From Bacillota bacterium (GTDB lineage: Bacteria; Bacillota; Negativicutes; Sporomusales; CTSoil-080), in assembly GCA_017889635.1 (NCBI GenBank), contig JAGGAC010000028.1, forward strand, positions 1-40,164: a stretch of DNA of 40,164 nucleotides, read 5' to 3'. The position numbers and the translations under genes are program-made. The notes beneath the pieces are model-generated. The model did not search any database and was not told the DNA's origin. It was given only the letters and a program-made list of their open reading frames with translations. Every line of letters begins with the position of its first letter. The stretch's first letter is position 1. Below are positions 1-40,164 of this stretch, in pieces.

Positions 1-21
1 TAGGCTTGAACAAAGTGAAAG

Positions 22-95
22 CCAGCGTCTTTAGACGCTGGTCGGTAACTGCCCCTTATAGGGGCGAGCAAACCACCCGTTGGACGGGTGGTTTT
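22..95. other. Cluster of three perfect hairpins
   Basis: Three perfect inverted repeats follow one another: CCAGCGTCT/AGACGCTGG (22-41, 2-nt loop), GCCCC/GGGGC (51-65, 5-nt loop) and AACCACCCGT/ACGGGTGGTT (71-93, 3-nt loop). They lie upstream of the rnj promoter with no gene between. The last one has the form of an intrinsic terminator. The first two are more GC-rich and regular than a terminator needs, which suggests a mobile palindromic element or the structured end of an IS200/IS605-type element. No copy was seen elsewhere in the window, so the repeat nature is an inference. Confidence 0.5.
71..95 (+). terminator. Intrinsic terminator before rnj
   Basis: A perfect 10-bp stem (71-80 with 84-93) and a 3-base loop end in TTTT at 92-95. 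It would end transcription entering from the left of the window, separating that gene from rnj. Confidence 0.65.
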
Positions 96-139
96 GATTA
101 GATTAAGCCGGTTCTGAGCATAATATACATCAAGTGCCC

Positions 140-168
140 TTGTTCGGCGAACAGATATGCTGTATAAT
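140..168 (+). promoter_or_regulatory. Sigma-A promoter for rnj
   Basis: TTGTTC (140-145), a 17-base spacer and a perfect TATAAT (163-168). It lies about 100 bases before the rnj start. A further stem, AACCGG/CCGGTT (232-250), sits directly before the ribosome binding site at 252-257 and could affect translation. Confidence 0.7.
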
Positions 169-267
169 AACAATGAGTGGATGGAGCGGCGGTTTCTTAT
201 TTTAGTTCGAGCGGCTAAATACATGATAATAAACCGGAATATTACCGGTTCGGAGGTGTAATTTTTT

Positions 268-1929
268 TTGACCAAACCAGAAAAACTTCAAATTATTCCG
301 TTAGGTGGTCTTGGTGAGATCGGCAAGAACATGACGGTAATTCGTTATGATGACGAAATCATTATTATTGACTGCGGTCTGATGTTTCCGGAAGACGATA
401 TGCTCGGTATTGACTTAGTCATTCCAGACATAACTTATCTTCTTGAAAACCGTGAGATGGTGAAGGGAATAATCCTGACCCATGGACATGAAGATCACAT
501 TGGCGCTTTGCCCTATGTTTTAAAACAGTTAAATGTACCTGTTTATGGGACACGTTTAACCCTTGGAATTCTTGAGGGGCGCCTTAAGGAAAATAATGTC
601 GGCAGCCCGGTGCTTAACCCCGTTAAATCTGGTGATTTGATTAAAGTCGGCAGCTTTCAGATAGGTTTTATCCGGGTTAGCCATAGTATTGCCGATGCAG
701 TGGCGGTTTCGATAAAAACCCCATTAGGCACAGTGGTTCATAGCGGCGATTTTAAGTTTGACCAAACTCCTGTTGACGGAAAGGTAACTGACTTTCATCG
801 ATTTGCTGAACTTGGTGACCAAGGTGTTCTTGTTTTACTGGCGGACAGTACAAATGCTGAACGACCGGGATATACTCCGAGTGAAAAAATTGTGGGGATA
901 ACTTTTGACGAAACCTTTCGCAACGCTCGCGAACGGATAATAATAGCTACTTTTTCTTCGAACGTTCATCGTATTCAGCAGGCTATTGATACAGCCTGTA
1001 AATATAATCGTAAAGTAGCTGTTCTTGGTCGCAGTATGGTTAATGTTGTTTCAATAGCTTTGGAACTTGGTTATCTGAATGTTCCTGAAGGCGTAATTAT
1101 AGATATTGATGATATTAATAAATATCCGACTTCAAGTATTGCAATAATGACAACCGGCAGTCAGGGCGAGCCAATGTCTGCTTTAACACGTATGGCTATG
1201 TCTGACCATAAAAAGGTTGATATTGTTCCCGGTGATACCATTATTATTTCGGCGACACCTATTCCAGGTAATGAAAAAATGGTGTCTCGTACCATTGATT
1301 TTTTGCTGAGGCAAGGGGCTGAAGTAGTATATGAAGCCGGAGCAGGTATTCACGTATCTGGTCATCCGAGTCAGGAAGAACTTAAATTACTCCATAACCT
1401 GATACGTCCTAAATTTTTCATTCCGGTACATGGTGAGTTTCGGCATCTTGTAAAACATGCTAAGCTTGCACAGGAAATGGGGATGCCTAAAGAAAATATT
1501 TTTGTGGCTGAGAATGGACAGGTGCTGGAGTTTACTGCTGACAAAGGTGGTATCGTTTCCAAAATAACTGCTGGAAAAGTTCTTGTTGATGGACTTGGGG
1601 TTGGTGATGTTGGTAATATTGTTTTGCGTGATCGCCGTCAATTATCGCAGGATGGTATTTTGATTGTAGTAGTGACAATGGATAAACAGCGGGCATGCGT
1701 AGTAGCGGGGCCTGATATTGTTTCGCGTGGCTTCGTATATGTCAGGGAATCCGAACAACTTATGGAATTGGCTAGAGAAAAAGTAAAACTGGCTTTAGAA
1801 AAATGTGAGGCCAGCGGTGTTACGGAATGGGCGGCCATTAAGTCTAATGTCCGTGATGCTCTAGGAAAATATCTATATGAGAGGACGCGACGCCGCCCGA
1901 TGATTTTGCCAATCATCATGGAAGTGTAG
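268..1929 (+). CDS. rnj: Ribonuclease J
   Basis: RNase J is a cytoplasmic metallo-beta-lactamase/beta-CASP nuclease with 5'-to-3' exonuclease and endonuclease activity, central to mRNA decay and rRNA maturation in Firmicutes. The 553-aa product has the usual family length. The zinc-binding motif HGHEDH is at residues 72-77, with the lactamase fold at both ends of a beta-CASP insert and the RNase J C-terminal domain after about residue 450. Start is TTG at 268, with GGAGGT at 252-257; there is no better in-frame start. The downstream order tepA-ylzJ-ftsK matches the neighbourhood of rnjB (ymfA) in Bacillus subtilis, but position alone does not decide between J1 and J2. Confidence 0.96.
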   Translation: MTKPEKLQIIPLGGLGEIGKNMTVIRYDDEIIIIDCGLMFPEDDMLGIDLVIPDITYLLENREMVKGIILTHGHEDHIGALPYVLKQLNVPVYGTRLTLGILEGRLKENNVGSPVLNPVKSGDLIKVGSFQIGFIRVSHSIADAVAVSIKTPLGTVVHSGDFKFDQTPVDGKVTDFHRFAELGDQGVLVLLADSTNAERPGYTPSEKIVGITFDETFRNARERIIIATFSSNVHRIQQAIDTACKYNRKVAVLGRSMVNVVSIALELGYLNVPEGVIIDIDDINKYPTSSIAIMTTGSQGEPMSALTRMAMSDHKKVDIVPGDTIIISATPIPGNEKMVSRTIDFLLRQGAEVVYEAGAGIHVSGHPSQEELKLLHNLIRPKFFIPVHGEFRHLVKHAKLAQEMGMPKENIFVAENGQVLEFTADKGGIVSKITAGKVLVDGLGVGDVGNIVLRDRRQLSQDGILIVVVTMDKQRACVVAGPDIVSRGFVYVRESEQLMELAREKVKLALEKCEASGVTEWAAIKSNVRDALGKYLYERTRRRPMILPIIMEV

Positions 1930-1940
1930 CATCTTGAAGA

Positions 1941-1978
1941 AATAGAGGGTTGCCCTGAAAATGAGGCGGCCCTCTATT
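1941..1978 (+). terminator. Hairpin after rnj
   Basis: A 14-bp stem (1941-1954 with 1965-1978, including two G-T pairs) and a 10-base loop lie 11 bases after the rnj stop. There is no strong T-run after it, so it may stabilise the 3' end or terminate only partly. Confidence 0.55.
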
Positions 1979-2114
1979 ACTCTGTTAGAGTACTGTTTGT
2001 AAAAGTAAAGATCAACAACTTCGTTAGTAGCTAGACTTAGAGGCTTGGACAGTATGAAACTTTTGATAAAGCCTATACTATTAAGAGTGATGAGAATGAA
2101 ATGGAGGCAGGATA

Positions 2115-2888
2115 ATGACAGATAGCGATAATCCGGTCGTTGCGCCGCCTGGCACTGAGCATCCACATCCGCCAGTACCGGATGAAGTTCCTAAACCCAT
2201 CCGTCGATCCAAAAAAAGCGCTACTAACGAGAATATTGAAGAAATGGGTTCTACCGAGGTACCTTCAGCCAAGAGTAATGTTCATGTTATGACAATTATA
2301 GGACAAATTGAAGGCCATATGGTATTGCCACCACAGAATAAAACTACAAAATACGAACACATTATGCCTCAGTTAGTGGCAATTGAGCAGAATCCAGAGA
2401 TTGAGGGATTACTCTTGCTGCTAAATACTGTAGGTGGTGACGTGGAGGCCGGATTGGCCATCGCCGAAATGATATCTACCATGTCCAAACCATCAGTATC
2501 AGTAGTTCTCGGTGGCGGTCATAGTATTGGAGTACCAATTGCTACTTCGGCAACTTATTCTTTTATTGTTGAAAGCGCCAGTATGACTATTCATCCAATC
2601 CGTCTTACCGGACTGGTGATTGGCGCTCAGAGTTCTTTCGATTACTTGGAAAAAATGCAGGAACGGGTTAATAAATTCGTTGTTACTCATTCCAATGTCA
2701 GTGAAAAAATTTGGAAAGAAATGTTGTATCGGACAGGCGAGTTGTCAAGAGACATTGGTACTTCAGTCATTGGCAGAGACGCGGTACAGTATGGCCTGAT
2801 TGACGCTGTAGGCGGAGTGTCGCAGGCTTTAGGAAAGTTGCGGGAAATGATAAAGGCTCAAAAAGAGTCGGAACGGATTAAACAGTAA
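2115..2888 (+). CDS. tepA: ClpP-like serine protease, TepA family
   Basis: This is a ClpP/crotonase-fold peptidase of the Bacillus TepA (YmfB) type, a cytoplasmic protein linked to protein translocation; its real substrate is poorly defined. The first 55 residues are proline-rich and charged and probably disordered. The catalytic pattern is visible: Ser137 in GGGHSIGVP, His160 in SMTIHP and a candidate Asp at about 213. The family block near YGLIDAVGG closes the fold at residues 226-234. At 257 aa it is longer than ClpP because of the N-terminal tail. Start is ATG at 2115 after GGAGG at 2103-2107. It is followed one base later by ylzJ, as in other sporulating Firmicutes. Confidence 0.88.
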
Positions 2889-2889
2889 A

Positions 2890-3114
2890 ATGACTTTTTG
2901 GACCATAGTGCCAATGGAAATAGTAATGTCTGGAGCCGAAATAACGCCTGCTTACGAGGAAATAGAATACTCTGGCGTCAGGGTGGTGGTGGAGAAGCTT
3001 TCTTCCGCCGAGTGCCGAATAGTTAGAGTGATATCTACTGAACCAAATGATTACCTGCGTCCAGAAGTTCAGCCAGGTAAAATGCTAACCTATCATGTTG
3101 GTGACGTGGTTTAG
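2890..3114 (+). CDS. ylzJ: YlzJ-like protein
   Basis: A small conserved protein of unknown function, 74 aa. It is recognised by the N-terminal pattern MTFWTIVPMEIVM and by its fixed place between the ClpP-like gene and ftsK/spoIIIE. The start is one base after the tepA stop and there is no clear ribosome binding site of its own, so translation is probably coupled to tepA. The family is largely restricted to endospore formers, but no biochemical role is known and none is suggested by the sequence. Confidence 0.8.
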   Translation: MTFWTIVPMEIVMSGAEITPAYEEIEYSGVRVVVEKLSSAECRIVRVISTEPNDYLRPEVQPGKMLTYHVGDVV

Positions 3115-3176
3115 CTTTATTCAACCGCTGAAAAGGGCTGGGAGAAATAACGATTTTATTATATGGGTTTTAGGAT

Positions 3177-3202
3177 ATAGCACTCTCGTGGCAGAGTGCT
3201 AT
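3177..3202 (+). promoter_or_regulatory. CIRCE-like inverted repeat before ftsK
   Basis: Perfect 9-bp arms ATAGCACTC (3177-3185) and GAGTGCTAT (3194-3202) are separated by 8 bases. The heat-shock operator CIRCE, bound by HrcA, is TTAGCACTC-N9-GAGTGCTAA, so each arm differs at one base and the spacer is one base short. It overlaps a possible -35 box. It could instead act as a weak terminator for the tepA-ylzJ transcript, since ATTTT follows. Confidence 0.4.
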
Positions 3203-3217
3203 TTTGTGGTATATAAT
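3188..3217 (+). promoter_or_regulatory. Possible sigma-A promoter for ftsK
   Basis: GTGGCA (3188-3193), 18 bases and TATAAT (3212-3217). The -10 is perfect and the -35 matches four of six. The transcript would carry another AT-rich stem, AGGAATTTT/AAAATTCCT (3284-3315), just before the ribosome binding site. Confidence 0.5.
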
Positions 3218-3331
3218 AAATCTAGCGGTGGTTTCGATGAAAAGCTTATTGGCTTTTCTACCGTTATCAAACTAGAAATATAAAGGAATTTTTATTGTAT
3301 TTGTAGAAAATTCCTGTAGAGGTGGTATGTC

Positions 3332-5494
3332 TTGCCTAAGTTATTGTCCAAGCTTCCTACAGAAATGAAGTATGAATTAACTGGAATTCTTTTGGTGATG
3401 CTTTCCTTATTGGCCTTTGCCAGTCTGGCTGGTATGAATACAGGGCCGACAGGTTTAGTTATTGCAAAAACTTTTTGTTATGCCTTTGGCGCTGGAGCTT
3501 TTGTGCCGCCGCTGGTAGTGTTGGTGATTGGTTCGCGTTATGTTTGGACCAGGAAACCTATTTGTTATTCGGCGAAGTTCTGGGGCCTATTTCTGGCTTA
3601 TGTTTTTTTGTTGGCGATATACCATCATTTTCGTATCCCGGTTGGAGAAGAAGTGCTGCCTGATAGCCTGCCGCTTGGCGGTGGTATTATTGGCGGGATG
3701 TTACTTTTTATGCTTCGTAAATTCCTTGGCGTTTATGGCAGTATGATTGTACTTGTTGCGCTGGCAATTTGTTCGGTCATTTTGTCTAACACTTGGTCGT
3801 TAGCAAGAACCCTGATAACAGCGAAAGAGAAGGCAACTGACAGTATATCAAGTGCTCGCGATGCTGTGGCGTCTACTTGGGAAAATGTGAGCGAAGCATT
3901 TCCAGATAAACGAAAAAAGAGCGCCGGTTTGTATGACCAGGAGAGTGATAAGAATCGCTCCGTATCAACTATTTCCCGCCCCAAGCCGGAATCAAAAAAA
4001 GTTTATAAAGAGGCAGTAAGCCCTAAGACCGAAGAGTTTATGGCCCCGCCAGTTCAATCTGATTCTTTTTCTGGGTTTGCATTGCCACCGTTAGCTCTTT
4101 TAAAAAAAGCTACAAAATCGAAAGCGCTAAAATCGACTAAAGAGCTTTCCGACAATGCCAGGTTGCTAGAGCAGACACTGGACAATTTCGGTGTAGGAGC
4201 AAAAGTAGTTAATGCCTGTCAAGGTCCGGCTGTAACTCGCTATGAACTCGAACCGGCTCCAGGCGTTAAGGTAAGTCGCATTGTCAACCTTTCGGACGAT
4301 ATTGCTTTAAATATGGCCGCTCCAGGTGTTCGTATTGAAGCGCCAATACCTGGAAAAGCGGCAGTGGGTATCGAAGTACCGAATAAAGAAGTAGGTAGTG
4401 TGCCGCTTAGGGATGTGTTGGAAAGTGCAGAATTTCAACAAGCAGCATCACGGCTTTCTGTGGCTTTGGGTAAAGACATCAGCGGGCAGGCAATTGTTGC
4501 AGACCTTTCTAAAATGCCACATTTATTGGTAGCTGGGGCTACTGGCTCTGGTAAAAGCGTCTGTATAAATACCTTAATTGTCAGCATCTTGTTTAAGGCT
4601 CGTCCGGATGAAGTGAAATTTATGCTTATTGACCCTAAAGTTGTGGAACTTTCCAATTATAACGGCGTTCCTCATCTTTTGACGCCGGTAGTTACTGATT
4701 GTAAAAAAGCAGCATCATCACTTAGGTGGGCAGTTCAGGAAATGGAGCGCCGCTATGCATTGTTTGCTAGCGCTGGTGTCCGTGATATCGCTCGTTATAA
4801 CGAGAACAATGGTGAAGATCCGTTGCCTCTGATTGTAATTATTATTGATGAGTTAGCTGACTTGATGATGGTCGCCCCAGTAGATGTAGAAGACGCCATT
4901 TGCCGCTTGGCACAAATGGCTCGAGCTGCAGGATTGCATCTTGTTCTAGCAACTCAGCGCCCGTCAGTGGATGTTCTAACCGGCACTATTAAAGCAAATG
5001 TTCCTTCACGCATATCTTTCGCTGTTTCGTCGCAAGTAGATTCCCGAACTATTCTTGATATGGCAGGTGCTGAGAAGTTGCTGGGCAAGGGCGATATGCT
5101 GTTTTATCCGGTTGGAGCAGCTAAACCATTTAGGGTTCAGGGCGCGTTTATTGCAGATAATGAAGTAGAGGAACTTGTTAGCTATTTAAAAAAGCAATCG
5201 GAACCAGACTATACCGAAGGTGTTACTACTTATGAGGAAGTTAGTGAGAAACGGGGTAAGGAGATTTTTGAAGATGAGCTTCTAAAAGATGCCATTTCGA
5301 TGGTGATGGAAACCGGACAGGCTTCGGTGTCGATGTTGCAACGCAAATTTCGTATTGGTTATACTCGTGCTGCAAGGCTTATTGATACAATGGAAGAAAT
5401 GCGAATTGTCGGCCCCAATATCGGCAGCAAGGCTAGAGAAATTTTAATGACCTCGGATCAGATTGATGCTCAATATTTTGATGATGCTCAATAA
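3332..5494 (+). CDS. ftsK: DNA translocase FtsK/SpoIIIE
   Basis: A membrane-anchored motor that pumps chromosomal DNA through the closing division or sporulation septum. The 720-aa protein has about four hydrophobic segments in residues 14-155, a charged linker at about 160-270, the alpha/beta motor with Walker A GATGSGKS at 402-409, a Walker B stretch ending [10 protein letters not shown] near 515, and a C-terminal winged-helix gamma domain at about 650-720 that reads KOPS-type DNA. Start is TTG at 3332 after GAGGTGG; the nearby ATG at 3327 is out of frame and closes quickly. A 9-bp inverted repeat spans its stop codon (5471-5501). Position after ylzJ supports the SpoIIIE role, but one protein may serve both jobs. 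Confidence 0.95.
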
Positions 5495-5630
5495 AATATT
5501 GTACCATGTAAAGAAAGACAAAGTTTTAGGGTAGAATATAAGAAGTAATATTGTAAAAGTTGAGGCTGAAGATGTTGAAAAGACATTAGGATAAACTAGG
5601 TTATTGAAATAGGTTAAGGGGGTAAATGGG

Positions 5631-6416
5631 TTGCAAACTGTAGGAAAAATATTGCGCACTGAACGTGAGAAGCAGGGCCTCTCATTAAAGGATATTGAAA
5701 AAGGCACCAGTATTCGTTCATTGTATATTCAAGCCATCGAGGATGACGAGTATCAGGCATTGCCTGGAGAGGTCTATCTAAAGGGGTTTCTGCGCAATTA
5801 CGCTAACTTTCTTGGCTTGGATCAACAGGAAATACTAAATATCTATCGTCAAAGTCAGGCCCCTGTTGAGTTGCCACAAGAACAAGTTGAGGCCACGAAT
5901 ATTGGCGGTGGCCGAAAAGCGGACTATAGAAATAGCATATATGGTCGTTGGCCAGTCATTGTAATACTGGTTGTAATAATTGTAGCAGTGGTTTTAGGGG
6001 TGATTGTTTTTGGGGGGAAATCGGACTCTAAGTCCGAAACTCCATCGCAGATTCAGCCGGCGCAAAATCAAGTTTTGACACAGACGCCACCAGCTACTCC
6101 GGCTGCGCCTAATGGTTCTGAGGCTGCTGATGTAAAACCGGTGGTTGTTAGTGTCAAGGTTACTGATAAGACATGGATTATGGTATCTGCTGACGGTAAA
6201 CAAGTATATGAAGGAACTCCTCAAGTTGGTGAGAACTTTACCTGGAGTGCGGATAAATCAGTTACCATTAAATTAGGCAACGCCGCTGGTGTTGATATGA
6301 CTTATAATGGCCAACCACAAGCCAAACTTGGTGATGAGGGAGAAGTTGTTCTTAAGACTTTTTCCGCAAATTCAACGAATTCAACCAAAAACACAAATGC
6401 TAAGAAACGAAAATAG
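5631..6416 (+). CDS. rodZ: RodZ-type cytoskeletal regulator
   Basis: RodZ links the MreB cytoskeleton to the membrane and cell-wall synthesis. The 261-aa protein has an N-terminal Xre-like helix-turn-helix (residues 1-65), one membrane segment at about 107-129 and a C-terminal RodZ (DUF4115) beta domain at about 175-250, placing the HTH in the cytoplasm and the tail outside. A Pro/Ala/Gln-rich linker joins the membrane segment to the last domain, and the end is Asn/Thr/Lys rich. Start is TTG at 5631 with AAGGGGG at 5616-5622; the ATG at 5626 is out of frame. It corresponds to ymfM in Bacillus, downstream of spoIIIE. Confidence 0.9.
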   Translation: MQTVGKILRTEREKQGLSLKDIEKGTSIRSLYIQAIEDDEYQALPGEVYLKGFLRNYANFLGLDQQEILNIYRQSQAPVELPQEQVEATNIGGGRKADYRNSIYGRWPVIVILVVIIVAVVLGVIVFGGKSDSKSETPSQIQPAQNQVLTQTPPATPAAPNGSEAADVKPVVVSVKVTDKTWIMVSADGKQVYEGTPQVGENFTWSADKSVTIKLGNAAGVDMTYNGQPQAKLGDEGEVVLKTFSANSTNSTKNTNAKKRK

Positions 6417-6452
6417 TTTTGCTGTTATAGCTGAGCGTTTAGGAGTACTAAA

Positions 6453-8345
6453 ATGACCAATGATTTTCTGCCGATCAGTAAAGCTGACATGGCGCAACGC
6501 GGATGGGATCGACTTGACTTTCTGTTTATCAGTGGCGACGCTTATGTTGATCACCCTAGTTTTGGTCCGGCAATAATTTGCCGAATGCTGGAAAAGGCGG
6601 GGTGGAGGGTCGGAATAATTGCTCAGCCTGACTGGCGAAGTAATACGGATTTTAAAAAGCTTGGCAAGCCTCGTATTGCAGTACTGGTTTCAGCCGGTAA
6701 TCTTGATTCGATGTTGAATAAGTTTACGGCTGCTAAAAAGTATCGCACAAGCGACAATTATTCTCCTGGTGGAAAGGCGGGCTTAAGACCAGATCGAGCC
6801 ACAATTGTTTACTGTAATCGCATTCGCGAGGTATGGAAGGATATACCTCTTGTTATTGGTGGTATTGAGGCTAGTCTCAGACGTTTTGCTCATTATGATT
6901 ATTGGACGGATAGTGTGCGGCGGTCAATTCTTATTGACAGTCGTGCTGACCTTCTAATTTATGGTATGGGTGAAAAACAAATTAAAGAGATTGCTTCTCA
7001 GTTAGCGGCAGGTATAAAGGCTGAGGATATACGTACTGTTGGTGGTACATGTTATCGCGCATCGTCACTTGACCATTTATGGGATTATATCGAAGTGCCG
7101 GGATATACTGCGGTTAGCTCAAATAAAAGGGATTTTGCAGAAGCCTTCAAAATTGAGTATTTGGAGCAAGACCCGATTCGTGGTAAAATTGTTGTTCAAA
7201 ACCATGGCGAATATTATCTGGTGCAAAATCCGCCAGCTATGCCTTTAACTACTGACGAAATGGACGAAATATATGATTTGCCATACCAGCGTACTTATCA
7301 TCCTATTTATGAAGCTAGCGGTGGAGTACCAGCCATACAAGAGGTTAAGTTCAGTTTGGTAAGCCATCGTGGTTGCTATGGCGCTTGTTCTTTTTGCGCC
7401 ATAGTTTCCCATCAGGGGCGAATTATTCAGTCTCGCAGCCGGGAGTCTATTTTGCGTGAAGCTGCTATACTTATTCGACAGCCAGATTTTAAAGGCTATA
7501 TCCACGATGTTGGTGGGCCGACAGCAAACTTCCGTTTGCCTGCCTGTCAACATCAGGCGGAACGGGGGGCTTGTCGGACGCGGCAGTGTTTATACCCAGA
7601 GCCATGTAAAAATTTAACTGCTGATCACAACGATTATTTATCGCTTCTCAGGGAACTAAGGAATTTGCCTGGGGTGAAAAAGGTATTTATTCGTTCGGGT
7701 ATCAGATATGATTATCTTTTAGCTGATGCCAGTGACGAATTTTTACAGGAGCTCTGTCAGCATCATGTAAGCGGTCAGCTCAAGGTTGCTCCTGAGCATA
7801 TATCGTCTAAGGTTACCGCTTTGATGGGAAAGTCGAATAAAGAAGTATATCAAAGGTTTGCCAATGCTTTTAAAAAGGTAAACAAAGCTATTGGCAAGGA
7901 ACAATATCTTGTGCCATATTTTATGTCTAGCCATCCTGGAGCCGGACTCAAGGAAGCGGTGGAACTGGCAGAATTTCTTCGGGATCAAAAATATTATCCT
8001 GAGCAGGTACAAGATTTCATTCCTACACCAGGGAGTCTTTCTACATGTATGTATTATAGTGGTATTCAACCATTGACAGGGGAAAAGGTTTATGTAGCGA
8101 AAGACCAACATGAAAAAAAAATGCAGCGGGCACTTTTGCAGTATCGCGACCATAAAAACTATCATTTGGTTTTTGAGGCGCTGGTCAAAGCTGGACGACA
8201 GGATTTAATTGGGTATGGGCCTCATTGTCTCATTCGTCCGCCAAAAGAGTCGGCAAGGATAGGTGCTAACAAAAAAAAATCTCGTGAGCTCCCAGTGGGA
8301 CGGAATCAGCGACGCAGAAAGGATTGTGACAGAACAAGGTTCTAA
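6453..8345 (+). CDS. YgiQ family (UPF0313) radical SAM protein
   Basis: A radical S-adenosylmethionine enzyme of the YgiQ family; the reaction is not established. The 630-aa protein has the family N-terminal block ([11 protein letters not shown], residues 28-38), a cobalamin-binding-like Rossmann region, and the iron-sulfur motif C308-x3-C312-x2-C315 in [11 protein letters not shown]. The C-terminal third matches the family extension (DUF3362-like), and the last about 30 residues are very basic. Start is ATG at 6453 after AGGAG. It lies 36 bases after rodZ, probably in the same transcript, though no functional link is known. Confidence 0.9.
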
Positions 8346-8349
8346 TAGA

Positions 8350-8433
8350 GTGTCCTCTAATACATATACATAGATTTTCTTAGTGGCGGGAATATATTAA
8401 GATGAATCTATATTGAGATAAATTGGGGGACAC
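8350..8433 (+). other. Possible leader structure hiding a ribosome binding site
   Basis: GTGTCC (8350-8355) can pair with GGACAC (8428-8433), which overlaps the GGGGGA ribosome binding site of the next gene. Inside it, ATAGATT (8370-8376) can pair with AATCTAT (8405-8411). The nested pairing could hold translation down, but the stems are short and the loops long. Confidence 0.25.
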
Positions 8434-8437
8434 GATA

Positions 8438-8842
8438 ATGATGGAAAAGACAAACAGACCCTCTCTTCAAGCTGCATTGCTTTGTGAAGGTGTGACCACT
8501 GATGCTGAAGGACGGCATACCATTCATAATGAATTTAGCCAGTATACCATGGGATATTCACAGTCGTTTACTATTCTCACTATTTGGCGCGGCAACGAAG
8601 GTACTGCCGAATATAGTTACAATGAAAAAACGGAAATTGTTGCGCCAGACGGACGGGTTGTGGCAGAAGGAAAAAATGGGCCGTTTAAAGTTGCTGACAG
8701 TACTTATCGCCAAGTAAACAGCATATTGTTGGAAAATGTAGATTTTACCAATGAGGGTGTATACACATTTAAAATAGCTTTGACTGATGCTACGAGCGGC
8801 ATGGACATAGTTTGCAGTTCATATCCGATAATGGTAATCTGA
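8438..8842 (+). CDS. Small beta-rich protein, DUF6941-like
   Basis: A 134-aa soluble protein with no signal peptide and no catalytic motif. Alternating hydrophobic segments and the pattern of an opening ALLCEG block, a central APDGRV turn and a closing GVYTFKIAL strand suggest a beta-sandwich resembling the DUF6941 group of uncharacterised proteins; this match is from memory of the family shape and is tentative. ATG at 8438 is chosen because GGGGGA at 8425-8430 is seven bases away; ATG at 8441 is also possible. It stands between the YgiQ-like gene and a solute-binding protein, and its neighbours do not suggest a role. Confidence 0.6.
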   Translation: MMEKTNRPSLQAALLCEGVTTDAEGRHTIHNEFSQYTMGYSQSFTILTIWRGNEGTAEYSYNEKTEIVAPDGRVVAEGKNGPFKVADSTYRQVNSILLENVDFTNEGVYTFKIALTDATSGMDIVCSSYPIMVI

Positions 8843-8983
8843 TAAAGCTTACTATTATCGCGTTTTGGAAGGATATTTCTCTTGCGTGGCGAACAAATAA
8901 AGGATATAGTTATATAGTTGGCTACTAGGTCAATTTACGCTGCGACATTAATGTTTTTTGCTTTTAGTAGGAGGGGAGTACTT

Positions 8984-10030
8984 ATGCGGCGTTATTTTCC
9001 GCTATTTTTAATGTCATTTTTCTTGGTAATAATTACTGTGGTTGGAACTAATTTACTTGCCGATGCTGGTAAGGAAAACCCAGATACAAAAAAACACATT
9101 GTTGTTTATTGCACTCTGCCGGTTGAACAGATAGCTGTTTTAACTCAGGAATATGAAAAAAATTCGGGGATAGTTGTAGATTTAGTTCCATTATCTGATG
9201 CTGATCTCTTAACAAGGCTTGCTGTGGAGTCAGATGCACCCCGGGCTGACGTTGTGTTGGCAAACAGTGAAACTCTTAAACAAGCTGTGAAGCTTAAAGC
9301 GCTTGCAGCGTATGATTCCGAAGTGACAGATGTCATTCCTGATCGGTTTCGTGATTCGAAAAATCAATGGGTTGGTGTCTGGTATGATCCTATTGTTTTT
9401 GCCATAAATAAGGATTTTCTCAAAAAACTTCCTCGGGCGCCCCAAAAATGGGATGACCTTGCGTCAAATAATAACCAATACCGTTTAGTGATAACTGATT
9501 TTTTGGCCGCAGATGCATCGGTAAATATTTTTAACACGTTGGTTGCGGTAAAGGGTGAAAATGACGCAATGGCATACTTGGCTAAGCTTCATCCGAAAAT
9601 TGTCCAATATGCTAAATTTCTTTCGACTCCACCACGAATGGCTGGTTTGGCAGAGGCTGATATCGCTATTGCCGTTCAAAGTGAGACGTTGCGTTATGTG
9701 CATGACGGTTTTCCTTTAGAGCTCATTCACCCAGAAGATGGTACAGCGTATCTCCTGACTGGTGTCGGCCTAGCGGTTGGTGCGCCGCATAGCGTTGAGG
9801 CTAAGCCGTTTATTGACTGGCTTCTCCAAAATCAGGCTCAGACAGTGTTATATGATAACCGTTTTTACATGGTGCCTACAAATGCTGACACTGTGGTATA
9901 CAAAAAACTGGCCGGGAAAGAAAATAATAAGCCTATACCACTTTTTGAGTATGAGGATAAGCTTAATGCAGCAGAAAAAGCCAAGCTTCTTGATAAATGG
10001 GTGCAGACAGTGCGCTTAAGCCCCAGATGA
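8984..10030 (+). CDS. ABC transporter substrate-binding protein
   Basis: An extracellular family-1 solute-binding protein of the type seen with iron(III), polyamine or thiamine importers. The product is 348 aa with a basic start (MRR), a hydrophobic signal segment at about 5-23 and a mature two-lobed domain; the block VGVWYDPIVFAINKDF is characteristic of this fold. There is no lipobox cysteine, so it would be secreted or held by an uncleaved signal. ATG at 8984 follows AGGAGGGGAG closely; a TTG at 8918 in the same frame has no such site. No permease or ATPase gene is adjacent, so it is an orphan binding protein and its ligand cannot be inferred. Confidence 0.8.
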   Translation: MRRYFPLFLMSFFLVIITVVGTNLLADAGKENPDTKKHIVVYCTLPVEQIAVLTQEYEKNSGIVVDLVPLSDADLLTRLAVESDAPRADVVLANSETLKQAVKLKALAAYDSEVTDVIPDRFRDSKNQWVGVWYDPIVFAINKDFLKKLPRAPQKWDDLASNNNQYRLVITDFLAADASVNIFNTLVAVKGENDAMAYLAKLHPKIVQYAKFLSTPPRMAGLAEADIAIAVQSETLRYVHDGFPLELIHPEDGTAYLLTGVGLAVGAPHSVEAKPFIDWLLQNQAQTVLYDNRFYMVPTNADTVVYKKLAGKENNKPIPLFEYEDKLNAAEKAKLLDKWVQTVRLSPR

Positions 10031-10054
10031 GTAGGCCGAAAGGAAGATTTCATA

Positions 10055-11383
10055 TTGAAAGCCGGATTTATTAGTCTTGGATGTGCCAAGAATTTGGTAG
10101 ACACTGAAGTTATGTTGGGGATGTTAGCAGAGTCAGGAATTGAGATTACTGTTGATCCTGGCACTGCAGATATTATTATCATTAATACCTGCAGTTTTAT
10201 TGATGCCGCTAAAGAGGAATCAATTAATACTATTCTCCAGAACGCTCGATATAAAGAAGAAGGTAAATGCCGTGCTCTGATTGTGGCAGGATGTCTTGGA
10301 CAGCGCTACCAACAAAATCTTTTGGATGAGTTACCAGAAGTTGACGCGATTGTTGGAACCGGAGCTTGGCACCGGATTAATGAAGCCATAGCAGCCGTGT
10401 TTTCTGGGCAAAGAGTGCTTTTCATTAATGAGACTGACACTATTTACGACGAAAGTATGCCCCGTATTAAATCTACTCCAGCATATTCGAGTTATGTTAA
10501 AATAGCGGAAGGCTGTAGCAATTGTTGCTCGTACTGCGTAATACCAATGGTGCGGGGCGAGTTTCGCAGCCGCACCATTGAGTCTGTGGTAAATGAAGTG
10601 ACTTTGTTAGCTGCGCAGGGCACCAAGGAAATAAACTTGATTGCCCAAGATACAACTAGTTATGGACGTGATATATATGGAACGCCGCGCCTAGTTGAAT
10701 TACTCCGGCAGTTGGTTAAAATCGAAGGAATTGTTTGGATACGGCTATTATATTGTTATCCGCGCTATTTTACCGATGAACTAATTGAACTAATGGCTAA
10801 TCAACCTAAAATCTGTAAATATATAGACCTTCCTTTGCAGCACATTCATGATAATATTTTAAAGGCAATGAATCGGCGGGACAGTAGTTCTGACATTGAA
10901 AATCTTTTGAAGCGAATTCGCGAGGCTATTCCTAATGTAGCAATTCGCACATCTTTTATTGTTGGGTTTCCTGGTGAAACTGATGAAGAGTTCGCAGCAC
11001 TCGAGCAGTTTATGGCTAAGGAAAAGTTTGACCATGTTGGCGTCTTTACCTATTCTCAGGAAGAAGATACTGTAGCTGCAAAGCTTCCTAATCAGATAAG
11101 CGACGAAGTAAAGCAGGAACGGTATCATCGCTTGATGTCTCTGCAATCAAGAATTTCTGAAGAACGCAATACTTCGCTAGAAGGTCAAACTCTCGCGGTT
11201 TTGGTAGAAGGTAGACGGAGCGGAACGGACGGAGAAGTCGTATTCGGGCGCTCAGAACGTGAAGCTTCGGATATTGACGGGTGCATTTATCTGGAAAATG
11301 CGTCTGATGCAAAAATCGGCGATTTTGTTACCGCCAGAATTATTCAAGGTTTTACATATGATTTGTTGGCGGAAAAAATATAG
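10055..11383 (+). CDS. rimO: Ribosomal protein S12 methylthiotransferase RimO
   Basis: RimO adds a methylthio group to an aspartate of ribosomal protein S12, using two iron-sulfur clusters. The 442-aa protein shows all expected parts: N-terminal UPF0004 cysteines C10, C46 and C80; the radical SAM motif C154-x3-C158-x2-C161; and a C-terminal TRAM domain from about residue 375. The opening FISLGCAKNLVDTE is typical of RimO rather than MiaB. Start is TTG at 10055 with AAAGGAAG at 10039-10046. The gene is in the usual rodZ-to-cinA neighbourhood, but pgsA, commonly found here, is missing. Confidence 0.95.
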   Translation: MKAGFISLGCAKNLVDTEVMLGMLAESGIEITVDPGTADIIIINTCSFIDAAKEESINTILQNARYKEEGKCRALIVAGCLGQRYQQNLLDELPEVDAIVGTGAWHRINEAIAAVFSGQRVLFINETDTIYDESMPRIKSTPAYSSYVKIAEGCSNCCSYCVIPMVRGEFRSRTIESVVNEVTLLAAQGTKEINLIAQDTTSYGRDIYGTPRLVELLRQLVKIEGIVWIRLLYCYPRYFTDELIELMANQPKICKYIDLPLQHIHDNILKAMNRRDSSSDIENLLKRIREAIPNVAIRTSFIVGFPGETDEEFAALEQFMAKEKFDHVGVFTYSQEEDTVAAKLPNQISDEVKQERYHRLMSLQSRISEERNTSLEGQTLAVLVEGRRSGTDGEVVFGRSEREASDIDGCIYLENASDAKIGDFVTARIIQGFTYDLLAEKI

Positions 11384-11439
11384 CGGAACAATACCGGCGG
11401 AGAGCGGGACATTTGGTATATTTACGACTGGCACTCGTG

Positions 11440-11469
11440 AAATAGTAGTGTTGACGCACTACTATTTTT
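11440..11469 (+). terminator. Intrinsic terminator after rimO
   Basis: Perfect 11-bp arms AAATAGTAGTG (11440-11450) and CACTACTATTT (11457-11467) with a 6-base loop, running into a T-rich tail. It ends the rimO transcript about 57 bases after the stop. Confidence 0.8.
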
Positions 11470-11622
11470 GTCTACATATCTGAAGTAGAATTTTGAGGTG
11501 TATATAACAGCTGTTTCGCACCTAGTGTACTAGAGTATGGCAACCTTTTCTTTGCTAAATGGAATTGTTTAGAGGATTTAATACCATTTATCGCGAAATT
11601 GCATGTTGCGGGGGAATCAGAA

Positions 11623-12864
11623 ATGATTGTGGAAATTGTAAGTACAGGAACTGAATTACTTTTAGGGCAAATTATTAATTCCAACACTGCCTATCTAGCT
11701 AAACGTTTAAACGAACTTGGTTATGACGTCCTATTTCAATCAACAGTGGGCGATAACCGCATTAGAATGACTCAAGTTTTTAATACAGCGCTGGAACGAG
11801 CTGATATTATAGTAACTACTGGCGGATTAGGTCCGACGCAAGGTGATATAACCAAGGAAGTGACGGCCGGAATTCTAGGACGCGGCCTTTATTTACACCA
11901 ACCAAGTCAAAAGCAGATCAATGACTTTTTTGCCTGTCGGCGAATAAAAATGACTGAGAATAACCTGCGTCAGGCGATGATACCGGATGGAGCTTTGGTG
12001 CTACCAAATAAGTGTGGTACTGCTCCAGGTATAGTTTTAGAAACCGCTAAAAATACTATCATCCATTTGCCTGGGCCGCCTTATGAAATGGAAGCAATGT
12101 TTGAAGCTAGTGTGGTTCCATATCTCGAAAAAAGATTTGGCAGTCAGGGCGTTATTTATTCCAAAGTATTGCGCACCATTGGTCTTGGCGAATCATCCCT
12201 TGAAGAAGAGATTATTGATCTTATAAAGAGACAAGGAAACCCTACAATAGCATTGCTGGCTCGGAGTGGTGAAATACATATCCGTTTGACTGGGAAAGCT
12301 TCTTCTGTTCAAGAGGCTATGAATCTTATTGATGGGGTGGAACAAGTAATACGCCAGAGGATTGGCCAGTATATTTTTGGTGTTGATGATGAGGCATTGG
12401 AATTAGTTGTAGGACGGATGCTTAAGGGAAAAAGACTGACAGTATCTTTCGCCGAGTCTTGTACTGGCGGGCTTGTATCTAGTCGAATTACCGATATTCC
12501 AGGTAGTTCAGAGTACCTTGTAGGATCGGTGGTAGCCTACAGTAATGCTATAAAATCTGCTATTGTCTGTGTTGATGACGCTATCCTTAGGACTTATGGC
12601 GCAGTAAGTCGAGAAGTAGCGGAGGCAATGGCAACCGGAGCTCGGTCCAGGTTCAAAAGTGATATTGGAATAGGAATTACAGGTATAGCCGGGCCAGGAG
12701 GAGCATCTACAGACAAACCGGTTGGCCTTGTATATATTGCGCTTGCGGGGGATGCTGGTATAGAGTGTTATGAACATCGTTTTACAGGTCAGCGTTCTGT
12801 CATCAAATCACGCTCTGCAAATGCTGCACTAAATCATCTCAGACAATATATTCTGCAATTATGA
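11623..12864 (+). CDS. cinA: CinA-family protein
   Basis: CinA combines an N-terminal molybdopterin-binding-like (MoCF) domain at about residues 1-170, often with ADP-ribose pyrophosphatase activity, and a C-terminal CinA domain (about 255-413) related to nicotinamide mononucleotide deamidase; FAESCTGGLVSSRIT marks the latter. At 413 aa it is a full-length two-domain form. ATG at 11623 is chosen over an in-frame ATG at 11599 because GGGGGA (11610-11615) is seven bases before it. It sits before recA as in many Firmicutes, although a helicase gene is inserted between them here. About 150 bases before the start contain no other gene. Confidence 0.93.
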   Translation: MIVEIVSTGTELLLGQIINSNTAYLAKRLNELGYDVLFQSTVGDNRIRMTQVFNTALERADIIVTTGGLGPTQGDITKEVTAGILGRGLYLHQPSQKQINDFFACRRIKMTENNLRQAMIPDGALVLPNKCGTAPGIVLETAKNTIIHLPGPPYEMEAMFEASVVPYLEKRFGSQGVIYSKVLRTIGLGESSLEEEIIDLIKRQGNPTIALLARSGEIHIRLTGKASSVQEAMNLIDGVEQVIRQRIGQYIFGVDDEALELVVGRMLKGKRLTVSFAESCTGGLVSSRITDIPGSSEYLVGSVVAYSNAIKSAIVCVDDAILRTYGAVSREVAEAMATGARSRFKSDIGIGITGIAGPGGASTDKPVGLVYIALAGDAGIECYEHRFTGQRSVIKSRSANAALNHLRQYILQL

Positions 12865-12877
12865 GGAGGTAAACATA

Positions 12878-14455
12878 TTGAAAACTAATACTACGGCTGG
12901 CTTTTTCGGGGAACTTGCCCTTAGCAAAAAAGTGCTGGCCGCCATAATGGAGATGGGCTTTGAGGAGCCATCACCGATTCAAACTAAGACTATTCCCGTC
13001 GTTCTTGAGGGCCGTGATGTAATAGGTCAGGCCCAAACCGGTACAGGAAAGACTGCGGCTTTTGGAATTCCGATTATGGAACGGATTAATGAAACTCGTA
13101 ATATTCAGGCTCTTGTCCTTACACCTACCAGGGAACTGGCGATTCAAGTTTCTGAGGAACTTGCCAAAATTGGTAAATTTAAGAGGGTAAAAACTCTTCC
13201 GGTTTATGGCGGCCAAGCTATCGATCGCCAGATAAGAGCACTTAACTATGGAGTACAGGTAGTTATTGGTACGCCGGGACGGCTTTTGGATCACATTCGC
13301 CGAAATACAATTAAACTTAATAATGTTAAAACGCTAGTATTGGACGAAGCGGATGAAATGCTGGATATGGGATTTGTGGACGATATCGAGCAAATTTTAG
13401 AGAGCGTGCCAACCGAACGGCAGACATTGCTATTTTCCGCAACTATGCCAGCTCCCATACGAGCGCTGGCCAATAAGTACATGAATAATCCATTTGAAGT
13501 AGCCATTAGTAGAGAACAGATCACGGTTCCTTTAATTGACCAATTTTATTATGAAACCCGTAATAAACTGGACGGGCTGTGTCGAGTAATGGACATAGAG
13601 GCTAATGATAAGGCTATTATTTTTTGCCGGACTAAAAAGGGTGTAGATGACCTGGTTGCGTCACTTCAGGCTCGAGGCTTTTTGGCAGATGGACTTCATG
13701 GTGACCTTAGCCAGTCTCAACGGGATCGGGTAATGAAAAAGTTTCGGGATGGCAAACTGGAAATTCTGGTGGCAACCGATGTTGCTGCCAGAGGGTTGGA
13801 CATTGACAGTGTTACGCATGTTATAAATTATGACATTCCACAAGATCCTGAATCCTATGTTCATCGGATTGGCCGTACCGGACGGGCAGGTCGTAAAGGG
13901 GTTGCTATTACTTTTATCGAACCGCGTGAGTACCGGCAGCTTAAAATAATTGAAAAACTGATTAAAACCCGTATTGTTCGAAATCAGTTGCCGTCAGCTG
14001 CAGATATTCTTGAGCGTCAAAAGGAATTGATCGCCAAACGCCTTATTGCTACAATTGACCAAGGCCATATTAATGATTACCATTCAATTATCGCCGACCT
14101 TGTTCCTGAATATGATGCAATGGACATTGCAGCTGCCGCTTTAAAACTGTTTCAGGAAGGCTATAAAGAAAAGTCGGATGACAATCCTGCTTTTGCTAAT
14201 ACTGGGGCGGAAAAGGGAATGGTTCGCCTCTTCATTAATATTGGAAGGGCTCAGAAAATAAGGCCGGAGGATATTGTTCGTACATTTGCTGAAGAATCAG
14301 GAATCCCCGGCAATATTATCGGGCAAATTAACATTTACGAAAAGTTTACGTTTGTCGAAGTACCAGAAGAGCATGCCGAGCGGGTAATGGCGGTAATGCA
14401 TAAAAATATGCTTAAAGGCTATAAAATTAACGTTGAACCGGCTAGAGGCCGCTAA
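12878..14455 (+). CDS. DEAD-box RNA helicase
   Basis: An ATP-dependent RNA helicase of the CshA/DeaD type, acting in ribosome assembly and mRNA decay. The 525-aa protein has the Q motif region (FEEPSPIQ, residues 28-35), motif I AQTGTGKT (52-59), motif II DEAD (156-159), motif III SAT (187-189) and the motif VI region HRIGRTGRAGR near 330-340. A DbpA-like RNA-binding domain occupies about 445-522. Start is TTG at 12878 after a strong GAGGAGGT that overlaps the cinA stop, so it is co-transcribed with cinA. Its place between cinA and recA is less common than the direct cinA-recA pair. Confidence 0.94.
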   Translation: MKTNTTAGFFGELALSKKVLAAIMEMGFEEPSPIQTKTIPVVLEGRDVIGQAQTGTGKTAAFGIPIMERINETRNIQALVLTPTRELAIQVSEELAKIGKFKRVKTLPVYGGQAIDRQIRALNYGVQVVIGTPGRLLDHIRRNTIKLNNVKTLVLDEADEMLDMGFVDDIEQILESVPTERQTLLFSATMPAPIRALANKYMNNPFEVAISREQITVPLIDQFYYETRNKLDGLCRVMDIEANDKAIIFCRTKKGVDDLVASLQARGFLADGLHGDLSQSQRDRVMKKFRDGKLEILVATDVAARGLDIDSVTHVINYDIPQDPESYVHRIGRTGRAGRKGVAITFIEPREYRQLKIIEKLIKTRIVRNQLPSAADILERQKELIAKRLIATIDQGHINDYHSIIADLVPEYDAMDIAAAALKLFQEGYKEKSDDNPAFANTGAEKGMVRLFINIGRAQKIRPEDIVRTFAEESGIPGNIIGQINIYEKFTFVEVPEEHAERVMAVMHKNMLKGYKINVEPARGR

Positions 14456-14461
14456 AAGATC

Positions 14462-14491
14462 AAGGAGGGGATAACAGGGCCCCTTCTTTTT
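14462..14491 (+). terminator. Intrinsic terminator after the helicase gene
   Basis: AAGGAGGGG (14462-14470) pairs with CCCCTTCTT (14480-14488) through one G-T pair, followed by TTTTC. It separates the cinA-helicase transcript from recA. Confidence 0.7.
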
Positions 14492-14536
14492 CTAATATTT
14501 GACGTATTGAACTGAAGTACACGGCTTTTTAAACTA

Positions 14537-14566
14537 TTGACACTGCGAACAAATGTTTTGTAAAAT
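14537..14566 (+). promoter_or_regulatory. Sigma-A promoter of recA
   Basis: TTGACA (14537-14542), 18 bases and TAAAAT (14561-14566). The -35 is perfect and the -10 matches five of six. The spacer holds a LexA box. Confidence 0.8.
14546..14559 (+). promoter_or_regulatory. LexA (SOS) box of recA
   Basis: CGAACAAATGTTTT matches 13 of 14 positions of the Firmicute LexA/DinR consensus CGAACRNRYGTTYC. It lies between the -35 and -10 boxes, so bound LexA would block RNA polymerase. Its position and match strongly support SOS control of recA-recX. Confidence 0.88.
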
Positions 14567-14594
14567 TGAGCCAGAAGTATGGGGAGGGACGATG

Positions 14595-15626
14595 ATGGAT
14601 AAAACGAAAGCTTTGGAAAATGCCATGCGCCAAATTGAAAAAGATTTTGGCAAAGGTTCAATTATGAAGCTTGGCGAAGCGGCCGCTAAAATGAATGTGG
14701 AAGTTATTCCGACTGGAGCGTTGGCCCTTGATATCGCCCTTGGTATTGGCGGAGTTCCCCGAGGCAGAGTTGTAGAAATATATGGACCTGAATCATCAGG
14801 AAAAACAACTGTTGCGTTGCATATAATTGCTGAGGCTCAGAAGGCTGGCGGGTTTGCTGCGTTTATTGACGCTGAGCATGCTCTTGACCCTGTTTATGCC
14901 AAAAAATTAGGGGTGGATATCGATAACCTTTTAATCTCTCAACCTGACAATGGCGAGCAGGCGCTTGAGATTGCTGATTCTCTTGTAAGAAGTGGTGCAA
15001 TTGATATTATTGTTGTTGATTCGGTGGCTGCATTGGTACCGCGGGCTGAGATTGAAGGCGAAATGGGAGATTCTCATGTTGGTTTGCAGGCCAGACTGAT
15101 GTCTCAGGCGCTACGAAAACTGACCGGCATTATCAGTAAATCCCGCACTACTACTATTTTTATCAACCAAATCAGAGAAAAAATAGGGATAATGTTTGGC
15201 AATCCTGAAACGACTACTGGCGGTCGTGCATTAAAGTTCTATGCTTCGATACGTATTGAAGTTCGAAAAGGAGAAACCTTAAAACAGGGAAATGATGTAA
15301 TAGGTTCACGTACTAAGGCTAAAGTAGTAAAAAATAAAGTTGCTCCTCCTTTTCGACAAGCTGATTTTGATATTATGTATGGTGAAGGAATTTCTCGCGA
15401 AGGTTGCATTGTTGATATCGGAACAGAACTTGACATTATCACCAAAAGTGGAGCATGGTATTCATATGGCAATAATCGCCTAGGACAAGGGCGTGAAAAC
15501 GTGAAAGAATTTTTTAAAGAAAATCCCAATATTGCTGACGAGATTGAAGTAAAAATTCGTGAAGTAGTTTTGAATGGAAAGCTATTGCCGATTAGAGATG
15601 TGCCTGAAGATGATGTCGATGAATGA
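14595..15626 (+). CDS. recA: Recombinase RecA
   Basis: RecA forms filaments on single-stranded DNA, drives strand exchange and triggers LexA self-cleavage. The 343-aa product is standard length, with Walker A GPESSGKT at 64-71, the [15 protein letters not shown] entry block, and an acidic C-terminus. Two adjacent ATG codons, 14592 and 14595, are possible; 14595 is preferred because GGAGGG (14583-14588) is six bases away, against three for 14592. Expression is controlled by the LexA box upstream. recX overlaps its end. Confidence 0.98.
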
Positions 15627-16071
15627 ACAGGGTGAGCGACTGGCTATAAAATGGCTGGCCGCAAGAGCGTTGAGCGAAAATGAAGTAGAAGCACGGCTAT
15701 TGACTAGCGGTTTTTCATCAGATGAGGCTAAAAGAGTTGTGGCCGCTGTTCGAGACCGGGGATTTGTTAATGATATGGAACTTGGTCGTATGCTGTTTAG
15801 AAAATATCAGCGAATGGGCCGATACGGGGTAAACGCTATTCGTGATCGCCTTAGAAAACGCGGCTTGTCGGAACCGGTAATTGCTGCGGTTTTCTGTGAA
15901 TTCGATGGCTTTGACGAGTACGAACGAGCGGTTGCTCTTCTCCGGCAGCGTTTTCCGATAGTAACGGCTGAAAATCGTGGGAAAGCTGGCAGATTTCTTG
16001 CGTATAGGGGCTTTACCACAGGGACAGTCCTGAAAGTTATGGAATACCTTTCCAATGTAGGAGATTATTGA
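15619..16071 (+). CDS. recX: RecA regulator RecX
   Basis: RecX binds RecA filaments and modulates their activity. The 150-aa protein is all-helical with the repeated RecX three-helix pattern; [20 protein letters not shown] and the [14 protein letters not shown] block are typical. No good ribosome binding site is seen. The start is placed at ATG 15619, which overlaps the recA stop by 8 bases, so translation is probably coupled to recA; in-frame ATGs at 15610 and 15613 are alternatives. It shares the recA SOS promoter. Confidence 0.9.
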
Positions 16072-16103
16072 CTTCGCGTCTAATTTAGCGGTATTTTGTC
16101 AAC

Positions 16104-16132
16104 TTGACACTTGATGGAAAAACCTTTACAAT
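16104..16132 (+). promoter_or_regulatory. Sigma-A promoter of rny
   Basis: TTGACA (16104-16109), 17 bases and TACAAT (16127-16132). Transcription would begin near 16140, giving a 5' leader of roughly 115 bases with a leader ORF and a 10-bp hairpin. Confidence 0.8.
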
Positions 16133-16177
16133 TAAATTGACCAATCGTGTATAGTTTTAAATACAAGGGAGCAATCG

Positions 16178-16270
16178 GTGAGTTTGTTAAAAGCCGAGTT
16201 AACCACTCGGCTTTACCCCTGTATAGCTATTTTGAATTTTTTAGAGATGGGAGGTGGAATATATATTTGA
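16178..16270 (+). CDS. Possible leader ORF overlapping rny
   Basis: A 30-codon ORF begins at GTG 16178, six bases after AGGGAG (16166-16171), and ends at TGA 16268-16270, 17 bases inside rny in another frame. It contains the perfect 10-bp hairpin AAAGCCGAGT/ACTCGGCTTT (16190-16214, 5-base loop). The peptide has no recognisable family. Its likely value is regulatory: ribosomes translating it would open the hairpin and arrive at the rny start. It may also be chance, since the ORF is short. Confidence 0.35.
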
Positions 16271-17798
16271 AATCATTATAACTGCAGTCATTGTAGCTTG
16301 CATAGCTTTTGTCGTTGGGTATGCTGTACGCCGACATATTGCGGAATCTAAAATAGGATCGGCAGAAGAAGTAGCCAAAAGAATACTTGATGAGGCGCAG
16401 AAAAATACTGAAACCAAGAAAAAAGAAGCAATTGTTGAAGCAAAAGAGGAAATTCATAAACTGCGCACTGAACTTGATCGCGAAATTAAGGAACGCCGGG
16501 CAGAGTTGCAGCGTCTTGAACGTCGACTTATGCAAAAGGAAGAAAACCTTGATCGCAAAATCGACTCGTTGGAAAAGAAAGAAGACATTCTTAGCCGTAA
16601 AGAAACCGAGCTTGATAAGAGCCAAGATAAAATCAATGATTTATATACCCAACAATTGGCGGAGCTTGAACGGTTGTCTGGTCTGACTTCTGATGATGCC
16701 CGCAATATTCTGATGGATCGAGTTCAGGAAGAAGTCAAACATGAAATGGCGATGCTTATTAAAGAACTCGAACAGCAAGCCAAAGAAGAGGCCGATAAAA
16801 AGGCACGGGAGATAATTTCGCAAGCAATTCAACGTTGCGCTGCTGATCATGTAGCAGAAACCACAGTATCGGTGGTTGCGCTTCCAAATGATGAAATGAA
16901 GGGACGCATAATTGGACGTGAAGGGCGAAACATCCGGACTCTCGAAACTTTAACTGGCATTGATCTTATTATTGATGATACTCCTGAAGCGGTAATATTG
17001 TCCGGCTTTGATCCTGTGCGGCGTGAGGTTGCCCGAGTTGCTTTGGAAAAATTAATTGCTGATGGTCGGATTCATCCTGCTCGGATAGAAGAGATGGTGG
17101 AAAAGGCCCAAAAGGAAGTTGACCAGAAGATCAAGGAAGCTGGTGAACAAGCTACATTTGAAACCGGGGTGCATGGTTTGCATCCGGAATTGATAAAATT
17201 GCTTGGGCGATTGAAGTATCGCACCAGTTATGGACAAAATGTTTTAAAACATTCTATAGAAGTATCGCACTTGTCTGGAATTATGGCTGCTGAGCTTGGA
17301 ATTGACATCATGATGGCTAAGAGAGCCGGATTGCTTCATGACTTAGGAAAAGCAGTAGATCATGAGGTCGAAGGGCCGCATGTCACTATCGGGGCAGACC
17401 TTGCAAAAAAATATCGTGAATCAGCTGAAATTATTAATGCTATTGCTGCTCATCATGGTGATGAAGAGCCTAAAACTATTCAAGCAGTGCTGGTAGCCGC
17501 CGCTGATGCGGTATCGGCTGCAAGACCTGGCGCGAGAAGAGAAACGTTAGAGAACTATTTAAAACGCTTGACACGATTGGAAGAAATCGCTGAATCATTT
17601 GAAGGTGTTGAAAAGTCTTTCGCGATTCAGGCAGGACGTGAAATCCGCATTATCGTAAAGCCGGATAAAATCGACGATTTGGGCTCGGTGCGGATGGTTC
17701 GCGATATTGTCAGGAAAATAGAAGATGAATTGGAATATCCCGGTCAAATAAAGGTTATTGTTATTCGGGAAACTCGCGCGGTTGATTACGCTAAATGA
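16254..17798 (+). CDS. rny: Ribonuclease Y
   Basis: RNase Y is the membrane-anchored endonuclease that starts mRNA decay in many Firmicutes. The 514-aa protein has an N-terminal membrane helix (about residues 5-25), a long coiled coil (about 35-190), a KH RNA-binding motif [11 protein letters not shown] (217-227) and the HD-domain catalytic pair H362-D363 in [12 protein letters not shown]. Start is GTG 16254, the first possible start after an in-frame TAG at 16242. The only strong ribosome-binding sequence, GGGAGG (16249-16254), overlaps that codon, so initiation is unusual: it may depend on the leader ORF, or use a rare AUA at 16263. Bacillus has ymdB next; here it is absent. Confidence 0.95.
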
Positions 17799-17802
17799 TG
17801 AT

Positions 17803-17828
17803 AAAACGGCCTGTATAAGGCCGTTTTT
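17803..17828 (+). terminator. Intrinsic terminator after rny
   Basis: Perfect 10-bp arms AAAACGGCCT (17803-17812) and AGGCCGTTTT (17818-17827) with a GTATA loop and further T residues, five bases after the rny stop. Confidence 0.88.
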
Positions 17829-17942
17829 AACTTTTCCCTTAGAATTCGGTAATAATTGCATGCAGGAATCGTGATATTTCTAGAGAATAAGTAGTAAAAC
17901 CATAGCTGCCCTTAACTGATATATTTGATGGATGGTGATGAG

Positions 17943-18461
17943 ATGTCAAAGATGCAGCAGAACGATTCACGCATGTCCGATGGGGTTAATTTACTAATAT
18001 CAATTCTTGTACGTTATCCTGAAATCGGGACAATAAAATATGATGCTAATAATAATACAATAAAATTTACATTTATGCTATCAGGCATTGTTTCGGAACC
18101 GGATTTTGCAAAAGCTAAAAGGATGGTATTAGATAGTATAGCCGCATATCACCTTTTAGAGGGAACGCGTGCTGAAGTTAATGCTGTGTCTCTTAGCGCT
18201 TGCGTTGATGTGACGGTGTTAACAATATTGAGAGATGTTGCTAGTTTGTCTAAAGGAGAGATTACGCTTGTAATTGCTCTCTTAAGGGATAATTGTAATG
18301 ATCGGTTGATCGCGGATGAAAATGATGCCATGCAAGAAGAGGACCTCCTAGTGCAGGAGGAGGTTATTGACAGTATGCTAGAAAATGTCAAACGGCAGAA
18401 AAACGCCAATGGTCTTATTGGAATTCGAGAAGACGGGCGAGTGTTAGTATTTAATCAATAG
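17943..18461 (+). CDS. Unrecognised protein between rny and spoVS
   Basis: A 172-aa soluble protein that I do not recognise. It has no signal peptide or membrane segment. Residues about 30-65 look like beta strands with a KYDANNNTIKFTF hairpin, the middle is helical, and an acidic stretch rich in Glu and Asp lies near 125-145. The ATG at 17943 is chosen because GGTGAT (17934-17939) is just before it; an in-frame ATG at 17928 has no such site. In Bacillus this position between rny and spoVS holds ymdB, but nothing here resembles a metallophosphoesterase. Codon use looks like its neighbours. Confidence 0.6.
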   Translation: MSKMQQNDSRMSDGVNLLISILVRYPEIGTIKYDANNNTIKFTFMLSGIVSEPDFAKAKRMVLDSIAAYHLLEGTRAEVNAVSLSACVDVTVLTILRDVASLSKGEITLVIALLRDNCNDRLIADENDAMQEEDLLVQEEVIDSMLENVKRQKNANGLIGIREDGRVLVFNQ

Positions 18462-18531
18462 CTAAAAATTTGAAATTTATTTTAAGTAGACGGAAAAAAA
18501 TGTAATTGTTTGAATTTTCATCAAAGAAAAT

Positions 18532-18558
18532 AAAGGTATTTAATGTCAGGCAACGAAT
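18532..18558 (+). promoter_or_regulatory. Sigma-H-like promoter of spoVS
   Basis: AAAGGTATT (18532-18540) matches eight of nine of the sigma-H -35 consensus RNAGGAWWT; 11 bases later AACGAAT (18552-18558) matches RNNGAAT fully. In Bacillus subtilis spoVS is transcribed by sigma-H, which supports the call. Confidence 0.6.
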
Positions 18559-18597
18559 AAATAATAGCATAAGTTCTTGTAATGCTATTATTTATTC
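18555..18597 (+). other. 16-bp perfect inverted repeat at the spoVS transcript start
   Basis: GAATAAATAATAGCAT (18555-18570) and its exact reverse complement (18582-18597) flank an 11-base loop, directly before the spoVS ribosome binding site (GGGGAGGA, 18603-18610). The left arm starts within the -10 box, so it could be an operator or a hairpin at the 5' end of the mRNA. No T-run follows. Confidence 0.6.
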
Positions 18598-18618
18598 AAA
18601 TTAGGGGAGGAACAAAAA

Positions 18619-18879
18619 GTGGAAGTATTGAAAGTATCAGCAAAGTCTAATCCTAATTCAGTTGCCGGAGCATTAGCCGGGGTTCTAAGAGAACGCGGCG
18701 GTGCCGAAATGCAAGCTATTGGGGCTGGAGCCCTAAACCAAGCAGTGAAAGCAGTAGCTATTGCCAGAGGATTTGTTGCTCCTCACGGTGTTGATCTAAT
18801 CTGCATTCCTGCGTTTACTGATATTATGATTGATGGTGAGGAAAGAACTGCCATCAAGTTGATTGTTGAACCGCGATAA
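18619..18879 (+). CDS. spoVS: Stage V sporulation protein S
   Basis: SpoVS is a small Alba-fold-like protein needed for progress beyond early stages of spore coat and cortex formation in Bacillus. The 86-aa product is full length and highly typical: LKVSAKSNPNSVAGALAG at residues 4-21 and AIARGFVAPHGVDL in the middle. Start is GTG 18619, eight bases after GGGGAGGA. It is a single-gene unit between a sigma-H-like promoter and a strong terminator, so it is probably switched on at the onset of stationary phase. Confidence 0.97.
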   Translation: MEVLKVSAKSNPNSVAGALAGVLRERGGAEMQAIGAGALNQAVKAVAIARGFVAPHGVDLICIPAFTDIMIDGEERTAIKLIVEPR

Positions 18880-18890
18880 TGTTTTAACTT

Positions 18891-18918
18891 AAACCTGTTC
18901 TTTAGAACAGGTTTTTTT
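18891..18918 (+). terminator. Intrinsic terminator after spoVS
   Basis: Perfect 10-bp arms AAACCTGTTC (18891-18900) and GAACAGGTTT (18905-18914), loop TTTA, then more T residues. One of the strongest terminators in the window. Confidence 0.92.
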
Positions 18919-18977
18919 GTTGGCAATGGCTAATTAATCATATACTATAATATATTTCAAGACTAGAGGTGCCGAAC

Positions 18978-20480
18978 ATGCAAATAAAAGTTACAAACCA
19001 ATCTATATCAGAAATATTAGTAGACGCTTTGATTATTAGTGTATTTGAGGATGAAAGTGTTCTGACGGAAGAGAATAAGTCAATAGACATTGCAGTAGGC
19101 GGTCTAATTAGCGATCTGCTAGGACGTGACAAAGATGTTGGCAAGTTTTGTGCAGTCAATGTAATATATGCATCTATTGCCAACAGTGCGAAAAAGGTTT
19201 TCCTTCTCGGTATGGGTAAAAGATCGGAGTTGAATACTGATCGTTTGCGAAAAGTAGCGGGGACTGCCATACGGACAGCAGCGAGGCAGAAAGTAAAAAC
19301 AGTTGCGACTTTATTACTAATCGATGATTATCCGGGCATTGATTACTTGGCGGTAAGCCAGGCTTGGGCAGAAGGAGCTTTACTTGGAACTTATCGGTTC
19401 CAATATTATAAAAGTGCTAAACAGGATGAAGTAAACTTGGAAATGTTATATATTATTGAACCAGCAAATGAAAATCTGGCGGCCATAGAGTTTGGTGCCG
19501 CTGCTGGGAGAACAATCGCCGAAGCAGTAAATCTGGCTCGCGATCTTGTAAATCATCCTGCCAACTATCTGACACCTGTAAAAATGGCTTGGTATGCCAG
19601 TGAAATAGCCGAAAAGTATAATCTTGAGCTTAATGTTTTTGCGAAATATCAGATTGAAAATATGAAAATGGATGCTTTATTGGCGGTATCTAAAGGAAGC
19701 AATGAACCTCCAAGATTTATTGTGCTTCAGCATCATGGCTGCCCGGAAGATGAGCGATTATTTGCTTTTGTTGGTAAAGGAATTACCTTTGACAGCGGTG
19801 GTATATCACTAAAGCCAAGTGAAGGAATGCAGGAAATGAAAGATGATATGGCTGGCGCCGCTACAGTCTTAGCCGCTATTCAAGCTATTGCCGCTTTGGG
19901 ACTGCCGGTAAATATTATAGCTGTTATTCCTTGTACTGAAAATATGCCATCCGGTCACGCCTGTCGGCCGGGCGATGTTATTAATTCGCTGGCAGGAAAG
20001 ACTATTGAAGTCATTAGTACCGATGCTGAAGGTCGCCTAATCTTAGCGGATGCAATAGCCTATGCCAAGAATGCTGGTGCAACTCATATCGTTGATTTAG
20101 CGACATTAACTGGAGCCTGTGTAGTAGCCCTAGGTGACGTGACATCAGGAATTATGGGCAATGATAAAGAGTGGAAGCAACAGATTATTGCAGCAGCTGG
20201 AGAAGTTGGAGAAAAAGTGTGGGAATTACCTCTGTTTGAGGAATACAAGGAACAGTTAAAAAGTTCGATTGCTGATTTGAAAAATTCTGGCGGTCGAAAA
20301 GCTGGAGCCATAACCGCAGGGTTATTTCTCGCCGAGTTTGCCGGTGATACGCCGTGGGTCCATGTCGATATTGCGGGTACTGTATCTAGTGATAAGGATA
20401 GTGGCTATAATGTTAAAGGTGCTACCGGCGTTGGTGTAAGAACGTTGATTCAGTTGGCAAAAAAAATGGTGCGTGTATGA
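18978..20480 (+). CDS. pepA: Leucyl aminopeptidase (M17)
   Basis: A cytosolic two-metal aminopeptidase that removes N-terminal residues from peptides. The 500-aa protein has the variable N-terminal domain (about 1-170) and the catalytic M17 domain, with the metal and catalytic blocks VGKGITFDSGG (K267, D272) and STDAEGRL (347-354, the usual NTDAEGRL with Asn changed to Ser). Start is ATG 18978 with AGAGGTG just before; GTG 18969 is too close to that site. A weak TTGGCA (18920) and TATACT (18941) may be its promoter. The PHP gene overlaps its stop by four bases. Confidence 0.95.
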   Translation: MQIKVTNQSISEILVDALIISVFEDESVLTEENKSIDIAVGGLISDLLGRDKDVGKFCAVNVIYASIANSAKKVFLLGMGKRSELNTDRLRKVAGTAIRTAARQKVKTVATLLLIDDYPGIDYLAVSQAWAEGALLGTYRFQYYKSAKQDEVNLEMLYIIEPANENLAAIEFGAAAGRTIAEAVNLARDLVNHPANYLTPVKMAWYASEIAEKYNLELNVFAKYQIENMKMDALLAVSKGSNEPPRFIVLQHHGCPEDERLFAFVGKGITFDSGGISLKPSEGMQEMKDDMAGAATVLAAIQAIAALGLPVNIIAVIPCTENMPSGHACRPGDVINSLAGKTIEVISTDAEGRLILADAIAYAKNAGATHIVDLATLTGACVVALGDVTSGIMGNDKEWKQQIIAAAGEVGEKVWELPLFEEYKEQLKSSIADLKNSGGRKAGAITAGLFLAEFAGDTPWVHVDIAGTVSSDKDSGYNVKGATGVGVRTLIQLAKKMVRV

Positions 20481-21301
20481 AAGCTGATCTTCATATCCAT
20501 ACCAACTGTTCAGACGGAGTATTTTCTCCTGAAGAAATTGTATTAAAAGCAAAAACTGCGGGCCTTAAAATTATTGCTATAACTGATCATGATACAGTTG
20601 ATGGGCTTTTAAAGCTTTCTGGGAAAATGCAACTAGGCGAAGAAATCGAAGTAATTCCTGGTATCGAGTTTTCCACCGACCTGCCGGCAAACGAGGTACA
20701 TATTCTTGGATATTATATTGATATCTTGCATCCGGAACTAAATCATCAGTTACGGTTTATTGCTCAGGACAGAGAAAAACGGGTTCAAAAAATGGTAGCC
20801 AAACTATGTGAATTGGGTTATCAGATTAAATATGAGCGAGTGTTAAAGCTTGCGCAGAATGCAACGTCAGTTGGCCGTCCTCATGTAGCTGCAGCACTAA
20901 TTGAGGCGGGGTATTTTTTCAGTATGGCAGACGTTTTTAATACTCTCCTGGGAAAGAATATGCCTGCTTATGTGCCGCATTATAAAATGACTCCAGCGGA
21001 AACAATAAGTCTGATTACCAGCGCCGGGGGGATCCCGGTGCTGGCTCATCCAGGTCTTATTGGCGACGATGATATTGTTTTAAATATTTTAAAACTCGGA
21101 ATTCAAGGCATTGAAGTATATCATCCTAGTCATGACCAAGTAAAAGTGGATCAGTATTTGAAGCTTGTTCAGCAAAATAAGCTTATAGCTACCGGCGGCT
21201 CTGATTTTCATGGTTTTCCTGGTCGTATTCCTGAATGTTTGGGTGAATTTTACGTTCCTGAGAAACTTGCTCAACAATTAAAAAAGTCAATTAAGGTATA
21301 A
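20477..21301 (+). CDS. PHP-domain phosphoesterase
   Basis: A metal-dependent phosphoesterase of the PHP family, related to the E. coli YciV group (3',5'-nucleoside bisphosphate phosphatase, also described as RNase AM). The 274-aa protein shows the metal ligands of motif 1 (H6 and H8 in ADLHIHTN, D13), motif 2 (ITDHD, 35-39), the conserved LAHPG block at about 191-195 and the late GGSDFHG motif near 236-242. Start ATG 20477 overlaps the pepA stop in ATGA, so the two are translationally coupled. The substrate is inferred only from family resemblance. Confidence 0.88.
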   Translation: MKADLHIHTNCSDGVFSPEEIVLKAKTAGLKIIAITDHDTVDGLLKLSGKMQLGEEIEVIPGIEFSTDLPANEVHILGYYIDILHPELNHQLRFIAQDREKRVQKMVAKLCELGYQIKYERVLKLAQNATSVGRPHVAAALIEAGYFFSMADVFNTLLGKNMPAYVPHYKMTPAETISLITSAGGIPVLAHPGLIGDDDIVLNILKLGIQGIEVYHPSHDQVKVDQYLKLVQQNKLIATGGSDFHGFPGRIPECLGEFYVPEKLAQQLKKSIKV

Positions 21302-21358
21302 ATGAGGGACTTAAGGAATATAGTGTTTTATAATAAACACGCAGGGGGTCAACATTTG

Positions 21359-21652
21359 ATGGGTGATGACACCAAGCTAATTGAAGAATTGCGTTTGCGT
21401 GTACGTGAACTAGAGAATAAGGTAGATGCTTTACGCGTTGGCAGGCGCGTACTAATGAATCTTATTGAAGGGCTGGAAGCGGAAAAGCGTGAACAGCTAG
21501 CAAATTTGACAACCCAGAATGAAAGGCTACAGAAAAATAACTTTCGGTATGCAAGAGCGATTATGTCCAGAGATGTACGAATTAATCAGCTTGAGGCACA
21601 ACTTGCTAAAATAGCAACCGGCAAAAAGATGCTTGGTAACACTTTTACTTGA
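21359..21652 (+). CDS. Small coiled-coil protein of unknown function
   Basis: A 97-aa protein that is almost entirely heptad-like: long runs of Leu, Glu, Lys and Arg from residue 6 to 88 predict a continuous coiled coil. It has no membrane segment or catalytic motif. The product resembles generic DUF-type coiled coils such as ZapA-like or DUF3450-like proteins, but no family is claimed. Start ATG 21359 is favoured by AGGGGGT (21343-21349); an in-frame ATG at 21302 directly after the PHP gene lacks such a site, and TTG 21356 is also possible. It is the last gene of the pepA operon. Confidence 0.6.
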   Translation: MGDDTKLIEELRLRVRELENKVDALRVGRRVLMNLIEGLEAEKREQLANLTTQNERLQKNNFRYARAIMSRDVRINQLEAQLAKIATGKKMLGNTFT

Positions 21653-21653
21653 C

Positions 21654-21680
21654 AACACCTGTAAAGGTGTTTATTTTTAT
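21654..21680 (+). terminator. Intrinsic terminator of the pepA operon
   Basis: AACACCT (21654-21660) pairs with AGGTGTT (21665-21671), loop GTAA, followed by TATTTTTAT. A TTGACA at 21649-21654 with TATTTT at 21672-21677 overlaps it and might be a promoter for the next gene; this is weak. Confidence 0.75.
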
Positions 21681-21729
21681 GTATAGCTACTATTCTTAGT
21701 TTTGTTTTAATTGTTAGGGAGGTTGCAAA

Positions 21730-22554
21730 ATGGATGTCATCGCTTTGGTCGGATCAAGTGGAACCGGGAAAAGCCACCGTGCTTTGATTGTTGCTCATGA
21801 GAATAACGTCGATGGCATCATTGATGACGGGTTGCTAATCAAAAATAGTAAAATTATTGCCGGATATTCGGCGAAAAAGGAGCCCAGTAAAATTCGTGCT
21901 GTTAAACGGGCGATATTTATGGACCAGGATCATGCGTCAGAAGTGCGGGAGGCAATAACCGCAATTAAGCCTAATCGGCTGTTAATACTGGGGACGTCTG
22001 TCAATATGGTAGAGAAAATAATTGAAGCACTTAATTTGCCGCCGCTGGGTAAAGTGATAAAAATCGAGGACATAGCCACCAAGGCGGAAATCGCTAAAGC
22101 GCGTGAAAGCAGGTTAAAAGAAGGTAAGCATATTATTCCTGTGCCTACAATTGAGTTAAAACCTCATTTTTCAGGTTATCTCATTGACCCTTTGGAAATA
22201 TTTTTTAGAAAACCACAGACTAAACGCCGGAAATTAGGTGAAAAGTCTATTGTTCGGCCAACATTTAGTTATTACGGTAAACTTCTGATTTCTGATGCCG
22301 CAATTGCCGCAATTGTTGACTATGTGGCAACCAGTGACCTTGCTATTCCGCGGACAGGCCCTATAAATATTAAATACTCCCGTGACAGGGAAAAAGGAAT
22401 TTCTATTTCCATGGATGTAACTATTAAGTACGGTCAACCGCTTAGAGAAATACTCTATAACGCCCAACTGAGGGTAAAAAATATGGTCGAATACATGACT
22501 GGGATGACTGTAAAAGAAGTAAACATCGAAGTTAAGCGCCTAAGCATTAATTAA
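21730..22554 (+). CDS. P-loop / Asp23 fusion protein
   Basis: A 274-aa protein joining two unrelated domains. Residues 1-160 form a P-loop NTPase-like domain with Walker A GSSGTGKS at 8-15 and a Rossmann-like continuation (NRLLILGTSVNM, about 82-93). Residues about 185-270 resemble the Asp23/Gls24 (YloU) alkaline-shock family, with the typical YGQPLREILYNAQ and YMTGMTVKEVNIEVK blocks. Such fusions are known in Clostridia and Negativicutes but have no assigned function; a role in envelope stress sensed through nucleotide binding is only a guess. Start is ATG 21730 after GGGAGGT. It appears to be a single-gene unit. Confidence 0.75.
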   Translation: MDVIALVGSSGTGKSHRALIVAHENNVDGIIDDGLLIKNSKIIAGYSAKKEPSKIRAVKRAIFMDQDHASEVREAITAIKPNRLLILGTSVNMVEKIIEALNLPPLGKVIKIEDIATKAEIAKARESRLKEGKHIIPVPTIELKPHFSGYLIDPLEIFFRKPQTKRRKLGEKSIVRPTFSYYGKLLISDAAIAAIVDYVATSDLAIPRTGPINIKYSRDREKGISISMDVTIKYGQPLREILYNAQLRVKNMVEYMTGMTVKEVNIEVKRLSIN

Positions 22555-22567
22555 TGTTTAGGCGCTT
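22534..22567. terminator. Long palindrome across the stop of the P-loop/Asp23 gene
   Basis: AAGCGCCTAA (22534-22543) and TTAGGCGCTT (22558-22567) are perfect arms, and the 14 bases between are themselves nearly palindromic, giving close to 17 bp of pairing. The stop codon TAA (22552-22554) is inside. There is no T-run, so it may act as a 3' stabiliser rather than a true terminator. Confidence 0.45.
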
Positions 22568-22717
22568 ATGCTGAAGGTGGTACTAGAAAAGAAGTGCCTG
22601 TTACGCTGTGAGTTGCGTTAGAAGACCTTACTTCAGCAAAAACAGTTTGGACAGAAAAAAGGAGTTTATTTCCAGTAAATCGAAAAAGGCAATAGAATCA
22701 TTTTGTGGAGGTAAATC

Positions 22718-23971
22718 ATGGATAGAGTACAGCTTGTTAGTGAGACCCTTGACAAATATGAAAAATACGTTAATCCATCCTTGGCTCGCTTGTTCCGGTT
22801 TATGGGGCTGGCAACAGTAGAATGGCAGGCTGATGGAAGTATTATTCGGGACATTGATGGCAAAGAGTATATTGATTGCTTGGGCGGATATGGCGTATTC
22901 AGTTTGGGGCATAGGCATCCTAAGGTTGTAGAGGCTGTTAAGAGGCAACTTGAGCTGATGCCGCTGTCAAGTAAAGTGCTGCTGGACAAACCAATGGCTG
23001 ATCTTGCTGAACTTTTGGCCGAAATTACGCCTGGGGACCTTACATATAGTTTTATTGTCAACAGTGGAGCTGAAGCTGTTGAAGGAGCATTGAAATTGGC
23101 TCGCGTCCACACTGGTCGGGCAAAGGTAGTTTCTGCAATCAATTCTTTTCATGGAAAAACGTTCGGGGCGCTCAGCGCTACAGGGAGAGATCTGTTTCGC
23201 GAACCCTTTCAACCACTGTTAAGTGGCTTTACCCATATACCTTATGGAAATGTCGAAGCACTGGAAATGGCTGTGGACGCTGATACTGCCGCCATTATTC
23301 TTGAACCGATTCAAGGTGAAGGAGGCATTATTGTGCCGCCTGATGAGTATCTACCAGCAGCTAGAGCAATTGCCAGCCATTATGGGGCGATGCTAATTTG
23401 CGATGAGGTGCAGACTGGTCTTGGCCGTACAGGGAAGATGTTTGCTGTTGACTATTCAGCGGTGGTGCCGGATATTATTACTACAGCTAAAGCTCTTGGC
23501 GGCGGTGTTATGCCGGTAGGTGCTTTTACTGCCAGACCTGAGGTGTGGCAGAAGTACATTGATGCACCGTTTTTGCATACATCTACTTTTGGTGGTAATC
23601 CGCTAGCCTGTGCTGCTGCTATCGCTGCTATACAAGTTGTGAGAGATGAAGAATTGGCAGAACGTGCTGCTGAAAGTGGAGCATATCTTATTGGCGCATT
23701 AAAGCAATTGGCCAAGGCTTATCCAGAGGTTATCAGCGAAGTACGTGGTCGGGGGCTGATGATTGGGATGGATCTGACCAAAGAGGGAACTGGTGGATTT
23801 TTAATGGCTGAATTGATTAATCATGGAATTCTTGTGGCTTATACGTTGAATAATCCCAAGGTTATCAGAATAGAACCACCGCTGGCAATTGAACAGGAGT
23901 TAGTAGACAAAGTTATCGCGGCCTTTACTGATGCAATTAAGTTGGCAGCTGACATGATTGAAGATTTATAG
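22718..23971 (+). CDS. patA: Class III aminotransferase, putrescine aminotransferase-like
   Basis: A PLP-dependent class III aminotransferase, 417 aa. Long blocks resemble E. coli PatA (YgjG), which moves the amino group of putrescine to 2-oxoglutarate: YIDCLGGYGVFSLGHRHP (51-68), NSGAEAVEGALKLA (115-128), and the PLP lysine K258 in TTAKALGGGVMP. The ornithine aminotransferase family is the nearest alternative, so substrate specificity is inferred. Start is ATG 22718 with GGAGGT at 22706-22711. A SRPBCC gene follows after 35 bases. No polyamine transporter is adjacent, but the solute-binding protein at 8984 belongs to a related class of importers. Confidence 0.82.
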   Translation: MDRVQLVSETLDKYEKYVNPSLARLFRFMGLATVEWQADGSIIRDIDGKEYIDCLGGYGVFSLGHRHPKVVEAVKRQLELMPLSSKVLLDKPMADLAELLAEITPGDLTYSFIVNSGAEAVEGALKLARVHTGRAKVVSAINSFHGKTFGALSATGRDLFREPFQPLLSGFTHIPYGNVEALEMAVDADTAAIILEPIQGEGGIIVPPDEYLPAARAIASHYGAMLICDEVQTGLGRTGKMFAVDYSAVVPDIITTAKALGGGVMPVGAFTARPEVWQKYIDAPFLHTSTFGGNPLACAAAIAAIQVVRDEELAERAAESGAYLIGALKQLAKAYPEVISEVRGRGLMIGMDLTKEGTGGFLMAELINHGILVAYTLNNPKVIRIEPPLAIEQELVDKVIAAFTDAIKLAADMIEDL

Positions 23972-24006
23972 GGTTTAAAAATCTTATACTAAAGGAGTGT
24001 TATGAT

Positions 24007-24441
24007 ATGCCTTATGTTGAAGCTGTTATGCCGGTTAAAGCCCAGCCTAAAGATATTTATATCATTCTTAAAGAAATGGAAAAATATCCTGATTTTATGC
24101 CTGACCTGATTAGCGTTGAAGTAATTGAGCGTAAGGATAATACGACTAAAACTAAGTGGGTATCAAATGTTGGCGGTAGGATTATTAAATGGACAGAACA
24201 AGATGTTTTTGATGATAAAAATATGCATATTTCTTATCGCCAGACTGACGGCGACCTGAAAAAGTTTGAAGGGGAATGGGTACTTACTCCGGTAGGAGAT
24301 GGGACGGAGATAAAACTTACTGTTGACTTCGAATTTGGCATCCCGATGATTTCTGGGCTATTAAATCCGATTGCGAAAAAGATGGTTAAAGCGAATAGTG
24401 AAAGTATGCTTAAGGGAATTAGAGATCGTTTAGAAGGCTGA
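24007..24441 (+). CDS. SRPBCC (RatA/COQ10-like) family protein
   Basis: A 144-aa single-domain protein of the START/SRPBCC hydrophobic-pocket superfamily, closest in pattern to the COQ10, RatA and aromatase/cyclase groups. The N-terminal VEAVMPVKAQPKDIY, the helix EKYPDFMPD and the C-terminal long helix IAKKMVKANSESMLKGIRDR fit that fold. These proteins bind hydrophobic ligands or ribosomes; which applies here is unknown. Start is ATG 24007 after AAGGAG (23992-23997); an ATG at 24002 is out of frame. It is probably co-transcribed with the aminotransferase gene. Confidence 0.8.
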   Translation: MPYVEAVMPVKAQPKDIYIILKEMEKYPDFMPDLISVEVIERKDNTTKTKWVSNVGGRIIKWTEQDVFDDKNMHISYRQTDGDLKKFEGEWVLTPVGDGTEIKLTVDFEFGIPMISGLLNPIAKKMVKANSESMLKGIRDRLEG

Positions 24442-24553
24442 ACCTGAAGGGCTGGTCTATTCAGCACTTACTAGTCAAATGTGGACAGAATTGTGCTATT
24501 TAAAGAAGTGGTTTAAACGCATCAGGAAGGTGTTAGAAAAGCATTAAGTTAAG

Positions 24554-24599
24554 AAACAGCTAAAATCCTTGAAAACTCAAGGGCTTTGGCTGTTTTACA
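24554..24599 (+). terminator. Terminator of the patA-SRPBCC unit
   Basis: AAACAGCTAAA (24554-24564) pairs with TTTGGCTGTTT (24585-24595) through one G-T pair, and CCTTGA/TCAAGG (24567-24582) closes the tip. A short T-run follows. It lies about 110 bases after the SRPBCC stop. Confidence 0.7.
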
Positions 24600-24628
24600 T
24601 TGAGATACTTATAGCATAGTAATCTATT
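24600..24628 (+). promoter_or_regulatory. Weak promoter in the 24442-24903 gap
   Basis: TTGAGA (24600-24605), 17 bases and TCTATT (24623-24628): nine of twelve matches. It is the only candidate found for transcription of the stretch up to the terminator at 24729. Confidence 0.3.
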
Positions 24629-24634
24629 CAGGGG

Positions 24635-24755
24635 GCGATAATAGACGGGAACTTTTTGGAACTGTGGTTTTAGTTTTGAAGGAGTATTAACCGGGCCGAG
24701 GGAATAATATACTTAGCTGGGATAGTATACCAGGGTTTCTGGTCCTTATTTTTTT
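24635..24755 (+). ncRNA. Candidate small RNA, about 120 bases
   Basis: Between a weak promoter (24600-24628) and a terminator-like hairpin with TTATTTTTTT (24729-24755) there is no ORF with a ribosome binding site. TATACT/AGTATA (24708-24729) and ACCAG/CTGGT (24729-24743) form two stems near the end. It could be a free small RNA or a leader with an attenuator for the M42 operon. It matches no riboswitch or RNA family that I recognise. The rest of the 460-base gap shows only the terminator at 24554 and the palindrome at 24851. Confidence 0.25.
24729..24755 (+). terminator. Terminator-like hairpin before the M42 operon
   Basis: ACCAG (24729-24733), loop GGTTT, CTGGT (24739-24743), then CC and TTATTTTTTT. 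The stem is short (5 bp) but the T-run is good. Confidence 0.5.
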
Positions 24756-24850
24756 ATGATAAAAACGAAAGTATTTGAGGCTTACGTGAGAGATGCAAGA
24801 GCTATTAAAGGGATGATGCTGCTAATAAGAAAAGAGTGATTTTAGTACTA

Positions 24851-24870
24851 TGTGTGATTACAATTACACA
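24851..24870. promoter_or_regulatory. Palindrome resembling a Crp/Fnr-type operator
   Basis: A 20-base palindrome with one mismatched pair. Its core is TGTGA-N6-TTACA, nine of ten matches to the CRP-type TGTGA-N6-TCACA. It lies 34 bases before the M42 peptidase start and could be an operator for the five-gene unit that follows. Confidence 0.35.
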
Positions 24871-24903
24871 AACTAGAACGATGAATATACAGGAGGTTAC
24901 TAA

Positions 24904-25974
24904 ATGGATAAGACGTTACAATGGCTGAAAGAAATAAGCGAAGTAGCAGGGGTATCTGGGTATGAAGAGCGTGTAAAGAAAATTCTTAAAGAGCGGCTAG
25001 GCGGCTTAACAGAAGTATCTGGTGACAAACTTGGCAGCGTTATTTTTAAAAAGCAGGGCACTGATTCTGAACTCAGGATTATGTTGGCTAGCCATATGGA
25101 CGAAATTGGGTTTATGGTTAAACATATAACTAAAGATGGATTTCTTAAGTTTACAACTTTGGGCGGCTGGTGGGAACAGGTCATGCTTGGTCAGAGGGTT
25201 ACTGTCATGACGCGTAAAGGGGATATTCCAGGCGTAATTGGCAGCAAACCACCACATATTCTAACTCCGGAAGACCGCAAGCGAGTCGTGCAGAAACGGG
25301 AGATGTACATTGACATTAGTGCGGCTGACGAAGCTGAGGCCAAGGACAAGTTTGGTGTGCGGCCGGGTGATCCGGTGGTTCCGTTCAGCGAATTTACCGT
25401 GATGGCCAACGATAAATTTTTGATGGCCAAGGCATGGGATAATCGTATTGGGTGCGCTATTATGACTGAGGTTATTGAACAATTGGGTGATTCACATCCT
25501 AACACTGTTTATGGTGTCGGCAGTGTGCAGGAAGAAGTTGGATTGCGTGGAGCTAAGACAAGTGCAGGCGTTATTGATCCACACTTGGCCTTTGCTATAG
25601 ATACCTGTGTGGCTGGGGATACTCCCGGTGTGTCAGATGATCAGGCCGCAAGCAAACTAGGAAAAGGTGTTGCAATATCAATCTTTGACTCTAGCCTGAT
25701 ACCATATCCGAAATTGCGCGACTTTGTTATTGATACAGCTGAAGAGGGTAAAATTCCTTACCAACTTGAGTTTACTGAAGGCGGTGGGACTGACGCTGGA
25801 CGTATCCATATGCATGGCGAAGGCGTACCGAGTTTGGTGATTAGTATTCCGACTAGATACATTCATAGTCACAACAGTATTATTCACCGTGATGACTATG
25901 ATGCGGCTGTGCAGCTTATGGTAGCAGTGCTGAAGAAACTTGATCAGACAAAATATATGGAATTAATGCGATGA
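24904..25974 (+). CDS. M42 family metallopeptidase
   Basis: A cytosolic two-metal aminopeptidase of family M42 (glutamyl aminopeptidase/endoglucanase M/FrvX type), forming large tetrahedral particles that degrade peptides. The 356-aa protein has the metal and catalytic blocks ASHMDEIG (H64, D66), WDNRIG (near 179-184) and EEVGLRGA (near 212-219), and the late IPTRYIHSHNS stretch. Start is ATG 24904 with a strong CAGGAGGT at 24890-24897. It leads an operon with gamma-carbonic-anhydrase-like, ndk, fmdB-like and a small ORF; the next gene overlaps its stop by four bases. Exact specificity is not predictable. Confidence 0.93.
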   Translation: MDKTLQWLKEISEVAGVSGYEERVKKILKERLGGLTEVSGDKLGSVIFKKQGTDSELRIMLASHMDEIGFMVKHITKDGFLKFTTLGGWWEQVMLGQRVTVMTRKGDIPGVIGSKPPHILTPEDRKRVVQKREMYIDISAADEAEAKDKFGVRPGDPVVPFSEFTVMANDKFLMAKAWDNRIGCAIMTEVIEQLGDSHPNTVYGVGSVQEEVGLRGAKTSAGVIDPHLAFAIDTCVAGDTPGVSDDQAASKLGKGVAISIFDSSLIPYPKLRDFVIDTAEEGKIPYQLEFTEGGGTDAGRIHMHGEGVPSLVISIPTRYIHSHNSIIHRDDYDAAVQLMVAVLKKLDQTKYMELMR

Positions 25975-26489
25975 ATAGTGCTCTCGTTGTGTATAAAAAT
26001 GTCCGCCCGACAATTGCAGCAGATGTTTTCATTGCAGATGGAAGTAAAGTTATTGGTGACGTTTCAATTGGACAGCAAAGCAGCATCTGGTATAATTCAG
26101 TGTTGCGCGGTGATGTAAACTATATTCGTATTGGCCGGCTTACTAATATTCAGGACGGATCGGTTATTCATGTGGATAATATTAATCCGGCTGTAATTGG
26201 TGACAATGTAACTGTTGGTCATAATGTGATATTGCATGGCTGTGAAGTTGCGGATAATTGCCTTATCGGAATGGGGGCGATACTATTAAGCGGGTCGCGT
26301 ATTGGTGAGAATTGCATAATTGGTGCTGGCGCGATCGTTACCCAGGGAAAAGTAATACCACCAAATTCATTGGTACTTGGAGCTCCAGGAAAGGTTATTC
26401 GTCCGATTAGTGCTGATGAAATCGAGTCAACACTATATTCGGCTAAATTCTATTATGAACTGGCTGGCCAATATTCTTCTGTGGAATAG
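25971..26489 (+). CDS. Gamma carbonic anhydrase-like protein
   Basis: A trimeric left-handed beta-helix protein of the YrdA/PaaY/CaiE group. The 172-aa protein consists of hexapeptide repeats (I-G-x-x-x-x pattern) over residues 22-140 and a C-terminal helix. Three zinc histidines are in place: H67 (SVIHVD), H84 and H89 (VGHNVILHG). Members of this group are metal-binding, but carbonic anhydrase activity is often weak or untested. Start ATG 25971 overlaps the M42 stop in ATGA. The ndk start follows after 13 bases. Confidence 0.9.
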
Positions 26490-26502
26490 GGGGCGGTGGA
26501 CA

Positions 26503-26922
26503 TTGCTGGAAAGAACTTTAGTGTTGATCAAACCTGATGGGGTGGCCAAAGGTTTGATCGGTGAAATAATTTCACGTTTTGAACGGCGAGGTTTTAATAT
26601 TTGCGCCATGAAACTTATCAAGATTTCTCGTGATAAGGCAGAGCTACATTATGAAGAACACCGGAGCAAACAATTTTTTGCGCGGTTAGTCGAATTTATC
26701 ATTTCCGGACCGCTTGTTGCTATGGTTATAGAAGGTCCTGGTGCTATAAAAAATGTTCGCCACATGATGGGACCGACTGATCCGGCAGAGGCCTTGCCAG
26801 GTACTATTCGTGGCGATTATGCGTTGAATATTTCTCGGAACATTGTTCATGGCTCTGATAGCCTTGAAAGTGCAAACCGAGAAATAGCCAATTTTTTTAA
26901 AAGCGACGAAATAATTGAATAA
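26503..26922 (+). CDS. ndk: Nucleoside diphosphate kinase
   Basis: NDK transfers the terminal phosphate from ATP to other nucleoside diphosphates via a phosphohistidine. The 139-aa protein is standard: [17 protein letters not shown] at the start, the active-site His116 in RNIVHGSDS and the Kpn-loop region [15 protein letters not shown]. The start is TTG 26503, with GGGGGCGGTGG upstream overlapping the previous stop; an upstream ATG at 26377 in the same frame lies inside the carbonic-anhydrase gene and would add a non-homologous tail. It is in an operon with the M42 peptidase gene. Confidence 0.95.
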
Positions 26923-26939
26923 TAAGGAAGGATGCTAAT

Positions 26940-27146
26940 ATGCCGATTTATGAATTTAAGTGCAGGCGGTGTGGAAAAAGTTTTGATCAACTGTGCCGGA
27001 TTGCCTGGGAGGGAACTGTTAAATGTCCTGAATGCGGCGACTTCAGCCCAAGCAAAGTTGTATCAAGTGTGTACAGTCCTGGTTCAGGTGGCGGTTCATC
27101 TAATTGCAGTTCCTGCTCGGGAACTAAATGTAGTGGCTGTAAATAA
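26940..27146 (+). CDS. FmdB-family zinc ribbon protein
   Basis: A 68-aa protein of the FmdB regulatory-protein family. The zinc ribbon is formed by the paired cysteines CRRC (residues 8-11) and CPEC (29-32), preceded by the family start MPIYEFKC. The tail is Ser/Gly/Cys rich with additional cysteines, as in other members. The function is unknown; homologues have been linked to formamidase operons and to other regulators. Start is ATG 26940 with AAGGAAGGA before it, 17 bases after ndk. Confidence 0.9.
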   Translation: MPIYEFKCRRCGKSFDQLCRIAWEGTVKCPECGDFSPSKVVSSVYSPGSGGGSSNCSSCSGTKCSGCK

Positions 27147-27210
27147 ATCTGACACATGCAACTACCTTCTGTCATAAATTATAGAGAGTATGTAGAGGGG
27201 GGCGAGCACG

Positions 27211-27288
27211 GTGAAATTAAAAGTATATCTTATGTCCGTACCTTGGCCGCTGAGGAAATTTATGCGCATTTTTTGTAAAAAATCCTAA
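27211..27288 (+). CDS. Candidate 25-residue basic small protein
   Basis: GTG 27211 is preceded at 8 bases by GAGGGGGG (27195-27202), a near-ideal ribosome binding site. The ORF ends at TAA 27286-27288 and is followed 12 bases later by a strong terminator. The peptide is short and basic, with the central segment SVPWPLRKFMRIF suggesting an amphipathic, membrane-associating helix; it ends FCKKS. It is in line with fmdB-like, 64 bases away. I cannot place it in a family. The strong translation and termination signals make a real gene more likely than its size alone would suggest. Confidence 0.45.
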   Translation: MKLKVYLMSVPWPLRKFMRIFCKKS

Positions 27289-27300
27289 ATCCGGAAATAA

Positions 27301-27336
27301 TAATAACCGCCTAGTAAAGGGCGGTTATTAATTTTA
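27301..27336 (+). terminator. Terminator of the M42-to-small-ORF operon
   Basis: Perfect 11-bp arms TAATAACCGCC (27301-27311) and GGCGGTTATTA (27320-27330), followed by ATTTTATTAT. Confidence 0.88.
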
Positions 27337-27393
27337 TTATGTTAGACAGCCTGAAAAGTTGAAATTGTGGTGATAAGTTCTGCTTATGTCGAA

Positions 27394-27421
27394 TTGTCTG
27401 AAAAGAAGGAAAATTTAAAAT
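27394..27421 (+). promoter_or_regulatory. Possible promoter of the EF-G paralogue
   Basis: TTGTCT (27394-27399), 16 bases and TAAAAT (27416-27421): four of six and five of six matches. The 27337-27504 stretch shows no ORF. Confidence 0.4.
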
Positions 27422-27504
27422 TGGAAGAGAAGAAAGAGCAAAGACAATACTATACGCTTCAACGGTTGCGTAGGTTAAAAAATATTTAGTCAGGAGGGGT
27501 TTGT

Positions 27505-29586
27505 TTGAAAGAATATAAGAGCGACAAGCTAAGAAACATCGGCATTATTGCTCATGGTGGCGCAGGTAAGACATCGCTTGCTGAAGCGCTGCTATTTAAC
27601 GCCGGAGCTGTGACTCGCCTTGGTCGTGTCGACGAAGGCTCGGCAACAACCGATTTTGAACCGGAAGAAATCAAGCGGAAAGTAACGATTAGTACAGCTT
27701 TAGCTCCATGTGAGTGGCATAACCACAAAATAAATATTCTTGATACTCCTGGTTATGCTGATTTTGTTGCTGAGGTAAAAGGTGCCTTGCGAGCTGCTGA
27801 TGCTGCGCTGGTAGTATTATGCGCTGCTTCTGGCGTAGAAGTTGAAACAGAAAAAGTATGGCAATATGCTTCTGATTTGTCATTGGCGAAAATTGCTTTT
27901 GTTAACAAAATGGATCGAGAAAATGCCGACTTTGATAGCGTAGTAGCACAAATGAAAAATGTATTTGGTGGCAGTATTGTACCTGTTCAACTTCCGATTG
28001 GTGCCCATGAATCGTTCAGTGGTATCGTTGATCTGATTAAGATGAAGGCGCTAATTCCTGATAAGACATGTAATTCATATACTGAGAGTGATATCCCGGA
28101 GGAATTAGCTGAAAAAGCAGCTGAAGCCCGACTGGCTATTATCGAGGCGGCAGCAGAAACGGATGATGAGCTTTTAACTAAATATCTTGAAGGCGAAGAG
28201 TTAGCGGATGAGGAAATTAACGCCGGCTTGGTAAAAGGTGTTGCTGAAGGCAAGGTTTGTCCGGTTTTCTGCGGTTCGGCGTTAAAAAATATTGGGGTAA
28301 AACAACTTTTGGATGCTGTAGTAAGTTTAGTGCCGTCACCGGTCGCGAGACTGGATATGGGCTACACGCCAGCTTTGAAAACTGCTGTTGAATTAAAAGG
28401 TGACGGACATCTTGCGGCAATGGTATTCAAAACTACCGCCGATCCATTTGTCGGACGTCTTAGTTTTATTAGAGTTTTTTCCGGCCAAATAAAGCCAGAT
28501 ACTGTAATTTATAACGCTATACGAGAAAAGCCTGAGCGGATTGGTAACATTTTTACTATGCACGGTAAGCAACAGGATATGATGTCTATTGCCAATGCCG
28601 GTGATATTGTCGTAATAGCTAAAATGCAAGATACTAAAACTGGAGATTCAATATGCGAAAAAGAGCATCCCATCATATTTGATGTTATTAGTTATCCTAA
28701 ACCGATGTTTACTGTATCGGTAGAGGCTAAAAATAAAGGTGATGAAGACAAACTTGGCAGTGCTTTAAATCGTATGACGGATGAAGATCCAACCTTTGCA
28801 TTGGAGAAAAACGCTGAAACTCATCAACTTTTAGCAAGTGGCCTTAGTGATATGCATTTGGAGGTAATTGCTGAGAGAATGAAACGCAAGTTCGGGGTTG
28901 AGGTTAAGTTAACTGAACCAAGGATACCCTTCAGGGAAACTATCCGTACTAGTATAAAAATTGAATATAAACATAAAAAACAGAGCGGCGGTCACGGCCA
29001 ATATGGCCATGTACATTTAGCACTTGAACCATTGCCAACCGGTTCTGGTTTTGAATTTACTGAGACAATTTTTGGCGGGGCAGTTCCACGACAGTATTTT
29101 CCGGCGGTGGAGAAAGGGGTTCGCGATGCCATGCTTAGTGGCGTCTTAGCCGGATATCCAATGACTGATATCAAGGTTAATCTTTATGATGGCTCTTATC
29201 ATGATGTCGATTCATCAGAAATGGCCTTTAAAATAGCAGCCTCATCAGCTTTGCGTAAAGGCGCCCTGCAAGCTAAACCAATCATCCTGGAACCTGTATA
29301 TGGTATTGAAGTTACTGTCCCGGAATCTAATATGGGTGATATTATCGGTGACTTCAACAGTCGGCGGGGGCGTATTCTTGGCATGGAACCAATTGGCAAG
29401 AGAATGGGGGTAGTAAAGGCCCAGGTACCGCTGGCAGAAGTTATCAGGTATCCTATTGACTTAAGATCGATGACTCAGGGGCGCGGCTCGTTTGATATGA
29501 GTTTTTCTCATTATGAGGAAGTACCGCAGCGTTTGGCTGAGAACATTATTGCTAATACAAAGAAAGTTAAAGATGAGGTGGAATAG
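27505..29586 (+). CDS. Elongation factor G paralogue
   Basis: A translational GTPase of the EF-G type, 693 aa with all five domains. The P-loop reads AHGGAGKTS (16-24) where standard EF-G has a Val-Asp pair, G3 is DTPG (80-83) and G4 is NKMD (134-137). The switch I region reads KRKVTISTA (57-65) instead of the usual ERGITI-type sequence. These changes, and the lack of rpsL/rpsG neighbours, mark it as a second, EF-G2-like copy rather than the main fusA. Start is TTG 27505 after AGGAGGGG. The role may be a specialised translocation or ribosome-recycling factor, but this is inference. Confidence 0.9.
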   Translation: MKEYKSDKLRNIGIIAHGGAGKTSLAEALLFNAGAVTRLGRVDEGSATTDFEPEEIKRKVTISTALAPCEWHNHKINILDTPGYADFVAEVKGALRAADAALVVLCAASGVEVETEKVWQYASDLSLAKIAFVNKMDRENADFDSVVAQMKNVFGGSIVPVQLPIGAHESFSGIVDLIKMKALIPDKTCNSYTESDIPEELAEKAAEARLAIIEAAAETDDELLTKYLEGEELADEEINAGLVKGVAEGKVCPVFCGSALKNIGVKQLLDAVVSLVPSPVARLDMGYTPALKTAVELKGDGHLAAMVFKTTADPFVGRLSFIRVFSGQIKPDTVIYNAIREKPERIGNIFTMHGKQQDMMSIANAGDIVVIAKMQDTKTGDSICEKEHPIIFDVISYPKPMFTVSVEAKNKGDEDKLGSALNRMTDEDPTFALEKNAETHQLLASGLSDMHLEVIAERMKRKFGVEVKLTEPRIPFRETIRTSIKIEYKHKKQSGGHGQYGHVHLALEPLPTGSGFEFTETIFGGAVPRQYFPAVEKGVRDAMLSGVLAGYPMTDIKVNLYDGSYHDVDSSEMAFKIAASSALRKGALQAKPIILEPVYGIEVTVPESNMGDIIGDFNSRRGRILGMEPIGKRMGVVKAQVPLAEVIRYPIDLRSMTQGRGSFDMSFSHYEEVPQRLAENIIANTKKVKDEVE

Positions 29587-29587
29587 A

Positions 29588-29639
29588 AAAAGTCAAAAAG
29601 CTTTCCGGATATTCTTATCCGAAAAGCTTTTTGACTTTT
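29588..29639. terminator. Shared bidirectional terminator of the EF-G gene and tRNA-Pro
   Basis: Arms 29588-29611 and 29616-29639 give a 24-bp stem with one mismatch and a TTCT loop. T-runs occur on both strands. It starts two bases after the EF-G stop, and its right end touches the encoded CCA of the oppositely oriented tRNA. Confidence 0.9.
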
Positions 29640-29715
29640 GGTCGGGGTGACAGGATTCGAACCTGCGGCCTCACGGTCCCGAACCGTGCGCTCTACCAAG
29701 CTGAGCCACACCCCG
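29639..29715 (-). tRNA. tRNA-Pro (anticodon CGG)
   Basis: On the minus strand the acceptor stem CGGGGTG/CACCCCG (29715-29709 with 29649-29643) closes a full cloverleaf. The anticodon stem CACGG/CCGTG holds the loop TTCGGGA, so the anticodon is CGG, reading CCG. The T arm contains GTTCGAATC. The discriminator A is 29642 and CCA is encoded at 29641-29639. It is a single tRNA gene with its own promoter and a terminator that begins at its 3' end. Confidence 0.96.
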
Positions 29716-29731
29716 GTATTCACATTTATTA

Positions 29732-29760
29732 AGTATACACAATGATCTGTTGTATGTCAA
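29732..29760 (-). promoter_or_regulatory. Promoter of tRNA-Pro
   Basis: On the minus strand TTGACA (29760-29755), 17 bases and TATACT (29737-29732), ending 16 bases before the mature 5' end of the tRNA. A strong sigma-A promoter. Confidence 0.85.
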
Positions 29761-29812
29761 CATAAATAAGATAAATAATACGAAGTTTTATTAGCTTCTA
29801 TATGCAGTGTAT

Positions 29813-29832
29813 AGGAGGTTAAAATGTTATAA
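29813..29832 (+). other. Orphan ribosome binding site with a two-codon ORF
   Basis: AGGAGGTT (29813-29820) is well spaced from ATG 29824, but the reading frame is ATG-TTA-TAA only. A weak hairpin AACGC/GCGTT with TTTTC follows. It may be the remnant of a small gene. The 29716-29943 gap otherwise contains the tRNA promoter and a terminator. Confidence 0.3.
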
Positions 29833-29903
29833 CTAATGGATAGTGACTGAAATTATTATTAGGAACGCTATTTTGCGTTTTCTGTGTTATAAGATAATGT
29901 GCT

Positions 29904-29931
29904 AAAAAACCGGGGGAAGCCCTGGTTTTTT
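29904..29931 (-). terminator. Terminator of the DUF4127 gene
   Basis: AAAAAACC (29904-29911) and GGTTTTTT (29924-29931) with GGG/CCC inside. On the minus strand it ends in a T-run, 13 bases after the DUF4127 stop; it could work both ways. Confidence 0.75.
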
Positions 29932-29943
29932 ATATATGTGTTG

Positions 29944-31466
29944 TTAGTTATGTTCGCCTATAGTGGCTATAGATACTGTAGGCGAAATTCTAATTTCAAA
30001 GATCCTAGACCAAGGCAAGCAGGCATTAATATGAAAATTGGAGATCAAAATACGTTCGCCGCTTTCAATAAGAATAGGATGCGAATATAGCGACTGATGA
30101 TATAATCTGTATGCGCGGCCTGATAATAGAGTTTGTACCAGTCTGTTTACTGAGTAATATTTAGAGTCAAGGTTATTCTTGTCAACATTAAGCCGCTGTA
30201 GTATAGCTGCTATGTATGGCTGGATGTCCTTTTCGTAGAACCAATCGTCAAGAAATCTCGCAGTCAAAAATTCAATGTTATTTTTATAGACTGCAAGAAC
30301 ATGCGGTGAAGATGTATTGACGTGAAGTGCTTGGGTAAAGAGTGTTCCTTCGGTTAAGGCTGATCCAATCGAGTTGCTGGTAGTGTTCCAACCAGCATAA
30401 GCTGCAAGGCGAATAATAGGGGCGTCTTTGTTTATGAGCAAGGGTAATAATGTATCACGGCCGTCAAATCTATTGCTTGAACGAACAGTATAAAATCTGC
30501 TTTGTCGCGATCAAAAGTTTGCTTGCCACCTATAATGCCAATTTTTTCCTCAACAGTTTTAGCTACAGAGTGAGGCATATAGGGCATGATGATTTTGGCG
30601 GTGTCAGCATCAGAGTACTGGACAAAAATTTGCGGTTTGTGATTGGTTAGTTTTGTGACAATACGTCCGGAATGTTTATCAACAAAATATTCTAGCTGCC
30701 TTTTAATAATGTTTGGCAAGCCAAAAGGTTGACAATCATCCTGGCCAATGATTAAGCCGCTGATAATGCCTTTTTCGGTCATTTTAATTAGTTCGATACT
30801 AACTTCGGCGGATTTTTGATTGCGTTTTAGATAATTGTCGATGACATCAATGGGGATGCTTTTTTCTAATAATTTAAGTTCGGCGATATCGTTAGGGTTT
30901 TCGAATGTAAGTACTTTATCTTTCAATACGGAATATTTTTGCATGTCAAGTTGATAGGGGGCGTTGGCGTTACTATCGGCGGTTAATAGTCTGGGAATAA
31001 TGTTAAAGACGTATAATTCGACGCTTGGGTTAGCTTGGTGACATTCTTCGAGGAGAGTCAGAGTGTCAGCGATGTCTTTTTGTGTTCCACGGCTAGACCG
31101 TGAGGCAATCAGTCCGCCATGGATCAGCATATCAGTGGAAATAATTGCTGCGTTGGCTCCTTGGAGTGCTTGGCGAAGCCAAGTTCTTAGCTCGACTATT
31201 TTAGCAGGGGTTTGATAATTATCTAATAGTTCCAGTGGTGGGGTGAGTATAGATATATTGGCTAGAGCAGCTAATTTTTCGACGAATTGGATACACGGCG
31301 GGCGGCTGTCTAATGGAATAAGTACAATAGTAAAGCTAGGCTTGGCCACAGAATCAAATTGGACAGTCTTGGCGGAATGCTGTAGACTGAACTCAGTGTA
31401 TAGATTGAAGGCCGTTTCGGCCAGTATAAATATTAATGCCAGGCATAACACTAGTCGTTGGAGCAT
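29944..31466 (-). pseudogene. DUF4127 family protein gene with one frameshift
   Basis: Two overlapping frames encode one DUF4127 protein: the front (344 codons, 31466 to 30432) and the back (open to 29944). The front has an uncleaved-signal-like segment (residues 5-20), the family blocks VLIPLDSRPPC, DMLIHGGLIASR and IIGQDDCQPFGLPN; the back has AAYAGWNTTSNSIGSAL. At 30466-30468 the minus strand reads GCAATAGATTTGACGGCC; one extra T would continue as AIDFDGRDTLLPLL into the back frame, giving about 507 aa. This indicates a single-base deletion, a sequencing error or, less likely, programmed frameshifting. DUF4127 has no known function. Start CAT 31464-31466 has AGAGGTG upstream. Confidence 0.85.
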
Positions 31467-31622
31467 AGAGCACCTCTAAATTTGGTTTTGTTTTATATTT
31501 TGGCTGTTAAGAGTAAGTTTCGGCAAAAAACCACCAAAATAATGCAAAAACAAAAGAAAAAGTAGTAAATTTTTCTGCGAATATGTTAAAATAAATAAGG
31601 ATTATAGGAATAAGGACAATTT

Positions 31623-32177
31623 ATGCGAATTATTACTGGCAGTGCAAGAGGTTTAAAATTAAAGACTCCTAAGAGCTTAGATATTCGTCCAACTAGTGAC
31701 CGAGTAAAAGAATCAGTTTTCAATATCATCGGCGGTAAAGTTAGCGGAGCTGTAGTAGCAGATTTGTTTGCCGGAACCGGCAATCTTGGTCTGGAAGCCT
31801 TAAGCCGTGGTGCTAGTAAAGCTATTTTTACTGATAATAGTTTTACTAGTTTAAAGTTGGCTAAAGCTAATGCTAATCTCGCCAAGCTGACTGCCAAAGC
31901 GGAATTTTACCGGATGGACGCTACTGTGGCCTTAGACGCTTTTAGAAAAAAGGGGCTGGGATTTGATCTGATATTTTGTGATCCACCATATAACCGGGGA
32001 TTGGTAATGTCTGTTCTGGTTCAAATTGACTACGGTGGTATTCTGTTACCTGATGGTCTTATTGTTGTAGAGCATTCGAGACATGAACCAATATTATCTG
32101 AATTATCCACTTTATGCCAAGTACGCGTTGAACGTTATGGAGAGACTGTTATCAGTTTTTTGACTAGGGACATTTAG
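31623..32177 (+). CDS. rsmD: 16S rRNA (guanine966-N2)-methyltransferase RsmD
   Basis: RsmD methylates G966 of 16S rRNA with S-adenosylmethionine. The 184-aa protein has the opening [16 protein letters not shown], the SAM-binding motif [18 protein letters not shown] (47-64) and the catalytic DPPY (120-123). Start is ATG 31623 with AAGGA before it. It heads the rsmD-coaD-coiled-coil unit, the standard arrangement in Firmicutes. No clear promoter was found in the 156 bases between it and the divergent DUF4127 gene. Confidence 0.95.
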
Positions 32178-32199
32178 CAAAGTAATGGAGGTTAACCAA

Positions 32200-32682
32200 G
32201 TGAGAATCGTAGTTTGTCCAGGCAGTTTTGATCCGGTAACAAGTGGTCATGTTGATATTTTTGAGCGGGCAGCGAAAATATCTGATTTGTTGATTGTAGC
32301 TGTCTTTCATAACCCCAATAAAAATCCACTTTTTTCTATGGAAGAACGAGTTGAAATGTTAAAAGCCGCTACTGCCCATATTCCTAATATTGAGGTGGAC
32401 GCTTTTTCTGGCTTGCTTAATGAGTATGTAAAGCAGCGGGAATCTAATGTCATTATACGAGGACTCAGGGCTTTCAGCGACTTCGAGTATGAGTTTCAGC
32501 GGGCGCTCTTGATGAAAAAATTAAATCCGGAAATTGAAACAATCTTTATCATGACTAACAATGAATATTCTTTTGTAAGTTCGAGCGGTATTAAAGAGCT
32601 TGCCAAGTTTGGCGGCAATATAACCGGGCTTGTTCCAGCAGTTGTACAAGATAAAATTACTAAAAGAATTTCTGAAATATAA
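32200..32682 (+). CDS. coaD: Phosphopantetheine adenylyltransferase
   Basis: CoaD joins 4'-phosphopantetheine and ATP to form dephospho-CoA, the fourth step of coenzyme A synthesis. The 160-aa product has the nucleotidyltransferase motif in [13 protein letters not shown] (S15-G16-H17), the substrate block [14 protein letters not shown] and the C-terminal [10 protein letters not shown] loop. Start is GTG 32200 with GGAGGT (32187-32192) seven bases before; the in-frame ATG at 32185 is part of that ribosome binding site and is not used. Confidence 0.96.
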
Positions 32683-32716
32683 ATTCTAGGAACGAGTTAG
32701 AAAGTGGGAGGTACAT

Positions 32717-33184
32717 ATGGCAATTGAGGAAATACTAGATGAGATGGAAGCAATTCTCCAGGATTCTGGGAGAGTCCCATTTACTCATAAGCGTCTTATT
32801 GATCAAGATGAGTTGGGGCGTCTTATTGATGAAATACATGAAACTTTGCCTGGTGAAATTATGGAGGCAAATCGTATTATTAATGAACGGCAAAGGATTT
32901 TTGACGAGGCCAAAAAAGAAGCCCAGAACATTATCGATCAAGCTAAAGACTATATCAGTAAACTGACTGATGAAAATACGATTACGCGTCAGGCACAGGA
33001 ACAGGCAAATGAAATTATTCAGCAGGCCCGGAAAAATTCACGAGATCTTCAAAGTGATTCAGTAGCCTATGCCGATGAAGTATTTAGCTATATTGAAGAG
33101 AATCTGATGCAGGCACTGGAGGTCGTACGGCAAGGTCACAGTAAACTTCATCCGAATAAGTCGGAACAAGCGGAGCAAGAATAA
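32717..33184 (+). CDS. Coiled-coil protein conserved next to coaD
   Basis: A 155-aa protein of a family widespread beside coaD in Clostridia and Negativicutes, often labelled ATPase or V-type ATPase subunit because of its coiled coil rather than any nucleotide site. Residues 25-45 give the family pattern RLIDQDELGRLIDEIHETLP, and 50-140 form a long Ala/Gln/Glu-rich coiled coil. There is no membrane segment and no Walker motif. Start is ATG 32717 after GGGAGG. Function unknown. Confidence 0.8.
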   Translation: MAIEEILDEMEAILQDSGRVPFTHKRLIDQDELGRLIDEIHETLPGEIMEANRIINERQRIFDEAKKEAQNIIDQAKDYISKLTDENTITRQAQEQANEIIQQARKNSRDLQSDSVAYADEVFSYIEENLMQALEVVRQGHSKLHPNKSEQAEQE

Positions 33185-33188
33185 AGGT

Positions 33189-33223
33189 GCTGTTAGGTAG
33201 TGACCCCTGCCTAACAGCTTGCC
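33189..33223. terminator. Terminator between the coaD unit and ylbJ
   Basis: GCTGTTAGGTAG (33189-33200) pairs with CTGCCTAACAGC (33207-33218) through one G-T pair, loop TGACCC. It lies between two converging genes and probably serves the plus-strand unit; the T-run is imperfect. Confidence 0.65.
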
Positions 33224-33243
33224 TTATTTTCGGCATTTTATCG

Positions 33244-34494
33244 CTACTTTTTTCCTAAAAATCTTGTTTTTTGTATGCTATGAAAAATAAGCGAAAAAGC
33301 CAAAAGAAGAAGCACGAAGATGGCGATTTGATAACCTATCTGCTCAAGCCGTAAAACCCAAAGGGTGATGGGACTGATGCTTTCTGGAAACATGATGACT
33401 GGTATACTGATTATATTCGTTACTTCTTGGGCAGGATTCATAAAGACAAACGTTAATATTGCGGCTAAAATGGCGTGTAGTAGCCTTGCAATCATATATG
33501 GTACCAGACGTATGCCTGATTCGATAACAATACTAGCTACTTGGGCGTGAACAGAAAGGCCGCTCCAGGCTACGATAGCCCCAGTAATAGCTACTTTCTC
33601 GACAAGTGGGGCATCGGCTTGGCTGGCAGCCATTGCTCCTAAGTCAAGTTCAAACAGACCGCTGACCAAGGCAGGGGCTAAATTAGTGTTAAATCCGATG
33701 AGTGATAATAATCCGGAGAAGATCTCGGCTAGAACATTAGTTAGGCCAACGATAGTGACAATACGAATTAATACTGAGAATAAAATAATAAAGCCGCCAA
33801 CAAGTAAAATTGTGTTCATTGATGATTTAACAGCATCGCCTAATAACTGGCCAAAACTTCGTTTATCTTCCTGTCTCGCCTTATATAGGGCGCGAAAAGC
33901 TCTTAGTATTATATTACCTGTTTGCTGTGCTGGTTCTTCAGTCCGGCAGTCCCGGCTACGACCGTGAAAACGATAGATTACTCCGACCAGAAAGCTTGAA
34001 ATGTAATGAGCCAGAGCAATTGCAACACCTAATTTCGGCTGGCCGAACATACCTACCGCCACCGCGCCAACCATAAAGAGCGGATCGGCGGTATTTGTAA
34101 AAGAAAGTAATCTTTCTGCCTCGACCGATGAGCAGAGATGGTTTTGGCGGAACTTGCTTGTTATAACGGCGTCCATTGGATAGCCGGAAGCTAATCCCAT
34201 GGATAATGCGAAGGCTCCAACGCCGGGGACGTTAAATACTGGACGCATCAGGGGCTCTAGTAGTACTCCGATAAAGTGGACTACTCCTAATCCCATCAGA
34301 ATTTCTGACAGGATAAAAAACGGTAACAATGCTGGAAATACAACATTCCACCATAATGTTAAGCCAGTCATGGCTGAATCGAAAGCTTCCTTTGGGTACT
34401 CTACCATGGCAATTGTTATAAAAACAGTACCGAAAGCCATAAAATAGGTTATTAAACGGGAGCGATAACGTTTGCTTTTACCCCAAGTTGACAT
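33244..34494 (-). CDS. ylbJ: Sporulation integral membrane protein YlbJ
   Basis: YlbJ is a polytopic membrane protein made under sporulation control in Bacillus and needed for spore cortex formation. The 416-aa protein has about eight hydrophobic segments and two Gate (nucleoside-recognition-like) domains; LTLWWNVVFPALLPFFILSE and ALSMGLASGYPMDA are characteristic. Start is ATG 34494 on the minus strand after GGGAGGAGA (34507-34499). It diverges from the patatin gene, with a palindrome in the shared upstream region. No sporulation promoter could be read with confidence. Confidence 0.92.
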   Translation of the reverse strand: MSTWGKSKRYRSRLITYFMAFGTVFITIAMVEYPKEAFDSAMTGLTLWWNVVFPALLPFFILSEILMGLGVVHFIGVLLEPLMRPVFNVPGVGAFALSMGLASGYPMDAVITSKFRQNHLCSSVEAERLLSFTNTADPLFMVGAVAVGMFGQPKLGVAIALAHYISSFLVGVIYRFHGRSRDCRTEEPAQQTGNIILRAFRALYKARQEDKRSFGQLLGDAVKSSMNTILLVGGFIILFSVLIRIVTIVGLTNVLAEIFSGLLSLIGFNTNLAPALVSGLFELDLGAMAASQADAPLVEKVAITGAIVAWSGLSVHAQVASIVIESGIRLVPYMIARLLHAILAAILTFVFMNPAQEVTNIISIPVIMFPESISPITLWVLRLEQIGYQIAIFVLLLLAFSLIFHSIQKTRFLGKK

Positions 34495-34517
34495 TATTTC
34501 TCCTCCCTTGCTTTAAG

Positions 34518-34545
34518 GCGAGCCAATACATATATATTGGCTCGC
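34518..34545. other. Palindrome in the ylbJ/ylbK divergent region
   Basis: GCGAGCCAATA (34518-34528) and TATTGGCTCGC (34535-34545) are perfect arms with a 6-base loop. It lies 24 bases upstream of ylbJ and 57 upstream of the patatin gene, so it may be an operator for either gene or a leader hairpin. Confidence 0.5.
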
Positions 34546-34602
34546 TTGTGTGAATATACGCCGTAAGGTAAATCCAAAAAACATAATCGAGAGGAGGGCA
34601 CT

Positions 34603-35412
34603 ATGAACCAAAAAATAGGATTAGCGTTAGGCTCTGGGGGCTTGCGCGGATTAGCACATATAGGTGTACTCAGAGTATTGGAGCGGGAGAGAATACCGGT
34701 ATATTGCATAGCAGGCTGCAGTATCGGCAGTCTTATTGGTGCTCTGTTCGCTGTTGGAATGGATAGCGATACAATGGAAAAACTGGCGAAGAATCTAAAA
34801 CGGCGGCACTGGCTGGACTTTATTATTCCCCAAATGGGGTTGGTGGCCGGAGAACGTACGCTAGAAATGTTGCGTATTCTGACGAAGTGTAGAAACTTTG
34901 AAGAGCTTAGCATGCCTTTTGCTGCTGTGGCTACTGACCTCAAGCTGGGAAAGGAAGTAGTTATTTGCGAAGGCTCGGTTGCGGAAGCGGTTAGGGGAAG
35001 TATTTCTGTGCCAGGGATCTTTGTTCCGTATCAAATGGGGGATAAGCTTTTGGTTGATGGGGCGGTGCTTAATCCTACTCCAGTTGACGTTGCCCGAAAA
35101 ATGGGGGCAGACATCGTTATAGCGGTAGATCTTTTGCCCGATGGAGCAGTAGCAAGTGCCAGCAATATTTTTGATGTTATAATCCAGTCTATTGATATAA
35201 TGGAGCGGGAATTAATAAAAAAACGTCTGCATTTCTGCGACGTTCTAATTAAACCTGATGTCGGTCATATTTCGCCAAGTGTTTTTACGGCGGTTGACGA
35301 ATGCATTGCTTTAGGTGAGGCTGCAGCTGAAGAAGTACTACCCAAAATCTGTAATCTTATCGGTCAGAAAGAAACAAGGCAGGACGCCGGAAGTCCGTAC
35401 CACCACGTTTGA
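34603..35412 (+). CDS. ylbK: Patatin-like phospholipase (YlbK/RssA type)
   Basis: A Ser-Asp dyad lipid acyl hydrolase. The 269-aa protein has the oxyanion-hole motif GSGGLRGLAHIG (10-21), the nucleophile S40 in GCSIG (38-42) and the catalytic Asp152 in LLVDGAVLNP. Its substrate is unknown; RssA-like proteins lack strong signal or membrane segments, as here. Start is ATG 34603 after AGGAGGG (34592-34598). Its last 56 bases overlap the end of the convergent tmcAL gene. The ylbJ-ylbK-ylbM order is conserved in Bacillus, although the strands differ here. Confidence 0.88.
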   Translation: MNQKIGLALGSGGLRGLAHIGVLRVLERERIPVYCIAGCSIGSLIGALFAVGMDSDTMEKLAKNLKRRHWLDFIIPQMGLVAGERTLEMLRILTKCRNFEELSMPFAAVATDLKLGKEVVICEGSVAEAVRGSISVPGIFVPYQMGDKLLVDGAVLNPTPVDVARKMGADIVIAVDLLPDGAVASASNIFDVIIQSIDIMERELIKKRLHFCDVLIKPDVGHISPSVFTAVDECIALGEAAAEEVLPKICNLIGQKETRQDAGSPYHHV

Positions 35413-36598
35413 AGGCGGGATTAGCCTGCCCTAGCGCATAGATATCAGTGGCGGCTGTATCGATAGCCAACATTGTTTCTAGCTGTGATAGGGGATGATA
35501 ATCCCGTTTATTGCTATTTAAATAGTGAGTGGTTTTGGTTATTATCGGTAGCGACGCCGTTAGACTGATACGGCGCAACATTTCTCGGCCGTTATTATTA
35601 AAAGCAAGAACCCTGATGTAAAGAGGACCGGTTATGTCGAATTGCTGTGTTGTTAGTTTGGTAATACCAAGTAACGACTGAATTATAATGCGTTGCAGAC
35701 GAGTACGCGAATAACGCTTTACTTTTAACGTTGTTAAGAGTTCTTCAATATTTCCAGAGGCTAAAGCAGCGGTTTTTAGTTTATTTTCTAGCCCCTCGCT
35801 TATATCTGGAAGAACTGCTAGCGTATTAACCGGCGATTGACGGATGATGGCTAAAATTATTTGTTCATAGTGACTTAAGTTAATTGGTTGTTGGCCTTGC
35901 TCCATTATTGCGCGGATTACGCGAGCGCTTTCAGGCGGTACGGCTGTCCAGGCAGCATTATTCATATCATGAATTGCTTTACGGATAGCCGTAGCACTCG
36001 CAAGTGCGCCAGTGATAAGTGGATCGTGATAACCAGCTTGGCGGCGAGCAATAGAGATTGGTGTAAGGGTAGGGGCATATTTGGTTATCGCTCTTAAATA
36101 TTCGATAGCAAGAATGTTATTTGGGGATGATACAACTTCACGAGGAATATCAAGTGTTTCCTCAAGCGCCAGCCCCCAAGCGGCAGCATACGAATAACCT
36201 AAGGCAAGGTGCTGACGCAGGTTATTTATAACTTGAGTATTGTTTAAGGCTGCGGCAAGATTGGAAAGAATATTAATATCGGCGTGTTCGGCGCCAAAAC
36301 ATACGTGACTGACAATTCCCAGGGAATTTAAGAGCCGAATTCCTCCTGCAGCAAAATATTCAGCACTTCGTACAGCGAATACTACTGGAAGCTCGAGAAC
36401 CAGATCAACGCCGGAGTTAACCGCCATCTTAGCACGTGCCCATTTGTCAAAAATTGCCGGTTCGCCCCGCTGAACAAAGTTGCCGCTCATCACGGCAACA
36501 GAAAAGTTTCGGCCAGACAGACGGCGTGCTTCTTTTAAATGCCAATTGTGTCCGCTGTGATAAGGGTTATATTCGGCTATTATACCAACTGCTTTCAT
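35357..36598 (-). CDS. tmcAL: tRNA(Met) cytidine acetate ligase
   Basis: TmcAL (YlbM) makes N4-acetylcytidine at the wobble base of elongator tRNA-Met, using acetate and ATP. The 413-aa protein shows the nucleotidyltransferase motif in GIIAEYNPYHSGH (5-17), then the blocks VMSGNFVQRGEPAIFDKWAR and DLVLELPVVFAVRSAEYFA. Start is ATG 36598 on the minus strand. Its ribosome binding sequence GGTGAT lies in the loop of a small hairpin directly before the start. The neighbouring acetate kinase gene may be a meaningful pairing, as both deal with acetate, but they are divergent. Confidence 0.94.
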   Translation of the reverse strand: MKAVGIIAEYNPYHSGHNWHLKEARRLSGRNFSVAVMSGNFVQRGEPAIFDKWARAKMAVNSGVDLVLELPVVFAVRSAEYFAAGGIRLLNSLGIVSHVCFGAEHADINILSNLAAALNNTQVINNLRQHLALGYSYAAAWGLALEETLDIPREVVSSPNNILAIEYLRAITKYAPTLTPISIARRQAGYHDPLITGALASATAIRKAIHDMNNAAWTAVPPESARVIRAIMEQGQQPINLSHYEQIILAIIRQSPVNTLAVLPDISEGLENKLKTAALASGNIEELLTTLKVKRYSRTRLQRIIIQSLLGITKLTTQQFDITGPLYIRVLAFNNNGREMLRRISLTASLPIITKTTHYLNSNKRDYHPLSQLETMLAIDTAATDIYALGQANPAFKRGGTDFRRPALFLSDR

Positions 36599-36615
36599 CG
36601 GATTATCACCATCCG
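36599..36615 (-). promoter_or_regulatory. Ribosome binding site in a hairpin loop before tmcAL
   Basis: CGGAT (36599-36603) and ATCCG (36611-36615) can pair; on the minus strand the loop displays GGTGATA, the only ribosome-binding-like sequence of tmcAL, immediately before the ATG. The stem is just 5 bp. Confidence 0.35.
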
Positions 36616-36790
36616 TCCGCTAAATATTATAAGGCCTTCGTGTCTTTGTGGACTAACTCCTGCTTATTGTCAGAATAATAATAATATGAAAATTTGGCAG
36701 GGAAAACAAACTGAGTGTCGAAACTTGTTTCTGATAAATCTGGCAAGCTAGCCAAAAATAATAAATTGCATGGACTGGGGGAAGTTAATA

Positions 36791-37987
36791 ATGAAAGTGC
36801 TAGTAGTTAATTGCGGCAGCTCATCGCTAAAGTACCAGCTGTTCGACATGGTGGATGAATCTGTTTTAGCAAAAGGTTTGGTGGAACGGATTGGATTGGA
36901 AGGTTCTGTGCTTACCCACAAGCCTAACGGTAAGGATAAGGTAGAATTAAAAGCAGATATCTCTAATCATAGCATCGCCATCAAAATGGTGCTTGATGCA
37001 CTTAGCAATCCTGTTCACGGTGTTATCAAAAGCATGAATGAAATTGGGGCTGTCGGTCATCGGGTTGTTCATGGTGGCGAGAAGTTTTCCGATTCGGTGC
37101 TTATTACGCCAGCGGTACTTAAAGGGATTGAAGAGTGCGTAGAAATGGCACCATTACATAATCCGCCTAATATGCTTGGGATCGCTGCCTGTTCGGAAAT
37201 TATGCCAGGAACTCCTCAGGTTGCAGTATTTGATACCGCATTCCATCAAACTATGCCTAAACACGCGTTCCTCTATGGTCTTCCTTATGAAGCTTATGAG
37301 AAATATGGTATTCGTCGCTATGGGTTCCATGGAACATCGCATAAATTTGTTTCGCAGCGGGCCGCTGAATTGATGGGGCAACCTTTAAAAGACCTAAGAA
37401 TTATCACCTGTCACTTGGGGAATGGTGCCAGTCTTGCTGCTATAAAATATGGTGAGTCTATCGATACTAGTATGGGTTTCACGCCGCTAGAAGGTTTGGT
37501 TATGGGTACTCGTTCCGGTGCAATTGATCCGGCAATTCTTCCGTTCTTGATCAAGAAAGAGGGTTTTACTCCCGAGCAGATTGATGCTTATCTCAATAAA
37601 AAATCGGGAGTACTTGGTATCTCCGGTGTATCAAGCGATTTTCGCGATGTTGAAGATGCCGCTAGTCACGGAAATGAAAGGGCTAAGCTGGCTTTACAAG
37701 TGTTTGTGTATAAGGTGCGTAAATATATCGGCGGATATGTTGCAGCGCTTGGCGGCGTAGACGCCATTGTCTTTACTGCTGGTCTTGGTGAAAATTCACC
37801 TAATGAAAGAGCGGCTATCTGTGATGGGTTGGAGTATCTTGGCACACGTATTGATCCTGTCAAAAATAATGTTCGCGGCAAGGAGCAGGAGATCAGTGTC
37901 GATGGAGCAAAAGTCAAAATATACACCATTCCTACCAATGAGGAATTGGTTATCGCTCGTGACACTAAAACAATTGTAGAAGCCTAA
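36791..37987 (+). CDS. ackA: Acetate kinase
   Basis: AckA interconverts acetyl phosphate and acetate with ATP formation, the main substrate-level phosphorylation step in acetate-producing anaerobes. The 398-aa protein has the opening [13 protein letters not shown] with N7, the substrate block [12 protein letters not shown], the catalytic region [23 protein letters not shown] and the late TAGLGENSP. Start is ATG 36791, six bases after GGGGGAAG (36777-36784); an upstream in-frame ATG at 36770 precedes that site. No pta gene is adjacent. The 36616-36770 stretch is AT-rich without ORFs. Confidence 0.97.
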
Positions 37988-38011
37988 TATATCTGGCGTC
38001 TATTGGCGTTT

Positions 38012-38060
38012 AAAACTGCTGACAAAGTGCCTTGCTAAGACATTTTGCCAGCAGTTTTTT
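38012..38060 (+). terminator. Intrinsic terminator after ackA
   Basis: An 18-bp stem with one mismatch and one G-T pair: AAAACTGCTG (38012-38021) opposite CAGCAGTTTT (38049-38058), continuing inward with CAAAGTG/CATTTTG. A T-run follows. Confidence 0.88.
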
Positions 38061-38166
38061 TGTGAAAATATGTTTTTATTTAATAATAGGCAAATTTGCA
38101 GTGGCTTGTCATCATAAGGTGGTTTAAATCGTTTTTCTATTCCAGCTTAGATTAATACATGCTTTC

Positions 38167-38195
38167 TTGACAAACTATATTGGTATCGCTATAAT
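38167..38195 (+). promoter_or_regulatory. Consensus sigma-A promoter of yceD-rpmF
   Basis: TTGACA (38167-38172), exactly 17 bases and TATAAT (38190-38195): a perfect match, as expected for a ribosomal-protein transcript. Confidence 0.92.
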
Positions 38196-38218
38196 AAATA
38201 AAGCTGGGGTGGAAAAAC

Positions 38219-38707
38219 ATGAAAATTAATATAGCGCAGCTATTACAAGAGATTGGTGCTTGCCAATCATTTCGTTTTCTATGTCGGCCTAAAATATTGG
38301 AAGATGATAGTTTGGTTGCCGGCAATATTGAGGTGGAGGGCGAAGTGGTAAATATCGGCTCTTATCTAACTGTGTCCGGAGTAATTCGTGGTGAGGCTAA
38401 CCGAACATGCAATCGCTGTTTAAAGGCATATACTGCTTCCGTAGTTGTTCCGTTTAACGAGAAATGGCGGCAAGCCGCTGATGACCTTGAGGTTTTTACT
38501 TATCAGGGAGAAGAAATTGATATTAGCGAACTTATCCGGGAGAACTTAGTGTTGGCAGAGCCCATTAAAAGCTTGTGTAAAGAGACGTGCCGGGGGTTAT
38601 GCCCTATATGCGGCGCTGATTTAAATACTACTGAATGCAATTGCGTCCGTGATGATATTGACCCAAGACTCGCGGCGCTGCAAAAACTGCTTGAAAATAA
38701 GCAGTAA
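38219..38707 (+). CDS. yceD: YceD (DUF177) family protein
   Basis: YceD is a conserved protein encoded upstream of rpmF in many bacteria and implicated in 23S rRNA accumulation; its molecular role is unclear. The 162-aa protein has a central C64-x2-C67 pair in TCNRCLKAY and a late cysteine cluster CRGLCPICGADLNTTECNC, which together could bind a metal. Start is ATG 38219 after GGGGTGG. It shares the strong promoter at 38167 with rpmF. Confidence 0.92.
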   Translation: MKINIAQLLQEIGACQSFRFLCRPKILEDDSLVAGNIEVEGEVVNIGSYLTVSGVIRGEANRTCNRCLKAYTASVVVPFNEKWRQAADDLEVFTYQGEEIDISELIRENLVLAEPIKSLCKETCRGLCPICGADLNTTECNCVRDDIDPRLAALQKLLENKQ

Positions 38708-38786
38708 TATTATTAGTTATAATTTTAATGAGCTTGACAATGTTTGTGGCTTTTTTAGGCCGCATCACAAGGAGGTGTAGTTTAAA

Positions 38787-38963
38787 ATGGCAGTTCCAAA
38801 ACGTAAGATGTCCAAAGCCAGACGTGATAAACGTCGGGCAAATTGGAAGTTGACTGTTCCGGGTTTGGTTGCTTGTCCTCAGTGTCATGAGCCTAAGATG
38901 CCTCACCGTGTATGTCCTGAATGTGGGCGATATAAAGGTAAGGAAGTAGTGGCAGCTGAATAA
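38787..38963 (+). CDS. rpmF: Ribosomal protein L32
   Basis: L32 is a small zinc-ribbon protein of the large ribosomal subunit. The 58-aa product begins [19 protein letters not shown] and carries the zinc cysteines CPQC and CPEC, so it is the zinc-containing form. Start is ATG 38787, nine bases after a perfect AAGGAGGTG (38769-38777). It lies 79 bases after yceD, with a small GC stem (GTGGC/GCCGC) in the gap. Strong terminator follows. Confidence 0.98.
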
Positions 38964-38975
38964 GTGCCTCTAGGT

Positions 38976-39018
38976 ATGCAAGATAAGAGTTGTGAAACTT
39001 TTATCTTGCATTGTTTTT
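38976..39018 (+). terminator. Intrinsic terminator after rpmF
   Basis: A 16-bp stem (38976-38991 with 38996-39011, one G-T pair), loop GTGA, then TGTTTTTTG. Confidence 0.9.
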
Positions 39019-39049
39019 TGCGCTGTTTTTCTCTGTCGCTGTTTTCTTC

Positions 39050-39078
39050 TTGCAAATATTTGCCGTGCCATATATAAT
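39050..39078 (+). promoter_or_regulatory. Sigma-A promoter of fapR-plsX
   Basis: TTGCAA (39050-39055), 17 bases and TATAAT (39073-39078). Followed by an inverted repeat at the expected transcription start. Confidence 0.82.
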
Positions 39079-39085
39079 ACTGTCT

Positions 39086-39104
39086 AGTAATTGGTATTAT
39101 TACT
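39086..39104 (+). promoter_or_regulatory. Candidate FapR operator
   Basis: AGTAAT (39086-39091) and ATTACT (39099-39104) are perfect arms around 7 bases, starting 8 bases after the -10 box. FapR is known to bind its own promoter near the transcription start; the position fits, but the exact sequence was not compared with a FapR motif. Confidence 0.5.
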
Positions 39105-39127
39105 TACTATAAATTTGGGTGATAATA

Positions 39128-39685
39128 GTGGCGCGTGTACAAAAAAAAGTTAGGCACAAAGCTCTAAAAGAGAAGTTAAGTTCCAGTCCGTTTCTTACTG
39201 ATGATGCGTTGGCGGAATTTCTCGAGGTCAGCGTTCAGACAATAAGGCTGGATCGGCTTGAACTTGGTATACCTGAACTGCGTGAACGAACCAGGCAGAT
39301 GGCTCAGGATGCCCAGGCTAAATTGAAGGCTATTGCCAGCAGTGATGTAATTGGTGACCTGATTGACTTAGAACTTGGGCGGTCAGGGATTTCTATTATG
39401 ACAATAACTGATGATATGGTAATGGAAAAAAATCGAATTGCACGAGCCCATTATATTTTCGCACAGGCCAATTCATTGGCTTTAGCGGTACTTGATGCTC
39501 ATGCGGCGGTCACTGGTATTGCTAACATTAAATTTAAAGTGCCAGTTTCTTTTGGGGAAAAATTAATAGCTAAAGCGGAAGTAGTAAAAAAAAGAGGCAA
39601 TAAATATTTTGTTTGGGTAAAAACTAGAAACGATCAGCAAGAAGTGTTTCGCTCGAAATTTATTATTGTGTCTTTAGAACAGTGA
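39128..39685 (+). CDS. fapR: Fatty acid biosynthesis repressor FapR
   Basis: FapR represses fatty-acid and phospholipid genes and is released by malonyl-CoA. The 185-aa protein has an N-terminal helix-turn-helix (about 20-50) with the hallmark VSVQTIRLDRLELGIPELRE, a linker helix and a C-terminal hot-dog domain; ARAHYIFAQANSLALAV is the conserved ligand-domain block. Start is GTG 39128 with GGGTGAT (39117-39123) before it; GTG 39119 in the same frame overlaps that site. It heads fapR-plsX, the standard autoregulated unit. Confidence 0.95.
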   Translation: MARVQKKVRHKALKEKLSSSPFLTDDALAEFLEVSVQTIRLDRLELGIPELRERTRQMAQDAQAKLKAIASSDVIGDLIDLELGRSGISIMTITDDMVMEKNRIARAHYIFAQANSLALAVLDAHAAVTGIANIKFKVPVSFGEKLIAKAEVVKKRGNKYFVWVKTRNDQQEVFRSKFIIVSLEQ

Positions 39686-39696
39686 AGGGAGAAATC

Positions 39697-40164
39697 ATGA
39701 AGGTTGCGATTGATGCTATGGGTGGTGATTTCGCCCCGAAAGAGATTGTGGCAGGTGCGGTTGAAGGCGCTCGGGAATATGGCTGTGAAGTTATTTTAGT
39801 AGGAGACGAGGCTAAAATTCTACCAGAGCTAAAGCAATGCCCGGATTGGCAGCAATTGCCTATTAGCATTTACCATACTTGCCAGGTTATTGAGATGCAT
39901 GAGCATCCCAGTGCTGCCGTTCGTAAAAAGAAGGATGCATCGGTGGTTGTGGCGACCCGTTTGGTTAAAGAAGGAAAGTGTGATGCGGTAATATCCGCAG
40001 GTAGTACTGGGGCTGCGGTAGCAGCAGCTTTATTTGGCTTGGGTCGAATAAAGGGAATTGAACGTCCGACAATTGCCACTCCTATACCAAATATTTCCGG
40101 AACAACTGTATTGCTTGATTCCGGTGCAAATATTGATTCAAAACCGAAACACTTAGTGCAAAGT
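39697..40164 (+). CDS. plsX: Phosphate acyltransferase PlsX (partial)
   Basis: PlsX converts acyl-ACP to acyl phosphate, the first step of phospholipid synthesis in Firmicutes. The first 156 codons are present and the gene is cut by the window edge, not broken. MKVAIDAMGGDFAPKEIV at the start and the block DAVISAGSTGAAVAAALF identify the family. Start is ATG 39697 after GAAGGGAGAA, 11 bases behind fapR, so both are expressed from the FapR-controlled promoter. Full-length homologues are about 330-340 aa. Confidence 0.97.
   Translation, partial: MKVAIDAMGGDFAPKEIVAGAVEGAREYGCEVILVGDEAKILPELKQCPDWQQLPISIYHTCQVIEMHEHPSAAVRKKKDASVVVATRLVKEGKCDAVISAGSTGAAVAAALFGLGRIKGIERPTIATPIPNISGTTVLLDSGANIDSKPKHLVQS

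Follow-up and report, generated by a model that had tools for sequence, protein, structure and literature searches.

The window analysed here, a 40,164-nucleotide stretch of DNA from a Bacillota bacterium of the class Negativicutes (contig JAGGAC010000028.1), harbours a gene for a protein in which a P-loop-type domain precedes an Asp23 domain, and the two-domain family to which this protein belongs is real, is wider than first noted and was not seen split in the sample (Table 1). The invariance of residues in the P-loop half makes ligand binding by that half likely. The original prediction had described the protein as such a fusion, known from Firmicutes and without an assigned role, and its account of the architecture, of the spread in Firmicutes and of a role not being found holds, whereas the protein proved to represent a separate, mostly single-copy family that was never split among the genomes sampled. 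The nucleotide-dependent switch on an Asp23 assembly which was envisaged at the same time is, judged from the sequences, a reasonable hypothesis.

Table 1. Positions of the fusion gene, its parts and its flanking elements in the window
Feature	Position	Strand	Remarks
Terminator-like hairpin between upstream coiled-coil gene and fusion gene	21654..21671	+	
AGGGAGG, likely ribosome-binding site	21716..21722	+	assigned from sequence
Two-domain CDS, 274 aa (P-loop domain, linker, Asp23 domain)	21730..22554	+	ATG start
P-loop domain, residues 1-145	21730..22164	+	mean column conservation 0.62; holds all 17 invariant residues
Walker A GSSGTGKS, residues 8-15	21751..21774	+	G8, G11, G13, K14, S15 invariant, 65/65
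D32-D33-G34 after predicted second strand	21823..21831	+	invariant, 65/65
S47-A48-K49	21868..21876	+	K49 invariant
G88-T89-S90 after strand 3, usual Walker B acid position	21991..21999	+	S90 invariant
R128 to P137, putative lid-like segment	22111..22140	+	R128, H134, P137 invariant
Linker EKSIVRPxFSxxGK, residues 170-186	22237..22287	+	mean conservation 0.64
Asp23 domain, residues 187-271	22288..22542	+	Pfam match at 22369-22536
Long hairpin, near-perfect palindrome spanning fusion stop codon	22530..22572	+	-24.6 kcal/mol, z -6.2

Architecture and distribution of the fusion

The C-terminal part of the protein is Asp23-like, as had been proposed: PF03780 matches residues 214-269 (E 3.3e-11; 44 bits, cut-off 28), and in profile-profile comparisons residues 170-274 matched the alignments of AmaP (28 rows; 98.96%, E 8.3e-18, 104 columns) and of stand-alone Asp23/YqhY-type proteins (31 rows; 98.86%, E 3.5e-17, 106 columns), the similarity beginning at about residue 171-176, so that the whole domain is covered. 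The N-terminal half gave no match to either the AmaP or the YqhY-type profile (below 1%). Ten other members were compared with the PF03780 cut-off, of which seven lie above it and L095, L080 and L077 below; members under the cut-off still align end to end, and 62 of the 65 aligned members match PF03780 at E ≤ 0.1. The Walker A motif is present in 65 of 65 members, and the order of domains, a P-loop-type domain followed by a true Asp23 domain, was as first described.

The structure models rest on three sequences, namely the window protein and its relatives L004 and L005. In these predictions the Asp23 half is modelled as strand-helix-strand-strand-helix-strand, with ten-residue mean pLDDT values of 66-84 from residue 191 onward in a whole-protein model that has a mean of 52.7, and it resembles the C-terminal domains of the CDF transporters MamM and YiiP (Z 11.0, rmsd 1.9, 76 residues, 12% identity), a fold common to many proteins and one that implies no shared function. 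Structure prediction of both domains, which had been suggested as a check, yielded an Asp23 half that fits a known fold, whereas the N-domain modelled alone stayed at low confidence (mean pLDDT 57.9). Adenylate-forming enzymes occupied ranks 1-10 when the whole model was searched and were rejected as meaningless for the N-terminal half, the model being of low confidence.

The fusion protein is present in 57 of 60 related genomes, the window's own included, although the copy in G047 is a contig-edge fragment. The genomes without it are G001 (98% complete) and G002 (65%), both from the window's family, and G051 (74%); its absence from G001, a sister genus within that family, looks real, since YqhY- and AmaP-like matches are present there. 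Across the phylum, a profile of the N-domain gave matches at E ≤ 6.3e-55 in 126 of the 298 genomes sampled, the window's own among them, each in an open frame that is 269 aa long or longer, and the same 126 genomes also match the full-length query, the sequences of G170 and G202 being cut at a contig end; the fusion, which the original prediction had described as seemingly known from anaerobic Firmicutes, is thus common in Firmicutes. The profile found no match in 171 of the 298 genomes and in G076 a match of just 30 residues within a 44-residue frame, while an N-domain lacking the Asp23 half was not found among the 126 strong-match genomes. The 171 genomes without the gene, together with G001, indicate that many cells manage without the fusion. 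Asp23 domains in general occur in 292 of the 298 genomes.

Named relatives include a Negativicutes MAG (L004, 80% identity), a Pelosinus MAG (L005, 74%) and Monoglobus (45%), and the family is mostly single-copy, with two copies in G209. Four genomes of family f37 have longer open frames of 489-557 aa; in L106 (f37, with L301 and L302 alongside) the protein measures 357 aa from the aligned start, which indicates a C-terminal extension. A gene-calling artefact or mis-joined ORFs were rejected, as relatives are of similar length and contain both halves, and so was a chance motif, as the fusion protein is conserved over many families. A mobile or phage gene was also rejected: no relative turned up in one scan of viral contigs and no family in PHROGs, and the one plasmid record to match is a 285,641-base Monoglobus replicon.

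The P-loop half and its putative ligand site

The protein N-terminus, MDVIALVGSSGTGKS, is a complete Walker A motif, and GxxGxGK[ST] was present in all 65 members of the alignment, for which 101 of 111 retrieved sequences had been retained, after removal of nine duplicates and of L033, a contig-end fragment, and then reduced to 67 representatives at < 72% identity, L004 and L005 kept regardless and L052 and L106 left out; alignment A4 comprises 37 rows. Across the 65-member alignment, whose most distant sequence is 33% identical to the window protein, 17 positions do not vary (G8, G11, G13, K14, S15, D32, D33, G34, K49, A61, L85, S90, M93, A124, R128, H134 and P137), and every one of them sits in the P-loop half, where they may line a single pocket. 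Mean column conservation is 0.64 for the linker and 0.62 for the P-loop domain, as against 0.42 for the spacer before the linker and 0.36 for the Asp23 domain, which suggests that selection acts most strongly on the linker and on the putative pocket; the lesser conservation of the Asp23 half fits a mere scaffold. The distances of the two halves correlate across 61 non-redundant members (Spearman 0.60, the highest value in permutations being 0.28), a correlation that would also come from common descent alone.

The Walker B pattern hhhh[DE] was found after strand 3 in none of the 65 members (residues 76-95), residues 84-90 being without an acid in every member and residue 91 acidic in 27. A site without this pattern is more suggestive of a kinase or transferase than of an AAA+ or ABC motor, and in the comparison with AAA+/ABC/RecA-type motors the ABC_tran match stays below its cut-off (15.6 against 25 bits). 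D32 and D33 come after a hydrophobic stretch and might stand in for the missing acid.

The window protein matched no P-loop family above the cut-off in Pfam or NCBIfam, and none at E 0.1 in PHROGs. This and the absent Walker B pattern would suit a degenerate, purely structural P-loop, folded as before with ligand binding and turnover lost; such an explanation is very improbable, given a complete Walker A motif and twelve further residues that are invariant in members down to 33% identity, and given that D32-D33 could replace the Walker B acid. Across the 65 members, matches at E ≤ 0.1 were to ABC_tran (53), AAA (41), IPT (32), AAA_33 (25) and miaA (13), and L077 lies above the IPT cut-off (26.2 against 20 bits); matches to CrcB and ribosomal-protein profiles were weak.

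Four P-loop families were compared by profile alignment, AAA_33 from 7 rows and APS kinase from 12 badly aligned rows (Neff 1.4). MiaA aligned at 93% over 156 columns, cytidylate kinase at 93.7% over 33, AAA_33 at 81% over 35 and APS kinase at 62% over 23, and in global mode MiaA ranked first with 96% as compared to 76, 51 and 12%. The full-length alignment with MiaA and the isopentenyl transferases (PF01715, PF01745) follows the same motif order, D...SAK/TAK...GTS/GGT, yet its significance is lost without Walker A, at E 0.12 for residues 24-166 and 0.077 for residues 24-105, with six reversed or shuffled controls at 0.18-0.57. None of the four families was significantly similar to the N-domain without Walker A (E ≥ 0.077), the alignments of AAA_33, cytidylate kinase and APS kinase included, and kinship with MiaA/IPT was rejected, as it rests on that motif. 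A MiaA of their own was present in 33 of 33 genomes searched.

The N-domain model consists of predicted alternating strands and helices. Its top Foldseek matches were APS kinase, gluconate kinase and thymidylate kinase, none at E ≤ 0.001, and the best 50 rows were mostly P-loop proteins, chiefly kinases, with five lactate dehydrogenases; VIA-align retrieved polynucleotide, adenylate, phosphofructo-2- and gluconate kinases together with GPN and SRP GTPases, at Z ≤ 3.9. With the gluconate, APS, polynucleotide and adenylate kinases the domain thus has Walker A, a predicted strand/helix alternation and structure matches in common. Scores as weak as these may reflect just a common arrangement, and the P-loop fold claimed for the N-terminal domain is supported, not proven: an invariant Walker A and mostly P-loop structure matches favour it, while the model is weak and its scores are low. 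The structure matches speak against no particular P-loop family. Of the two conditions named beforehand as refuting the first description, the one on the Asp23 half is thereby disposed of and the one on the P-loop fold largely, though not wholly. Overall, the N-domain is probably a P-loop domain of kinase- or transferase-like type.

A metabolic enzyme, that is, a small-molecule kinase or a prenyl-type transferase for which the Asp23 domain is only a dimerisation or docking part, would account for much of this and is nearly as likely as the switch mechanism presented below, though itself tentative. The confinement of all 17 invariant residues to the P-loop half, the lack of hhhh[DE] after strand 3 in 65 of 65 members, the low-scoring best matches to APS, gluconate and polynucleotide kinases, and the MiaA profile alignment, which sets SAK near TAK and GTS near GGT and leads in global mode, all argue for such an enzyme; the loss of significant similarity to the four families once Walker A is removed argues against it, as does the finding that no metabolic operon is conserved with the fusion over 123 loci.

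Asp23 proteins, neighbouring genes and the candidate switch

Three Asp23 matches occur in the window's genome, corresponding to a stand-alone form, AmaP and the fusion. The stand-alone form, whose Asp23 domain is homologous to that of the fusion, has 131 aa and no P-loop and lies on another contig than the fusion, and AmaP (NF033218, 112.8 bits against 55) comes after it. This pair is preceded by a SpoIIIAG-like gene (143 bits, cut-off 147.7) and followed by NusB; NCBIfam gave no name to the gene between SpoIIIAG and Asp23, which we take to be spoIIIAH, nor to the gene before nusB, presumably DUF2273. By profile score the Asp23-like domain of AmaP is the nearest (105 against 97 for YqhY), whereas the window protein falls below the NF033218 cut-off (18.6 against 55 bits) and has no clear membrane segment of the kind that AmaP carries at its N-terminus, its best 19-residue hydropathy being 1.28; a value of 1.6 is reached by 6 of the 65 members. 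No Asp23 domain other than that of the fusion was found in G341 (99% complete), so that the fusion cannot depend there on YqhY or AmaP; a single Asp23 domain was also found in G078, G166 and G201, whose genomes are 78-81% complete. Coexisting with the classic pair in the window's genome and standing alone in G341, the fusion neither replaces that pair nor always needs it. The proposed survey of fused and stand-alone forms accordingly confirmed a widespread fusion, but one that makes up a two-domain family of its own beside the usual Asp23-AmaP pair.

According to published work, Asp23 proteins are widespread and highly expressed and B. subtilis YqhY influences acetyl-CoA carboxylase and lipid synthesis (PMC5437119), the S. 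aureus Asp23 protein forms filaments and has AmaP as its tie to the membrane, its molecular function being called unclear in 2020 (PMC6954212), Asp23 has been discussed together with vesicles (PMC11350273), yqhY is essential in C. difficile (PMC12548448), and the partners of PpiB include YloU and YqhY (PMC6459899). It follows from the filaments and the AmaP tie (PMC6954212) that an Asp23 protein can serve as a module of assembly. The literature searched, mostly without subscription papers, contained among the matches listed nothing on a P-loop-Asp23 protein, in agreement with the earlier statement that the fusion has no assigned role. The Monoglobus homologue WP_158648977.1 is named 'Asp23/Gls24 family envelope stress response protein' in RefSeq, an annotation gap in that the name refers to its less conserved half.

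The mechanism that we prefer, at somewhat less than an even chance, is one in which the assembly of the Asp23 domain responds to the binding or turnover of a ligand in the P-loop site. The invariant Walker A, D32-D33, K49, S90, R128 and H134 would form a pocket for a nucleotide or another phosphorylated ligand, while the C-terminal Asp23 domain would be a module for assembly of the kind found in YqhY and AmaP; binding or turnover would be signalled through the conserved linker, and the signal would change the pairing of the Asp23 domain with itself or with other Asp23/AmaP proteins, possibly at the inner face of the membrane. What the comparisons show is the architecture, the conservation, the constant union of the two domains in the sample and the missing Walker B pattern after strand 3; the single pocket, ligand binding, coupling, membrane site and partners are our inference. 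Once its ligand is found, the strictly conserved putative site would open at least one Asp23 protein to functional tests. The most useful facts are the invariant residues and the missing Walker B pattern after strand 3, both of which point towards a site of kinase or transferase type.

Gene neighbourhoods were compared at 123 loci with the focal gene in each, using homemade ORF calling in which genes < 75 aa were ignored and small genes are missed. In the window the fusion is preceded by RNase Y, SpoVS, an M17 peptidase and a PHP protein and followed by a class III aminotransferase; a PHP-type gene lies within two genes upstream at 21 of 123 loci. At 12 loci a DUF3870-type gene, absent from the window and confirmed by Pfam at L042 3632-3994, lies directly downstream. 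In Monoglobus pectinilyticus NZ_OY725741.1 (L286 7346-8870) the homologue starts 4 bp after the redox repressor gene rex, and rex-like genes were also seen 2 to 5 genes upstream of the homologue in L319, L330 and L082.

The commonest neighbour is a dnaD-like gene, which lies within 5 genes of the fusion at 34 of 123 loci, from 14 of the 73 family labels. At 9 loci from 4 families it follows immediately on the fusion's own strand, with gaps of -41 to 27 nt; at 22 it lies upstream, on the opposite strand and 1 to 4 genes away; and at 3 it takes a remote form. A helicase-loader-like AAA gene is near the fusion at 30 of 123 loci. All 4 representatives compared from the dnaD cluster match Pfam DnaB_2 ('Replication initiation and membrane attachment'), and all 3 from the loader cluster match an IstB-like ATPase; the other dnaD- and loader-like names rest on clustering. 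These neighbours, and the occurrence of the three dnaD arrangements in three separate clades, would be expected of a membrane-linked replication-initiation factor acting with DnaD and a DnaC/DnaI-type helicase loader; the fusion is nevertheless unlikely to be one: at 89 of 123 loci no dnaD-like gene lies beside it, and these include all loci in the set that come from the window's class, while the clades were separated by a quick tree that carries a long-branch warning for one of them. Many other neighbours likewise recur in separate parts of the tree, so that dnaD is no outlier and its adjacency is a lead only.

The preferred switch mechanism can be widened to include this lead, the fusion then being a private P-loop class whose ligand cycle switches an Asp23 assembly at the inner face and, in some clades, ties a DnaD-helicase-loader apparatus to the membrane. 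This wider form is improbable; if true, a private P-loop class combined with an Asp23 switch would constitute a nucleotide- or metabolite-gated regulator linking cell state to the envelope or to replication.

Flanking DNA and other observations in the window

The scan for terminator-like sites returned 2, as compared to an average of 3.2 in shuffled sequence, and the palindrome over the fusion stop codon is without a T-run after the hairpin. The small gene before the fusion gene (21302-21652), a coiled-coil gene by our reading, matched no family above cut-off, and in the first set of loci compared its counterpart was seen only in L044 and L045. Elsewhere in the window, a tRNA gene at 29642-29715 (-) is the sole Rfam match above the gathering score, and a DUF4127 gene at 29944-31466 (-) is present as two overlapping ORFs, which match profile positions 1-310 and 361-488 and are probably the result of a frameshift, either in the gene or in the assembly.
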